Part shown: positions 1 to 64,000 of the stretch, in pieces
Layout: the number at the start of each line of letters is the position of its first letter
How positions within the stretch are numbered: position 1 is the stretch's first letter
Assembly: GCA_020850735.1 (NCBI GenBank)
Contig: JADZEE010000009.1
Coordinates: 1 to 64,000 of the forward strand
Source: Gammaproteobacteria bacterium
GTDB lineage: Bacteria > Pseudomonadota > Gammaproteobacteria > JADZEE01
Length of the DNA: 64,000 bases
Direction of reading: 5' to 3'
Translations under genes and position numbers: made by a program
The notes under the pieces: model-generated
Seen by the model: the letters and a program-made list of their open reading frames with translations, nothing else
The model's database searches: none
Told to the model about the DNA's origin: nothing

Positions 1-441
<441 letters not shown>

Positions 442-575
442 AGGCTTGATGCCACCGTTGCCGGCAGCAATTTCCAGCTTCGACTCCCGGACGCCGAAAC
501 GCCCGTCGGCCGAAAAACTACTGGTAAATCAAGCCCGCAAACGCAGGCACCCACACAAATTACTTGATCGACTTG

Positions 576-587
576 TTGTTAAAGAGC
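576..587 (-). promoter_or_regulatory. rRNA leader boxA antitermination element
   Basis: The minus strand reads GCTCTTTAACAA, the classic boxA core of bacterial rRNA leaders. It lies between the promoter and the 16S 5' end, about 135 nt upstream of the mature RNA. In the family this is the NusB/NusE (S10) recruitment site for the ribosomal antitermination complex. The match is direct; the function is inferred from the family. Confidence 0.9.
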
Positions 588-615
588 GCGGGGTGGTACC
601 CCCGAGAGGACGCGC

Positions 616-643
616 ATTATACACGCGTCATCGACCCGGTCAA
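616..643 (-). promoter_or_regulatory. rRNA operon promoter (sigma-70 type)
   Basis: On the minus strand TTGACC (643-638) is followed after 16 bp by TATAAT (621-616) and then a GC-rich discriminator GCGCGTCC, as expected for a stringently controlled rRNA P1 promoter. The roughly 35 bp upstream (about 670-705) are strikingly A/T-rich for this genome (AATAAAATTAATGAAATCAA) and look like an UP element. Predicted start is near 609, giving a leader of about 170 nt. Only one clear promoter was seen before tyrS begins. Confidence 0.88.
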
Positions 644-724
644 CTGTCACCGGCGCTTTTCATTCCGTGTGTTCATCTTATTGATTTCATTAATTTTATT
701 GCCCAGGACCTGCGCTCGTCGCGG

Positions 725-1933
725 TCACCGCAGCAGAACCCTGGCGACCCGCCGCTTACCCACCTGGAGCAGGTGCGCAGTCGCCGGTCCGGCGCTCAGC
801 ACCAGATCGACGTCACTGACGCGTTCGCCGTCGAGGCGCACCGCGCCCTGCGCAATCATCCGTCGCGATTCCGACGTGCTCGTGGTCAGGCCGGCCTGCT
901 TGAGCACCTGTACCAGCGCGAGCGCCGTACCCGCGCCCACGCTCAGTTCCAGCTCGGGGATTTCGTCCGGCAACTGGCCGTCACGGAAGCGCCGGAAGAA
1001 CTCCTCGCGAGCCTGTCGTGAGGCCATCCCGCCGTGAAAACGAGCCACGATCTCCTCGGCCAGCTGAACCTTCGCATCACGCGGGTTGAAGCCATCGTTT
1101 ACCTGCTGACGCAGCGCAGCAATAGCGGCCGCGGGACGGAAGCTCAGCAGCTCGAAATAGCGCCACATCAAATCGTCCGAAATCGACATCAGCTTGCCGA
1201 AAATCTCGCCGGGCGGGTCCGTGATACCGACGTAATTGCCGAGCGATTTGGACATTTTCTGCTCGCCATCGAGCCCTTCGAGCAGCGGCATCGTGATCAC
1301 CACCTGGGGCTCCTGGCCGAAACCTTCCTGCAACTGTCTGCCGACCAGCAGATTGAACTTCTGGTCCGTGCCGCCGAGCTCCACATCCGCCCGCAGGGCG
1401 ACCGAGTCATATCCCTGGATCAGCGGGTACAGGACCTCGTGCACGGCGATGGGCAGACCGCCGGTATACCGTTTGTGAAAATCGTCCCGTTCCAGCATGC
1501 GCGCCACCGTGTGCCGCGACGCCAGCCGGATGAGATCGACCACGCTCATGCGGTCCATCCACTCTGAATTGAAAGCGACCCGCGTCTTCACCGGATCGAG
1601 GATCTTGAAGATCTGCTCCTTGTACGTTTCGGCGTTGGCGGCGGCCTCCTCACGCGTCAGCGGCTTGCGCGTGGCGCTGCGTCCGGACGGGTCACCGATC
1701 ATCCCGGTGAAATCGCCAATGAGGAATATCGCCGTGTGCCCCAGCTCCTGGAACTGGCGCAGCTTGTTGAGCAGCACGGTGTGCCCGAGGTGCAGGTCTG
1801 GCGCGGTCGGATCGAACCCTGCCTTGACCTGCAGGGGCCGCGCGTGTGCGAGTTTCCGGATCAGATCCTTCTCGAGGAGGATTTCCACCGCACCGCGGCG
1901 CAGCTCGCCAACCAGGTCGGTCTCATGGGTCAC
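725..1933 (-). CDS. tyrS: Tyrosyl-tRNA synthetase
   Basis: Charges tRNA-Tyr with tyrosine in the cytoplasm (class Ic aminoacyl-tRNA synthetase). The 402-residue product has the HIGH signature as HLGH at residues 48-51 and a textbook KMSKS at 226-230. The tyrosine-binding core contains [11 protein letters not shown] near 187-197, and a C-terminal S4-like RNA-binding domain occupies roughly 335-395 ([16 protein letters not shown]). Length and the compact form match the TyrZ-type enzyme of pseudomonads and relatives rather than the longer E. coli TyrS. The gene lies between an rRNA operon and a divergent M23 peptidase, the same neighbourhood as in Pseudomonas. It is divergent from the peptidase gene, with about 105 bp of shared upstream DNA. 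Confidence 0.97.
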
Positions 1934-2038
1934 GTCATGCTCTCCGGGGCTCGGGTAACCATGTTCGGGGCTCTCGGCAAGCGTTGATCTCTTGCCGGCG
2001 ACAGGCTATCGTTAGTTAAAATAATTGCAACAAATATC

Positions 2039-3541
2039 GTGGGTTATCACGGGGAAATCAGGATCGACCACAGGGATCCGCGAGGCTGGTTGCGTCCGCG
2101 ACGGTTGCGTCGCCGACGACACTGGCTCGTGGGGGCGACCGTGCTCGTGTCGGCCGTTTTCCTGCTCGGGCTCACCTCCGTCCACAAGTCACCACCACCG
2201 CTGAGCGAGCCGTTGCCGCTCGACCTGGCGGCCGGCGGGCGCGGCCATGATCCCGACGCGGGCAGGCAGCCCCGGGAAGGGCTGGCATACCGCGTCGCCC
2301 TGCCGCATGGCGATTCCTCGACCTACCCGTTCGAACCACTCATCCCGCGCGACGGCGACACGGCGCCCGGGCGCGCCGGAACGACCGGTACACCGGTCCC
2401 GACCGCGCACAGCAGCTGGCGGGAAGTCCACGTCGAACCCGGCGACAGCATGTCGATCATCTTCTCCCGTCTCGGACTCAGTGCGAACGATCTGCACGCC
2501 ATCGTCTCCCAGGGCGAGGTCACCGCCGGCCTGAAGCGCCTGCGACCCGGACAGCGGATCCGCATCCGCAGCGATGGATCGTCGGTGGAGGAACTCGTGC
2601 ACGAGGAAACGCTGCTGCGGGCGCTGCACATACAGCGTAACAAGGCCGGCGCATTCGTGGCGACCATGGAAATTTCCGAGCCGGACACGCGCATCGCCAC
2701 GGGTACGGGCGTTATCCAGAGCTCACTGTTTGTCGCGGGACAGCAGGCAGGCCTGTCCGATCCGATGATTTTGCGCGTGGCCGAGATCTTCGGCTGGGAC
2801 ATCGACTTCGTTCTGGATATCCGCAGCGGCGACCGGTTCTCGGTCGTCTACGAGGAATATCTCAAGGAAGGACGCAAGATCGACGACGGTCCCATCCTCG
2901 CGACCGAGTTCGTCAATCAAGGCAAGGTATACCGCGCCGTGCGCTACATCGACGCGGACGGTCGCGCCGAATACTACTCCGAAGATGGCAAATCGATGCG
3001 CAAGGCCTTCCTGCGTACGCCGGTCAACTTCACTCGCATAAGCTCGAATTTCAACCTGCGCCGTCGCCATCCGGTGCTGAACACCATCCGCGCGCACCGG
3101 GGCGTCGACTACGCTGCCCCGCACGGAACGCCGGTGAAAGCGACCGGCGACGGCAAGGTTATTTCAGCCGGCCGCTCTGGCGGCTACGGCAACGTTATCG
3201 TGCTCCAGCACGGTGGTAGCTACAAAACGCTCTATGCGCATCTCTCGCGTTTCGCGCGTGGTCTGCGTTCCGGACAGTCGGTGCGTCAGGGGCAGACCAT
3301 CGCCTACGTCGGCAGTACCGGACTTGCCACGGGACCGCATCTGCACTATGAATTCCGAATCAACGACGTGCACAAGGATCCTCTGAAGCTCCAGCTGCCC
3401 AAATCGCTCCCCATTCCCGACAAGTACCGGGCCGACTTCCTCGCCAAGGCCGAACCGCTGCTGGCGACCCTGAACCGGCTCAGCGCCACCTCGCAGCTCG
3501 CCAACCGGTCCGGGCACAGTCTCGCCGCCCTCGGCGAGTAG
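2039..3541 (+). CDS. M23 family peptidoglycan endopeptidase with OapA/LysM-like domain
   Basis: Probable periplasmic zinc endopeptidase that cuts peptidoglycan cross-links (MepM/YebA-like), 500 aa. A basic N-terminus is followed by a single membrane segment near residues 28-46, so the protein should be anchored with its body in the periplasm. An opacity-associated-protein-A/LysM-like module lies around 130-180 (EPGDSMSIIFSRLGLSANDL). The LytM/M23 domain spans roughly 330-455, with metal ligands in HRGVDYAAP (near 353) and the HLHYE motif (near 434-438). The proposed start is GTG; no strong ribosome site precedes it, and an in-frame TTG at 2090 is an alternative. Gene order with tyrS and anmK is conserved in gammaproteobacteria and fits a joint role in wall turnover and recycling. 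Confidence 0.92.
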   Translation: MGYHGEIRIDHRDPRGWLRPRRLRRRRHWLVGATVLVSAVFLLGLTSVHKSPPPLSEPLPLDLAAGGRGHDPDAGRQPREGLAYRVALPHGDSSTYPFEPLIPRDGDTAPGRAGTTGTPVPTAHSSWREVHVEPGDSMSIIFSRLGLSANDLHAIVSQGEVTAGLKRLRPGQRIRIRSDGSSVEELVHEETLLRALHIQRNKAGAFVATMEISEPDTRIATGTGVIQSSLFVAGQQAGLSDPMILRVAEIFGWDIDFVLDIRSGDRFSVVYEEYLKEGRKIDDGPILATEFVNQGKVYRAVRYIDADGRAEYYSEDGKSMRKAFLRTPVNFTRISSNFNLRRRHPVLNTIRAHRGVDYAAPHGTPVKATGDGKVISAGRSGGYGNVIVLQHGGSYKTLYAHLSRFARGLRSGQSVRQGQTIAYVGSTGLATGPHLHYEFRINDVHKDPLKLQLPKSLPIPDKYRADFLAKAEPLLATLNRLSATSQLANRSGHSLAALGE

Positions 3542-3570
3542 TCAGCGCCGCCCCGGAGCGCTGTTCGCGC

Positions 3571-4743
3571 GTGCAAACCCGGTCCCCGCGCGTGACCGTT
3601 CCGAGTTATTTCATCGGGCTCCTGTCCGGCACCAGCATGGATGCGATCGACGCCGCGCTGGTCGAAATTCTCGACGGACAGGTGCGGGTCATGGATTACC
3701 GCCAGACGCCCTATGCGTCAGGGCTGAGGGACGCGCTTCGATTCGCGCGAGACGGCCGGGCAATGGTCGATCTGCGTGCCATCGGTGCGTTGGATGCGCA
3801 GCTCGGCCGTGCGTTCGCCGACGCTGCACTGGAACTGCTCGCCGCGAACTCGACGGCAGCCGCTCGGATCGCCGCGATCGGATCGCACGGACAGACGGTT
3901 CTGCATCAGCCCGCGGGGGACACGCCGTTTTCCATTCAGCTCGGCAATCCCAATATCATCGCCGCGTTGACGGACATCGTGACAGTAGCGGATTTCCGCC
4001 GCATGGACATGGCAGTCGGGGGCCAGGGCGCACCGCTGGCGCCGGGATTTCACGCTGCCGTTTTCCGGCGCAATGACGTCGATGTCGCCGTGCTGAATCT
4101 CGGCGGTATCGCCAATCTGACGGTCCTGCCGGCGCAGCCGCGCGCAGCCGTGCTCGGCTTCGACACCGGGCCTGCCAACGCGCTGCTGGATGCGTGGGCC
4201 GAGCGGCATCTGGGCCGCGATTACGACGATCAGGGACAGTGGGGCGACGCCGGCAGCTGCTCGATGGACTTGTTGCGCGTGTTGCTGCAGGAACCGTACT
4301 TCGAAGCCCGCCCGCCGAAAAGCACCGGCCGGGAGCTGTTCAACGTGGATTGGCTCGAGCAACGGCTCGGACCGCAGCCGCCTGGCCCGCAGGACGTGCA
4401 GGCCACCCTCCTGGAGCTGACCAGCACCTCCATCGCGCAGGCCCTGCGCCGCCACGCAGCCGCTGTGAGCGAACTGCTGGTATGCGGCGGCGGCGTCCAC
4501 AACACCGCACTGATGCGCAGACTCGGCGCCGCCCTGCCGGGGGTGAACGTGGCCAGTAGCGCGACGCGGGGCGTCAGCCCGGATGCAGTCGAAGCTGCGG
4601 CGTTCGCCTGGCTGGCCCACCGCCGGCTTGCCGGCCTGCCAGGCAACCTGCCGTCAGTGACCGGGGCACGCGAGCCGGTCGTGCTCGGCGCGGTGTATTC
4701 CCCGCCCGCTCGGGGCGGGGACGGAGATCGACCCGCCGGCTAG
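3571..4743 (+). CDS. anmK: Anhydro-N-acetylmuramic acid kinase
   Basis: Phosphorylates and opens 1,6-anhydro-MurNAc released by lytic transglycosylases to give MurNAc-6-P, a step of cytoplasmic cell-wall recycling. The N-terminal [17 protein letters not shown] block, [19 protein letters not shown] and [12 protein letters not shown] are family hallmarks of this ASKHA-fold kinase. Length (390 aa, or 383 if the in-frame GTG at 3592 is used) is normal. GTG at 3571 is taken because a GGAG lies 12 bp upstream. It follows the M23 wall peptidase by 29 bp and is probably co-transcribed with it. The stop codon TAG overlaps the stop of the convergent erpA gene. Confidence 0.96.
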
Positions 4744-5090
4744 GCGGAAAACGACGAACCGCAGCCGCAGGTCGTCTTCGCGTTGGGATTACGGATGACG
4801 AACTGGGCGCCCTGCAGACCCTCGGAGTAATCGATTTCGGCGCCGACGAGGTACTGGTAGCTCATCGGATCGATCAGCAACTTCACCCCGTTCTTCTCGA
4901 CGACGGTATCACCGTCACCGACCGCCTGGTCGAACGTAAATCCGTACTGGAAGCCGGAGCAGCCACCGCCCGAGATGAAAACGCGCAACATCAGCTCGGC
5001 GTCGCCTTCATCCTCGATGAGCTCGCGCACTTTCGCGGCAGCGGCATCGGAAAAATCGAGCGGATTGAACTCTTCAGCGATAGTCGTCAT
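4740..5090 (-). CDS. erpA: Iron-sulfur cluster insertion protein ErpA
   Basis: A-type carrier that delivers [4Fe-4S] clusters to apoproteins. The 116-aa product shows the HesB/IscA fold signature with the three cluster-binding cysteines in place: C44 in [10 protein letters not shown], and C108 and C110 in [15 protein letters not shown] ribosome site precedes the ATG. It is the last gene of the argC - coiled-coil protein - bactofilin - erpA minus-strand run, 63 bp after bactofilin. Its stop CTA/TAG shares bases with the stop of anmK on the other strand, so the two transcripts converge tail to tail with no spacer. ErpA rather than IscA is chosen because of the context beside anmK and the lack of isc genes. 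Confidence 0.95.
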
Positions 5091-5153
5091 CAGTATTCTC
5101 CGGAATTACCCCTGGCATGCGCCGCCAGCATAACGCATTTCTGACTTATTTGG

Positions 5154-5594
5154 TCAAGTATTACTCAGGGCCTCTTCCACGCCATCGGACGGCCCCGTCT
5201 CGTGACTGAGCGCGAGCGGCGCGCGATCGCGTTCCGACAGATGGACGAGCTTGCCGTTGACCTCCGCGCCCATGGCCATCTCGATGAGGCTGTAGTAGAC
5301 ATTTCCTTCGACCCGGGCATTGGCCGCGAGTTCGATATGCTGGTGGGCGTACACGTCGCCGTTGACGATGCCGTTGAGGTAGACGTAGGGGACCCGGACT
5401 TCGCCTTCGACGGTCCCGCGCTGGCTGACCGTCAACACCGAATCATCACCGTTTTCTGCAATGACGTTGCCGCGAATCGTGCCGTCGACGTGCAGTCGGC
5501 CGGTGAACTTGATGTCCCCCTGGACCTGCGAATGCTGGCCGATAATCGAGTCGACCTTGTCGCTGACCTTGCGCTTTACCCGTTTACCCCACAT
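5154..5594 (-). CDS. Bactofilin (polymer-forming cytoskeletal protein)
   Basis: Predicted 146-aa bactofilin, a small protein that assembles without nucleotide into filaments that scaffold cell-wall or envelope machinery. The core (about residues 20-120) is a right-handed beta-helix rich in regularly spaced hydrophobic and glycine positions, for example GDIKFTGRLHVDGTIRGNV and VNGDVYAHQHIELAANARVEG. The start is set at the ATG at 5594 (MWGKRVKRKV), which has a GGGAGG site upstream; the longer open frame in the ORF track would run deep into the previous gene. It overlaps the end of the upstream membrane coiled-coil gene by 11 bp, so the two are translationally linked and probably act together. 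Confidence 0.9.
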   Translation of the reverse strand: MWGKRVKRKVSDKVDSIIGQHSQVQGDIKFTGRLHVDGTIRGNVIAENGDDSVLTVSQRGTVEGEVRVPYVYLNGIVNGDVYAHQHIELAANARVEGNVYYSLIEMAMGAEVNGKLVHLSERDRAPLALSHETGPSDGVEEALSNT

Positions 5595-6324
5595 CGCGTC
5601 CGTCTCCCTCCCGGTCGACGACGTCATCCCAGTCGAAGACCTTAATCGCCGACGGACGGCCACGCGCCGTCTCGGTCAGCACGATGCGAACCCGGGCCGG
5701 CAAGAAGTCGGCGGGCAGCGACAACACACCCTCGATTCGCCGAAAGTGCTTGAATTCGAACGGCACGCTTTCCGTGCGCTCCGGGGTGATGGCCGCCAGT
5801 CCCAGCTTGACGCTGTGGCCTCCCCGACTGCCCTCGATACTGACGGCGACCGTCCCTTTGGCGACCTTATCATCCTTGAGTACCCGCATCAGGACAAGCT
5901 TGAAGCGGAACTCGCCGGCGCGTTCCGTGTGTTTGATGGTCAGTCCCTGGACCTTGAGACCCTGATCTTCGCTGGCGTCAGCGAGGACCCCACGGTAGAA
6001 CTCCAGCTCCTCGCGGAGCATCAGCACGTCGTCCTGCTGCGCGCCGACGAGCTTTTGCAGCTCCTGGTAGGCCTGCCGGTCGATCTGCGCGGACCGTTCG
6101 AGGATCGCCGCACGCTCGCGCAACCGAACGTTGTCGTTCTCCGTCGCGCGCATGAGCTCCCAGAGCTGGCGCTGTTCGGAATTAGCTGCCATCCGTTCGT
6201 AGATGTGACGCCACTGGCCGTAGTCGAACAACAACCATCCGGCCAGCACCAGTAGCACGACCGCGAGCACGGCCAGCACGAACTCGCGCAGCGGGCGGTG
6301 CTGGCGGAGCACGAAATGCATCAA
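5584..6324 (-). CDS. Single-pass membrane coiled-coil protein (DUF6776-like)
   Basis: Function unknown. The 246-aa product has a short basic N-terminus, one transmembrane segment near residues 14-34 (EFVLAVLAVVLLVLAGWLLF), a heptad-like charged region from about 45 to 115, and a soluble beta-rich C-terminal half. This layout recalls the DUF6776 family found next to bactofilins in pseudomonads; the family name is from memory and was not searched. It sits between argC (43 bp upstream) and bactofilin (11-bp overlap). The coupling suggests a membrane anchor or regulator for the bactofilin filament, which is inference. The first codon is TTG at 6324, with ATG one codon later equally possible. Confidence 0.75.
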   Translation of the reverse strand: MMHFVLRQHRPLREFVLAVLAVVLLVLAGWLLFDYGQWRHIYERMAANSEQRQLWELMRATENDNVRLRERAAILERSAQIDRQAYQELQKLVGAQQDDVLMLREELEFYRGVLADASEDQGLKVQGLTIKHTERAGEFRFKLVLMRVLKDDKVAKGTVAVSIEGSRGGHSVKLGLAAITPERTESVPFEFKHFRRIEGVLSLPADFLPARVRIVLTETARGRPSAIKVFDWDDVVDREGDGRDVG

Positions 6325-6367
6325 GCCGCTCCGCGGATCGCGCCTGCCAGCCCGGGCGGCGGTTGGT

Positions 6368-7405
6368 TCACGGCAGCAAGGCGAGCGCGGACAATCCGGC
6401 GCTCTCTTCGAGGCCGAACATCAGATTCATGTTCTGCACTGCCTGGCCCGCCGCGCCTTTGACCAAGTTGTCGATCACCGACAGGACAACGACCCGGCCG
6501 GCTCCCGGCGGCCGATGTACCGCGATTCGACAGGTGTTCGAGCCGCGCACCGATCGCGTGTCCGGATGGGAGTCCGCAGGCAGGACATCGACGAAGGGTT
6601 CGGACCGGTAGCGCGCTTCGAACAACGCTTGCAGATCGGTCTCATCCGAACGCAATCGGGCATGCAGCGTCGCATGGATACCGCGCAGCATGGGCACCAG
6701 ATGCGGCACAAAGACGAGATCGACGGCCGCCCCCGCGACGCCCGCGAGTAGCTGGCGGATCTCCGGCAGGTGCCGGTGTCCCCCGACGGCATAGGCTTTG
6801 AAGCTGTCGCTGACCTCACTGAACATGTTGCCGAGCTCCCGGCGCCTGCCAGCGCCGGTCACACCCGACTTGGCGTCCGCGACCAGCGACTCGGGTTGCA
6901 GCAGCCGCGCCTCCACCAGCGGCAGGAATCCGAGCGCGACCGCGGTCGGATAGCAGCCCGGATTGGCGACGATCCGCGCCCCACGGATGCGATCACGGTT
7001 GAGCTCCGGCAGACCGTAGACGGCCTCCGCGAGCAGCTCGGGGCACGCATGGGGCTGCCGATACCAGTGCTCCCACTCAGCCACCTGCCGCAGGCGGAAA
7101 TCCGCCGCCAGATCGATGATGCGCATACCTCGATCGAGCAGCCCCGGCGCCTGCGCCATGGCCGTCCCGTTGGGCGTCGCGAAAAAAACCACGTCGCAAT
7201 CGGGGATGTTGCCGGGATCGGTGAACACGAGCGAACAGCGCCCGCGCAGGTTCGGAAAAGTATCCGCGAGCGCGGTACCCGCTTCAGCACGCGAGGTCAC
7301 GGCGACGATCTCGACGCCCGGGTGCCCCAGCAGCAGGCGCAGCAACTCGACGCCGGTGTAACCGGTGCCACCGACAATTGTCGCTCTAACCATTGGATCC
7401 GCCAT
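6368..7405 (-). CDS. argC: N-acetyl-gamma-glutamyl-phosphate reductase
   Basis: NADPH-dependent reductive dephosphorylation of N-acetylglutamyl phosphate to the semialdehyde, third step of arginine synthesis. The 345-aa protein opens with the dinucleotide-binding [15 protein letters not shown] and has the catalytic cysteine C151 in the ANPGCYPTA motif. Later segments such as [10 protein letters not shown] match the family. The ATG at 7405 is used; ATG four codons later (MVRATIVGG) is equally plausible. It heads the run argC - coiled-coil protein - bactofilin - erpA. Upstream lies a leader with a good promoter and an intrinsic terminator, so readthrough into argC may be controlled. Confidence 0.97.
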
Positions 7406-7444
7406 TGGTCACGTCCGGCTCCGTGCGGTCAGGATGCACGGAGC

Positions 7445-7471
7445 AAAAACAAAAAAGCGGCCGGAGCCGCT
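7445..7471 (-). terminator. Intrinsic terminator/attenuator-like hairpin in the argC leader
   Basis: The minus strand reads AGCGGC-TCCG-GCCGCT followed by TTTTTGTTTTT, a 6-bp G/C stem with a stable tetraloop and a U-rich tail. It lies 40 bp upstream of the argC start and about 60 nt downstream of the start predicted for the minus promoter at 7536-7564. No gene upstream on the minus strand would need it as an ordinary end signal, since the neighbour at 7651 is on the plus strand. It therefore either ends a small RNA or acts as an attenuator for the argC operon. Confidence 0.8.
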
Positions 7472-7535
7472 CTTCAACTGCCTGTCTGTCGTCCGGAAAT
7501 CGCGGCGCGGCCTGCGCGCCTTTCAGGACGGGGCG

Positions 7536-7564
7536 AGGTTAGCCAGCGTCCCCGGAGCTGTCAA
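7536..7564 (-). promoter_or_regulatory. Sigma-70 promoter of the argC leader
   Basis: On the minus strand a perfect -35 TTGACA (7564-7559) is separated by 17 bp from TAACCT (7541-7536). The transcript would begin near 7529 and run through a leader with a second hairpin (GGCGCG-N5-CGCGCC) before the terminator at 7471-7445 and argC at 7405. It lies back to back with the plus-strand promoter at 7595-7622. Confidence 0.75.
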
Positions 7565-7594
7565 GCCAGCGCGCCCCCCGACCAGCGCCCGGTT

Positions 7595-7622
7595 TTGCCC
7601 GCACTGCCGGCCGCGCTAACAT
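7595..7622 (+). promoter_or_regulatory. Sigma-70 promoter of the DUF4126 gene
   Basis: TTGCCC (7595-7600), 16-bp spacer, TAACAT (7617-7622). The predicted transcription start is near 7630, about 20 nt before the GTG at 7651. The -10 box overlaps the ATG at 7621 used by the ORF track, which argues against that ATG as the true start. Confidence 0.55.
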
Positions 7623-7650
7623 GCCGGGCAGTCAGACCGGAGATGCCGCC

Positions 7651-8298
7651 GTGGACCCGCTCGAAACACTCGCCCTCGTCATGGGTGTCGCCTGGGCCAG
7701 CGGCATCAACCTGTACGCAGCCGTGCTGATGCTCGGGCTGATGAACGCCACTGGCAACGTCGTACTGCCCGAAGACCTGCAGGTGCTGTCGCATCCGGCC
7801 GTACTCGCCGCCGCCGCGATCATGTACTGCGTCGAATTCTTTGCCGACAAGGCGCCGGGGGTCGACAGCGCCTGGGACGCGGTGCATACCTTCATACGAA
7901 TTCCCGCCGGCGCCGTGCTCGCCGCCGCTGCCGTCGGCGAGGTCGATCCCGGTGTGCAGTTCGCAGCGTTCCTGGTCGGCGGCTCCCTGGCCGCCACGAG
8001 CCACGTCACCAAGGCGGGCGGCCGCGTGCTGATCAACACCTCGCCCGAGCCGATCAGCAACTGGCTCGCCTCGCTCGGCGAGGACGCGCTGGTGCTCACC
8101 GGGCTGTGGACGGCACTGGCACACCCGTGGGTCTTCCTGGCATTGCTCATCGTGTTCATCGTGCTGGTCGCCTGGTTGCTGCCGAGAATATGGCGGGCGA
8201 TCAGATTGATCGCTGCCCGTGTCCGCACCTGGTTCGGCCCGCGCGCACACTCGCCCGCAGACGCATCGCGGACGTCGCAGTCCGGAACGCCGACCTGA
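7651..8298 (+). CDS. DUF4126 family membrane protein
   Basis: A 215-aa multi-pass inner-membrane protein of unknown function. The conserved N-terminal segment with ASGINLYAAVLMLGLM is typical of the DUF4126 family. Further hydrophobic segments lie near residues 50-70, 88-103, 105-125 and 165-190, with a conserved loop FFADKAPGVDSAWDAVHTFIR and ATSHVTKAGGR between them. The C-terminal 20 residues are basic and disordered. GTG at 7651 is chosen because GGAG sits 8 bp upstream and the ATG at 7621 falls inside the predicted -10 box. It lies just before hemJ in the same direction (77 bp), so the two may be co-transcribed, but no functional link is known. Confidence 0.85.
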   Translation: MDPLETLALVMGVAWASGINLYAAVLMLGLMNATGNVVLPEDLQVLSHPAVLAAAAIMYCVEFFADKAPGVDSAWDAVHTFIRIPAGAVLAAAAVGEVDPGVQFAAFLVGGSLAATSHVTKAGGRVLINTSPEPISNWLASLGEDALVLTGLWTALAHPWVFLALLIVFIVLVAWLLPRIWRAIRLIAARVRTWFGPRAHSPADASRTSQSGTPT

Positions 8299-8374
8299 AC
8301 CGGCGCAGCGCACGGCGTGTGAGCTCCCGGGCAAGTGTCGCAGCGACTGCGTACTGCCGCGCGGGTATCACACC

Positions 8375-8797
8375 GTGCTGTGGGTGAAAGTCTTCCACAT
8401 CGTGTTCATGGTCACGTGGTTTGCGGGACTGTTCTATCTGCCACGGCTGTTCGTCTATCACGCCATGGCCGAGGACCGGCCGAGCATCGAACGGTTCAAG
8501 ACGATGGAACGCAAGCTCTACTACGGCATCATGACGCCGGGGGCGATCCTGACATTCGTGTTCGGGCTGTGGCTGCTCGGGCACGGCTGGGATCACCTGT
8601 CGCGGGCCGGGTGGGTACAGGTCAAGCTCGTCCTGGTCGCGGTGCTCGCCGCTTATCACGTCTACTGCGGCAGGCTGCTGCGCGACTTTCGCGACGACCG
8701 CAATCGCCACGGCCACGTGTTCTACCGCTGGTTCAACGAGATCCCGGTGCTGTTCCTGATCGCCATCGTCGCGCTCGCGGTCGTGCGGCCCTTCTGA
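8375..8797 (+). CDS. hemJ: Protoporphyrinogen IX oxidase, HemJ type
   Basis: Oxidises protoporphyrinogen IX to protoporphyrin IX in the inner membrane, the penultimate step of haem synthesis. The 140-aa product begins LWVKVFHIVFMVTWFAGLFY, containing the conserved histidine of helix 1 (FHIVF). It has four hydrophobic helices, a conserved lysine in GWVQVKLVLV, and ends RWFNEIPVLFLIAIV, as in HemJ/YggM proteins. GTG at 8375 gives the standard length; the 192-aa frame in the ORF track adds a basic, non-family extension overlapping the preceding gene. With hemL and hemB elsewhere in the window, it shows that this organism uses the HemJ variant rather than oxygen-dependent HemY, at least here. Confidence 0.93.
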   Translation: MLWVKVFHIVFMVTWFAGLFYLPRLFVYHAMAEDRPSIERFKTMERKLYYGIMTPGAILTFVFGLWLLGHGWDHLSRAGWVQVKLVLVAVLAAYHVYCGRLLRDFRDDRNRHGHVFYRWFNEIPVLFLIAIVALAVVRPF

Positions 8798-8878
8798 CCG
8801 GGCCACGCCAGCGCGACGGTGTCTCCCGGCCCGTCTCCGGCGCGGCCGCGCAGTCGGCGCATGCGGGCGCTCAGCGCG

Positions 8879-9036
8879 TGTGAGACATTCGCCCGCCGTC
8901 GCGAGATGGTTTCCGGGCGTTCCCGGCCAGGCGCGGGGATGAACAACATCGCGCGCAGCGGGCCTGTGGAAACGAATTCGGGAGTCCCCGCAATGCGACC
9001 AGGGGCGGTCGCGACAGGCGCGGTGATGGTTTCACA
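8879..9036. repeat. Dispersed short repeat, copy 1 (TIR-bounded, structured)
   Basis: This 158-bp segment begins TGTGAGAC and ends GTTTCACA, and is closely similar to 60771-60941. By hand alignment the first roughly 79 bp differ at 8 positions, and the second half differs by a few indels and substitutions. It contains CGCCCG-CCGTC-GCGA-GATGG-TTTC-CGGGCG, a hairpin with a GNRA-type GCGA loop, and a second hairpin GCGACC-N6-GGTCGC. It fills the space between the convergent genes hemJ (+) and rubredoxin (-), ending 6 bp from the rubredoxin stop. No credible ORF is present. It could be a small non-autonomous mobile element, a 3'-UTR/terminator element or a structured RNA. Confidence 0.85.
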
Positions 9037-9042
9037 TGGCTC

Positions 9043-9207
9043 TCAGATCTCGATCATCTCGAAATCTTCCTTGCGCGCCCCGCAGTTGGGGCAGGTCCAA
9101 TTCGGCGGCACATCCTCCCAGCGTGTGCCCGGCGCGATGCCGTCCTCGGAACAGCCTCTGGCCTCGTCGTAGACGAACCCGCAGATGACGCACATATAGG
9201 TTTTCAT
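9043..9207 (-). CDS. rubA: Rubredoxin
   Basis: A 54-aa electron carrier with one Fe(Cys)4 centre. The two cysteine pairs are present as [11 protein letters not shown] near residues 5-15 and TCPNCGARK near 38-46, with the aromatic PPNW segment between them. The start is the ATG at 9207 ([10 protein letters not shown]); the ORF track carries a 25-residue false extension. The gene is divergent from thiD across about 56 bp of A/T-rich DNA (atatatattat) and ends directly beside repeat copy 1. The redox partner is not visible in the window. Rubredoxin beside thiD or hemL is common in gammaproteobacteria, from general recollection. Confidence 0.96.
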
Positions 9208-9263
9208 GATCGCCGGCCGACACGCTCCCGGAATGCCGTCGCGCGGATATATATTATCGCCGC

Positions 9264-10055
9264 ATGGAAACGGATGCCGCACACACCCCCACGGTGCTCG
9301 CCATCGGCGGGCACGATCCGTGCGGCGGCGCAGGCATCCAGGCGGACATCGAAGCGATCGTCACCCAGGGCTGCAACGCCTGTACCCTCATCACGGCCCG
9401 CACCGCGCAAAATACGCGCCGGTTCGTGCGCTGTCGGCCGGTCGAACCGCAGATCCTGCTCGAGGAAGCCGAGCTGCTGCTCGAGGACGTGGCGTTTGCG
9501 GCGGTGAAGATCGGTCTGCTGCCGACGGCCGCGCTCGCCGGCGTGGTCGAGCACATCCTCGGCTGCCTGCCGGGCGTCCCCGTGGTCCTGGACCCCGTGC
9601 TGGGCAGCGAGACGGGGCATGACTTCGCCAATGACGACATGCTGACAGCCCTGCGGGCACTGCTCGAGCACGCCACCGTGCTCACCCCGAACCGGCCGGA
9701 GCTCCAGCGCCTGACCAGTGACACTGATCCGGACGCCGGCGCCGGCGTCCTGCTGGCGCGTGGTGCGCGGGCGGTGCTCGTGACCGGTACCCACGCGCCC
9801 GGCGCCGAGGTCGTCAATACCCTCTACGAACGGGACGCCGGGGTGCAATCGGTTTCGTGGCCGCGCCTGCCGGGTGTTTATCACGGTTCGGGCTGTACCC
9901 TGGCGGCCGCACTCGCCGCCCGGCTGGCATGGGGCGAGCCGCTGGCGGTGGCGAGCAGGACTGCCCAGGAATACACCTGGAACACACTGGCCAGCGCGCG
10001 CCAAGTGGGCCGCGGACAGCTGCATCCCCACAGGCTGTATCGCGGCACATGCTGA
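9264..10055 (+). CDS. thiD: Hydroxymethylpyrimidine/phosphomethylpyrimidine kinase
   Basis: Phosphorylates HMP and HMP-P to HMP-PP, the pyrimidine half of thiamin. The 263-aa ribokinase-fold protein has the N-terminal [15 protein letters not shown] substrate/phosphate motif, [11 protein letters not shown] and the C-terminal anion-hole/catalytic [14 protein letters not shown]. The ATG at 9264 is close behind an A/T-rich -10-like TATTAT, leaving almost no leader. It ends 1 bp before the thiE GTG, so ThiD and ThiE are made from one message and supply consecutive steps of the pathway. Confidence 0.95.
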
Positions 10056-10056
10056 C

Positions 10057-10707
10057 GTGACACTGGCCCTGCCCGGCAACGGCCTGTACGTACTCACACC
10101 CGTGGACATGGGTGGCGACAGGCTCCGCGCGTGCGTGAGACTGGTCCTGCAAGGGGGTGCCGTGGCCGTACAGTACCGGGCCAAGAACAACGCCGGCCGC
10201 GCGGATGCGCAGATGCTGGCCGGGCTGTGCCACGCGGCCGGCAGGCCCCTCATCGTCAACGACGACCCCGAGCTCGCCAGAGCTGTGGGCGCGGACGGCG
10301 TCCACATCGGCGCAGACGACATCGACTACGACCGGGCGCGGACCATCGTCGGTGCCGACGCAATCATCGGCGTATCCTGCTACGCTTCCCTGGAGCGGGC
10401 GCTGGACGCGCAGGCGCGGGGCGCGGACTACGTGGCATTCGGGAGTTTTTTCCCGTCGCGCACCAAACCGGCCGCAGTGCCGGCCCAGCTCGAATTGCTG
10501 CGCGTGGCCCGGGCGCGTCTGCGGCTACCGATCGTGGTCATCGGCGGTATCACCGCCCGGACCGCGCCTGCCCTGCTAGCCGCAGGCGCGGATTTGGTCG
10601 CCGTTTCGGACGCGGTGTTTTCGGATCCCGACCCCTTGGCGGCCGCACGTTCGATTGCCGTGCAGTTCACGTCCCAGGATGCCAGCCGGCAGGACTGTTA
10701 CCCATGA
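10057..10707 (+). CDS. thiE: Thiamine-phosphate synthase
   Basis: Couples HMP-PP (from ThiD) with the thiazole phosphate to form thiamin monophosphate. The 216-aa TIM-barrel protein has the conserved QYRAKN near residue 37, [21 protein letters not shown] and [20 protein letters not shown]. The start is GTG at 10057, one base after the thiD stop; the long ORF-track version (from 9874) is a frame that runs antiphase through thiD. The ATGA overlap with hemL (10704-10707) makes thiD-thiE-hemL a tightly packed operon linking thiamin and haem precursor synthesis. Confidence 0.95.
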
Positions 10708-11984
10708 ACCGATCCAGTGCCCTGTTCGCCGACGCGAAGCGATTCATTCCCGGCGGCGTGAACTCCCCCGTACGCGCCTTCCGGAGCGTCGAAGGCGATC
10801 CCCTGTTCATCGAACGCGGTGCGGGGGCGCGCATATTCGACGCCGACGGCCGCGCCTATGTCGATTACGTCGGTTCCTGGGGGCCGATGGTGCTCGGCCA
10901 TGCCCATCCGGCAGTCCTGGAGCGCGTACGCTCGGCGCTCGACGCCGGGCTGGGGTTCGGCGCGCCGACCGTCGTGGAAACCGAGCTGGCACGCAAGGTC
11001 TGTGAGCTGGTGCCGTCGGCGGAGCGCGTTCGCATGGTGAGCTCCGGCACCGAGGCGGCGATGACCGCCATACGCCTGGCGCGCGGATACACCGGCAGGG
11101 ACAAGCTGGTGAAGTTCGAGGGCTGCTACCACGGCCACGCCGACTCGCTGCTGGTGAAGGCCGGTTCGGGCGTGCTCACCCTCGGCATTCCCGGTTCCCC
11201 GGGTGTGCCCGAAGCCCTTGCCCAGCTCACCGTGACCCTGCAGTACAACGATCTCGACCAGGCCGGGGACGCCCTTGCCGCGATTGGCGACGAGGTCGCG
11301 GCGATCATCGTCGAACCGGTCGCCGGCAATATGAACTGCATTCCGCCCGCGCCCGGATTCCTGGACGGGCTGCGCCAGCTCGCCAGCAAGCACGGTGCGC
11401 TGCTCATCTTCGACGAGGTGATGACGGGATTTCGCGTCGCCGCCGGCGGCGCGCAGCAGCTCTACGGCGTCACGCCCGATCTCACCGTGCTCGGCAAGAT
11501 CATCGGCGGCGGCTTGCCCGTCGGCGCCGTCGCCGGGCCGAGCGGCATCATGGAGACGCTCGCACCCACCGGCCCGGTCTACCAGGCCGGAACGCTGTCC
11601 GGCAATCCGATCGCGATGACTGCGGGGCTGGCGACGCTCGAGCTGGTTTCGGCGCCGGGTTTCCACGCCGCGCTGGGGGCGGCGACGGATCGGCTGGTCG
11701 AGGGACTGCGTGCCGCCGCCCGCGATGCGGGCGTGCCACTCGTCACCAATCACGTCCCCGGTATGTTCGGGATCTTTTTCACCGATGCCGAGCGGATCAG
11801 CGACTTCACCGGTGTGATGGCCTGCGACCTGGCCCGTTTCAGGCGCTTCTTCCACGCCATGCTGGCCGAAGGGGTTTACCTCGCGCCATCGGCGTTCGAG
11901 GCCGGATTCGTCTCAGCGGCTCACGACGACGACGCTCTCGGGCAGACGTTCGAAGCGGCGCGCAGGGCATTCGCGCGCGGGTGA
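10704..11984 (+). CDS. hemL: Glutamate-1-semialdehyde 2,1-aminomutase
   Basis: PLP-dependent conversion of glutamate-1-semialdehyde to 5-aminolevulinate, the C5 route to tetrapyrroles. The 426-aa product starts [21 protein letters not shown], carries the class-III aminotransferase motifs [16 protein letters not shown] and FDEVMTGFR, and has the PLP lysine in [12 protein letters not shown]. The start is the ATG overlapping the thiE stop (ATGA), which gives the expected length; the 617-aa open frame is an upstream artefact. Its end is followed within 8 bp by the convergent fabA stop. Confidence 0.97.
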
Positions 11985-11991
11985 ACGCAGC

Positions 11992-12546
11992 TCAGAAGCC
12001 CGCGGTCGAACGGAACAGGCCGACGCGCAGATCCTTGCCGACATAAATGGGCCGTCCGTCCACTTCCATCACGCCATCACCGATGCCCATGACGAGCTTG
12101 CGCAGGATCACCCGTTTCATGTCGATGCGGTAGCGCACGAGCCCGGCTGACGGAGTCACCTGGCCGGTGAACTGCACCTCGCCTGCGCCGAGCGCCCGCC
12201 CGTGCCCGAGCCCGCCGCTCCATGCCAGGAAGAATCCGATCAGCTGCCACATCGCATCCAGACCCAGGCAGCCGGGCATGACCGGATCGCCCGTGAAATG
12301 ACAATCGAAGAACCACAGATCACGGCTGATATCGAGCTCCGCGATGAGCTGGCCCTTACCGTGTGCGCCACCGTCGCGCGTGATGCTGGCGATGCGATCG
12401 AACATGAGCATCGGCGGCAGAGGCAACTGCGCATTACCAGGCCCGAACAACTCACCGCGGCCACACGCCATCAGCTCGTCCCGCGTGTATCGGGACTGCG
12501 CGACAAACACGGGTTCGAGGGCAGACTGACTGGCGTCGCGGGTCAT
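11992..12546 (-). CDS. fabA: 3-hydroxydecanoyl-ACP dehydratase/isomerase
   Basis: Introduces the cis double bond at C10 in anaerobic unsaturated fatty acid synthesis. The hot-dog-fold sequence contains the active-site histidine in [20 protein letters not shown] and the catalytic aspartate in the same block, plus GRGELFG and PPMLMFDRI near the N-terminus. The ATG at 12546 gives 184 aa, slightly longer than the usual 171. A TATAGT box at 12600-12595 puts the message start near 12588, which excludes the TTG at 12585. The usual partner fabB is not adjacent. The gene is convergent with hemL. Confidence 0.95.
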
Positions 12547-12624
12547 GGCGTGTCGGTCGGCACGGGCGCGGGATACCGGTAACAACAGCGGGCGACTATA
12601 GCACAGGCGGCGTCCGGACCCACT

Positions 12625-14016
12625 TCAGGTGGCCGGAATCGTCACGCGTACGAGCGCACCGCCGCCGGTCGCGGTACCGAGCTCCAGTCGTCCGGCGTAG
12701 ATTTCCTCGACCAGCTCACGCACCACGGCGAGCCCGATCCCGTGTCCGGTCGTGTCGGGATCCGCGCGCACACCCCGCAGCAGGACCGTCGCACTCGCCG
12801 CGGCGGGGATCCCCGGCCCATCGTCCTCGACGGACAGGAACAGCGTGTCGCCCTCACCACGCGACGACCCGCTCGCCTCGATACGTACCCGGCTTCTACA
12901 CCACTTGCAGGCGTTGTCGAGCAGATTGCCGCAGATCTCCATGAGATCACCCTCGTCGGCTGCGAACTGCACGTTCGGATGGATCGCGACCTCGAAGGCG
13001 ATGTTCTTGTGCGCGTAGACCTTGGCGAGCGATGCGAGAATGCGCTCGATCAGCGTGCGCACCGCAACCGGGGCGGCGAGCGCCCGGCGTCCCGAAGCCG
13101 CAGCGCGCTGCAGTTGATAATCCACCGTCTGGTCGATGCGCTGGACCTGCTCGTGCAGCGCCCGGCGCACTGCGGGATCCCCGAGATCCCCTTCCAGCGT
13201 AGTACGCATGACCGCCAGCGGGGTCTTGAGGCTGTGCGCGAGATCGGCGAGCGCGTTACGGTAGCGTTGCAGGTGCGCACGCGCGCTGCGGATCAAACCG
13301 TTAAGGTTGGTCGTGAGCGGGAGCAGCTCGACCGGATAGCGGCCGGCGAGCTCACTTTGACGCCCGCTCTCGATGGCGCGCACTTGCGAAGCCACGCGCG
13401 CGAGCGGCGCCAGCGCCCAGTGCAGCACGGCGCCCTGCATCGCCAGCAGCCCCACGGCCAGGGCTGCCAGCCACGACCACAGCGCCTGCCGGTATTCACG
13501 CACCTGCAGATCGAAGCTGGCATGGTTCTCGGCCACCTCGATTGCATACTGTTCCACGTGCCCGGGGCCGAATTCCCAGGCGACGCCGTAGGTGAGCGCG
13601 AAATAGCGCCGTCCGGCGCTCCCGGTGACCTCATCGAATCGCGCGCTGCCGACGTCACCGGAACGGGGAAAGGGGATCTCCAGGCCCACCATCGACGGCG
13701 AGCGCCACACGTCGATGTCGAGTGCATCCCCGACGCGGGCGTAGAAGCCGGATTCGGGCGTGGACAGGCGCGGATCCGGGAGCAGATCCGGCACGCTCAG
13801 GCCGCCGCGCGGATCCGCTTCGGCCGCTCCGAGCAGCATATAGACCGCTCCCCGCAGGCGTTCCTCCACGGCGGCCCGGGCGCTGTCGCGAAAGGCCCGA
13901 TCGAGTGTGAGACCGGTGAGCCCGAGAAACGCCGCCAGTACCGCGCTCGCCACGATCAGCAGCCGCGCCCGCAGCGAGTAGGTCGCCGCGGACACCGGCC
14001 GGAGTGCGGCACTCAC
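12625..14016 (-). CDS. Sensor histidine kinase (PhoQ-like)
   Basis: Inner-membrane sensor kinase of 463 aa. It has an N-terminal TM segment near residues 17-37, a periplasmic domain to about 185, a second TM segment near 187-205, and then a HAMP-like linker. The phospho-accepting histidine lies in LAHSLKTPLAVM (near 278). The ATPase domain has N-box GNLLDNACKW, G1 DDGPGIP and G2 GHGIGLAVV. The LAHSLKTPL form of the H-box and the short periplasmic domain resemble PhoQ-type kinases. The gene starts with GTG overlapping the stop of the response regulator gene (GTGA at 14013-14016), so the two are translated together. The sensed signal cannot be told from sequence. Confidence 0.9.
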   Translation of the reverse strand: MSAALRPVSAATYSLRARLLIVASAVLAAFLGLTGLTLDRAFRDSARAAVEERLRGAVYMLLGAAEADPRGGLSVPDLLPDPRLSTPESGFYARVGDALDIDVWRSPSMVGLEIPFPRSGDVGSARFDEVTGSAGRRYFALTYGVAWEFGPGHVEQYAIEVAENHASFDLQVREYRQALWSWLAALAVGLLAMQGAVLHWALAPLARVASQVRAIESGRQSELAGRYPVELLPLTTNLNGLIRSARAHLQRYRNALADLAHSLKTPLAVMRTTLEGDLGDPAVRRALHEQVQRIDQTVDYQLQRAAASGRRALAAPVAVRTLIERILASLAKVYAHKNIAFEVAIHPNVQFAADEGDLMEICGNLLDNACKWCRSRVRIEASGSSRGEGDTLFLSVEDDGPGIPAAASATVLLRGVRADPDTTGHGIGLAVVRELVEEIYAGRLELGTATGGGALVRVTIPAT

Positions 14017-14693
14017 GCGTCGCGTCCGAAGCGCAGCACGTAACCGCGACCTCGCAGAGTCTCGATGGGATTTAGCCGTCGCGTGGGATCGAGCTTGCGC
14101 CGCAAGCGACCGATCAGCACCTCGAGCACATTGCTGTCGCGATCCTGATCGTCTTCATACAGGTGTTGGGTCAACTCCGTCTTGGACACCACGGCACCGG
14201 CATGCAGCATGAGATGTTCCAGAACCTTGTACTCGAACGCGGTGAGCTCCACCGGGACACCGGAGGCGGTAACACTCTGGCGGGCGGGATCGAGCTCGAT
14301 CGGACCGCATCGCAGGGTGCCTGCCGAGAATCCGGCGGCACGGCGTACCAGTGCGCGCAGCCGCGCGAGCAGTTCCTCGACGTGAAACGGTTTGACGAGG
14401 TAGTCGTCGGCTCCGGCCTCCAGCCCGCTGACTTTGTCTTCCCAGCGGCCGCGCGCGGTGAGTATGAGGATCGGGTAGGTGCGCCCGGCGGCGCGCCACT
14501 CGCGCACCAGATCGATTCCGGATCCGTCGGGCAGGCCGATATCCACCACCGCGATGTCGACGGGAAAATCGGCGCCCAGGTACCGCCCGTCGCGGCAGTT
14601 CGCGGCGGCATCGACCGCGTAGCCCTGTCCGCGCAGTGTCGCGGCGAGGTTCTCGCGCAATGCGGTTTCGTCCTCGACGATCAGCACGCGCAT
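14013..14693 (-). CDS. OmpR/PhoP-family response regulator
   Basis: A 226-aa transcription factor with an N-terminal receiver and a C-terminal winged-helix DNA-binding domain. The receiver has acidic pair EDE near residues 7-9, phospho-aspartate D51 in VVDIGLPDG, the conserved Thr in LTARG and Lys in YLVKPF. The effector domain (about 125-220) ends with ESLRGRGY-like ETLRGRGYVLRF. It is the partner of the overlapping kinase downstream. The two receptors and the adjacent PepSY gene form an envelope-stress or cation-responsive cluster by analogy to PhoPQ; that role is inference. Confidence 0.93.
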   Translation of the reverse strand: MRVLIVEDETALRENLAATLRGQGYAVDAAANCRDGRYLGADFPVDIAVVDIGLPDGSGIDLVREWRAAGRTYPILILTARGRWEDKVSGLEAGADDYLVKPFHVEELLARLRALVRRAAGFSAGTLRCGPIELDPARQSVTASGVPVELTAFEYKVLEHLMLHAGAVVSKTELTQHLYEDDQDRDSNVLEVLIGRLRRKLDPTRRLNPIETLRGRGYVLRFGRDA

Positions 14694-14749
14694 CGCGCCG
14701 CTCTTTCCCCGCGAACCGTGTCCGCCCAGACGTAGCGGGCACCGCCCGG

Positions 14750-15058
14750 CTACATCACCCCGCCGCCGCCGTCCACCTGCAGCGTGCGCACCAGCCCGGA
14801 AGGTAACAGGACCTTGACCTCGTAGAGGATCCGCTCACCGCGTTGCGCCCGGCGCACGCCCAGCACCCGCCCGCCGGTGGACTGTCGGGCGATCGCCGCG
14901 GCACGGTCCGGGCCGATGTCCGCCGCACCCTGCGCCAGCCACGTCCGCCCGGCGCCAAAGCCGGGCGCTGCTGCGGCGGGCGCCAGCGCCGACAGCGCCC
15001 AAACGATGGCGGTCGACATCAACAGTTTCTGTACGAGGCGGTTCGGCACGGTTGTCAT
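14750..15058 (-). CDS. PepSY domain periplasmic protein
   Basis: A small (102 aa) exported protein. An N-terminal signal peptide (LMSTAIVWALSALAPAAAA) is followed by a single PepSY-like domain: DIGPDRAAAIARQSTGGRVL, then ILYEVKVLLPSGLVRTLQVD. PepSY modules bind or inhibit periplasmic partners and often accompany PhoPQ-like two-component systems. It lies 56 bp upstream of the response regulator gene in the same direction, so it may head that operon and act on the sensor. Start chosen at MTTVPNRLVQ (15058) to place a proper signal peptide; the ORF-track start is 11 codons earlier. Confidence 0.75.
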   Translation of the reverse strand: MTTVPNRLVQKLLMSTAIVWALSALAPAAAAPGFGAGRTWLAQGAADIGPDRAAAIARQSTGGRVLGVRRAQRGERILYEVKVLLPSGLVRTLQVDGGGGVM

Positions 15059-15135
15059 AATAGCGCACCGCAATGGTGCACTGGCCGGCAATACTACCCG
15101 CTCGACACTGAACGGACTCTGAACCCGGTCGCGCT

Positions 15136-15954
15136 CTACTCGAATCCGCGCTCGTGCTCGAGGCTGGGGATCATGGTCCGGACTTCCGCGACACGCGCGG
15201 GATCGACGTCTGCGAGCACGTACCCCGGCGCCACGCCGGCCTCAGCCAGCACCGTGCCCCAGGGGTCCACGATCAGTGAGTGGCCGTAGGTCGCGCGCCC
15301 CCAGGGTCGGACTCCGCACTGGGCCGGGGCGAACACGAAGCAGCCGGTTTCCACCGCGCGGGCTCGTACCAGCAGGTGCCAGTGAGCCTCGCCCGTCGAT
15401 CGGGTGAATGCGGACGGGATGGCGAGAAACTGCGCCCCGGCCCGCGCCAGCTGTCGGTACAACTGCGGAAAACGAACGTCGTAGCACACGCTCAGGCCGA
15501 GCACGCCCCAGGGCGTGGCCGCCGTAACCGCCGTTTGGCCCGGCCGCACGGTCGCCGACTCGCGATAGGTTTCTCCCGATCTCAGGGCGACGTCGAACAG
15601 ATGGATCTTGTCGTAACGGGCGACCAGCCGGCCGTGCGCATCGATCAGTATCGACCGGTTCCAGAAACGGCCGTCGCCCGCCGCGATGGCGAGCGATCCG
15701 AGCAGGAACCAGGCCTGGAGCTCGCGCGCGAGACTGCAGAACAGCGGCAGTGCCGGATGCCGGTCCTCGGGCAGAGCCGCATCGCGCAGTGCGGTATCGC
15801 CGGGCCGCATACAGCTGAAGTGCTCCGGGAACAGGATCAGCGCCGCGCCGTCGGCATGGGCCGCGCGCGCCTGGCGTTCGGCCCAGGCGAGGTTTGCTTC
15901 CATGTCGTCGGCGGCGCAATTTTGCATGCACGCGACGCGAAAGACAGCGCTCAT
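15136..15954 (-). CDS. Carbon-nitrogen hydrolase (Nit-family amidase)
   Basis: A 272-aa nitrilase-superfamily amidase with the complete Glu-Lys-Cys triad: Glu in ILFPEHFS, Lys in RYDKIHLFD and Cys in LSVCYDVRFPQLYR. The overall pattern resembles Nit1/YbeM-type deaminated-glutathione amidases (branch 10), but the substrate is not proven. It is immediately divergent from the glutamine-amidotransferase-like gene at 16081, with 126 bp between them. No pathway partner is visible. Confidence 0.9.
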   Translation of the reverse strand: MSAVFRVACMQNCAADDMEANLAWAERQARAAHADGAALILFPEHFSCMRPGDTALRDAALPEDRHPALPLFCSLARELQAWFLLGSLAIAAGDGRFWNRSILIDAHGRLVARYDKIHLFDVALRSGETYRESATVRPGQTAVTAATPWGVLGLSVCYDVRFPQLYRQLARAGAQFLAIPSAFTRSTGEAHWHLLVRARAVETGCFVFAPAQCGVRPWGRATYGHSLIVDPWGTVLAEAGVAPGYVLADVDPARVAEVRTMIPSLEHERGFE

Positions 15955-16080
15955 GATGATCGACCTGTTCCCGCGTTTGCCTCAACCGTTGCCGCACGCG
16001 CCGCGCCCGGCCGGCCCGTGGCGCCAGCCGCGCAGCCCGTGCGATGATCGCGCACCGGACGCCTTCGCTTCGCGCAGCTC

Positions 16081-16812
16081 ATGACCACCGCCCCTTACGC
16101 GCCCACCATCGGCATCACGACCTACGGTCGTGATGCCAGCAACCGCTTCGACTGCCCGGCCGAATACGTGGATGCCGTGCGCCGCGCCGGCGGCGTGCCC
16201 ATGCTGCTGCCGCCGGGCGAGGGCGACTGGACGGACGTGGCACGGCGTCTCGACGGCTTGCTGCTGACCGGTGGCGGTGACATCAACCCCGCCCGGTACG
16301 GCGGTGCCGCGCATCCGAGCATCTATGCCGTCGACGACCAGCGTGACGCCGCGGAATGCACGCTGATGCGCAGCGCCATCAACACCGGACTACCGACCCT
16401 CGCCATCTGTCGCGGCATGCAGATCCTGAACGTGGTACTGGGTGGTACGCTGCACGCCCACGTTCCGGACGCGTTCGGCGAGCAGGTACGCCACCGTGTC
16501 CCGCCGCGCGAGCCGGTGCAACATCGGGTCAGCGTGCAACCCGGCTCGCACCTGGCGTCCCTGCTCGAGATCCGCGAGTTCGACTGTGCCTCCTGGCACC
16601 ACCAGGCGCTCGACAGCATCGCCGCGGGTCTGCAGATCTCGGCCTACGCCCCGGACATGCTGATCGAGGCGGTGGAATTGAGCGACCACCCGTTTCTCGT
16701 CGCCGTGCAGTGGCATCCGGAGCTGAGCGCGGCGAGCGACCCGCTCCAGCAACGCCTGTTCGATCACCTCGTCGCCACGGCTCGCAACGCCGGCGGGTCG
16801 CCACGGCGCTGA
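16081..16812 (+). CDS. Class-I glutamine amidotransferase-like hydrolase (PuuD/peptidase C26 type)
   Basis: A 243-aa cytoplasmic hydrolase of the gamma-glutamyl-GABA hydrolase family. It has GLLLTGGGDINPARYG, the nucleophile cysteine in AICRGMQILNVVLGG, and the His-Glu pair in AVQWHPELSA, so the Cys-His-Glu triad is intact. Such proteins cleave gamma-glutamyl amides in polyamine catabolism or related routes. No puuA, puuB or puuC homologue lies nearby, so the in vivo substrate is open. Starts at ATG 16081. Confidence 0.88.
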   Translation: MTTAPYAPTIGITTYGRDASNRFDCPAEYVDAVRRAGGVPMLLPPGEGDWTDVARRLDGLLLTGGGDINPARYGGAAHPSIYAVDDQRDAAECTLMRSAINTGLPTLAICRGMQILNVVLGGTLHAHVPDAFGEQVRHRVPPREPVQHRVSVQPGSHLASLLEIREFDCASWHHQALDSIAAGLQISAYAPDMLIEAVELSDHPFLVAVQWHPELSAASDPLQQRLFDHLVATARNAGGSPRR

Positions 16813-16858
16813 CCGGCTCCGGGCACCGCTCCCCCGGGGTCGGCAGCGGGCGGTGCGC

Positions 16859-17353
16859 TCACAGCGCCGTCGCGGCGACCAGTACTCCGTCCTCGTCAGC
16901 GTACAGCCAGGCTCCCGGCGCACAGCGAATGCCGGCGAAACTCACCTCGAGGTCGCGGCTGCCCTCGCCACGCTTGACGCTCTTGCGCGGGTTCGTCGCC
17001 AGCGCCTTGATGCCGATGTCCTGGATACCGAGCGCGGCGCAGTCACGCACGCAACCCCACACGACAATGCCGGCCCAGCCGTTGCGCACACCGAGTGCTG
17101 CGAGCTGGTCACCGACCAGCGCGCAGCGTAGTGACCCGCCGCCATCGACTACCAGCACGCGGCCCTCGCCGGGCTCCTCGAGCATGCCGCGAACGAGGCT
17201 GTTGTCCTCGAAAACCTTGCAGGTTGCAACAGGACCGGCGAACCGTCGCTGGCCGCCGAAATCACGAAACACGGGCTCGGCGACCTGCACCGAGTCAGCG
17301 TGCGCGTCGTACAGATCCGCCGTGGCGAACGCCGCATCCATTCCTGGCTCCAT
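16859..17353 (-). CDS. rraA: RraA family protein (ribonuclease E activity regulator / aldolase-like)
   Basis: The 164-aa product matches RraA across its length: [14 protein letters not shown] near the N-terminus, [40 protein letters not shown] and [17 protein letters not shown]. In E. coli RraA binds RNase E and inhibits it; homologues can also act as 4-hydroxy-4-methyl-2-oxoglutarate aldolases, and both features depend on the GDQLA and RD positions seen here. ATG at 17353 is used; MDAAF four codons later is an alternative. The gene is convergent with the amidotransferase-like gene and lies upstream of glmU in the same direction without an obvious link. Confidence 0.92.
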
Positions 17354-17413
17354 ACCCCGTTAGCTTGCTGCCGGTACCGGCGCCGGCCGGGCGCATGCTG
17401 CGACGGCCGGTCA

Positions 17414-18775
17414 TCATTTGCGCTGCTTGCTCGGCCGCTGCCAGCCCTCTACGGTCACCTGGCGCGCACGCCCGACTGTCAGCTTGCCCGCGGGCGCGTC
17501 GCTGACCAGCGTCGTACCGGCGCCGATGGTGGCACCGTCGCCGACCGTCACCGGCGCCACGAGTTGGGCGTCGGAGCCGATGAACACGTCGTTGCCGATG
17601 ACCGTACGGTGCTTGTGCGCACCGTCGTAGTTGCAGGTGATGGTGCCGGCACCGATGTTGGTATCGGTACCCACATCGGTGTCGCCGACGTAGGCGAGAT
17701 GATTGATCTTGGATCGCTCGGCAACGATGGATTTCTTGATCTCGACGAAATTACCGATGTGCACGTCCGCGCCGAGCACGCTGTCCGGACGCACCCGGGC
17801 AAAGGGGCCGATGCGGGAGTTGGCACCGATAACCGCCCCCTCCAGGACGCAGTTCGCGAGCACGACCACGCCCGGTCCGATTTCGACGTCGCGCAGATAC
17901 ACGTTCGGTCCGATGCTCGTGCCTTCGCCTATGCTCACCGTGCCTTCGACGACGACGTTGACGTCGATGACGACGTCGCGACCGGCTTTCAGGTCGCCGC
18001 GCACGTCCAGGCGCGCCGGATCGCGCAGCGTCACACCGGCGCGCATGAGGTGCTCGGCCTGATCGAGCTGGTAACGGCGTTCGAGGTCGGCGAGCTGGAC
18101 GCGATCATTCACACCCATGACTTCGGCGACCTGCGCGGCCAGCAGAGCGCGCACCTCCACGCCTTCGGCAACGGCCATGGCGACGACGTCGGTGAGGTAA
18201 TATTCGCCCTGGGCGTTATTGCGGTCGAGCCCGGCGATCCAGCGTCGCAATCGGGCGGCGTCGACGGCCATGATCCCGGTGTTCACTTCACGGACCGCGA
18301 GCTCGGCTGGACTGGCGTCCTTGTGCTCGACGATACGCCGGATGCGGCCGTCCGGATCGCGCAGGACGCGCCCGTATCCGAAAGGCTCGTCGAGGACGAC
18401 CGACAGCAGGCCGAAGCCGGTCGTGCGGGCCGCCGCCACCAGATTTCGCAGGGTCGCAGCACCGATGAGCGGTACGTCGCCGTAGAGGATGAGCGCGACG
18501 TCCGCCTCACCGATCGCGGGTAAGGCCTGAGCGACCGCATGGCCGGTGCCGAGCTGCTCGGCCTGCTCGACCCAGATCGCGTCGAGGTGCGCCAGCGTGG
18601 CGGGAACGATACCGCCGCCGTGCCCGTAAACGATCACCACACGGGCATCGTCGACCGCGGTGGCGGCACGATGGACGTGTTCGAGCAGCGTGCAGCCCCC
18701 CAGCGGGTGCAGGACTTTCGGCAGGGCCGAGCGCATGCGCACACCCTGACCCGCGGCGAGAATGATGGCGCTCAC
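17414..18775 (-). CDS. glmU: Bifunctional GlmU: N-acetylglucosamine-1-P uridyltransferase / glucosamine-1-P acetyltransferase
   Basis: Makes UDP-GlcNAc for peptidoglycan and LPS. The N-terminal Rossmann-like domain has LAAGQGVRMRSALPKVLHPL, GTGHAVAQALP and LYGDVPLI. The C-terminal left-handed beta-helix acetyltransferase shows hexapeptide repeats (VGDTDVGTDTNIGAGTITCNYDG) and the catalytic NYDGAHKHRT region. GTG at 18775 gives 453 aa, the family length; the ATG at 18835 in the ORF track adds 20 non-conserved residues. It lies 96 bp downstream of atpC, the E. coli arrangement, and may receive readthrough from the atp operon. Confidence 0.96.
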   Translation of the reverse strand: MSAIILAAGQGVRMRSALPKVLHPLGGCTLLEHVHRAATAVDDARVVIVYGHGGGIVPATLAHLDAIWVEQAEQLGTGHAVAQALPAIGEADVALILYGDVPLIGAATLRNLVAAARTTGFGLLSVVLDEPFGYGRVLRDPDGRIRRIVEHKDASPAELAVREVNTGIMAVDAARLRRWIAGLDRNNAQGEYYLTDVVAMAVAEGVEVRALLAAQVAEVMGVNDRVQLADLERRYQLDQAEHLMRAGVTLRDPARLDVRGDLKAGRDVVIDVNVVVEGTVSIGEGTSIGPNVYLRDVEIGPGVVVLANCVLEGAVIGANSRIGPFARVRPDSVLGADVHIGNFVEIKKSIVAERSKINHLAYVGDTDVGTDTNIGAGTITCNYDGAHKHRTVIGNDVFIGSDAQLVAPVTVGDGATIGAGTTLVSDAPAGKLTVGRARQVTVEGWQRPSKQRK

Positions 18776-18871
18776 CGGCACGGACGCCGCTCGCTTGTGC
18801 GGGTTCTCATCCCTGCGATTATCCGCGATCGGCATGCAGCCGGCGCCGGACGCGGCGCGGACCGGGCAAGA

Positions 18872-19291
18872 CTATTTCCCGCGCAGCTTGCGGATGGCGG
18901 CGAGCTGCGCGGCGAGCATTGCCAGCTCCGCCTCGACCGTCGCCACTTCCTGCCTGTCGGTGGCGCTGCGCAGGGCCTCCTGCGCGCGCTGCTGCGCCTC
19001 CAGCGCCTTGGCTTCGTCGAGGTCGCGCCCGCGAATGGCGGTATCGGCCAGCACCGTGACGACCCGCGGCTGTACTTCGAGAATGCCGCCGGCTACGAAC
19101 ACGAGTTCCTCCTCGGCGCTGCCGATCGCCTTGATTCGCACCGTTCCCGGCTTGATACGGGTGATGAGCGGGGTGTGGCGCGGATAGATGCCGAGCTCGC
19201 CGAGCTCACCCGGCAGGACGACGAACTGTGCCTCACCGGAGAAGATCTGCGCCTCGGCACTGACGACGTCGACGTGGATTGTGCTGGTCAT
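18872..19291 (-). CDS. atpC: ATP synthase F1 subunit epsilon
   Basis: 139-aa central-stalk subunit that inhibits ATP hydrolysis. The N-terminal beta-sandwich is recognisable from [18 protein letters not shown] and [19 protein letters not shown]; the C-terminal helical hairpin begins near residue 90 ([18 protein letters not shown]). The ATG at 19291 is preceded by AAGGGG; the ORF-track start lies 21 codons too early. It is the last gene of atpIBEFHAGDC. Confidence 0.97.
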
Positions 19292-19386
19292 TGCGGTACC
19301 CCTTGCTCCTCGTCCGGAACCGGGGTAGATGCGAGCAGCCCCGGATCCATGCACGTGTCAGGCAGCGTGCGGTTAAGTCCGCACCC

Positions 19387-21685
<2,299 letters not shown>

Positions 21686-21745
21686 GTTCCTGTGCTACCG
21701 TCGGTCGCCTGCTGCTGGGCTGGGGTGTGTCGTGCGGGCCGGCAA

Positions 21746-23287
21746 TCAGTACGCGCCGTTGGCCTGCCAGTCCCTGAATGCTTCGCGCAACGTGTCCTCG
21801 TCCTCTTTGGACAGATCCTTGGTCTGCTCGATGCGATCGCAAAGCTCGGCGTACTTGCTCTTGATGTAATCACGCATGGAGCTTTCGGCGGCCAGCGCCC
21901 TGTTCACTTCGACGCCGTCGAAGAAACCGTTGTTCACGGCGAACAGCGTCAGCGCCATCTCCCACACCTGCAGCGGGCGATACTGCGGCTGCTTCATGAG
22001 CTCGGTCACCAGTCGGCCGCGGTCGAGCTGCTTGCGGGTGGCCTCGTCGAGGTCGGAGGCGAACTGCGCAAACGCCGCCAGCTCGCGGTACTGGGCGAGT
22101 GCGAGGCGCACGCCGCCACCGAGTTTCTTGATGACCTTGGTCTGCGCCGCGCCGCCGACGCGGGACACGGAGATGCCGGCGTTTATGGCGGGCCGGATAC
22201 CGGCGTTGAAAAGATCCGTCTCGAGAAAGATCTGGCCGTCGGTGATGGATATGACGTTGGTCGGCACGAACGCCGTCACGTCACCGGCCTGTGTCTCGAT
22301 GACCGGCAATGCCGTCAGGGAACCCGTCTTGCCCTTCACTGCACCGTTGGTGAATTTCTCGACGTACTCCTCGTTGACCCGCGCCGCCCGTTCCAGGAGG
22401 CGGGAATGCAGGTAGAAGACGTCGCCGGGATAGGCCTCGCGACCCGGCGGCCGGCGCAACAGAAGTGAAATCTGGCGGTACGCCCAGGCCTGCTTGGTCA
22501 GATCGTCATAGATGATCAGGGCATCCTGGCCGCGATCGCGGAAATATTCGCCCATGGTGCAACCGGAGTACGGCGCGATGTACTGCTTCGCCGCGGATTC
22601 AGACGCCGACGAGGCGACGACGATGGTGTAGGCCATCGCGCCGTGCTCCTCGAGCTTGCGCACGACGTTTGCGATCGTCGAGGCTTTCTGGCCGATGGCG
22701 ACGTAGATGCAGATGAGATCCTTGCCCTTCTGGTTGATGATCGTGTCCACTGCCAGCGCGGTCTTGCCGGTCTGACGATCGCCGATGATGAGCTCGCGCT
22801 GCCCGCGACCGATCGGCACCATCGAGTCGACGGACTTGAGCCCCGTCTGCACCGGCTGCGACACCGACCGGCGCCAGATGACGCCCGGAGCCACTTTCTC
22901 GATGACGTCGGTTTCCTCGGCGTTGACGGGGCCCTTGCCGTCGAGCGGCTCACCGAGCGAGTCGACGACGCGGCCGATGAGCGCCCTGCCGACCGGTACC
23001 GCCAGAATGCGGCCCGTACACTTCACCGTATCGCCTTCGGTGATGTGCTCGTAGTCACCGAGGATGACGGAACCGACGGAGTCGCGCTCGAGGTTGAGCG
23101 CCAGACCGAACGTATTGCCCGGAAACTCGAGCATTTCGCCCTGCATGACGTCCGACAGCCCGTGCACGCGACAGATGCCGTCCGAGACGCTGACCACGAC
23201 GCCTTCGGTGCGCGCCTCGGTCGGGAGGTCGAACTCCTGAATCTTCTTCTTGATCAGGTCGCTGATCTCGGTTGCGCGTATAGTCAT
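21746..23287 (-). CDS. atpA: ATP synthase F1 subunit alpha
   Basis: Non-catalytic nucleotide-binding subunit, 513 aa, exactly the E. coli length. Walker A is [13 protein letters not shown]; other family blocks are [18 protein letters not shown] and [19 protein letters not shown]. The start is the ATG at 23287 ([16 protein letters not shown]) with GAGGA spaced correctly upstream; the 57-residue ORF-track extension overlaps atpH regulatory DNA and is rejected. Confidence 0.98.
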
Positions 23288-23375
23288 GGTCATCCTCGTA
23301 ACTTGTCTGTCCATCGCCGGCAGGATCCTCGGGATCCCGGCCGGGGAGTCGAATTCGCGTTTGTTCCGCTGCCCG

Positions 23376-23909
23376 TTACTGCAGCTGACTGGCCATGTGC
23401 CGGAGCCGTCCGCGCAGCGTGGCATCGAACACGAGATCACCGACGCGGATGACGGCACCCGCGATAATCGCGGGGTCCACTCGCCGGCTGACGCGCACGC
23501 GCTTGCCCAGCCGCCGCTCGAGCGCCGTCACGATGCCTTGCTCCTCGGTGGCCTCCAGTGGATAGGCGGAAACGACCTCGACGTCGGCGATGCCCTCGGC
23601 CTGCGCGCGCAGACGCTCGAACAGGCGCGCGATCTCCGGCACCACGCCGAGCCGGCCGGCCGTGCCGAGCACCCGGACGAAATTGCCGAAGCCGGCGAAA
23701 AACCGCTCGCCGCCGATGGCCAGCACCAGCGCGACACCACGTTCTGTGCCGACTCGCGGATCGCCCAGCACCGCCTGCAGCTGCGGGTTCTGCACGGCCA
23801 GGGCGAGCAGGGCGAGCGCGTCCGACCAGGCCGGCAGGCTGCCGGCGTCGTGCGCGAGCTCGAACGCCGCCTGGGCGTAGGGACGGGCAAGGGTCTGCGT
23901 TTCCTGCAT
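23376..23909 (-). CDS. atpH: ATP synthase F1 subunit delta
   Basis: Peripheral-stalk connector between subunit b and the top of F1, 177 aa. N-terminal helical domain begins [20 protein letters not shown], and the C-terminal region contains the characteristic [28 protein letters not shown]. It follows atpF by 16 bp in the operon. Confidence 0.96.
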
Positions 23910-23925
23910 GGCGGCTCGAGCCCGG

Positions 23926-24396
23926 CTACAGACGGGCGCTCAGGGTCTGGAGCACTTCCTTGTGCCGGGCCGCATCGACCTCGCGCATGAGGATCTGTTC
24001 GGCCGCGGCCACGGCCAGGGCCGCGACCTCGCCACGCAGCTTCTCGCGCGCCTCGTTGACCTCCTGCTCGATGCTGGCGCGGGCGGCCGCGAGCTGGCGG
24101 TCACCCTCGGTCTTGGCCGCTGAACGCGCTTCCTCGACGAGCTCGTCGGCGCGCTGTTGCGCGTGGGTGACGTAGCCCTGCGCCTTGTCGCGCGCCTTGA
24201 CGAGGATTTCCTCGGCACGCGCCGCGGCCTGCTCCAGGTCATGACGGCCTTTCTCGGCCGCCGCCAGACCGTCGGCGATCTTCGCCTCGCGATCGGCCAG
24301 GGCCTTCATGACCGGCGGCCACACGTATTTCATGCAGATCCAGGCGAACGCGAAAAACGCGATCGACTGGCCGATGAGCGTCAGGTTGATGTTCAC
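23926..24396 (-). CDS. atpF: ATP synthase Fo subunit b
   Basis: 156-aa peripheral stalk subunit: one N-terminal membrane helix (residues about 5-26, [20 protein letters not shown]) and a long charged helix with alternating Ala/Glu/Lys/Arg that dimerises, ending [18 protein letters not shown]. The length matches the E. coli form (156 aa). Confidence 0.97.
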
Positions 24397-24431
24397 GGCG
24401 GGCTCCCGTTACCGCAGTGCCGATGATCGAC

Positions 24432-25571
<1,140 letters not shown>

Positions 25572-25639
25572 TCAAGCCTTGTGCTGATACAGGTTGTCCA
25601 TTTCCCCTCACCGCCGCGCCGGCACTCGCACTCGCCCGC

Positions 25640-26056
25640 TCAGCGCCCGCGCCCCGGCAGCAGTAACGCGAACCAGTACACCGACGCAGTCGCGGCGTAG
25701 GTGGCCAGGACGGCGCCGAAGTGCACGTCCAGGGCGATGATCGCGATCACGAACAGCGCCACGCTCAGGGCGATTTTCATGCCACTGCCCACATACATCG
25801 CGCGCAGACGTTCCCCCGGCAGAGCATCGTCGGCCACCCGGAACACGCGCTGTGCCAGATAGAAGCTGGGCAGCACGCCGATGAGACCACCGACCAGCGC
25901 CGAGCGGGCCAAGAACGGTCCGGCCCACAGCAGAGCGAGCGCGGCGACGGCCAGCGCCACGCCGGCCTGGACGGCGACAATCCCGAGCGCCACCCGGCGC
26001 TGCGCGGCGCAGTCGCGCGCCGGGCCTTGCACCGTGCGCGGCTTGTCGGAAGTCAC
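25640..26056 (-). CDS. atpI: ATP synthase protein I
   Basis: 138-aa membrane protein with four hydrophobic segments (for example VALGIVAVQAGVALAVAALALL and LVGGLIGVLPSFYLAQRVF), the usual first gene of proteobacterial atp operons. AtpI/UncI aids c-ring assembly in some bacteria; its exact job is debated. GTG at 26056 is preferred: the predicted promoter at 26092-26121 lies inside the longer 172-aa frame of the ORF track, so that upstream start would not be on the transcript. Confidence 0.82.
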   Translation of the reverse strand: MTSDKPRTVQGPARDCAAQRRVALGIVAVQAGVALAVAALALLWAGPFLARSALVGGLIGVLPSFYLAQRVFRVADDALPGERLRAMYVGSGMKIALSVALFVIAIIALDVHFGAVLATYAATASVYWFALLLPGRGR

Positions 26057-26091
26057 GATTGCCGGCCCGGCACCGCTAAACGAGGCGCGCA

Positions 26092-26121
26092 AGTATACGC
26101 AGGGTCTATGGTGCGAAGCAA
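26092..26121 (-). promoter_or_regulatory. Promoter of the atp operon
   Basis: Minus strand: TTGCTT (26121-26116), 18 bp, TATACT (26097-26092), then TGCGCGCC. The message would start near 26085, about 30 nt before the atpI GTG. The sequence TATACTTGCGCGCC is repeated exactly at the glyQ promoter. It sits between the parB stop and atpI, so parB and atp genes need not share a transcript. Confidence 0.65.
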
Positions 26122-26154
26122 CGCAGAACGACCGCCCGGGGCACCCGCCGGTGG

Positions 26155-27036
26155 TCACTTGATGTGTTCGAGAATGCCTTCGAGTTCATCCAGCGAGTTG
26201 TAGCGGATGGTCAGGCTGCCCGCGCCGCCGGCACCGTGCTTGAGCGCGACCCGGGCACCGAGGCGCTCGGACAGGTCTGTTTCCAGCCGGGCGACATCCG
26301 GATCCACCCGCCGGGGTGTACGCCGGCCGTCACCGGCCTCCTGCAGACGGCGCACGAGGTGCTCCGCCTCGCGCACCGACAGGCCACGGCTCGCGATACG
26401 CTCGGCGGCCTGTTTCTGCAGCGCGCCCCCGATCCCCAGCAGGGCCCGGGCATGCCCCATCTCCAGCGCCCCGGCGGCGAGCAGCCGCTTCACCTCCGGC
26501 GACAGATCCAGCAGGCGCAGCAGGTTGCTCACCGCCGCCCGCGAGCGGCCGACGGCTTCGGCTACCCGCTGGTGGGTCATGCCGAACTCGTTCACCAAGC
26601 GGTGCAAGGCCTGCGCCTCTTCCAGCGGGTTGAGGCTCTCGCGCTGGATGTTTTCGATGAGCGCCATGCTCATCGCCGACTCGTCGTCGACGCGGCGCAC
26701 GATGACCGGGACCTCCGCGAGCCCCGCGAGCTGCGCCGCCCGCCAGCGCCGCTCACCGGCGATGATTTCATAGCGCCCGCCCGCCGCCAGCGGGCGCACG
26801 ATGATGGGCTGGACGACTCCCTGCGCGCGTATCGAATCGGCGAGATCGGCGAGCGAGTCGCTCTTCATGTCCTGGCGCGGCTGGTAGCGACCCGGCTCAA
26901 TGAGATCGACACCGAGCAAACGATAATCGGCCCGGTCTGCATCGCTTGCCGTATCGGTCGTCGCATTCGCCGTACCGGCCGGCACGCCGAGCAGCGCGTC
27001 CAGTCCGCGGCCGAGCCCCCGCTTGCGCGCGTTCAT
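26155..27036 (-). CDS. parB: Chromosome-partitioning protein ParB
   Basis: DNA-binding CTPase that loads at parS and organises origin segregation. The 293-aa protein starts RKRGLGRGLDALLG, the ParA-interacting N-terminal signature. Next comes the CTP-binding/arginine-rich GERRWRAAQLAGL (near 98-110), then the helix-turn-helix around MTHQRVAEAVGRSRAAVSNLLRLLDL, and a short C-terminal dimerisation domain. It overlaps parA by 4 bp (ATGA). No parS palindrome (GTTTCACGTGAAAC) was found in the window. Confidence 0.97.
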   Translation of the reverse strand: MNARKRGLGRGLDALLGVPAGTANATTDTASDADRADYRLLGVDLIEPGRYQPRQDMKSDSLADLADSIRAQGVVQPIIVRPLAAGGRYEIIAGERRWRAAQLAGLAEVPVIVRRVDDESAMSMALIENIQRESLNPLEEAQALHRLVNEFGMTHQRVAEAVGRSRAAVSNLLRLLDLSPEVKRLLAAGALEMGHARALLGIGGALQKQAAERIASRGLSVREAEHLVRRLQEAGDGRRTPRRVDPDVARLETDLSERLGARVALKHGAGGAGSLTIRYNSLDELEGILEHIK

Positions 27037-27836
27037 CCGGCCTGCGCCCGGGCCGCGGCGGGCGGCAGCGCGCCCTCGCTCTTGCGCAGCATCTCGCCGG
27101 CCAGGGCGAGGTAGGCGATCGCGCCGCTCGCGGTCTTGTCGTACAGCAGCGCCGGCAGGCCGTGGGAGGGAGCCTCGGCGAGCCGCACGTTGCGCGGGAT
27201 GATGGTGCGGTAGACCTTGTCGCCGAAGTGCTTGAGCAGTTGTGCGGAAACCTGATTGGCCAGATTGTTGCGCGGATCGAACATGGTGCGCAGAAACCCC
27301 TCGACCTTGAGCTCAGGATTGAGAATGCGGCGGATTTTCTCGATGGTCTCCAGCAGCGCCGACAGCCCCTCCAGGGCGTAGTACTCGCACTGCGTGGGGA
27401 TCAGCACCGCGTCCGCGGCGACCAGCGCGTTGACGGTCAGCATGTTCAGCGCCGGCGGGCAGTCGACGAGCACGTAGGCATACTCGTCGCGGACCCCGGC
27501 CAAGGCGTGCCGCAGTCTGAGCTCACGTCCCAGCTCCTCGATCAGCCCCACCTCCGCACCGGTCAGATCGCCATTGGCCGGCAGCAGATCGTAGCCGATC
27601 GCATCCAGTGTCAGGCGCGCGTCGGCCACCGGCGTCTCCTGCATGAGCACGTCGTAGCTGGAGCGCTCGAGCGTGCGCTTGTCCACGCCGCTGCCCATGG
27701 TCGCATTGCCCTGCGGATCCATGTCCACGAGCAGCACCCGGCGCCGGGTCGCCGCCAGCGACGCCGCCAGGTTGACGCTCGTCGTGGTCTTGCCCACGCC
27801 GCCTTTCTGGTTGGTGATTGCGAGAACCTTGGCCAC
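27033..27836 (-). CDS. parA: Chromosome-partitioning ATPase ParA (Soj)
   Basis: Deviant Walker-A ATPase that binds DNA non-specifically and drives ParB-parS movement. KGGVGKTTTSVNLAASLA lies at residues 11-28, the second Walker motif in VLLVDMDPQGNATMGSG, and YVLVDCPPALNMLTVNAL near 120. GTG at 27836 (AKVLAITNQKGG) gives 267 aa and has a GGA-type ribosome site; the TTG at 27851 is less likely. Sits between rsmG and parB in the conserved mnmG-rsmG-parA-parB-atp order. Confidence 0.97.
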   Translation of the reverse strand: MAKVLAITNQKGGVGKTTTSVNLAASLAATRRRVLLVDMDPQGNATMGSGVDKRTLERSSYDVLMQETPVADARLTLDAIGYDLLPANGDLTGAEVGLIEELGRELRLRHALAGVRDEYAYVLVDCPPALNMLTVNALVAADAVLIPTQCEYYALEGLSALLETIEKIRRILNPELKVEGFLRTMFDPRNNLANQVSAQLLKHFGDKVYRTIIPRNVRLAEAPSHGLPALLYDKTASGAIAYLALAGEMLRKSEGALPPAAARAQAG

Positions 27837-27880
27837 TCGGGATTCCGGCAACGGCGCCTGCCGTCTGGGGTGAGCGGCGA

Positions 27881-28537
27881 TTATTGCACACCGTCCGAGG
27901 CGGGCGAACGCACGTCCGGGCGGACGATGATGAGCGTACGCCCGGCCTCGAGCCCCGGCACCCGCAGCGGCTGCATGGTAGCCGGCACCCCTGCGGCGAG
28001 TAGCCCGGCACGTTCGTCGTCCCCCCGGCGCGCTTTCATGGCGAGCAGCGCGCCACCGGCCGCGAGCAGGTGGCGCGACATCGCCAGCAGGCCCGCCAGA
28101 TCGGCGACCGCGCGGGCGACGATGACGGGGAACGGCGCCGGCGGCGCATAGTCCTCGGCCCGGGCACGCACCACCTCGACGTTGTCGAGGTCGAGCTCGA
28201 TGCGGGCCTGCTCGAGAAACCGGGTTTTCTTCAAACGACTATCGAGCAGCACGAAGCGGCGCGCGGGCAACGCCAGGGCGAGCACCACGCCGGGGAGCCC
28301 CGCGCCACTGCCCAGATCGAGCACCGGGTCGGCATCGATGAACGGCGCCACCGCGAGGCTGTCCAGGACATGCCGGGTTACCAGCAACGTCGGTTCGCGT
28401 GTGCCGGTCAGGTTGTAGCGTCGATTCCAGCGTTCGAGCAGATCGAGGTAAGCCAGCAGCGCGTCGACCAGCCCCGGCCGGTCCGCGCCGAGCACGGCGA
28501 CGCCGCGCCGGAGCGTGGCGAGAGCCGGCGCGTCCAT
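27881..28537 (-). CDS. rsmG: 16S rRNA (guanine-527-N7) methyltransferase
   Basis: Methylates G527 of 16S rRNA using SAM. The 218-aa product has NRRYNLTGTR and the SAM-binding block DPVLDLGSGAGLPGVVLALA, followed by LLDSRLKKTRFL and VVRARAEDY, all family-typical. The ATG at 28537 is 14 bp after the mnmG stop; the 777-aa open frame in the ORF track is this gene plus an antiphase reading through mnmG. Last 20 residues are variable. Confidence 0.95.
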   Translation of the reverse strand: MDAPALATLRRGVAVLGADRPGLVDALLAYLDLLERWNRRYNLTGTREPTLLVTRHVLDSLAVAPFIDADPVLDLGSGAGLPGVVLALALPARRFVLLDSRLKKTRFLEQARIELDLDNVEVVRARAEDYAPPAPFPVIVARAVADLAGLLAMSRHLLAAGGALLAMKARRGDDERAGLLAAGVPATMQPLRVPGLEAGRTLIIVRPDVRSPASDGVQ

Positions 28538-28551
28538 GCCACCGCGCGGCT

Positions 28552-30441
28552 TCAGGCGCTCTTCGGCAGTGTGGCCTGCCGCTTGCGCAGGTGCACCAGC
28601 AGCAGGGAAATGGCCGCCGGCGTGACGCCGTCGAGACGGGCCGCTTGGCCGAGGCTGAGCGGGCGGTGACGGCTGAGCTTGTGTACGACCTCGACCGACA
28701 GACCACGCACCGCGGCGTAGTCCAGATCCCCCGGCAGCGCCGTGTCCTCGTGCCGGCGCTGGCGCTCGATCTCGTCCTGCTGCCGGTCGATGTAGCCGCC
28801 GTATTTCGCCTGCACCTGCACCTGCGCGGCGACTTCCGCGTCGGCGACGCCCGGGGCACCGCCGATCGCGACGATCCCGGCGTAGGACACGCCGGGGCGG
28901 CACAGCAATTCGTGCAGCGTCGCGTCGCGCACGAGCGGCTGACCAAGCACCCCGGTCTCGATCTGCGGCGCGATCTGACCCGGTCTCACGCGGGTGGCGC
29001 GCAGCCGCGCCTGCTCGCGCTCGACCGCTTCGCGCTTGGCCTCGAAACGCGCCCAGCGCTGTTCGTCGACGAGCCCGAGCGCGCGACCGTGCGGCGTCAG
29101 GCGCAGGTCCGCGTTGTCTTCGCGCAGCAGCAGCCGGTACTCGGCGCGACTCGTGAACATGCGATAGGGCTCGCTCACCCCGCGCGTCACCAGGTCGTCT
29201 ATGAGCACGCCGATGTAAGCCTCGTCGCGGCGCGGCCACCAGGGCTGGCGTCCCAGCACGGCGAGCGCGGCGTTGAGCCCGGCGATGAGGCCCTGGGCGG
29301 CGGCCTCCTCGTAACCGGTCGTGCCGTTGATCTGGCCCGCGAAATACAGGCCCGCGAGCGCGCGCGTCTCCAGCCAGGGACGCAGGTCGCGCGGATCGAA
29401 GTAATCGTATTCGATGGCATAGCCGGGCCGCGTGATGCGTGCCCGCTCCAGGCCCGCGATGCTGCGCACGAACGCCTCCTGAACCTCGTAGGGCAGGCTC
29501 GTCGAGATCCCGTTCGGGTAGATTTCGCAGGTGTCCAGTCCTTCCGGCTCGAGGAAGATCTGATGTGAATCGCGTTCTGCGAAGCGCACCACCTTGTCCT
29601 CGATGGACGGGCAGTAGCGCGGTCCCGTGCCGGTGATCGCGCCGGTGTACAGCGGCGAACGATCGAGCGCCGCCCGGATGATGTCGTGGGTCCGCGGCCC
29701 GGTCTGCGTGATGTGGCAGGGCAGCTGTCGCGGTCGCCCGCCGGGCGCCGGCAGGAACGAGAACCGCGGTGCCGGCCAATCGCCCGGCTGCGCGCCGAGG
29801 CCGGAAAAGTCGATGCTGCGCCCGTCCAGGCGCGGTGGCGTGCCGGTTTTCAGCCGGCCGACGCCGGGCACGAGCTCGCGCAGCCGGGCGGCGAGCGCGT
29901 TGGCCGGCGGGTCGCCAGCCCGGCCACCGGCATGGTTCGTTTCGCCGACGTGCATGCGACCACCGAGAAACGTGCCGACGGTGAGCACGACGGTGCCTGC
30001 CGCGAAGGCCAGACCCAGGCCCGTCAGGACCCCGCTCGCGCGGCCGCCCCGGACCACGACATCGGCGGCGGGTTGCTGAAAAATGTCCAGCTTCGGTGCC
30101 CGCTCGAGCGCCTGGCGCACGGTCCGCCGATACAGCGATCGATCGATCTGGGCCCGGGTCGCCCGCACGGCCGGACCCTTGCTGGCGTTCAGCGTCCGGG
30201 CGTGGATGGCGCACTGATCGGCCGCCTGCCCCATCAGACCGCCGAGCGCGTCGATTTCGCGCACCAGCTGGCCCTTGCCGATGCCACCGATGGCGGGATT
30301 GCAGGACATCTGTCCGAGGGTTTCAATAGCGTGTGTCAGCAACAGCGTCCGGCAACCCAGGCGCGCCGCCGCCAGCGCAGCTTCGGCCCCGGCATGGCCG
30401 CCGCCGACGACGATGACATCGTAACTGTCCGTGAAATGCAT
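28552..30441 (-). CDS. mnmG: tRNA uridine-5-carboxymethylaminomethyl modification enzyme MnmG
   Basis: FAD-dependent partner of MnmE that modifies U34 of tRNAs reading NNA/NNG codons. Exactly 629 aa, the E. coli length, starting [22 protein letters not shown] with the FAD Rossmann motif. [44 protein letters not shown] and the C-terminal [20 protein letters not shown] are diagnostic. The 1259-aa frame in the ORF track extends 1.9 kb beyond the ATG through DNA that codes on the other strand and is not real. mnmE is not present on its upstream side. Confidence 0.97.
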
Positions 30442-30486
30442 GGCTGCGCCGGGGGGCGGGGATGGAGCGAAAAAGGATAGACACAA

Positions 30487-31683
30487 TTGAACGCACGTAA
30501 AAGCCGGCCGCGCCGGACCGGTCGGCTGCCGCGGCGGGGACCTCTCGTACTCGCCGTGTGCGTGCTCCTGCTGGCCACGGCCTGCACGCGCCCGCAGGCC
30601 CCGCCGGCGCCCGCGCCGGCGCCCGCGCCGGTGCCGCGAAATCTCATCCTGTTCATCGGCGACGGCATGGGCATCGCGCAGCTCGGCGCCGCACGCAGCG
30701 CCGGACACGGCGCCGACGGTTCGCTGGCGATCGAAGCCATGCCGGTCGTCGGCCTGGTCAAGACGCACCCGCTCGACGAGCTGGTCACCGACTCGGCAGC
30801 GGGGGCGACCGCCTTCGCGACGGGCGCCAAGACCCGCAACGGCCGCGTCGCCATGACGGCGGCGAACGAAGCGCTGGAAACCATTCTCGAGGCGGCCAGG
30901 GCGCGCGGACTCGGCACCGGCATCGTGGTCACATCGACCATCACCCACGCGACCCCGGCCTGCTTTGCGGCGCACGTGCCACATCGCAGCGACGAGACCG
31001 GGATCGCCCGCCAGCTCGTCGGCTCGGGGATCGACGTACTGCTCGGCGGCGGCCGCGCCTTTTTCGTCCCGGCATCCACGCCGGGCAGCCGCCGCAAGGA
31101 TGCGCTGGATCTCCTCCGGCAGGCCGAGGCGCAGGGCTACCACGTCATCGCTACGGCGGCCGAGCTGATGGCTGTGGCCGCCGCGCCCGTGCTCGGCCTG
31201 TTCGCGCCGGAAGCCCTGCCACCGCCCGATGCGGTAACGCCGTCGCTGGAACAGATGACCCGGCGCGCGCTCGCCCTGCTCGGGCGCGCTGGACGCGGCT
31301 TCGTGCTGATGGTGGAGGGCAGCCAGATCGACTGGGGCGGACACGCCAATGACCTCGGGCGGGTGGTATCGCAGACGCTGGAATTCGACGCCGCCGTCGC
31401 GGCCGGCCTGGAGTTCGCCGCCGCGCATGGAGACACGCTGGTGGTAGTCACTGCCGACCACGAAACCGGGGGTCTGGCCCTGATCGGCGGCTCGACCGGT
31501 ACGGCAACGCCGACGGTGGGCTGGGCCTCGGTCTGGCATACGGCCGTGGACGTGCCGCTGTTCGCCGCCGGCCCGGGCGCAGCCGGGTTCGCCGGCGTCA
31601 TCGACAATGCCGAGGTCGGTCGCCGGCTCGCCGCCGCGATGGGTCTGGGGCCGCTGCCGCGGTTGCTCGACACGACGCCCTGA
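30487..31683 (+). CDS. Alkaline phosphatase, predicted lipoprotein
   Basis: PhoA-superfamily metallophosphatase of 398 aa. The N-terminus is basic, then hydrophobic, and ends in the lipobox LLATAC, predicting lipid attachment, followed by a Pro-Ala linker. Metal ligand block [10 protein letters not shown], the nucleophile serine in [33 protein letters not shown] and TADHETGGL are all present, so the zinc/magnesium site looks complete. Start is TTG at 30487 with AAGGA upstream. It lies divergent from mnmG with only 45 bp between them and convergent with a carbonic anhydrase gene, an unusual insertion next to an otherwise conserved core operon. No Pho box was recognised. Confidence 0.9.
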
Positions 31684-31781
31684 TCCGTGTCCCGATCGGC
31701 GCCCGCCGTCACGGCATCGCGACGGCTCGGCGCGGGGCAGCGCGGGTGCGGCTTCCGCGGCACGGGCCGCTGCACCGGGTC

Positions 31782-32351
31782 TCAGGTAACGGCGTAACGC
31801 GCCTGCAGGCGTACGTACTGTTCGGCGCTGTACTCCAGCAGCGCCAGTTCCGCGCCGGTCAGGGCACGGGCGCGACGGACCGGGCTGCCGACCCACAGGC
31901 CGCCGCCGGCCAGGTGCTTGCCGGGCGGCACCAGCGCACCGGCGCCGATGATCGACTGCGACTCGACGACGGCACCGTCCATCACCATCGCGCCCATGCC
32001 GATCAGGCAGCCATCGGCGATGCGACAGCCATGCAGGACGGCGCGATGGCCGACGGTCACCCCGGCACCGATGTGCAGGCTGAAACCCTCGCCGGTGTGG
32101 GGACCGGCATGGGTCACGTGCAGGATCGTGCCGTCCTGAATATTGCTGCGGGCACCGATGCTGATCGTGTTCACGTCGCCACGGGCGACGACATAGGGCC
32201 ACAGCGACGCTTGCGCGCCGACGCTCACGCGCCCGATGACGAGCGCAAGCGGATCCACCCGGGCGCTGGGATCGATGTTCGGGACGTGATTTTCGAAAAC
32301 ACGGACGGGCACGGCGACCGCAGTGTGCCACGACCCCGCGGCGGCCGTCAC
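31782..32351 (-). CDS. Gamma-carbonic anhydrase-like hexapeptide protein
   Basis: A 189-aa left-handed beta-helix protein of the YrdA/PaaY/CaiE family. Hexapeptide turns are seen from about residue 28 ([21 protein letters not shown]) to 150. Zinc-ligand histidines correspond to HVTHAG and VGHRAVLHG, and [23 protein letters not shown] is the family core. The carbonic anhydrase activity of such proteins varies; some have no known substrate. The start is GTG at 32351; the first 15 residues are not conserved and a later GTG is possible. Confidence 0.88.
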
Positions 32352-32504
32352 GACGTGCCCGGACCGGGCCGGATCTGACGCCCGGCGCGCCCGCCGACGT
32401 CAGGTGCAGAACGCGGCCGGGATCGCGGTGGCAGACTTCCTGCCCGGGCCAGCAAACGCGCGACGCTCACCGCGCCGGCGCTCGCGCCGGCCGCGTGGCG
32501 GGGC

Positions 32505-32510
32505 TAGACT
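32505..32510 (+). promoter_or_regulatory. -10 box upstream of the M20 peptidase
   Basis: TAGACT followed by CTCGCGCGCC and then the ATG at 32521. Expected transcription start is 3-5 nt before the start codon, so the mRNA would be nearly leaderless. No convincing -35 was found, so support is limited to the -10 and the discriminator shared with other promoters in this window. Confidence 0.4.
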
Positions 32511-32520
32511 CTCGCGCGCC

Positions 32521-33933
32521 ATGGACACCGGCCGCCTGCACAGCTTCGTCGCTGCAATGTGGAACGACGCCATCGTGCCGGCGCTGCTCGACTACATCCG
32601 CATTCCGAACAAGTCACCGAATTTCGATCCGCACTGGGCCGCCAGCGGCCACATGGAAACCGCCGTGCGCCAGTTCGAGGCCTGGGCAAGTCGGGCGCCG
32701 GTCCCGGGGCTCGGCGTGGAAATCGTGCGCCTGCCCGGGCGCACGCCCGTCCTGCTGTGCGAGGCGCCGGGCAGCGGGGCCGGCACGGTGCTGCTGTACG
32801 GGCACCTGGACAAGCAACCGGAGATGAGCGGCTGGCGCGAGGGTCTCGGCCCGTGGACGCCGCTGCTGGAAGGCGATCGACTGTACGGGCGCGGCGGCGC
32901 AGACGACGGCTACGCCATGTTCGCTTCACTGGCGGCACTAGCGGCGCTCGCCGATCAGGGTGTCGACTACGCCCGCTGCGTGTTACTCATCGAAGCCTGC
33001 GAAGAAAGTGGCAGCTTCGACCTGCCGCATTACATCGACGCGCTGGCACCGCGGATCGGCACGCCCGACCTGGTCGTATGCCTGGATTCGGGCTGCGGCA
33101 ACTACGCGCAGCTGTGGTGCACGACCTCGTTGCGGGGCCTGGTGAGCGGCGTACTGCGGGTCGAGGTACTCACCGAGGGCGTCCATTCCGGTGACGCCGG
33201 GGGTGTCGTGCCATCGAGCTTCCGCATCCTGCGCCAGCTGCTGTCGCGCCTGGAGGACGAATGCAGCGGCACCGTGCGACCCGCGGCGCTGCATGCGCCC
33301 GTACCGCCGCAACGGCTCGCGCAGGCGCGGGCCGCCGCTGCAGCGCTCGGCGACAGCGTCTGGAACCGCTTTCCCATGACCGCCGGCACGCAGCCGCAGA
33401 CGCAGGACGCGACCGAGCTCGTGCTCGGGCGCACCTGGCGACCGGCGCTGGAGATCACCGGCGCGGAAGGCCTGCCCGCGTTGACCAATGCCGGTAACGT
33501 GCTGCGGCCGGCGACCTGCGTGCAGCTGTCGTTGCGGTTGCCACCGAGCGTCGACGCCGCTGCCGCCGCCGCGACGGTCAAGACCCTCCTCGAAAGCGAA
33601 CCACCGTGCGGCGCGCAGGTCCATTTCGATCCGCAATGGCAGGCGAGCGGCTGGCAGGCGCCGCCGTTCGCCCCGTGGCTGGAACAGGCGCTCGCGCAGG
33701 CATCCCAGACCTATTTCGGTCGCACGGCGATGTACATGGGCGAAGGCGGCACCATTCCGTTCATGGCGATGCTTGGTGAACGCTTTGCGCAGGCGCAGTT
33801 CGTCATCACCGGCGTCCTCGGGCCCCAGGCCAATGCACACGGTCCGAACGAGTTCCTGCATCTGCCGACGGCACGTCGTCTGACCTGCTGCGTGGCCGCG
33901 GTGCTCGCCGCGCATCAGGCCGCGCGGGCCTGA
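32521..33933 (+). CDS. M20 family metallopeptidase (dipeptidase-like)
   Basis: A 470-aa di-zinc exopeptidase or amidohydrolase of the M20/CNDP dipeptidase type. Metal and catalytic motifs: GHLDKQPEM with the first ligand His, YGRGGADDGYAM with the bridging Asp, the general base in LIEACEESGS, and VCLDSGCG. The C-terminal ligand His is in ANAHGPNEFLHL. The lid/dimerisation domain covers roughly 190-330. The ATG at 32521 follows a -10-like TAGACT closely. Substrate cannot be given. The C-terminal GANAHGPNE form groups it with cytosolic non-specific dipeptidases. Confidence 0.9.
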   Translation: MDTGRLHSFVAAMWNDAIVPALLDYIRIPNKSPNFDPHWAASGHMETAVRQFEAWASRAPVPGLGVEIVRLPGRTPVLLCEAPGSGAGTVLLYGHLDKQPEMSGWREGLGPWTPLLEGDRLYGRGGADDGYAMFASLAALAALADQGVDYARCVLLIEACEESGSFDLPHYIDALAPRIGTPDLVVCLDSGCGNYAQLWCTTSLRGLVSGVLRVEVLTEGVHSGDAGGVVPSSFRILRQLLSRLEDECSGTVRPAALHAPVPPQRLAQARAAAAALGDSVWNRFPMTAGTQPQTQDATELVLGRTWRPALEITGAEGLPALTNAGNVLRPATCVQLSLRLPPSVDAAAAAATVKTLLESEPPCGAQVHFDPQWQASGWQAPPFAPWLEQALAQASQTYFGRTAMYMGEGGTIPFMAMLGERFAQAQFVITGVLGPQANAHGPNEFLHLPTARRLTCCVAAVLAAHQAARA

Positions 33934-33987
33934 CCGGCGGCGACCGCCGCGAGACTCGCGGGAACCAACAGCCGCCCGCGAGGTCGG

Positions 33988-34016
33988 TTGACGTCGTAGC
34001 GGGACTATGCACAATG
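33988..34016 (+). promoter_or_regulatory. Candidate promoter of the Gld-type ABC operon
   Basis: TTGACG (33988-33993), 17 bp, ACAATG (34011-34016). The -35 is good and the -10 weak. The start would fall near 34023, leaving a leader of about 80 nt before the ATPase gene. The ATG at 34007 of the ORF track would lie upstream of the message start. Confidence 0.4.
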
Positions 34017-34105
34017 GGCGCGCCGTGTGCCCCCCGGGGATGAGCGGGCCCGCACTGCAACTCCTCTCGCTGCAACACCACAGCCGCGACGTGCCGGGGA
34101 TGGCG

Positions 34106-35077
34106 ATGGAATACCTGATCGAAGTCGACGACCTGAGTAAATCGTTCGCGCAGCTGCATGCCGTGCGCAACGTGTCTTTCAAGGTGGCACGCGGCGAAGT
34201 GCTCGGTTTTCTCGGCCCCAACGGTGCCGGGAAATCCACCACCATGAAGATGATCACCGGTTTCCTGGAACCGAGCGCGGGGCACGTGCGCGTGTGCGGG
34301 CACGACGTCGCTTCCGCACCGCTCGCGGCCAAGCGCCGCATCGGCTACCTGCCGGAGGGTGCGCCGCTGTACGGCGAGATGACCACCCGCGGTTTTCTCG
34401 AATTCGTGGCCGACGTGCGCGGCCTGCACGGCGATGCGCGTGCCGCGCGCATTGCGCAAGTGATTGCCAAAGTACACCTGGAGGGCGTGCTCGAACAGCG
34501 GGTGGAAACCCTGTCGAAGGGCTTCAAACGCCGCGTGGGTGTCGCCCAGGCGATCCTGCACGATCCGGACGTCCTCATCATGGACGAACCGACCGACGGC
34601 CTCGATCCGAACCAGAAACACGAAGTCCGTTCTCTGATCGCGGAGATGGCCAAAGACAAGGCGATCGTCATCTCCACCCACATTCTGGAGGAAGTGGACG
34701 CCGTGTGTAACCGGGTGATCATCATCGCCGCCGGCGCGCTCGTGTTCGCGGGAACACCGGCCGAGCTCGCTGCCCGTTCCCGCTACCACAACGCCGTCCG
34801 GCTGGCGGTGCGCGACTGCGGTTTCGAGGATGTCCGCGCCGCGCTGAGCGCTCGCGCCGGCGTTGGCGCAGTCGAGGCGCTGGATGCCGATGGCGACTTC
34901 ATCCGGGTGCTCGTCACGCCATCCGACGGCGCGCGGATCATCGACGTAGTGAGCGACGCCGCACGGACCGGGCGCTGGGACGTGGCCGAGATGACCGTCG
35001 AGAGCGGTCACCTCGACGAGGTCTTCCGCACCATCACGACCGCGGGCGCGGCGGGCGTCGGGAGCGCTGCACCATGA
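34106..35077 (+). CDS. ABC transporter ATP-binding protein (GldA-like)
   Basis: 323-aa ATPase of an ABC-2 type exporter. Walker A GPNGAGKSTTMKM, signature TLSKGFKRRVGVAQAI and Walker B VLIMDEPTDGLDPNQ are intact; the C-terminal 90 residues form the extra domain typical of GldA/CcmA-type ATPases. The ATG at 34106 is used because GGGG sits 6 bp upstream; MAMEY two codons earlier is possible. It overlaps the permease gene by ATGA. Together with the permease, GldG-like and DUF4340 proteins it forms a four-gene ABC system; in Bacteroidetes the same set is linked to gliding, but here its cargo is unknown. Confidence 0.92.
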   Translation: MEYLIEVDDLSKSFAQLHAVRNVSFKVARGEVLGFLGPNGAGKSTTMKMITGFLEPSAGHVRVCGHDVASAPLAAKRRIGYLPEGAPLYGEMTTRGFLEFVADVRGLHGDARAARIAQVIAKVHLEGVLEQRVETLSKGFKRRVGVAQAILHDPDVLIMDEPTDGLDPNQKHEVRSLIAEMAKDKAIVISTHILEEVDAVCNRVIIIAAGALVFAGTPAELAARSRYHNAVRLAVRDCGFEDVRAALSARAGVGAVEALDADGDFIRVLVTPSDGARIIDVVSDAARTGRWDVAEMTVESGHLDEVFRTITTAGAAGVGSAAP

Positions 35078-35811
35078 GTCCGACCCGGGCCGTATTCAAC
35101 CGCGAGCTGAAAGCCTATTTCGTCACGCCGGTTGCCTACGTCTTCATCGTCATCTTCCTGTTCCTGACCGGCATTTTCACTTTTTATCTGGGCGGTTTCT
35201 ATGAGCGCAACCAGGCGGATCTGGAACCGTTCTTCCGCTTTCACCCCTGGCTTTACCTGTTTCTGATTCCGGCCATATCGATGCGCCTGTGGTCCGAGGA
35301 GCGCAAGACCGGCACGATCGAGCTGCTGATGACGCTGCCGGTGCCGCTGGGCGCGGCGGTGCTCGGCAAGTTTCTCGCGGCCTGGTGTTTCACCGCCATT
35401 GCGCTCGCCCTGACGTTTCCGATGTGGTTGACGGCCAATTACCTGGGCGCGCCGGACAACACCGTGATACTGGCAGGGTACATCGGCAGCCTCATCATGG
35501 CCGGCGGCTTCCTCGCCATCGGTTCGTGCATATCCGCACTGACCAAGAACCAGGTGATCGCCTTCGTCGTGAGCGTCGTCATCTGCTTTTGTTTCGTCAT
35601 GAGCGGATTCACGGTCGTGCTGGATTTCTTCCACTTCATCGGCGCGCCCCAGGCGATCGTGGACGTGATCGGATCATTCAGCTTCCTGGCGCACTTCGAG
35701 TCGATCTAGAAGGTCGTCATCGACATCCGTGACATCATTTTTTTCGCAACCCTGATCGCGTTCTGGCTGTATGCCAACACGCTCGCCATCAACCTGAAGA
35801 AGGCCGGCTGA
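35074..35811 (+). pseudogene. ABC-2 type permease (GldF-like) with in-frame TAG near the 3' end
   Basis: Membrane subunit with six expected helices. Codons 1-211 encode five of them (for example VAYVFIVIFLFLTGIFTFYL, ending LAHFESI). TAG at 35707-35709 then interrupts the frame. After the TAG the same frame stays open for 33 more codons to TGA at 35809: KVVIDIRDIIFFATLIAFWLYANT and so on. This is the last helix and tail seen in intact relatives, in which the FESI segment runs straight into a VIDIRD-like loop. A single C-to-T change of a CAG codon would explain it. Possible causes are a recent nonsense mutation, sequencing error or amber suppression. The truncated 211-aa form would lack the sixth helix. 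Confidence 0.75.
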
Positions 35812-35839
35812 TGCTCCGCGCCGCAACGAGCGACTACGC

Positions 35840-37750
35840 ATGAACACCAGGCTTTTTTCCGGCACCGGCCTGCTCGTGACGATCGGCCTGTTCGTAGCGG
35901 TCAACATCGTAGCCAATTACACGCTGACGACCTCGCGGCTCGATTTGACCGCGAACCACCTGTACACGCTGTCTGAAGGCACCGAACGCATCCTCGAGCA
36001 CATCACCGAACCCTTGCGTCTGCGTTACTACTACTCGGCCAAGGCGTTCAGCGGGATCCCTCAGTTGCAGAACTACGGCGTGCGCGTACGCGAAATGCTG
36101 GAAGAGTACGCCGGACATTCGGGCGGGATGATCGACCTGGAGGTCATCGATCCGGATCCATTCTCGGAAGCCGAGGATCAGGCGGTCGGGGCCGGAATCA
36201 GGCAGATCCCGGTCAACGCCACCGGCGAGATGGGCTATCTCGGCCTCGTGGCCACGAACACCACCGACGACGAAATGGTCGTGCCGTTCTTCCAGCCGAA
36301 CGAGGAACAGTCCCTCGAATACGACCTGACCAAACTCGTCTACAACCTCGCCAATCCGAAAAAGCGCGTGATCGGCGTGGTGAGCACGCTGCCCGTGCTC
36401 GGATCGCCCGCCAACCCCCTGCTGGGGGTGCGCCCGCACGATCCGTGGACGATGCTCAAGCTGCTCGAGGAGACCTACGACGTTCGCGATCTCGGCCGCA
36501 ACGTCACCAGCATCGATCCGGACGAGATCGACACGCTGCTCGTCATTCATCCGAAGAACCTGACCGAACAGGCCCGTTACGCCATCGACCAGTTCGTGTT
36601 GAAGGGCGGCAAGGCGATGATCTTCGTCGACCCCCTGGCCGAGGAGGATCCGACCATGCCGGATCCGGAAATGCCGATGATGCTGCCCGAGCGGCACTCC
36701 GAGCTGCCGGAGCTGTTCAAAGCGTGGGGTCTGCAGATGCTCGACGGCAAGATCGCCGGCGATCTCGATGCCGCCATCCGCGTGAGCTACTCGGGCGGGC
36801 GCGGGCCGCAGCAGGTCGAGTATCTGCCCTGGCTGCAACTGGAGCCGAAGAACTTCGACCGGGACGATTTCGTCACCAACCAGCTGCAGGTGGTCAACCT
36901 GGGCTCCGCCGGCATCCTCGAACCTGTGGAAGGGGCGACAACCGCGCTCACGCCGTTGATGCTCACCGGACCGAATTCCGCGGAGCTCAGCGCCGAGGCC
37001 GTCATGCTGGTGCGTGATCCGGCGGGGCTGCTGCAGGACTTCAAACCGGGCGGCAAACCACTCGTGGTAGCGGCGCGCATCCGCGGACCGGCGAAGACCG
37101 CATTTTCGAACGGGCGCCCCATCGAGGACGAAAAAGACAAGCGCGCACCCGCGGATCCGGGTTTCGTCGCCGAGTCGATCAAACCGGTGAACCTCGTCAT
37201 CGTCGCCGACACGGACGTGCTCGCGGATCGATTCTGGGTACAGATCCGGGATTTTCTCGGTGTGCGCGTGCCGACCCCGGTCGCCGACAACGCCGATTTC
37301 ATCGTCAACGCCCTCGACAACCTCGGTGGTAACGACGATCTCATCAGCCTGCGCAGCCGCGGTGAGTCGCTGCGTCCGTTCGACCGCGTCGTGGCGCTGC
37401 AGCGCGAAGCCGAGAGTCAGTTCCGCGACAAAGAGCGGGAGCTCGAAGGCAAACTCGAGGAGACGGAAAACAAGATCACCGAGCTCCAACGCGCGAGTGG
37501 TGACGCCGGGGCAACGTTGCTCACGCCGGAGGAGAAGCAGACGATCGAGAACTTCCGTGCGGAGCAGCTGCGTATCCGCAAGCAGCTGCGGGCGGTGCAG
37601 CACGATCTGCAGAAAAACATCGAGGCGCTGGGCACGCGACTGAAGTTCATCAACATCGCCCTCATTCCGCTGCTCATCGGCGTGTTCGCGATCGGCATGG
37701 CCCTGGTGCAGATGGCGCGTCGCCGGACCCACCGCGCAAGCGCCGGATGA
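35840..37750 (+). CDS. GldG-like ABC transporter auxiliary protein
   Basis: 636-aa protein with an N-terminal membrane helix (residues 9-28), a large exported domain and a C-terminal membrane helix (IALIPLLIGVFAIGMALVQMA) preceded by a coiled coil around 515-590 rich in Glu, Lys, Gln. Family signs are LDLTANHLYTLSEGTERIL, LRYYYSAKAFSGIPQL and FVLKGGKAMIFVDPLAE. This is the Gldg/ABC-type uncharacterised substrate-binding-like family that accompanies ABC-2 exporters. It follows the permease by 28 bp after the intact stop at 35811. Confidence 0.9.
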   Translation: MNTRLFSGTGLLVTIGLFVAVNIVANYTLTTSRLDLTANHLYTLSEGTERILEHITEPLRLRYYYSAKAFSGIPQLQNYGVRVREMLEEYAGHSGGMIDLEVIDPDPFSEAEDQAVGAGIRQIPVNATGEMGYLGLVATNTTDDEMVVPFFQPNEEQSLEYDLTKLVYNLANPKKRVIGVVSTLPVLGSPANPLLGVRPHDPWTMLKLLEETYDVRDLGRNVTSIDPDEIDTLLVIHPKNLTEQARYAIDQFVLKGGKAMIFVDPLAEEDPTMPDPEMPMMLPERHSELPELFKAWGLQMLDGKIAGDLDAAIRVSYSGGRGPQQVEYLPWLQLEPKNFDRDDFVTNQLQVVNLGSAGILEPVEGATTALTPLMLTGPNSAELSAEAVMLVRDPAGLLQDFKPGGKPLVVAARIRGPAKTAFSNGRPIEDEKDKRAPADPGFVAESIKPVNLVIVADTDVLADRFWVQIRDFLGVRVPTPVADNADFIVNALDNLGGNDDLISLRSRGESLRPFDRVVALQREAESQFRDKERELEGKLEETENKITELQRASGDAGATLLTPEEKQTIENFRAEQLRIRKQLRAVQHDLQKNIEALGTRLKFINIALIPLLIGVFAIGMALVQMARRRTHRASAG

Positions 37751-37760
37751 ATGACCCGAC

Positions 37761-38909
37761 ATGAGCAAACGATCACTGCTGATTCTGTGCCTGCTGACCA
37801 CCGTGATGGTCGTAGCAGCCTGGCTCATCACCACGGCGCGCGCACCGAGCACGGAAGTGTCCAAACCTGCGCTGTTCCCCTCGCTCCTGGATCGGGTCAA
37901 TGACGTTGCCCGCATCGAGGTCGCGAGTGCCGGGGACCGCGTCGTCCTCATCCGCGACGGCGATCACTGGCTCGTCGAGAACCGCGACGGTTACCCGGCC
38001 ATCCTTGAAACGGTCAAGCGCACGGTCGTGAGCTTCGCCCGGCTCAAGGTGCTCGAATCCAAGACGCGCCGACCCGAGTTGTATGCGCGTCTCGGCGTAG
38101 AGGACGTGGAGAGCGAGGGCTCCACCTCGCGACGCATCACCCTGGCCGACGCGCGGGGCAACGTGCTCGCCGCACTCATCGCGGGTCGGGAACGGAAGGG
38201 ATCGGGCGTCGCGAGCGCGGACAAGGCCCTGTACGTACGCGAGGTCGGTGCCGTGCAGGCGCTGCTGGTGGAAGGTGACTTGCAGATGACGGCGCGGCCG
38301 GCGGACTGGATGGACACGATGATCCTGAACGTCGATCCCGACCGCATTTACCACTACACCATCGCGCACCCCGGCACACCGCCGATCGAGGTCCGCAGGC
38401 AGAGTCGGGACGTGAAGGACTACACGCTGACGAGCGCCCCGGCCGGCACGACCGCGCGGTCACTCGCATTGCTGACCAGCCAGGCGACCGCGCTCAACGA
38501 GCTGCGCTTCGAGGACGTCGCCAAGGCCGGCTCGATCACGTTGACGGACGACGCCACCGTGGCGACCTATCGCACGTTCGACGGGCTGGTCGTGGAGGCA
38601 CACATCGCCACGATCGACGGTCGCAGCTGGTGTGCCCTGACGGCGCGCTACGATCCCGAAACCGTGTACCTGCCACCCACGCCACCAGCTGCCGGGGCGG
38701 ACGGCCAGGACGCTGCCGGCGCGCCGGCCGGCAACGGTGACAAGGTCAGGACCGAGGCCGCCGAACTGCAACAGCGGCTGTCGCAGTGGGTTTACGCGCT
38801 ACCGGAATTCAAGGCGTCGATGATGACCAAGACGCTGGATGCGCTGGTCAAACCGGCCGATGCACCGCCGCCGGGCGCGGCGCCCGCCGCCTCCGAGCCG
38901 GCACCCTGA
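37761..38909 (+). CDS. DUF4340 domain-containing membrane-anchored protein
   Basis: 382 aa, one N-terminal transmembrane segment (LLILCLLTTVMVVAAWLITT), then a periplasmic region with two similar halves of the DUF4340 type (DRVNDVARIEVASAGDRVVLIRDGDHWLVEN; ELRFEDVAKAGSITL). The C-terminal tail is Pro-Ala rich. In many proteobacteria this gene follows the GldG-like gene, as here (10-bp gap), and is assumed to belong to the same exporter. Biochemical role unknown. Confidence 0.88.
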   Translation: MSKRSLLILCLLTTVMVVAAWLITTARAPSTEVSKPALFPSLLDRVNDVARIEVASAGDRVVLIRDGDHWLVENRDGYPAILETVKRTVVSFARLKVLESKTRRPELYARLGVEDVESEGSTSRRITLADARGNVLAALIAGRERKGSGVASADKALYVREVGAVQALLVEGDLQMTARPADWMDTMILNVDPDRIYHYTIAHPGTPPIEVRRQSRDVKDYTLTSAPAGTTARSLALLTSQATALNELRFEDVAKAGSITLTDDATVATYRTFDGLVVEAHIATIDGRSWCALTARYDPETVYLPPTPPAAGADGQDAAGAPAGNGDKVRTEAAELQQRLSQWVYALPEFKASMMTKTLDALVKPADAPPPGAAPAASEPAP

Positions 38910-39014
38910 CGCCGGCGGACCGGCCGCGATCCCGGCGCTGCCGATCGTCCCGTGCTGCCGGGGCGGTCCGCCACCGGATCGTGCGCGGCGCGCCGGCCCG
39001 GGACCCGGCTGCGG

Positions 39015-41134
39015 TCAACACGCCAGCGCCAGCGCGTTCTGGCGTTCCAGCCAGGCTTCGATCGCGAGCGCCGGCAGCGGCGGGCTGAGCAGGTAACCCT
39101 GGAGTTCGTCGCAGCCCTGCGCGCGCAGGAACGCCAGCTGCGTGGACTCCTCGACGCCCTCGGCCACGACCTTCAGGCGCAGACTGCGTGCCATGCTGAT
39201 GATGGTGCTGACGATCGCGGCATCCTCCTCACGGGCGAGCTCACGCACGAAGGACTGGTCGATCTTGAGCACGTCGATGGGCAGGCGCTTGAGGTAGCTG
39301 AGCGAGGAGTAGCCCGTGCCGAAGTCGTCCACGGCGATCCGGAATCCGTGTGCCTTCAGCTCGTTCAGCGTGCGGATCGCGGCCTCGCCGTCCTCCATGA
39401 TGACGCCTTCGGTCAACTCCAGCTCGATGCGCCCCGCCTCCAGCCCGGCCGCCGCGACGACGTCGGCGAGGCACCGGTGCAGGTTCCTGGCGCGGAACTG
39501 CGCCGCCGACAGATTCACGGCACACACGAACCGGCCGACCCCCGCCGCATCCCAGGACGCGAGCTGGCGGCAGGCGCTCCCCAGGACCCATTCGCCCAGC
39601 GGCACGACGAGTCCCGTCTCCTCGGCAACCGGAATGAACTCCGCCGGCGATACGCGCCCGAGGTCCGGGTGATTCCAGCGAACCAGCGCCTCGAACCCTA
39701 CCGGGCGCAGGTCACTGCCGCGAACCTTGGGCTGGAAGTGCACCTCGAACTGCTCGCGTTCGAGCGCACGGCGCAGGTGCATCTCGACCGTCAGACGTTT
39801 GAAGGCGCGCACATTCAGCGCCGAGGTGTAGAACTGGTAACAATCACGCCCCTCGCGCTTTGCCTGCGCGAGCGCTGCGTCGGCGTGCTTGAGCAGGTCG
39901 TCGGCGCCGACACCGTCATCCGGATACACGCTGATGCCTATCGAGACACGCACGTACATTTCCTGCCCGGCAATCTCGAACGGCTGTCCCAGGGTCGTGC
40001 GCAGCCGCCGCGCGAACAGGGCCGCATCCTCTGCCGAGCCCACGTTGGCCAGGACCGCGATGAACTCGTCCCCCGCGGCCCTGCCGACCGCGTCCTCCCA
40101 GGTGCAATCGGTCAGCCGCGCGATCGGATCGCTCACCCGCACAGTCGCGCACAAGCGTTCGCCAACCGCGCGCAACAGCTCGTTACCGACCGCAAAACCC
40201 AGGGTGTCGTTGATGCGCTGGAAGTGATCCAGGTCGATCGACAGCACCGCCAGCGGTCGCTGGCGGTGCGCGGCGGACGCCAGTGCCTGTACGAGGCGCG
40301 CCCGGACGGACTGGCGGTTGGGCAGGCCGGTAACGCCGTCGTAATACGCAAGCTGATGGATCTGCTGCTCGGCGCGGCGGCGCTCACTCACGTCCTGGAC
40401 CGTGCCCACGTAACGGGGCGCGCCGTCCGCGTCGTGCTCGGCCACTGCGACCACGTGGATGTTCCGTTCTGCGTCGCCGGCAGCGCACACGCGCAGCTCC
40501 AGACTGAAGGACTTGCCGTTGCGCATACCCGGGCCGAAGGCATCGCGAAGCCGGTCGCGATCGTCTTCGACCACGAATTGCGTCAGCGCGGCGACATCGA
40601 TCACGTCCACGCCGGCGGGCAAGCCCAGCACCTCGCGGGTTTCCACCGTCCAGGGCGCGAAACGACCACGTGCGTCTGCTTCCCAGTGACCGAGACGGGC
40701 GATGCGCTGCGCGAGGGCCAGGCGGGCTTCGCTCGCGCGCAGGGCGTCGGCCGTGTTCTTGGCCCGCAGCATGTAGCGCAGACGATGCCCGAGCAAATCG
40801 AAATTGATCGGCTTGGTGACGAAATCGGTCGCACCGGCCTGGTAAGCGCGGTTGATCGACTCGACGTCGTCCAGGCCCGTCATCATCAGCACCGGCAGGT
40901 GAGCACCGCCCGCGCTGGCGCGCAGCAGGGCGCACGCCTCGAAGCCGTCCATGCCGGGCATGAGCACGTCGAGTAATACGATGTCCGGATGCACCGCGGT
41001 GAAAGCCTCGATCAGCCGGCCACCGTCGGCGGCTTCCGCCACCGTGAACCCCGCGTTCTCGAGCGCGGCGCGTGTGAGCACCCGCAGCATTTCATCGTCG
41101 TCGACGACCAGGACCCGCGCCGGCGCGAGCGTGC

Positions 41135-41138
<4 letters not shown>
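39015..41138 (-). CDS. Response regulator with PAS, GGDEF and EAL domains
   Basis: 707-aa output protein of a c-di-GMP circuit. Residues 8-125 form a receiver with acidic pair DDDE, phospho-aspartate in [13 protein letters not shown] and Lys in [12 protein letters not shown]-like segment covers about 135-250. The GGDEF domain carries AAGDEF instead of GGDEF and an extra dozen residues before it ([19 protein letters not shown]), so cyclase activity is uncertain. The EAL domain (about 435-690) has EALVRW, ELTEG and [17 protein letters not shown] with catalytic acidic residues in place, so phosphodiesterase activity is likely. ATG at 41138 overlaps the upstream kinase stop (ATGA), which marks the pair as cognate. 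Confidence 0.93.
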
Positions 41139-44044
<2,906 letters not shown>

Positions 44045-44052
44045 CGTGCGTG

Positions 44053-44622
44053 TCAATGCACGGCAGGCTGCCCGCTGGCGCACGGCGTGCCGGCTGATGC
44101 ACGACACAGCACGCGCCAGGCGTGGCGGCTGCCCGTATCGTGCCAGAGCTGGTACGCGCTCAGGGGATCCAGCGAGGCGTGACCGTCATCGAGCTCGCGC
44201 ATGGTCTGGAGCAGATCCATGAGCTGGACGAAGTAGTCGCTGAGGCGCGTGAACAGGGGATCGCCCCGGTGACCCAGCCGCGCGTAGGCGCGGCGACCCA
44301 TGGCGACGTAGTAGCCCGCGGGCATTTGCGCCTGCGCCATCTGCTCGGCGAACAGCCCCGTGTAGATGAGGCAGCGGTCACCGAGATTGCGCAGTGTCCG
44401 GTGCGATTTGACCGGCACGCGGGATCGCGGGCCGGCCGGCACGCTGCGCAGCGTCGGTGCGAGGTCCCCGCGGCCGAGAAACCGCAGCAGCGTCGTCACG
44501 AGGTAACGCTCCAGCTCCTGCGGCAGCAGGCGGCGATCGACCGCTTCCGCCGCGGTGACCAGCGCATACCACGGTGCCGAATCGCCGGTGTGTATGTCGT
44601 AACGCATCTTTGCAGGCGGCAT
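44053..44622 (-). CDS. Conserved hypothetical protein
   Basis: Not assigned to a named family. The product of about 189 aa is mostly helical, lacks signal peptide, TM segments and metal motifs, and contains [37 protein letters not shown] near the N-terminus and [37 protein letters not shown] in the middle. Patterned hydrophobics and conserved-looking charged residues support a real gene, and its codon use resembles its neighbours. It precedes the hybrid kinase by 8 bp and is divergent from glyQ, so co-transcription with the kinase is likely. ATG at 44622 is used, but 44607 or GTG 44679 are possible. Function unknown. Confidence 0.7.
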
Positions 44623-44704
44623 CGTCTCGTGTCCGCATGCCTTAGCGGCCGCGAGCGGGCGTTCTTGAGCGGTTTGCACACGCGCGGCGGCCGTACGGAC
44701 CCGT

Positions 44705-44718
44705 TATACTTGCGCGCC
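44705..44718 (+). promoter_or_regulatory. -10 region of the glyQS promoter
   Basis: TATACT followed by TGCGCGCC, 31 bp before the glyQ ATG. The 14-bp string TATACTTGCGCGCC is the same as at the atp operon promoter. No clear -35 hexamer was seen at 16-18 bp, so the assignment rests on the -10 and the match. Confidence 0.5.
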
Positions 44719-44741
44719 ATCGCGTAGCCGCCGACACGACC

Positions 44742-45677
<936 letters not shown>

Positions 45678-45699
45678 GGGCAGGCGCGCCACCACCACC

Positions 45700-47787
45700 A
45701 TGAGCACCCGCGCCGACGCCCTGGTCGAAATCGGCACCGAGGAGCTGCCGCCCAAGGCGCTCGCCGGTCTCGCCGAGGCTTTCGCCGCAGGCGTGCGCAG
45801 CGGTCTGGCCCAGACCCGGCTCGAGTGCGGCGCGCTGTCGACTTACGCCACGCCACGCCGCCTGACGCTGTTCATCCCGGCGCTCGCCGCCTGCGAGCCG
45901 GATCACGTCGTGCTGCGCCGGGGTCCGGCGCTCAAGGCCGCGTTCGCCGCCGACGGGTCGCCCACGCAGGCCGCGCTGGGTTTCGCCCGTTCCTGCGCCG
46001 TGACGGTCGAGCAGCTCGAGCGAACCGAGACCGACCAGGGCGGCTGGCTCGCGTATCGCAGCGTCGAGACCGGCCGCCCGGCGGCGAGCATCCTGCCGCA
46101 GGTGGTCGCCGAAGCGCTGGCGCGCTTGCCGATACCCAGGCGCATGCGCTGGGGCGCGGGCGACGCCGAGTTCGTCCGTCCGGTGCACTGGGTCGTACTG
46201 CTGCATGGCAGCGACGTGATCGAGGCCGAGATCCTCGGCGTCGTGGCCGGACGCTGCACCCGCGGCCACCGTTTCCACCACCCCGAGCCCCTGTCATTGC
46301 CGGATCCCTCGGCCTATGTCGGCGCGCTGGCACGGGCGCACGTCATCGCCGGTTTCGACGAACGGCGGCAAGCGATCCGTGACGCCATCGCGACGCAGGC
46401 CGCGGCATTGGGCGGCAGCGCGCTGTATGACGACGCGCTGCTCGACGAGGTCACCGCGCTGGTGGAGTGGCCGGTCGCCGTGACCGGGGCGTTCGACGCC
46501 GCGTTCTTGCGCCTGCCGCGCGAGGTTCTGGTCGCGACCCTGCAGGGGCACCAGCGCTATTTTCCGCTCGCGGCGCCTGACGACACGCTGCTGCCCGCAT
46601 TTGTCACCATCGCCAACATCGACAGCCGCGACCTCGCCCAGGTACGCGCCGGCAACGAGCGCGTCGTCCGCCCGCGCCTCGCCGATGCGGCATTTTTCTG
46701 GGATTCGGACTGCCGCCGCAGGCTCGACTCGCACCTGGATTCCCTGCGCACGGTGGTCTACCACGAACGCCTGGGTTCGCTGTACGACAAGACCCGCCGG
46801 GTCGAGAGCCTGGCGCTGCACATCGCCGAGCGGATCGGCGGCGACACCGCCATGGCCGCCCGCGCCGCGTTGCTGTCGCGCTGCGATCTGCTCTCGGCCA
46901 TGGTCGGCGAGTTTCCCGAGCTCCAGGGCGTGATGGGCGGTCATTACGCGCGGGGCGGCGGCGAAGCCGTGGAGGTCGCCGCGGCGCTCGATGAGCTCTA
47001 TCTGCCCCGTCATGCCGGCGACCGCCTGCCGCGCAGCCGTACCGGGCAGGCGCTGGCCATCGCCGACCGGATCGATACCCTGGTCGGGATCTTCGGCATC
47101 GGCCAGGCGCCGACCGGCGACAAGGACCCGTTCGCGCTGCGCCGTGCGGCCCTCGGTACGCTGCGGATCATCATCGAGGGCGCGCTCGAGCTCGATCTCG
47201 CCGCGCTGGTCGGCGCTGCGGCCGCGAACCTCGGCGACCACATCCGCGACGCGGACGTCGAGGGGGCCGTGCTCGAGTTCATGCGCGAGCGCCTGCGCAG
47301 CTATTACCTCGAAGCCGGCATTGCGGCCGACACCTTCGAAGCGGTGGCCGCTCGCCCGCTGACCCACCCCCTCGATTTCGACCGCCGCCTGCGCGCAGTC
47401 GAGGCATTCCGGCGCCTGCCGGCGGCCGCGAGCCTCGCCGCCGCGAACAAGCGCATCGGCAACATCCTGCGCAAGGCCGGACAAATGCCGGCGGCGGCGA
47501 TTGACGCCGCTCTGCTCGTAGAGGACGCCGAGCGCGATCTGCACGCCGCGCTCGCGGTACACGAGGTCGGTGAGAGCCTGGATGCCGCCCTCGCCGCCGG
47601 CAGGACGCCCGACTACACGGCCGTTCTCACCGGGCTTGCCGATCTGCGTGAGCCGGTCGACCGTTTTTTCGACGCCGTGCTGGTCATGTGCGAGGATCCC
47701 GCCATCCGTGGGAACCGCCTCGCCCTGCTCGAGCACCTGCACCGGCAGTTCCTGCACGTCGCCGACATCGCACGGCTGCAATCCTGA
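45700..47787 (+). CDS. glyS: Glycyl-tRNA synthetase beta subunit
   Basis: 695-aa partner of GlyQ that contributes tRNA recognition. Starts MSTRADALVEIGTEELPPKAL, with family segments PTQAALGFARSC, HRFHHPEPL, LQGHQRYFPL and GQAPTGDKDPFALRRAALG. The C-terminal part is a helical anticodon-binding domain ending FDAVLVMCEDPAIRGNRLALLEHL. ATG 45700 gives the expected length; the 36-residue ORF-track extension overlaps glyQ out of frame. Confidence 0.98.
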   Translation: MSTRADALVEIGTEELPPKALAGLAEAFAAGVRSGLAQTRLECGALSTYATPRRLTLFIPALAACEPDHVVLRRGPALKAAFAADGSPTQAALGFARSCAVTVEQLERTETDQGGWLAYRSVETGRPAASILPQVVAEALARLPIPRRMRWGAGDAEFVRPVHWVVLLHGSDVIEAEILGVVAGRCTRGHRFHHPEPLSLPDPSAYVGALARAHVIAGFDERRQAIRDAIATQAAALGGSALYDDALLDEVTALVEWPVAVTGAFDAAFLRLPREVLVATLQGHQRYFPLAAPDDTLLPAFVTIANIDSRDLAQVRAGNERVVRPRLADAAFFWDSDCRRRLDSHLDSLRTVVYHERLGSLYDKTRRVESLALHIAERIGGDTAMAARAALLSRCDLLSAMVGEFPELQGVMGGHYARGGGEAVEVAAALDELYLPRHAGDRLPRSRTGQALAIADRIDTLVGIFGIGQAPTGDKDPFALRRAALGTLRIIIEGALELDLAALVGAAAANLGDHIRDADVEGAVLEFMRERLRSYYLEAGIAADTFEAVAARPLTHPLDFDRRLRAVEAFRRLPAAASLAAANKRIGNILRKAGQMPAAAIDAALLVEDAERDLHAALAVHEVGESLDAALAAGRTPDYTAVLTGLADLREPVDRFFDAVLVMCEDPAIRGNRLALLEHLHRQFLHVADIARLQS

Positions 47788-47811
47788 GCGCGCACGCGTC
47801 ACGACAACGCC

Positions 47812-48351
47812 ATGAAGCTGGTCATCCTCGATCGCGACGGTGTCATTAACGAGGACTCGGAGGACTTCGTCAGATCCGTCGATGAGCTGCGACCGATCCG
47901 CGGCAGCCTGGAGGCGATCGCGAGCCTGTGCAATGCCGGCTACCGCGTCGTCGTCGCCAGTAATCAATCAGGGCTCGCGCGTGGCTTGTTCGACATCGAC
48001 GCCCTGAACGACATCCATGCGCATTTGAACCGCTTGCTGGCGGAGATCGGCGGGCGCATCGAGGCGTTCTTCTTCTGTCCGCACGGCCCGGAAGCGGGCT
48101 GTGAGTGCCGCAAGCCGGCCACCGGAATGTTGTACGACGTCGCCGTGCGCCTGCGCACCACGCTGGCCGGCGTGCCGATAGTCGGTGACAGCGACCGCGA
48201 TCTGGCGGCGGCGCGAACCGTCGGCGCCAGACCGGTGCTGGTACGCACCGGTAACGGCGCGCGCACCGAGCGCGAGTGCGGCGCGCACGACGAAATCGAG
48301 GTTTATGACGATCTCGCCGCCTTTGCACGGCATCTGCTCAGCGAGCATTGA
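47812..48351 (+). CDS. gmhB: D-glycero-beta-D-manno-heptose 1,7-bisphosphate 7-phosphatase
   Basis: HAD-superfamily phosphatase of 179 aa in ADP-heptose synthesis for LPS core. The N-terminal motif I is LDRDGVINED, motif II ASNQSG, a zinc-binding CPHGPEAGCECRK loop, then KP of motif III and GDSDRDL of motif IV. The position after glyQS and before plsC is the Pseudomonas arrangement. The zinc loop is the feature that separates GmhB from HisB-type phosphatases. Confidence 0.95.
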   Translation: MKLVILDRDGVINEDSEDFVRSVDELRPIRGSLEAIASLCNAGYRVVVASNQSGLARGLFDIDALNDIHAHLNRLLAEIGGRIEAFFFCPHGPEAGCECRKPATGMLYDVAVRLRTTLAGVPIVGDSDRDLAAARTVGARPVLVRTGNGARTERECGAHDEIEVYDDLAAFARHLLSEH

Positions 48352-48461
48352 GCGTGCGACCGGATCCGATCGCCGTCACCTGCCTGCGCCCGGCGGCACA
48401 TCGCCTCGACGTGCCGCCGCGCGAGGTTCACTGCCGACGGCCACACTGGCGGTGACCAGCC

Positions 48462-49205
48462 GTGTCGTCGACGTCCTTCGCGCGCGCGATCGTATTCTAT
48501 CTGTGCGCTCTGGTGACCGCGCTCCTGGTATGCACGGCGCTGGTGGCGACCCGCCCGTTCTCCCACCGCGTGCGCTATCGCATCGGCCGCATCTGGACGG
48601 ACGTCAACCTGTGGGTGCTCGAACACGTCGTCGGCATCCGCTACGCGATCACGGGCGCGGAGAACATCCCGCCCGGCCCCGGTATCGTTCTGGCCAAGCA
48701 CCAGTCGGCCTGGGAAACCATGGGACTGCAGAAGATATTTCCGCGCCAGGTATGGGTGCTCAAGCGCGAGTTGTTCTGGGTGCCGCTGTTCGGCTGGGGA
48801 CTGGCGATGCTCGACCCGATTGCGATCGACCGCAAGGCCGGGTTCCGGGCCATCAGGGAGATCGTGCGCCAGGGACGCGAACGCCTCGCCGGCGGCGCCT
48901 GGGTGGTGATCTTTCCCGAGGGCACGCGCGTAAGCCCGGGCGAACAGCGTCCCTATCACCCTGGCGGCGGCAAGCTCGCGGCCGAATCCGGGTTTCCGGT
49001 CGTGCCCGTCGCCCACGACGCGGGCCTGCTGTGGCCGCGCAACAGCTTCGGCAAGCATGCCGGCACCATCCATGTCGCGATCGGCCCGCCGATCGATCCC
49101 GCCGGCCTGTCCGCCAGCGAAATCACGCGGCGTGCGCAGGACTGGATCGAGACCGCCTGCAACCGTCTGCTGGAACAGGCCCGGGACACGTCCGCACGGT
49201 CGTGA
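48462..49205 (+). CDS. plsC: 1-acyl-sn-glycerol-3-phosphate acyltransferase
   Basis: Converts lysophosphatidic acid to phosphatidic acid at the inner membrane. The 247-aa protein has an N-terminal membrane segment (residues 9-30), the catalytic HX4D-like block as KHQSAWETM (Glu in place of the usual Asp), substrate-binding FPEGTR, and a final VPVAHDAG segment. HX4E is unusual but appears in the PlsC subfamily found next to gmhB in pseudomonads (recollection, not searched). Start is GTG at 48462. An upstream gap of 110 bp holds nothing recognisable. Confidence 0.9.
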   Translation: MSSTSFARAIVFYLCALVTALLVCTALVATRPFSHRVRYRIGRIWTDVNLWVLEHVVGIRYAITGAENIPPGPGIVLAKHQSAWETMGLQKIFPRQVWVLKRELFWVPLFGWGLAMLDPIAIDRKAGFRAIREIVRQGRERLAGGAWVVIFPEGTRVSPGEQRPYHPGGGKLAAESGFPVVPVAHDAGLLWPRNSFGKHAGTIHVAIGPPIDPAGLSASEITRRAQDWIETACNRLLEQARDTSARS

Positions 49206-49295
49206 AACGTGCACCGCCGTGCATATTGCCATCCCCGGCCAAAGCCCCGATGATCCGGCCCCCCTGCACGGCGAACCGCACCGTCCGCACAGTCC

Positions 49296-50108
49296 ATGAG
49301 ATCCCCGCATCGTCTTTTCCCCGTCCTGCTCGCGACGCTCGTGCTGGCCCTGCCCGCAGGCGCGTCCGAGCGCCTGCGGCTCGCCACCACCACCAGCACC
49401 GAGAGTTCTGGCCTGCTCGCCGTGCTCAACCCGGTGTTCGAGCGCCGTCACGATGCGAGGGTCGACGTCATCGCGGTCGGCAGCGGCAAGGCTCTCAAGC
49501 TCGCGCAAAACGGTGACGTCGATATCGTGCTCGCGCACGATCCCGCCGGCGAGATCGCCCTGATTGCATCCGGCTCGGGCGTCGATCGCCGTGCGGTGAT
49601 GCACAACGATTTCGTCATCGTCGGACCCGCCGGCGACCCCGCCGGCGTGCGCGCGGCAATCGACGGCGCCGACGCACTGCGCCGCATAGCCCGGGCAGGC
49701 GAACCGTTCGTATCGCGCGGCGATCAGTCGGGCACACACGTCAAGGAGCTCGCACTGTGGCAGGCCGCGGGCATCGAGCCCGCCGGCACTTGGTACCTCG
49801 CGACCGGCCAGGCCATGGGGGCGGTGCTGCAGATCGCCGATGACAAGCAGGCCTACGCCCTGACCGACCGCGGCACCTGGCTCGCCTACCGCCACCGGAT
49901 CGATCTCGCGCTCGTCCATCAGGGCGATCCGGCGCTGTTCAACCCCTACCACGTCATCCGCGTCAACCCCGAGCGCCATCCCCACGTGCGCGCCGATCTC
50001 GCCCGCGCCTACGCTGATTTCCTCACCGGCGCCGAAGGCAAGGCGCTCATCGGCAGTTTCCGCATCGACGGCGAATCGCTGTTTTTCCCCGACACCTCGA
50101 CTCCGTAA
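49296..50108 (+). CDS. tupA: Tungstate ABC transporter substrate-binding protein
   Basis: 270-aa periplasmic binding protein with an N-terminal signal peptide (LFPVLLATLVLALPAGA). The anion-binding motif LATTTSTESSGLL is typical of TupA, as are AVGSGKALKLAQNGDVDIVLAHDP and FVSRGDQSGTHVKELALW. It should capture tungstate (or molybdate) and deliver it to the TupBC importer encoded next door. Confidence 0.93.
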   Translation: MRSPHRLFPVLLATLVLALPAGASERLRLATTTSTESSGLLAVLNPVFERRHDARVDVIAVGSGKALKLAQNGDVDIVLAHDPAGEIALIASGSGVDRRAVMHNDFVIVGPAGDPAGVRAAIDGADALRRIARAGEPFVSRGDQSGTHVKELALWQAAGIEPAGTWYLATGQAMGAVLQIADDKQAYALTDRGTWLAYRHRIDLALVHQGDPALFNPYHVIRVNPERHPHVRADLARAYADFLTGAEGKALIGSFRIDGESLFFPDTSTP

Positions 50109-50178
50109 GCCGCCACCCCGGCGGCATTGCGGCCCCGTCTTCCCTTGGTCTGCGTTGCGTGGGATCTTTGCCCGCCAG

Positions 50179-50871
50179 ATGGACTACTTTCTCACCGCGC
50201 TGACCCATGCCGGGCGGCTCATTGCCGGCTTCGATCCAGAGGTCTACGCGATCGTGTCGACCTCGCTGTCGGTGTCGCTCACCGCGGTCCTGCTCGCCAG
50301 TGTCGTCGCTGTCCCGCTCGGCATCGGCACCGCGCTCGGACGCTTTCCAGGCCGCGGTGCGCTGCGTCACGTCCTCAACACCCTGATGGCGATTCCGACG
50401 GTGGTCGTGGGCCTGGTGTTGTACGGACTGCTGTCACGGCGCGGGCCGCTCGGCGAGCTCGGTTTGCTCTACACCCCGGCCGCGATGATCATCGGCCAGG
50501 CCGTGCTGATCGCTCCCATCGTCTGGAACCTCACCATCACCGCGATCGAGTCCACCGATCCGCGCCTGGCGCTCACCTGCCGGCTGCTCGGCGCCAACCG
50601 CCTGCAGCAGGCACGCATTTTTCTCAGCGAGGCACGGCTCGCCGTGCTGGCTGCCCTGATAGTCGCCTTCGGCCGTGCCATCGGCGAGGTCGGCGTCGCC
50701 ATGATGCTCGGTGGCAACATCGCCGGCTTCACGCGGACCATGACCACCGCGATCGCACTGGAGACGAGCAAGGGGGAATTCGAGCTGGCGATGGCACTCG
50801 GGATGCTGCTGCTCGCCACTGCCTTCCTGGTCAACGGTGCGCTCGCCGTGCTGGAACGCCGGACTCGATGA
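50179..50871 (+). CDS. tupB: Tungstate ABC transporter permease
   Basis: 230-aa inner-membrane permease of the CysTW type with about five helices. The ATPase-contacting EAA-like loop reads TCRLLGANRLQQARIFLSEARLAVLAALIVAFGRAIGEVG. The ATG at 50179 (MDYFLTALTHAG) is preferred over the TTG at 50155. It overlaps tupC by ATGA, and 70 bp separate it from tupA. Confidence 0.93.
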   Translation: MDYFLTALTHAGRLIAGFDPEVYAIVSTSLSVSLTAVLLASVVAVPLGIGTALGRFPGRGALRHVLNTLMAIPTVVVGLVLYGLLSRRGPLGELGLLYTPAAMIIGQAVLIAPIVWNLTITAIESTDPRLALTCRLLGANRLQQARIFLSEARLAVLAALIVAFGRAIGEVGVAMMLGGNIAGFTRTMTTAIALETSKGEFELAMALGMLLLATAFLVNGALAVLERRTR

Positions 50872-51863
50872 GCACGGCCTACTCACTGCAGGGCGTCGAT
50901 TTCGCCTATGCGGCGGCGCCGGCGCTCACGATCGAGCGACTCGATATCGCGGCCGGCGCGATTACCGCCGTGCTCGGCGGGAACGGCGCCGGTAAGTCCA
51001 CGCTGCTCAGGCTGCTCGCCTTTCTCGACCCGCCGGCACACGGCACGCTTCTGTATTTCGGGACACCCGTGCACGCGCACGACCTGCCACGCCGGCGCCG
51101 CCAGGTCGGTTTCGTGCCGCAGGATCCCTACCTGCTGCACGGCACGGTGAGCTCGAACGTCGAAATCGGTCTCGAACTTCGCGGCACGGCCACGAGCGAA
51201 CGGCGCGCGCGGGTCGCGGATGCTCTCGAGCTGCTCGCGCTCGGACCGCTGGCGAATCGTCCGGCGCGGGCACTCTCCGGCGGCGAAGCACAAAGAGTCG
51301 CCCTCGCACGCGTCCTGGTGCTCGAACCCGAGGTGCTGCTGCTCGACGAACCATTCACCCACCTCGATCGCGCCGGGCACGAGCTGGTGCAGGATCTGCT
51401 GGTCCGGATCGCCGAGCACAGGTCGCAGACGGTCGTGCTCACCACACACGACCGCGCGCTGGCGAGGATGCTGGCGAACCGGATCATCAGCATCGTCGAC
51501 GGCAGGCTCGCCGAAGCACCGCTGGTGAATGTGATGAGTGGCACGCTCGATGCGAGCCGCGGCGAGCTCGACACCGGCCGGCTGCGCATCCACGTTCCCG
51601 ACGGTGTACGCCAGGGCACCCGCGTCGCAGTCGATCCCGTCCACGTCGTCCTGTCGCGCGAACCGCTCGTCTCGAGCATGCGCAACAGTTTCCCCGGCCG
51701 CGTCACCGAGCTGGCCGAGCGCGGCGGCGAGGTCCACGTTGTCGTCGACGCCGGCGAACTCTGGCATGCCGTGATCACGCACGCCGCGATGGCGGATCAG
51801 GCCATTGCGCTAGGTGCGACGGTGTGGGTGAGTTTCAAGTCGAGCGCGGTCGAAGTGTTCTGA
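50868..51863 (+). CDS. tupC: Tungstate ABC transporter ATP-binding protein with C-terminal TOBE-like domain
   Basis: 331-aa ATPase. Walker A GGNGAGKSTLLRLLA, signature ALSGGEAQRVALARVL and Walker B VLLLDEPFTHLD are complete. The C-terminal part (about residues 235-331) contains a TOBE/Mop-like stretch SMRNSFPGRVTELAE and VWVSFKSSAVEVF, which in related importers binds the oxyanion and shuts off transport when the cell is replete. Start is the ATG overlapping the tupB stop; the 578-aa frame of the ORF track is a shadow of tupB. Confidence 0.93.
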   Translation: MSTAYSLQGVDFAYAAAPALTIERLDIAAGAITAVLGGNGAGKSTLLRLLAFLDPPAHGTLLYFGTPVHAHDLPRRRRQVGFVPQDPYLLHGTVSSNVEIGLELRGTATSERRARVADALELLALGPLANRPARALSGGEAQRVALARVLVLEPEVLLLDEPFTHLDRAGHELVQDLLVRIAEHRSQTVVLTTHDRALARMLANRIISIVDGRLAEAPLVNVMSGTLDASRGELDTGRLRIHVPDGVRQGTRVAVDPVHVVLSREPLVSSMRNSFPGRVTELAERGGEVHVVVDAGELWHAVITHAAMADQAIALGATVWVSFKSSAVEVF

Positions 51864-51958
51864 GCACGTTGCGCGGACCGCACTGCGTGCGATTGGCGGT
51901 TCGAACCGGCCGCAGCCGCCGCGCGCAGCTGCTCGCCGGAGGGGCTCCGCGCCCGGCG

Positions 51959-52504
51959 TCAGAAGTGGTAGCCGAGCCTGAGCAGATGGAAGTTGATACC
52001 CGGGTTGTCGTCCCCCAGCCCCGCGTTCGAAAGGTGTTGGTAACGGTAGCCGAGCTCCCAGTGACCCGTGTCGCCGAAGCGAAATCCCGCGCCCAGATGC
52101 TCGGCGAAGGTGAAGTTGATGTCGAAGTTCTTGTCTTCGAGCTCGGTGTCGGTGAGCACGTGGGCGCCGACACCGAGCTCGACGTAGGGCACGAAACCAC
52201 CGATCGGCTGGTGTGGCTGCAGGCGCAGGACGGGAGCGACGCCGAGTTCGCCGAGCGAGTCGTTGCCGGTGCGACCGCCGGCCGCGTCCCAGTAGCTGCC
52301 GCCGAACTCCCAGTAACCACCGAGATACCAATCACCTTCGGTGAACCACTTGGCGCTCCAGGCCCAGTCGAACCGGAAGCCGACACGTTCGGCGGAGTCG
52401 TCACCGGTGCCGAGCTCGACAGCGAATGCCGTTTCGGCGCCGTTTACGGCCTGTGTACAGGTCAGCACGATGAGGGGCACGAGAACGCGAGCGTTCGGGA
52501 TCAC
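51959..52504 (-). CDS. PagL-like outer-membrane lipid A 3-O-deacylase
   Basis: 181-aa exported protein: an N-terminal signal peptide (VLVPLIVLTCTQAVNGA), then an eight-strand beta-barrel pattern of alternating residues and the C-terminal aromatic ending LLRLGYHF expected of outer-membrane proteins. Near the end, YRYQHLSNAGLGDDNPG carries the His and Ser of the PagL catalytic site. PagL removes a 3-O acyl chain from lipid A. GTG at 52504 has GAGGA 8 bp upstream. It is convergent with tupC and downstream of the ArsM-like gene, with 187 bp between. Substrate is by family analogy. Confidence 0.82.
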   Translation of the reverse strand: MIPNARVLVPLIVLTCTQAVNGAETAFAVELGTGDDSAERVGFRFDWAWSAKWFTEGDWYLGGYWEFGGSYWDAAGGRTGNDSLGELGVAPVLRLQPHQPIGGFVPYVELGVGAHVLTDTELEDKNFDINFTFAEHLGAGFRFGDTGHWELGYRYQHLSNAGLGDDNPGINFHLLRLGYHF

Positions 52505-52691
52505 GGAAGGGTCCTCTGCTGGTTTTTCTTCTCCCGGCGCCGGACCCGGGCCCGACGCAGCCGGGGGGATTATGCGGCGCGCGACCCGGGCCTGCAAAGG
52601 GGCGGGTGGTCTGCGCCGGCGCGCGCAACACGATGCCTCGGCGCGGCGGGCCGCGGACCCTAGCGGCGGCACCGACCATGCGCGTGCGGGC

Positions 52692-53831
52692 TCAGCAACA
52701 GTCACCGGGTCCGCAGCACGCCGGGCCGTCGACGCGACCGAAGGAGTGCGGCGCGCCCTTGGTTGCGGCGGCAGGACGGCGGGTACCGGCGGGCGCGCAC
52801 CAGGGGCGGGGCTCGCCCGGCACGGCCGGTGCGACCGTGATGAAGTGCGCACCGTAGGGCTCGGCACCGAGCAGCCGGTAGGTCCGTGCGCAGACCGCCA
52901 TACGCTCACCGCGCGCGAAGACGTGGCCTTCATCGTCGGTCACGGACCTGAACGGCCCGCGATAGATGGCGGCGTGCCCGTAGTCGAGACAGGCTTCGCC
53001 GCTACCCTTGACCGCCGTGAGCGTGACCGAGCGCAGCTCGATACCATCGACGACCTGCCACGGCTCGGGCGACCACTGATCGATGGTGACGCCGAGAAAA
53101 CCGGCCTGCTCGAACACGCGCACGAACTCGTCCTCGACGAAGGCGCCGGAGATGCAGCCGGACCACAGTCCGGGATCCGCTTTGAGGTGCTCCGGCACCG
53201 GCTCGTCGGCGACGATGTCGGCGATGGCGACGCGGCCGCCGGGCGCGAGCACACGGTATATCTCCGCCACCAGGCGGCGCCTGGCGTCGTGAGCCACGAG
53301 ATTCAGGACACAGTTGGAGACGACCAGATCGATCGAGCCGTCGGCCACGAGCGGGTGGCTGCAACGCTGCGCGGCGATCCACGTCTCGAGCGCGGCAAGA
53401 CCGGCCGCGTCGGTGACGGGCGCCTGCGCGAGCCGTGCGTCCAGAGCATCGAGGTCGAGGGCGAGATCCTCGATCCGCGCGCGCCGGAACTCGACCCGGT
53501 CGCCACCGAGCCTCGCCGTCATCTCGGGCAGGTACTTGCGCGCCAGCGCGAGCATCTGCGGGTTCATGTCGACGCCGATGACACGCCCCGCCTCGCCCAC
53601 GAGCTGGGCGGCGATATAGCAGATCTTGCCTGCGCCACTGCCGAGATCGAGCACCCGGTCGCCGGCGCGGACATAGCGCGAGGGATCGCCGCAGCCGTAG
53701 TCCTTGTCCAGGATCTCCTGCGGCAGCGCGGCGAGCAGCGCCGGATCGTAATTGACCGGGCAGCACAGCGACGACTGGCGTTCGCGCGCGCCGGCGCTGT
53801 AGCGCTCCATCACGGCGGCATGGACGTCCAT
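52692..53831 (-). CDS. ArsM-like SAM-dependent methyltransferase
   Basis: 379-aa methyltransferase resembling arsenite methyltransferases. SAM block VLDLGSGAGKICYIAAQLVGE, GVDMNPQML; conserved cysteines at about C23/C24, C47, C174 (SNCVLNL) and C226 (SGCISGAF) correspond to the four As(III)-binding cysteines of ArsM. The C-terminus is unusual, ending in a Cys-rich tail (ACCGPGDCC). A strong AAAGGAGA site precedes the ATG. It lies 30 bp downstream of the sterol-desaturase-family gene in one transcript, and no ars regulator, pump or reductase is nearby, so an arsenic role is plausible but not proven; another soft-metalloid or lipid substrate is possible. Confidence 0.75.
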   Translation of the reverse strand: MDVHAAVMERYSAGARERQSSLCCPVNYDPALLAALPQEILDKDYGCGDPSRYVRAGDRVLDLGSGAGKICYIAAQLVGEAGRVIGVDMNPQMLALARKYLPEMTARLGGDRVEFRRARIEDLALDLDALDARLAQAPVTDAAGLAALETWIAAQRCSHPLVADGSIDLVVSNCVLNLVAHDARRRLVAEIYRVLAPGGRVAIADIVADEPVPEHLKADPGLWSGCISGAFVEDEFVRVFEQAGFLGVTIDQWSPEPWQVVDGIELRSVTLTAVKGSGEACLDYGHAAIYRGPFRSVTDDEGHVFARGERMAVCARTYRLLGAEPYGAHFITVAPAVPGEPRPWCAPAGTRRPAAATKGAPHSFGRVDGPACCGPGDCC

Positions 53832-53861
53832 GGTTTTTCTCCTTTGCTCGGTAAACCGGTC

Positions 53862-55794
<1,933 letters not shown>

Positions 55795-55843
55795 GGGCCC
55801 GGACGGCGCGCGGGCCGGCAGCTACCGGCGCCGGCACGGCCGC

Positions 55844-57250
55844 TCAGACGTTCAGCTTCAGCTCGACGATCTTGCGCGTGAGCGTATTGCGGCCCCAGCC
55901 GAGCAGGCGCGCGGCCTCCTGGCGACGTCCGCCGGTCAGCTTGAGGGCGGTTTCGATCAGGATGCGCTCGAACCGGGGCATGGCGTCGTCGAGCAAGCCC
56001 TGCTCGCCCCGCTGCAGGCGCGCGTACGCCCAGCGCGCAAGCTGCTCCTCCCAGTCCACGGCCGCGCCCGGCTCGTCGCCGGCGGTCTTGCGCACCTCGG
56101 CCGGCAGGTCCTCCGCGTGGGCCTCGCGCGCGGGCGCCATCACCGTGACGTAACGGCACACGTTCTCGAGCTGGCGGACGTTGCCGGGCCAGTCGTAGGC
56201 CTCGATCACCGCCTCGGCCTCCGGCAGCAGCACTTTCGCTTCGACATCGAGCTCCTCGGCCGCGCTGGCGAGGAAATGCCGTGCCAGCGGCTGGAGATCC
56301 TCCTTGCGCTCGCGCAACGGCGGGATGTGCAGGCGAATGACGTTGAGGCGGTGGAACAGGTCCTCGCGAAAACCGCCGCCCTGGACCCGTGCCTCCAGGT
56401 TCTGGTGGGTGGCGGCGACGACGCGCACGTCCACACGGATCGGTTCGTGCCCGCCGACGCGATAGAACTCGCCGTCAGCGAGCACACGCAGCAATCGCGT
56501 CTGCAGCTCCGACGGCATGTCCCCGATCTCGTCCAGGAACAGCGTGCCGCGATCGGCCTGTTCGAATCGGCCGATCCGCTGCTGAGTCGCGCCCGTGAAC
56601 GCGCCGCGCTCGTGCCCGAACAGCTCCGATTCGAGCAGCTCGCGGGGGATGGCGGCGGTGTTCAGGGCGATGAAGGCCCGCCCCGCACGCGGGCTGTGGC
56701 GATGCAGGGCACGCGCGACGAGCTCCTTGCCGGTACCCGACTCGCCGGTGATGAGCACGGTCATGTGCGAACGTGACAATCGACCGATGGCGCGAAACAA
56801 CTCCTGCATGGCCGGCGCGGCGCCGAGGATTTCCGGCGCGACACCCCCCAGCTGCGCCGCAGGCTCGCTCGGCGGATGATGGCGCCTCACCGCGCGTCTG
56901 ACGATGCTCACCGCGTCGTCGATGTCGAACGGCTTGGGCAGATACTCGAACGCGCCGCCCTGATAGGCCGCAACCGCTCGATCCAGATCCGCGTAGGCGG
57001 TCATGATGATGACCGGCAGACCGGGGTAGAGCCTGCGGATGTGCTCGAGCAGGAGCAGACCGTCGGTTCCCGGCATGCGGATGTCGGAAATCACCGCGTC
57101 CGGCAGCTCTCGCTGCAGCTGTCGCAGCACCGCGTCGGCGCTTTCGAAGCTGCGCGGCACCATGTCCGCCTGGCTGAACGCGCGTTCCAGCACCCAGCGG
57201 ATGGAGCGGTCGTCATCGACGATCCAGATGTTGCTCTTGCTAGTGCTCAT
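55844..57250 (-). CDS. glnG: Nitrogen regulation response regulator NtrC
   Basis: 468-aa sigma-54 activator. Receiver with DDDRS and phospho-Asp in [12 protein letters not shown] (near 54); AAA+ domain with Walker [12 protein letters not shown], the sigma-54-contacting GAFTGAT loop and LFLDEIGD; Fis-type DNA-binding helix at the C-terminus ([20 protein letters not shown]). It overlaps ntrB by 11 bp. Predicted targets in the window are the NtrC palindromes upstream of ntrB and glnA. Confidence 0.97.
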
Positions 57251-58301
57251 TTTCCAGAGGGATGTAAACCGTGAAAGCGGTCTCGCCGGGGCGGCTCTCG
57301 AACTCGATCATGCCGCCGTGCCTGTGCACGAGGGACTGGGCGATGGCCAGTCCAAGGCCGGTGCCGTCGGCACGCCCGGACACCATCGGGTAGAAGATGC
57401 TCTGACCCAGCTCGACCGGGACGCCCGGCCCGTCGTCAACGACATCCACGCGCAACGCCAGCTTGTGCAGGCGCGCGCCGATCGTCACCAGGCGCTGGGC
57501 ACGCGTGCGGATGACGACGCGCCCGCCGGGCCGCGCCGCTTCGGCGGCATTGCGCACGACGTTCAGAAAAACCTGCACCAGGTGGTCTCGCACGCCCCGG
57601 ATCTCGGGCAGGCTGGGATCGTAGTCCACGGCGATGGCGCGCGCGCCGTCGCATTCGGCTTCCACCAGCCCGCGCACGTGCTCGAGCACTTCGTGGATAT
57701 TGAGCCCGTCCGGCTCGGCACTGGTGCGCGGCGCGAGCATGCGGTCGATCAGACTACGCAACCTGTCGACCTCCTCGACGATGATGCGCGTGTATTCCTT
57801 CAGTCCCGGGGTCTCGAGCTCGCGTTCGAGCAGCTGCGCGGCGCCGCGAATACCGCCGAGCGGGTTCTTGATCTCGTGCGCCATGCCACGGATGAGCGCG
57901 TTGGCCACCGCGCTGTGCGTGAGTGCGCTCTCTTCGCGCACGATGCGGTGCATCCGGTCCACGTCGGTGAGCTCCACGAGCACCTCGCCGATTTCCTCGC
58001 CGTCGACGATGGGCACGACCGTGCAGTCGACCACGACGTTGCGACCATCACCGACTCGCACGTGCATGTCGCGCTCGGTGAATACGCACCGATCCGCGAG
58101 CGCCCGGCGCACGGCGGTCGCGAACAGCGGCGATTCCGACACCAGGGCGTCCACCCCGAGTCCGACGGCCTGGCGTTTGGACAGCGACAGCAGGGCTTCG
58201 GCCGCCGAGTTGATGCCGATGAGTTCGAGCGCGCCGTCGAAGCGCAGGACCGCGGTGTTGAGGTTGTCCAGCAGTCGGTACGCGTCATTGGTCTCGTGCA
58301 T
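57240..58301 (-). CDS. glnL: Nitrogen regulation sensor kinase NtrB
   Basis: 353-aa cytoplasmic PII-controlled kinase/phosphatase for NtrC. A PAS domain at about 5-110 is followed by HisKA with the phospho-His in GMAHEIKNPLGGIRGAAQLL and ATPase motifs NVVRNAAEA, DDGPGVP and [10 protein letters not shown]. No TM segments, as expected. ATG at 58301 (MHETNDAYRL) is used; the ORF track adds 65 residues overlapping the NtrC site. A perfect NtrC palindrome lies 19 bp upstream, suggesting negative autoregulation. Confidence 0.95.
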   Translation of the reverse strand: MHETNDAYRLLDNLNTAVLRFDGALELIGINSAAEALLSLSKRQAVGLGVDALVSESPLFATAVRRALADRCVFTERDMHVRVGDGRNVVVDCTVVPIVDGEEIGEVLVELTDVDRMHRIVREESALTHSAVANALIRGMAHEIKNPLGGIRGAAQLLERELETPGLKEYTRIIVEEVDRLRSLIDRMLAPRTSAEPDGLNIHEVLEHVRGLVEAECDGARAIAVDYDPSLPEIRGVRDHLVQVFLNVVRNAAEAARPGGRVVIRTRAQRLVTIGARLHKLALRVDVVDDGPGVPVELGQSIFYPMVSGRADGTGLGLAIAQSLVHRHGGMIEFESRPGETAFTVYIPLENEH

Positions 58302-58319
58302 GCCGGCATCATCGTTCCC

Positions 58320-58334
58320 GCACCATCTTGGTGC
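58320..58334. promoter_or_regulatory. NtrC binding site upstream of ntrB
   Basis: GCACCA-TCT-TGGTGC is a perfect 6-3-6 inverted repeat identical to the textbook NtrC consensus (GCACCANNNTGGTGC). It lies 19 bp upstream of the ntrB start codon, where NtrC binding would repress ntrBC transcription, as at E. coli glnLp. The rest of the 218-bp gap up to the DUF4124 stop contains no recognised feature. Confidence 0.85.
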
Positions 58335-58521
58335 AAATCGTCTGAGGCCGGGCTCGGCCCTGACTCCGGGCATCGTCGCCGGCCTCACGCAAGCAACGGC
58401 CTGGAACGGCATCGACGGGTACGTAGCGGCGCCGCGACGCGGCTGCCACGCGGTTGCACGGGTAGCAGATGCAAGAAACGGACCACGCGGGGTCACCCGC
58501 GACGTCGCGGCAAGTCGCGGC

Positions 58522-59043
58522 TCAGGGGCGATGCAGCACGGATGCGCGGTGCAGCTGAAAAACCGACGGCGGGCTCGATTTCACCTCGCTGCCCTCACCG
58601 TCGACTACCGCGACACGCAGCGTATGCCTGCCGCGATCGACGTTGACGAGCATGAAGGAGGTCGTCGTCCCGGGATCGCCGTAGGGCTGCCCGTCCACGT
58701 ACAGCTGCAGGGCGTGCCGGAAGGGCGTCTGCAAAGGCGGGCTCAGTCGGACGGAGACCTGGACGTTGCCGGTATTGTCGCGCAGGGTGGCGTCGTTGGC
58801 CGGGGTCCCGATGACGAGTTCCGTATACGGGAGCGGCTTGGGGGGCTCGGGGTTTGCGGGCGGGGGCGGCGGCAGCGGCGGGGTGTCGAGCGTCTGCACC
58901 CCGACCGCCTCGAGCTGCTCGGCGCCCGGATGCGGCTGATCCGAGTAAATGACGTTGCCTTCACCGTCCGTCCATTTGTAGATCGCGCCGTGTGCTGCCG
59001 TCGCCACGAGCAGCGCCAGTCCGAGCAGGAGGAGCCGTTGCAT
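58522..59043 (-). CDS. DUF4124 domain-containing exported protein
   Basis: 173 aa: signal peptide (LLLLGLALLVATAAHG), a DUF4124 module directly after it (AIYKWTDGEGNVIYSDQPHPGA), a Pro-rich linker (LPPPPPPANPEPPKP) and a beta-rich C-terminal domain (LYVDGQPYGDP...DRGRHTLRVAVVD). Such proteins commonly sit between glnA and ntrB in gammaproteobacteria; their function is not known. The glnA terminator separates it from glnA. ATG 59043 chosen because it gives a clean signal peptide. Confidence 0.85.
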   Translation of the reverse strand: MQRLLLLGLALLVATAAHGAIYKWTDGEGNVIYSDQPHPGAEQLEAVGVQTLDTPPLPPPPPANPEPPKPLPYTELVIGTPANDATLRDNTGNVQVSVRLSPPLQTPFRHALQLYVDGQPYGDPGTTTSFMLVNVDRGRHTLRVAVVDGEGSEVKSSPPSVFQLHRASVLHRP

Positions 59044-59091
59044 GCGATGAGCATAGCGAAGGCCCCGGGCCCCCACAACCGGGCCTCCGGC

Positions 59092-59118
59092 AAAAAAAAG
59101 CCCCCTTGCGGGGGCTTT
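59092..59118 (-). terminator. Rho-independent terminator of glnA
   Basis: On the minus strand AAAGCCCCC-GCAA-GGGGGCTTT continues into a run of eight T. The 9-bp stem with tetraloop lies 23 bp after the glnA stop codon. It cleanly ends the glnA message and isolates it from the DUF4124 and ntrBC genes. Confidence 0.95.
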
Positions 59119-59140
59119 GCACGGCCGGGCCGCAGTCACT

Positions 59141-60550
59141 CTAGACGCTGTAGTACATGTCGTACTCGACCGGGTGGGTGGTCATGCGGATGCGCGTGAC
59201 CTCGTCCATCTTCAGCTTGATGTAGGCGTCGATGAGGTCGTCGCTGAACACGCCGCCGGCCGTCAGGAAAGAACGGTCGCGGTCGAGGGCGTCGAGTGCC
59301 ATGTCGAGCGCGTGACACACGGTCGGGATCTGCTTCTCCTCCTCCGGCGGCAGGTCGTACAGGTCCTTGTCCGACGCCGGACCCGGATCGATTTTGTTCA
59401 AGATGCCGTCCAGTCCGGCCAGCATCATGGCCGCAAAGGTGAAGTACGGGTTGCCGGCGGCGTCCGGGAAGCGCACTTCGATGCGACGTGCCTTGGGGCT
59501 GGAGACCCAGGGAATGCGGATCGACGCGGAGCGGTTGCGGGCCGAGTAAGCAAGCATGACCGGTGCTTCGAAGCCGGGGACCAGGCGCTTGTAGCTGTTG
59601 GTGGAAGCGTTGGTGAACGCATTCAGGGCGCGGGCGTGCTTGAGAACGCCGCCGATATACCACAACGCAAGATCGGAAAGGCCGCCGTACTTGTCGCCGG
59701 CGAACAGGTTCTGGCCACCCTTGGCGAGCGACTGGTGTACGTGCATGCCGTTACCGTTGTCGCCGACCAGGGGTTTGGGCATGAACGTCGACGTCTTGCC
59801 GTAGGCGTGCGCGACGTTGTGCACACAGTACTTCAGGATCTGCAGTGAGTCGGCCCTCTTGACGAGGGTGTCGAATCTGGTGCCGATCTCGCACTGCCCG
59901 GCGGTGGCCACCTCGTGGTGATGCACCTCGCACTCCAGGCCCATCTTTTCCATGGTGAGCACCATCGCCGAGCGCAGATCCTGCAGCGAATCGACCGGCG
60001 GCACCGGAAAGTAACCGCCCTTGACGTTCGGCCGGTGGCCGATGTTGCCATCCTCGTAGGCGCGCTCGGACGACCAGTCCGCTTCCTCGGATTCGATCTC
60101 GTAGAAGCAGCCCTTGATGTCGGCGCCCCAGCGCACGCTGTCGAACACGAAAAACTCCGGTTCGGGACCGAAGTAGGCCGTATCGGCGATGCCGGTCGAT
60201 TTCAGGTAGACCTCCGCCCGTTTGGCGAGGGAACGCGGGTCACGCTCGTAGCCCTGCCCCGTCAACGGTTCGAGCACGTCGCAGCGCACGATCAGCGTCG
60301 GCTCCTCGAAGAAGGGGTCCAGGACCGCCGTGTCGGCCTCCGGCATGAGGACCATGTCGGACTCGTTGATCCCCTTCCAGCCGGCGATCGAAGAGCCGTC
60401 GAACATCTTGCCCTCCTCGAAGAAGGACGCATCGACCGCGCGCACGGGCAGCGTGAGGTGCTGCTCCTTGCCGCGCGTATCGGTGAAGCGAAGGTCGACG
60501 AACTTGATGCCTTCGTCCTTGATTCGCTTGAGAACGTCGTCAGCGGACAT
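59141..60550 (-). CDS. glnA: Glutamine synthetase, type I
   Basis: ATP-dependent ammonia assimilation; 469 aa, GSI-beta. Conserved blocks include [67 protein letters not shown] and the adenylylation tyrosine in DLYDLPPEE, so GlnE-type control is expected. The ATG at 60550 has GGAGGAG upstream; the ORF track adds 21 residues. The upstream DNA shows a sigma-54-like promoter and a likely NtrC site. Confidence 0.98.
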
Positions 60551-60628
60551 AACCACTCCTCCGGCAGTTTTTGAGTTGGGATTCGACAAGACTGTGCCTG
60601 GCTGCGTCGACAACGCGCTCCATCAGAG

Positions 60629-60644
60629 TGCATTTTGTATGCCA
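60629..60644 (-). promoter_or_regulatory. Sigma-54-type promoter of glnA
   Basis: Minus strand TGGCAT-ACAAA-ATGCA against consensus TGGCAC-N5-TTGCA: the invariant GG and GC pairs are present at the correct 10-bp separation, with two conservative mismatches. Predicted start near 60617, leader of about 67 nt to the glnA ATG. Confidence 0.75.
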
Positions 60645-60697
60645 TGACGGATCACGCATCTCCGGCGCCGGTCTGCCCGGGCCGGGCCTGCGCTTTA

Positions 60698-60712
60698 GCA
60701 CCACCGCAGTGC
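60698..60712. promoter_or_regulatory. Probable NtrC enhancer site for glnA
   Basis: GCACCA-CCG-CAGTGC keeps the outer GCAC/GTGC of the NtrC palindrome with two inner mismatches in one arm. It lies about 55 bp upstream of the -24 element, a distance usual for sigma-54 enhancers. Weaker than the perfect site upstream of ntrB. Confidence 0.55.
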
Positions 60713-60760
60713 GTCGAGGTCATGTCGACGCCCCATTCTAGTGCATTCGGACATCGCCGC

Positions 60761-60770
60761 GCTCAGATCT
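60761..60770 (+). repeat. Left flanking 10-bp direct repeat of repeat copy 2
   Basis: GCTCAGATCT, directly abutting the left terminal TGTGAAAC of repeat copy 2 and repeated at 60943-60952 just beyond its right end. Could be a target-site duplication; see the corresponding finding for the caveat about copy 1. Confidence 0.7.
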
Positions 60771-60941
60771 TGTGAAACATTCGCCCGCCGTCGCGAGACG
60801 GCTTCCGGGCGTTCCTGGCCAGGCCCGGGGGTGCACAATATCGCGCGCATAGCGGGCCCTACGGAAACGATCTTGGGGGTCCCCGCAACGCCGCCAGGGG
60901 CGTCCAGGAGCCGTCGCAGCAGGCGCGGTGATGGTTTCACA
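60771..60941. repeat. Dispersed short repeat, copy 2 (TIR-bounded, structured)
   Basis: 171 bp from TGTGAAAC to GTTTCACA, perfect 8-bp inverted ends (9 bp if the outer T/A is counted), closely similar to 8879-9036. The first part folds as CGCCCG-CCGTC-GCGA-GACGG-CTTC-CGGGCG, and a second hairpin is ACGCC-N6-GGCGT. It lies between the regulatory region of glnA and the 3' end of lysA, 3 bp from the lysA stop codon. ORFs within it do not hold up across the two copies because of indels. Confidence 0.88.
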
Positions 60942-60942
60942 A

Positions 60943-60952
60943 GCTCAGATCT
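60943..60952 (+). repeat. Right flanking 10-bp direct repeat of repeat copy 2
   Basis: Second GCTCAGATCT. It includes the lysA stop codon (TGA on the minus strand at 60947-60945) and its last coding bases, so the element sits exactly at the end of the gene. Confidence 0.7.
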
Positions 60953-62198
60953 GCGGCAGCACCGATTCACCGGCATACAGCGCCTCGAGCCGCTCACGCG
61001 GCCTTACCACGTGCCAGGATTCGCCGCGGATCATGACCTCCGGCGGACGCGGCCGGGCATTGTAGCTGGAACTCATCGCAAACCCGTAAGCGCCGGCCGT
61101 GCACACCGCCAGCACGTCTCCCGGTACCAGCACGAGCTCGCGTTCACGGCCGATGAAGTCGCCGCTCTCGCACACCGGCCCGACGACGTCCCAGCGACCA
61201 CGGGTCCCGGCGTGCCGTCGCTGCAGCGGGACGATGTCGTGCCAGGCGTCGTAGAGCGCCGGACGCAGGAGATCATTCATCGCAGCATCGACGATGGCGA
61301 AGCCGCGCTCGGCGCCGTCCTTGAGGTATTCCACCCGCGTGAGCAGCACGCCGGCCTCGGCGACCAGCGCACGCCCGGGCTCGACCACGATTTCCAGGGT
61401 CTCGTCCGCGAAAGCGTTGCGCACGACCTCGGCATAGGCGCCGATCGCCGGCGGCGACTCGTCCTTGTAGCGCACCCCGACTCCGCCACCGACGTCGACG
61501 TGCTCGATCCCGATACCGCCGGCGCGCAGCGCCGCGACCAGCGCGGCAACCCGGCCGAATGCGTCCCGGAACGGCTCGAGCCCGGTCAGCTGCGAGCCGA
61601 TGTGGCAGGCAACGCCCCGGACGTCCAGGTGTCCGGACGCGGCCGCACGCGCGTACAGGGCCGGCGCAGACTCGATCGGTACGCCGAACTTGTTCTCGCG
61701 CAGGCCCGTGGCGATGTAGGGATGCGTGTTCGCATCGACGTCGGGGTTGACGCGGATGGCGATCGGCGCGCGCACGCCGAGCTCTGCGGCGATCGATTCG
61801 ATGCGCTCGAGCTCGGCGGCCGACTCGACGTTGAAGCAGCGCACACCGGCCCGCAGTGCCCGGTCGATCTCGTCGGCACGCTTGCCGACGCCGGCGAAAA
61901 CGCAGCGATCGGCGCGCCCCCCGGCGGCGAGCACGCGCTCGAGCTCGCCTGCGGAAACGATGTCAAAACCCGCGCCGGCGCCGGCGAGCAGATTCAGAAC
62001 CGCGAGATTGCCGTTCGCCTTGACCGCGTAGCACACGCGGTGCGGGCGGCCCGCAAACGCCGCGGCGAAGGCCTGGTAGCGCGCCAGGATGGCGGCGCTG
62101 GAGTAAACGTAGCAAGGCGTGCCCACGGCCCGAGCGACATCAGCCAGCGCGACCCCTTCAGCGAAGAGCCGGTCGTCGCGGTACCCGAATTCGGACAT
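60945..62198 (-). CDS. lysA: Diaminopimelate decarboxylase
   Basis: PLP enzyme that makes lysine from meso-DAP. 417 aa; PLP lysine in VCYAVKANGNLAVL, GELERVL, HVDVGGGVGVRY and the substrate block CESGDFIGRERE near 335-345. C-terminal EALYAGESVLPQI. Its start overlaps the lptM stop by one base (TGATG), and the two are conserved neighbours. Its stop is at the edge of repeat copy 2. Confidence 0.97.
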   Translation of the reverse strand: MSEFGYRDDRLFAEGVALADVARAVGTPCYVYSSAAILARYQAFAAAFAGRPHRVCYAVKANGNLAVLNLLAGAGAGFDIVSAGELERVLAAGGRADRCVFAGVGKRADEIDRALRAGVRCFNVESAAELERIESIAAELGVRAPIAIRVNPDVDANTHPYIATGLRENKFGVPIESAPALYARAAASGHLDVRGVACHIGSQLTGLEPFRDAFGRVAALVAALRAGGIGIEHVDVGGGVGVRYKDESPPAIGAYAEVVRNAFADETLEIVVEPGRALVAEAGVLLTRVEYLKDGAERGFAIVDAAMNDLLRPALYDAWHDIVPLQRRHAGTRGRWDVVGPVCESGDFIGRERELVLVPGDVLAVCTAGAYGFAMSSSYNARPRPPEVMIRGESWHVVRPRERLEALYAGESVLPQI

Positions 62199-62332
62199 CA
62201 GAGGGCTTGTGAAGTGTAACGCTGGTCCTGCGGGCGGTCGGGCAGGTACAGGTCGCCCTTCTGGCCACAGCCGGCCAGGACGGCGAGCAGCACCAACAAA
62301 GACAGGCCGGCGACGACGGCAGGGACACGCAT
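62198..62332 (-). CDS. lptM: LPS translocon maturation chaperone LptM (YifL-like lipoprotein)
   Basis: A 44-aa small lipoprotein: signal sequence VVAGLSLLVLLAVLAGC with the lipobox, then GCGQKGDLYLP, the signature of the LptM/YifL family. LptM helps the outer-membrane LptDE translocon form its disulfides. ATG at 62332 gives a proper signal; the ORF-track start is 19 codons too early. Start and stop coupling with lysA is usual in proteobacteria. Confidence 0.9.
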   Translation of the reverse strand: MRVPAVVAGLSLLVLLAVLAGCGQKGDLYLPDRPQDQRYTSQAL

Positions 62333-62413
62333 GGTGGTGGTGCTTACGGAAGCTCGGCCTCGATCGCCGCAGGCTGGCAAGAATACCACAGCCGGGGCGC
62401 CGCCGGCCGCCGC

Positions 62414-63721
62414 TCAGATCGTGGGCTCGGACCGCGGGCTGCGACGGCCCGGGCGGCGCCGGCCGCCACCACGGCCGTCGCCCGGGCCGCCCCCGTCGCG
62501 CCGCCGCGGAACGCGGTCGTCGCGCTCGATCCGGGCCGCGGGCGCAGGCTTGACCAGCATTTCGTCGCTGAGCGACAGGGTCGGGATACGGTGACCGATG
62601 AGTTCCTCTATCTCGGCCAGGGAAAACACGAACTGCTCACACGCGAACGAGATTGCGTCGCCGGTCTCGCCGGCACGGGCGGTGCGGCCGATCCGATGCA
62701 CGTAGTCCTCGGCGTTCTGCGGCAGGTCGAAATTGATGACGTGACTGACCCCGGGAATGTGCAGTCCGCGCGCAGCGACGTCGGTGGCCACCAGTATCGG
62801 CAGTTCGCCGGTGGCGAACTGGTGAATGAGCTTCTGGCGCTTTTTCTGCAGCACGTCGCCGGTCAGGCGGGCGGCCTCGAAACCGTTGCCGCACAGCACC
62901 GCCTCCACCTGCTCCGCGCCGCGGCGCGTATTGACGAAAATGAGCGTGCGGGTCGGCGCCTCGCGCTGCAGCACACCGATGAGCAACGGGAACTTCTCGC
63001 GGCTCTCGACGTGATAGAGAAGCTGCGTGACCTTGTCGACCGTGACCTTGTCCGGCTCGATTTCGATAGCCTCGGCGTTGTTCATGTGCTCGTAGGCGAG
63101 CTCGTGTACGCGCAGGCTGAGCGTCGCGGAGAACAGCATGTTCAGCCGTTCCGTCGCCTTGGGCATGCGCCGCAGCAGGAAACGGATATCCTTGATGAAA
63201 CCGAGGTCGAACATGCGGTCGGCCTCGTCGAGGACAAGGACCTCGATGGACTTCAAATCGAAGATGCGCTGCTTGAAATAGTCGATGATGCGCCCGGGCG
63301 TGCCGATGAGCACATCGACCCCGTCGGCAATGGCGTCGCGCTGCTTGTCGTAGTCCACGCCACCGTACACGAGCGCAAATTTCAGCTCGGTATGCCCACC
63401 CAGGCTCAACGCGTCCTTGTGGATCTGGATCGCGAGCTCGCGCGTCGGGGCGAGCACGATGGCGCGCGGGTCGTTCGGCCGGCGGCGCTCGTCGGCGGGT
63501 CTGGACAGCAGGTGCTGCATGATCGCGAGCAGGAACGCGGCGGTTTTGCCGGTGCCGGTCTGGGCCTGTCCGGCGACGTCCCGGCCGGCGAGCGCGAGCG
63601 GCAGGGCCGCGGCCTGGATAGGGGTGCAGTGAGTGAAGCCGACGCGGCTCAGACCCTCGATCAGCACCGGGAGCAGAGGCAGGTCCGTAAAGGGGGTGTT
63701 CGTGACAAGGTCTTGTTGCAT
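62414..63721 (-). CDS. rhlB: DEAD-box RNA helicase RhlB
   Basis: 435-aa ATP-dependent RNA helicase associated with the RNA degradosome. Q motif FTHCTPIQAAALPLAL, Walker A AQTGTGKTAAF, DEAD box VLDEADRMFDLGF, SATLS and HRIGRTARAGETG are all present. The C-terminal tail is Arg/Gly rich. ATG 63721 fits the family; the 40-residue ORF-track extension is rejected. Divergent from trxA as in E. coli, which is the reason for choosing RhlB. A TATCCT box about 10 bp upstream suggests a very short leader. Confidence 0.92.
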   Translation of the reverse strand: MQQDLVTNTPFTDLPLLPVLIEGLSRVGFTHCTPIQAAALPLALAGRDVAGQAQTGTGKTAAFLLAIMQHLLSRPADERRRPNDPRAIVLAPTRELAIQIHKDALSLGGHTELKFALVYGGVDYDKQRDAIADGVDVLIGTPGRIIDYFKQRIFDLKSIEVLVLDEADRMFDLGFIKDIRFLLRRMPKATERLNMLFSATLSLRVHELAYEHMNNAEAIEIEPDKVTVDKVTQLLYHVESREKFPLLIGVLQREAPTRTLIFVNTRRGAEQVEAVLCGNGFEAARLTGDVLQKKRQKLIHQFATGELPILVATDVAARGLHIPGVSHVINFDLPQNAEDYVHRIGRTARAGETGDAISFACEQFVFSLAEIEELIGHRIPTLSLSDEMLVKPAPAARIERDDRVPRRRDGGGPGDGRGGGRRRPGRRSPRSEPTI

Positions 63722-63862
63722 CAGGGGAACAGGATAGCGCAATTTCGCCCCGGTGACGCGTACTCGCCCGGCGGGGGTCGCTACGGCAGGCTTGCAAACG
63801 CGCGCCGGTTCGGCCGAGAATGGCCTCGATTTTTCCGTCAAGTCGCGGGAGCCCGGCGTTAA

Positions 63863-64000
63863 ATGAGTGATTCCATCATGTACATCACGGACGATTCATT
63901 CGAAGAAGACGTCCTCAAGTCCAATGTGCCGGTCCTGGTGGACTACTGGGCTGAATGGTGCGGTCCGTGCAAGATGATCGCTCCCATCCTCGACGAGGTC
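63863..64000 (+). CDS. trxA: Thioredoxin 1 (truncated by window edge)
   Basis: First 46 codons of thioredoxin: [20 protein letters not shown] then [20 protein letters not shown], with the redox-active WCGPC intact. General disulfide reductase of the cytoplasm. The gene runs off the right edge. In E. coli trxA is followed by rho, divergent from rhlB, and the same is expected here but not visible. Confidence 0.97.

Follow-up and report, generated by a model that had tools for sequence, protein, structure and literature searches.

The small unit upstream of argC in the window, the 64,000-nucleotide stretch of gammaproteobacterial DNA analysed here, is probably an independent small RNA gene (7564-7446, minus strand) of a family outside Rfam, and not an argC switch; judging from sequence comparison, we put the probability of this reading at about 0.68. 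A sigma70-type promoter would make an RNA of about 80 nt, whose end would be set by an intrinsic terminator a short way ahead of argC. The family to which it would belong lies near argC/hemJ in many Gammaproteobacteria and, to judge by its build, would most likely work in trans, bound to Hfq and base-pairing with mRNAs. Transcription, Hfq binding and mRNA pairing of the family RNA are what we infer from that build.

An earlier note on this DNA described a TTGACA-17-TAACCT promoter, a hairpin and a strong terminator some 40 bp from argC, and every one of these elements is present, on the minus strand. The -35 box, TTGACA, lies at 7559-7564; the -10 box, TAACCT, follows at 7536-7541 after a spacer of 17 nt. 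The predicted RNA (7446-7529, minus strand) is about 78-84 nt long, its start being placed from the -10 box and its end from the U tract. It would begin with a predicted hairpin, CGUCC...GGACG (about 7490-7530, minus strand), and finish with the terminator (7452-7475), which in DNA letters reads GAAGAGCGGC-TCCG-GCCGCTTTTT (7475-7452, minus strand). The terminator core, AGCGGC-UCCG-GCCGCU, occupies 7471-7456, with the U tract after it; as RNA, the hairpin AGCGGC-UCCG-GCCGCUUUUUU stands about 40 bp ahead of argC (40-52 nt, by the start chosen). Positions 7530-7380 fold better than 200 of 200 dinucleotide shuffles (z -3.3), and fold prediction gives the terminator hairpin a formation probability of 0.99 within the full leader. 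Between terminator and argC, the fold analysis also picked out a perfect 9-bp inverted repeat, GCTCCGTGC-N9-GCACGGAGC (7418-7444, minus strand); this repeat may serve as an operator or form an RNA hairpin close to the start of argC.

The gene downstream (6368-7393, minus strand; the start is more likely 7393, alternatively 7405) carries Pfam semialdehyde dehydrogenase domains, and its closest match in relatives is ArgC. Across from it is a DUF4126 gene (about 7651-8298, plus strand; PF13548, 4e-59). As that gene is divergent, the terminator is not required by any upstream gene, just as the earlier note had argued, and the idea that it ends an upstream gene is ruled out in the window. The gene order given there, argC-bactofilin-erpA, needs amending: a DUF6776 gene, which had been left out, sits between argC and bactofilin. 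An hfq gene is present in the window's genome. At the window edge is a partial bacterial 16S rRNA (Rfam RF00177; 1-441, minus strand).

Taken singly, these elements are unremarkable to a simple pattern scan, which finds three terminator-like sites in 4 kb against 1.8 expected; the window promoter falls short of the scan's -10 threshold. As such a scan cannot tell the window's elements from chance, their significance rests on conservation. ArgC homologs were taken from two sets of genomes of the class (36 and 369) and from 80 named records, and 250-420 nt upstream of argC were inspected; all comparison genomes lie outside the window's order. Ten argC-upstream units were recognized by eye at the outset (L009, L010, L044, L049, L110, L113, L115, L119, L125 and L130). 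In their common build, a TTGAC promoter is followed by about 80-130 nt of transcript with an A-rich stretch (AACAATAACAATA and similar) and often the motif CACCACC; the terminator resembles AAGCGGC-UUCG-GCCGCUU with a U tract, a consensus that the window terminator fits. The 5' hairpin of the window is positioned like those in L009, L010 and L044; its sequence is not conserved.

A model of the 3' module of these ten units (R1; promoter excluded, window sequence included) was run against the 369 genomes and gave 41 matches at E <= 0.003, nine of them in training genomes. Among the 32 others, 18 lie on the same strand as argC and 48-430 nt upstream of it; well under one would be expected by chance. 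With weaker matches and a named record counted in, the search of relatives that the earlier note had suggested thus turned up promoter, short RNA and terminator before argC in 16 families beyond the window's own (f12, f29, f44, f46, f56, f62, f67, f91, f95, f120, f124, f132, f133, f134, f140 and f156). Two orders have the unit in every genome: that of G133 (5/5) and that of G043 (4/4). Named members are L044, from Gammaproteobacteria bacterium Centralia_MAG_32, and L049, the latter found by eye only. A second model, R2, was built from 39 units with the window left out. Neither R1 nor R2 contains a promoter, yet TTGAC stands within 135 nt upstream of all 20 new argC-linked matches (2.2 expected from shuffles) and likewise of 11 of the 14 other new matches (1.5 expected); we count this for the small RNA reading. 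A TANNNT box lies 17-18 nt from TTGAC in most, with the variants TAAGCT, TAACGT, TAGATT and TATGCT. In 42 of 44 units, the terminator is predicted to form with a probability of at least 0.92. Two candidates, L174 and L176, were rejected as family units: they lack a promoter and resemble the usual terminators of genes.

Some lineages carry additions of their own. CACCACC lies directly ahead of the terminator in L134, L137, L142, L151, L191 and others, from several families, and is a possible pairing seed. In L145, L152 and L171 (family f67), a TGTGA-N6-TCACA-like site, of the CRP type, is placed exactly between the promoter's -35 and -10. A hairpin in the 5' part of the RNA seems to expose GGGAGGA in L156, L172 and L173 (f65, f34), recalling CsrA-binding or SD-like loops; this was not seen in the window copy.

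Whether the window copy is itself a member was judged with models from which it had been left out; the match of R1 to its own genome was set aside as circular, R1 having contained the window sequence. The E-values of all three models are rough. Searched against the window's 5-Mb genome, R2 has one match at E <= 10; it falls on the terminator of the window (26.7 bits, E 2.9) and covers the terminator part alone. R3, built from 11 units taken at full length, promoter to U tract, matches the window unit end to end (7565-7445; 42.2 bits, E = 1e-4 in the 5-Mb genome), with the runner-up in that genome at 16.6 bits; a class-wide R3 scan lists the window unit as well. A phylum-wide R2 scan gave 0/299 genomes at E <= 0.01, in a sample of unspecified make-up and with E-values that are weak for this model.

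The features that the window shares with the family are a TTGAC -35 with a TANNNT -10 at 17-18 nt (here TTGACA-17-TAACCT, aligned to R3) and, 60-140 nt downstream of the start, a terminator of the form AAGCGGC-N4-GCCGCUU with its U tract. The window copy has neither CACCACC nor the A-rich AAY/ARN tract before the terminator (its longest ARN run is 1); what ties it to the family is its promoter, length, position and terminator. The ARN run is missing too in L189 and L190, from the order of G133, so that the tract is frequent and not universal. It is also in this order that the build nearest to the window is found: units of family f134 share its TTGACAGC start and its short gap to argC.

Why a trans-acting RNA of the Hfq type? 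The combination of a strong promoter of its own, an A-rich AAY/ARN tract in most members, a GC-rich terminator and a U tail makes this the most likely role for the family. ARN runs of three or more triplets occur in 33 of 44 units, with a mean of 3.5 against 2.2 in shuffles; part of this enrichment is circular, as ARN runs are among the things the model selects. These runs and the U tail, along with an hfq gene in the window's genome, suggest Hfq binding by the family. The window copy has the U tail and no ARN run; its Hfq dependence is therefore less sure.

The unit is not tied to argC. In one genome (G331), it precedes DUF6776-bactofilin (L144), and the only ArgC-like match in that genome is a distant one (E 1e-23). 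In two genomes of a single genus (g23; L153 and L155), it lies beside hemJ, with argC on a different contig. In f65 and f34, it is beside a ClC channel gene; in G284, it has ClC on one side and, on the other, a gene 834 nt ahead of argC, an arrangement that ties the ClC and argC contexts together. In g22, it is found between lipB and a VTT-domain gene, and G094 has two closely similar copies (L158 and L175), one 430 nt upstream of argC and the other elsewhere. That the unit is kept without argC suggests that it has its own role. Most argC-linked members, moreover, show a TAT(N)AT-like box in the stretch from terminator to argC.

A broader version of the small RNA reading, which we offer tentatively, supposes an old Hfq-type small RNA, class-wide among the non-enteric Gammaproteobacteria and uncatalogued so far. 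It would sit in the argC/hemJ block across many families, be kept where argC was lost or moved, and have become fused to argC expression by read-through of its terminator in the short-gap lineages, the window's among them.

The principal alternative is a terminated 5' leader: the promoter at 7564-7536 would serve argC, whose expression would be set by regulated read-through of the terminator. The layout is the textbook one, a promoter and terminator directly ahead of a biosynthetic gene, on the same strand as argC, with the terminator 40-52 nt before it. The gap to argC is without an obvious promoter in the window and in L140, L166, L168, L169 and L049 (in the last, the gap is 20 nt), so that in these short-gap cases argC could depend on read-through or on an unrecognised promoter; together with the missing ARN tract of the window copy, this keeps a terminated leader in contention for the window itself. 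The apparatus of attenuation, however, was not found. The window has no leader ORF, and the family units share no conserved one, nor is there a leader peptide with arginine codons; Thr/Ile-like codons in L125/L134 led us to consider a thr-type leader peptide, which was rejected because start codon and reading frame are not common to the others. The conserved antiterminator pairing for which the earlier note had proposed a test did not appear: until the 3' arm has been made, the terminator's 5' arm is paired no more than in leaders whose sequence was shuffled, whether in the window (0.53 vs 0.48) or across the family (0.35 vs 0.45). Rfam at the gathering score yields no riboswitch, T-box, leader or catalogued small RNA in the unit, and no meaningful weak match either; no ARG box above 12/18 positions lies upstream of the window's argC. 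The unit also exists without argC, and in most relatives argC has a -10-like box after the terminator. On these grounds, the small RNA is favoured over attenuation, which we regard as unlikely. The either/or of the earlier note, attenuation or an independent RNA, thereby tilts to its second half: the unit is conserved, is found also away from argC, and usually leaves argC with its own -10-like box.

Terminators ahead of argC do occur elsewhere for ordinary reasons: in Betaproteobacteria, the terminator follows rpsI, and in Thiocapsa/Thiobaca it follows a coding gene.

Less probable again is a dual-use unit: the small RNA would be independent, with argC transcripts arising from it as well through occasional read-through, in short-gap lineages only. 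The short-gap members without a clear argC promoter do form a subset that includes the order of G133, the most window-like with its TTGACAGC start; the read-through itself is hypothetical, and weak argC promoters can be missed by eye. That promoter and terminator came together by chance, or form an insulator without RNA function, is very improbable: the simple pattern scan shows no excess over shuffles, but 16 other families have this arrangement at the same position, and it turns up in other contexts as well.

The small RNA that we favour can be set beside several known systems. Class II Hfq small RNAs, of the ChiX, MgrR and CyaR type, engage Hfq by an ARN motif, at the distal face, and by the U tail. 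Such RNAs are described as using an ARN tract and U tail for Hfq (PMC6239178). The family resembles them in having its own promoter, a length of 80-110 nt, an ARN tract in most members, and a GC-rich terminator with a U tail; it differs in genomic place and in having no Rfam sequence match, its Hfq binding is presumptive, and the window copy differs further in its want of an ARN tract. Amino-acid operon attenuators of the his, thr and trp leader type likewise have a leader-region terminator directly before a biosynthetic gene, as the window does; unlike them, the unit is without an arginine-codon leader peptide or antiterminator pairing and occurs without argC. Spot 42 is a CRP-repressed small RNA. 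The CRP-type site between -35 and -10 in family f67 recalls that control; the unit has no Rfam similarity to Spot 42, and such a site was seen in f67 alone, not in the window. We know of no report of a small RNA of this type before E. coli argC. Control of argC in E. coli is by ArgR through ARG boxes (PMC3415461); the window unit, too, lies in the regulatory region of argC, in its case with no ARG box above the 12/18 level. The open-access literature searched holds no description of the family RNA.

If it is transcribed, at least 17 families of Gammaproteobacteria would share the unit as a conserved regulatory RNA. To our knowledge, almost no small RNAs have been catalogued in those families. 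Its steady adjacency to argC provides a simple handle for finding the RNA in any genome, and the definition of the family given by the three models suffices for testing expression, or Hfq binding by pull-down, in a cultured relative.

Follow-up and report, generated by a model that had tools for sequence, protein, structure and literature searches.

A dispersed hairpin repeat abutting stop codons, probably a non-autonomous mobile element, in a gammaproteobacterial genome

A short, non-coding repeat that occurs twice in the window (the whole stretch of DNA analysed, 64,000 nucleotides) was found to belong to a family of about 90 dispersed copies in its genome; the whole element is predicted to fold into one long hairpin, and most copies abut the stop codon of an unrelated gene. 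We regard it as a MITE/REP-like mobile element, palindromic and non-autonomous, that a putative enzyme would move in trans and direct to a CTNAG-like target, a reading to which we give a probability of about 0.55. Palindromic repeats are common in bacteria, and whether their fold benefits the host or their own spread is mostly unclear; here the two can be separated, since base pairing persists from lineage to lineage but is lost among the copies of a single genome.

Copy 1 lies at 8870-9046 (minus strand, the direction of the neighbouring gene that runs into the element; 66 bits with the core covariance model) and copy 2 at 60762-60948 (minus strand; 113 bits), and both the profile and the core model detected only these two in the window. 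The original prediction had placed the repeat at 8879-9036 and 60771-60941; the repeat is real, but its limits had been drawn too narrowly, as the conserved sequence reaches sharp CTCAG borders on both sides of the element, about 4-10 bp beyond the ends first noted. The TGTGARAC and GTTTCACA ends described at that time are present in both copies, in the same orientation, and the hand count of differences and indels came near the computed alignment (85% identity over 174 aligned bases, with gaps of 3, 10, and 3 bp in the second half). The indels between the copies disrupt every reading frame, as had been claimed. Copy 1 follows a rubredoxin gene (9043-9207, minus strand; Pfam PF00301, E 3e-21; translation ending MIEI-stop), whose TGA stop (9043-9045) lies inside the CTCAG border, and on its far side, 72 bp apart, there is a convergent gene for a UPF0093/CopD-like membrane protein (8219-8797, plus strand, start codon approximate; PF03653, E 4.8e-48). 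Copy 2 follows a lysA-like decarboxylase gene (60945-62198, minus strand; PF02784, E 8.5e-67, and PF00278; translation ending LPQI-stop), the TGA stop of which (60945-60947) is also inside the CTCAG border, and the next gene downstream, in tandem, encodes glutamine synthetase (59141-60550, minus strand; PF00120, E 5e-134). A 9-bp direct repeat, AGATCTGAG, borders copy 2 at the lysA end and at the far end of the element; it was rejected as a longer target duplication and looks coincidental, since the other short-gap copies compared lack it. At its beginning, the window also contains a partial bacterial 16S rRNA gene truncated by the contig start (1-441, minus strand; Rfam RF00177, 413 bits).

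The source genome (G000; 5.0 Mb in 170 contigs, 95% complete and 5.9% contaminated) holds many further copies, as had been expected. The genome-wide search proposed with the original prediction, run with copy 2 as the query, returned 40 full-length matches (E 3e-90 to 1e-61) among 164 first-look candidates, and a 20-base left-end pattern allowing up to three mismatches was found at 97 sites vs. one for the reversed control. A profile search of the 488 kb surrounding the left-end and candidate sites yielded 86 near full-length copies of about 165-185 bp, together with fragments and several mini copies (53-66 bp) in which the two ends are joined directly. Divergence from the consensus ranged from 3 to 23% (median 6.7%), and the median identity of a copy to its nearest neighbour was 93%. 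The mini copies, which keep the ends alone, are located at C137:27241, C140:88510, C1:134797, C100:58466, C92:272009, and C26:12384; as four of them share a common internal junction, they have either spread independently or originated repeatedly between short GCCGT repeats. Solo gene-proximal ends of 30-70 bp, from which the rest of the element has been lost, were left at stop codons at C1:170724, C44:16299, C69:23008, C157:38375, and C78:15079.

The first reading, made from the sequence alone, had missed the placement of the copies at stop codons, as well as the single whole-length hairpin and the existence of relatives whose core is conserved and whose arms have diverged. Read in the opposite sense to the one used there, the element has C-TGA-G-AGC as its left border, and this fixed end abuts the stop codon of an unrelated gene exactly (C-TGA-G) in 81 of 91 copies according to our home-made gene calls, which make the numbers for stop placement approximate. 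With a codon-usage model trained on high-GC3 ORFs, the border stop (TGA; TAA in two) ended an ORF with the codon usage of the genome in 83 of 100 copies. The orientation with respect to the gene was identical in full-length copies abutting a stop, and one mini copy was flipped. A targeting of stops beyond the CTGAG sequence was rejected, much of the placement being explained by the sequence itself: outside elements, 70 of 339 stops lie in CTGAG, more than in any other context, and there are 45 further non-coding CTGAG sites, so that around 61% of copies would be expected to abut a stop by site availability, vs. 81/91 observed (P 6e-6). The remaining excess may be due to selection, for instance against insertions in promoters. 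The next gene on the far side was in tandem in 61 cases and convergent in 29, near the average elsewhere in the same sequence (220:70).

Under the mobile-element reading, a trans-acting enzyme would recognize the folded element (cruciform or single-stranded) or its inverted ends and would use CTNAG-like sites for insertion (here CTGAG), with a probable duplication of 3-5 bp. In this GC-rich genome, CTGAG outside coding sequence is mostly C-TGA-G, the stop codon of a gene, so that insertion there would spare both the protein and its stop and the 3' untranslated region would then begin with the hairpin. Selection would purge insertions that hit genes or promoters, and landed copies would decay neutrally, the fold being kept by source elements only. 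Placement at stop codons would be the way in which a selfish element fills a gene-dense genome without breaking genes.

Among 369 genomes of the class, BLAST revealed two more carriers, G087 (four copies, 79-82%) and G333 (one copy, 72%), and a covariance model of the core, which had also been proposed, gave matches in 17. The apical-core pattern, searched in public genomes, added as carriers G369, MAGs titled Lamprocystis and Anaeromyxobacter (both with SulCav isolate names), a Deltaproteobacteria MAG, and HGW-Gammaproteobacteria-1 (HGW). Arms and ends differ from those of G000 (GGGCCCGCGCAA in G369 and GGGTTGTGAAC in Lamprocystis) and the fold is the same. The placement recurs in other gammaproteobacterial lineages, where each of the nine copies from G087, G333, HGW, and Lamprocystis lies against a stop codon (TGA, TAA, or TAG) with unchanged orientation; in G369, stop codons occur on either side of the element, as judged by ORF length only. 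Ten full copies of G369 are 97-99% identical, a degree of likeness that we read as a sign of recent movement, and many of its copies are at contig ends. The record title of this genome (L142 and further CAMASI contigs), Klebsiella pneumoniae MAG, is possibly a mislabel. No match to the element was obtained in phages, plasmids, or viral contigs.

To judge from the border sequences, insertion probably duplicates 3-5 bp of the target. CTGAG or TNA stands as a direct repeat at the two ends. Support for a duplication comes from the flipped mini copy, both sides of which read CTGAG instead of the CTCAG of the other copies, and from the internal copies of G369, six of seven of which (a 2.6-kb segment among the six) have the same flank centre base at either end. 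However, variants of the outer border bases on one side are not accompanied by variants on the other, and the Lamprocystis copies present TAA, TAG, and TAA on the near side and CTCTG on the far side; the duplication, contradicted or blurred by mutation at these places, is thus no more than likely. The MITE-like character put forward by the original prediction stands as regards the short non-coding sequence, the inverted ends, and the many dispersed copies, whereas the target duplication is only likely and a partner transposase putative. Neither an autonomous copy nor a partner transposase appeared among the matches listed for PF01609, PF13586, PF01797, and end pairs in these draft genomes. The Y1 and DDE_Tnp_1 genes found were rejected as partners because they lack the ends of the element, and a DDE_Tnp_1_2 gene was absent. 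Two ends lying 1.68 kb apart in C119, considered as an autonomous copy, proved to be decayed remnants around ordinary host genes, with no transposase. The 2.6-kb end-bounded segment of G369 (C109, 10783-13416; L204, 1284-3917) was also rejected as an autonomous unit, as it is formed by two inverted left half-elements and host-like genes with no transposase; by eye, it encloses genes for an NHL-repeat-like secreted protein and a lipoprotein-like protein, and either a composite mobile unit or an artefact of assembly is conceivable.

The main rival to the proposed mechanism is a REP/REPIN-like element that a Y1 (HUH) transposase of the RAYT/TnpA-REP type would move in single-stranded form, with cleavage after CT, insertion 3' of the target, and no true duplication, the distal CTGAG then belonging to the element itself as its end; we consider this unlikely. 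TnpA-REP cleaves at CT (PMC8266576), which would fit CT^GAG and keeps such a mechanism in first place among the alternatives. It would also agree with the near-constant orientation of the copies, which counts against a symmetric transposon with terminal inverted repeats, with the lack of correlation between proximal and distal border variants, with the constancy of the distal CTCTG(A) against a variable proximal stop, and with the Y1 genes present in G000, G087, G333, G372, and G373. Nevertheless, the foot of the hairpin has no GTAG tag, none of the three Y1 genes in G000 has an element beside it, no Y1 gene was detected in G369, the carrier whose copies are most alike, or in G370 (both assemblies may be incomplete), and the flipped mini copy favours duplication. 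The element resembles REPs in being palindromic, intergenic, often near stop codons, and present in around a hundred copies, and an ORF flanking a GTAG REP can take its TAG stop from the repeat (PMC3733652). In contrast, REP units measure 20-40 bp and carry a GTAG or CGTC tag, whereas the element, one hairpin of 165-185 bp, is bordered by CTNAG, differs in its conserved core, and was not found beside a RAYT gene. The REP/BIME-like label given earlier fails in the strict sense, for want of the tag and of an element next to the Y1 genes examined.

Folding prediction for single copies gave -94 to -103 kcal/mol, the hairpin being imperfect and predicted in every lineage, in agreement with the original description of a dispersed, structured repeat bounded by inverted ends. 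Among the G000 copies, broken pairs amounted to 782 vs. 782.6 in shuffled controls; pairing is not maintained after insertion within this genome. In the alignment of the core (14 sequences from seven lineages), compensatory changes occurred at 26 of 34 pairs and 92.4% of cells were paired vs. 74.9% after shuffling, with far lower values in slid controls. The invariance of the core arises partly by construction, as the core served as the search pattern; the covarying helices lie outside that pattern. Kept between lineages but lost among G000 copies, the fold therefore seems to be needed for the spread of the source element and not for service to host genes. An RNA of the 3' untranslated region useful to the host (terminator, mRNA stabilizer, or processing site) and spread behind genes for that usefulness would account for copies lying mostly directly 3' of stops in one orientation and for the high stability of the fold and its compensatory changes from one lineage to another, and REP hairpins near stop codons can indeed affect translation and mRNA stability (PMC12306157). 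We find this improbable given the unmaintained pairing, the lack of a T-run 3' of the hairpin, the near-average arrangement of downstream genes (61:29 tandem to convergent vs. 220:70), and the decay of copies to fragments. A remnant of a larger segmental duplication, conceivable from a view of two copies alone, is ruled out because the flanks of the about 90 copies are unrelated except for a few gene paralogues; neither this nor a lack of further copies, the two outcomes that would have refuted the original prediction, holds.

No Rfam family matched the element above the gathering threshold, consistent with its not having been recognized as a named family at first, and an anti-hemB match in L233 was discarded as it is at a separate place. 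No published description of the repeat, its core sequence, or the CTNAG target was found among the open-access papers searched. MIRUs have DTGA target sites and a constant orientation. They carry a short ORF coupled to the start codon of the next gene, whereas the present element, its frames broken by indels, has no maintained ORF and forms one long hairpin after a stop codon. The likeness lies in the exact insertion of a short mobile repeat at gene boundaries, in MIRUs with little effect on genes (PMC12548453). ERIC, YPAL, and Correia/NEMIS elements are alike in size (100-170 bp), intergenic location, and long stem-loop transcripts, and are thought to be non-autonomous (PMC2229807). Most of them are A+T-rich with TA ends, and YPAL duplications range from 3 to 26 bp, in contrast with a GC-rich hairpin with CTNAG borders at stop codons. 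MITEs of the IS5 family, IS1031 group, show a 3-bp TNA duplication and GAGC-type ends, both of which would fit, but no PF13586 gene was present in G000 and no insertion sequence with the ends of the element was found. Integron attC core boxes read RYYYAAC and GTTRRRY, and an attC site was rejected, the ends of the element being GTGAAAC and GTTTCAC. Since the nearest known kinds (MIRU, REP/REPIN, ERIC, YPAL, and Correia) each differ in a defining feature, and no testable described family contains the element, we class it as a new family among the small palindromic mobile elements.

More tentatively, the family may be part of a new superfamily of fold-dependent elements, in which a long DNA or RNA hairpin with its conserved apical core would be recognized by a putative recombinase, arms, ends, and exact target (CTGAG, CTWAG) would drift between lineages by compensatory change, and the usual landing at stop codons would spare host genes. 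The conserved core with its drifting ends offers a handle for finding the moving enzyme. Weaker matches to the core model (E 1e-9 to 1e-3) resemble long hairpins with GCGTTGC...GCGCCTTG, a few of them beside stop codons, and are regarded as leads. Hairpins richer in AT, in which a similar core goes together with the apical motif CTCATGTACT...GTACACTCCGC, were observed at L234, L236, L250, L256, and L257 (G112 and G228) and are possibly a remote branch of the same superfamily; some of them lie directly 3' of stop codons, and some are followed by ordinary terminators.
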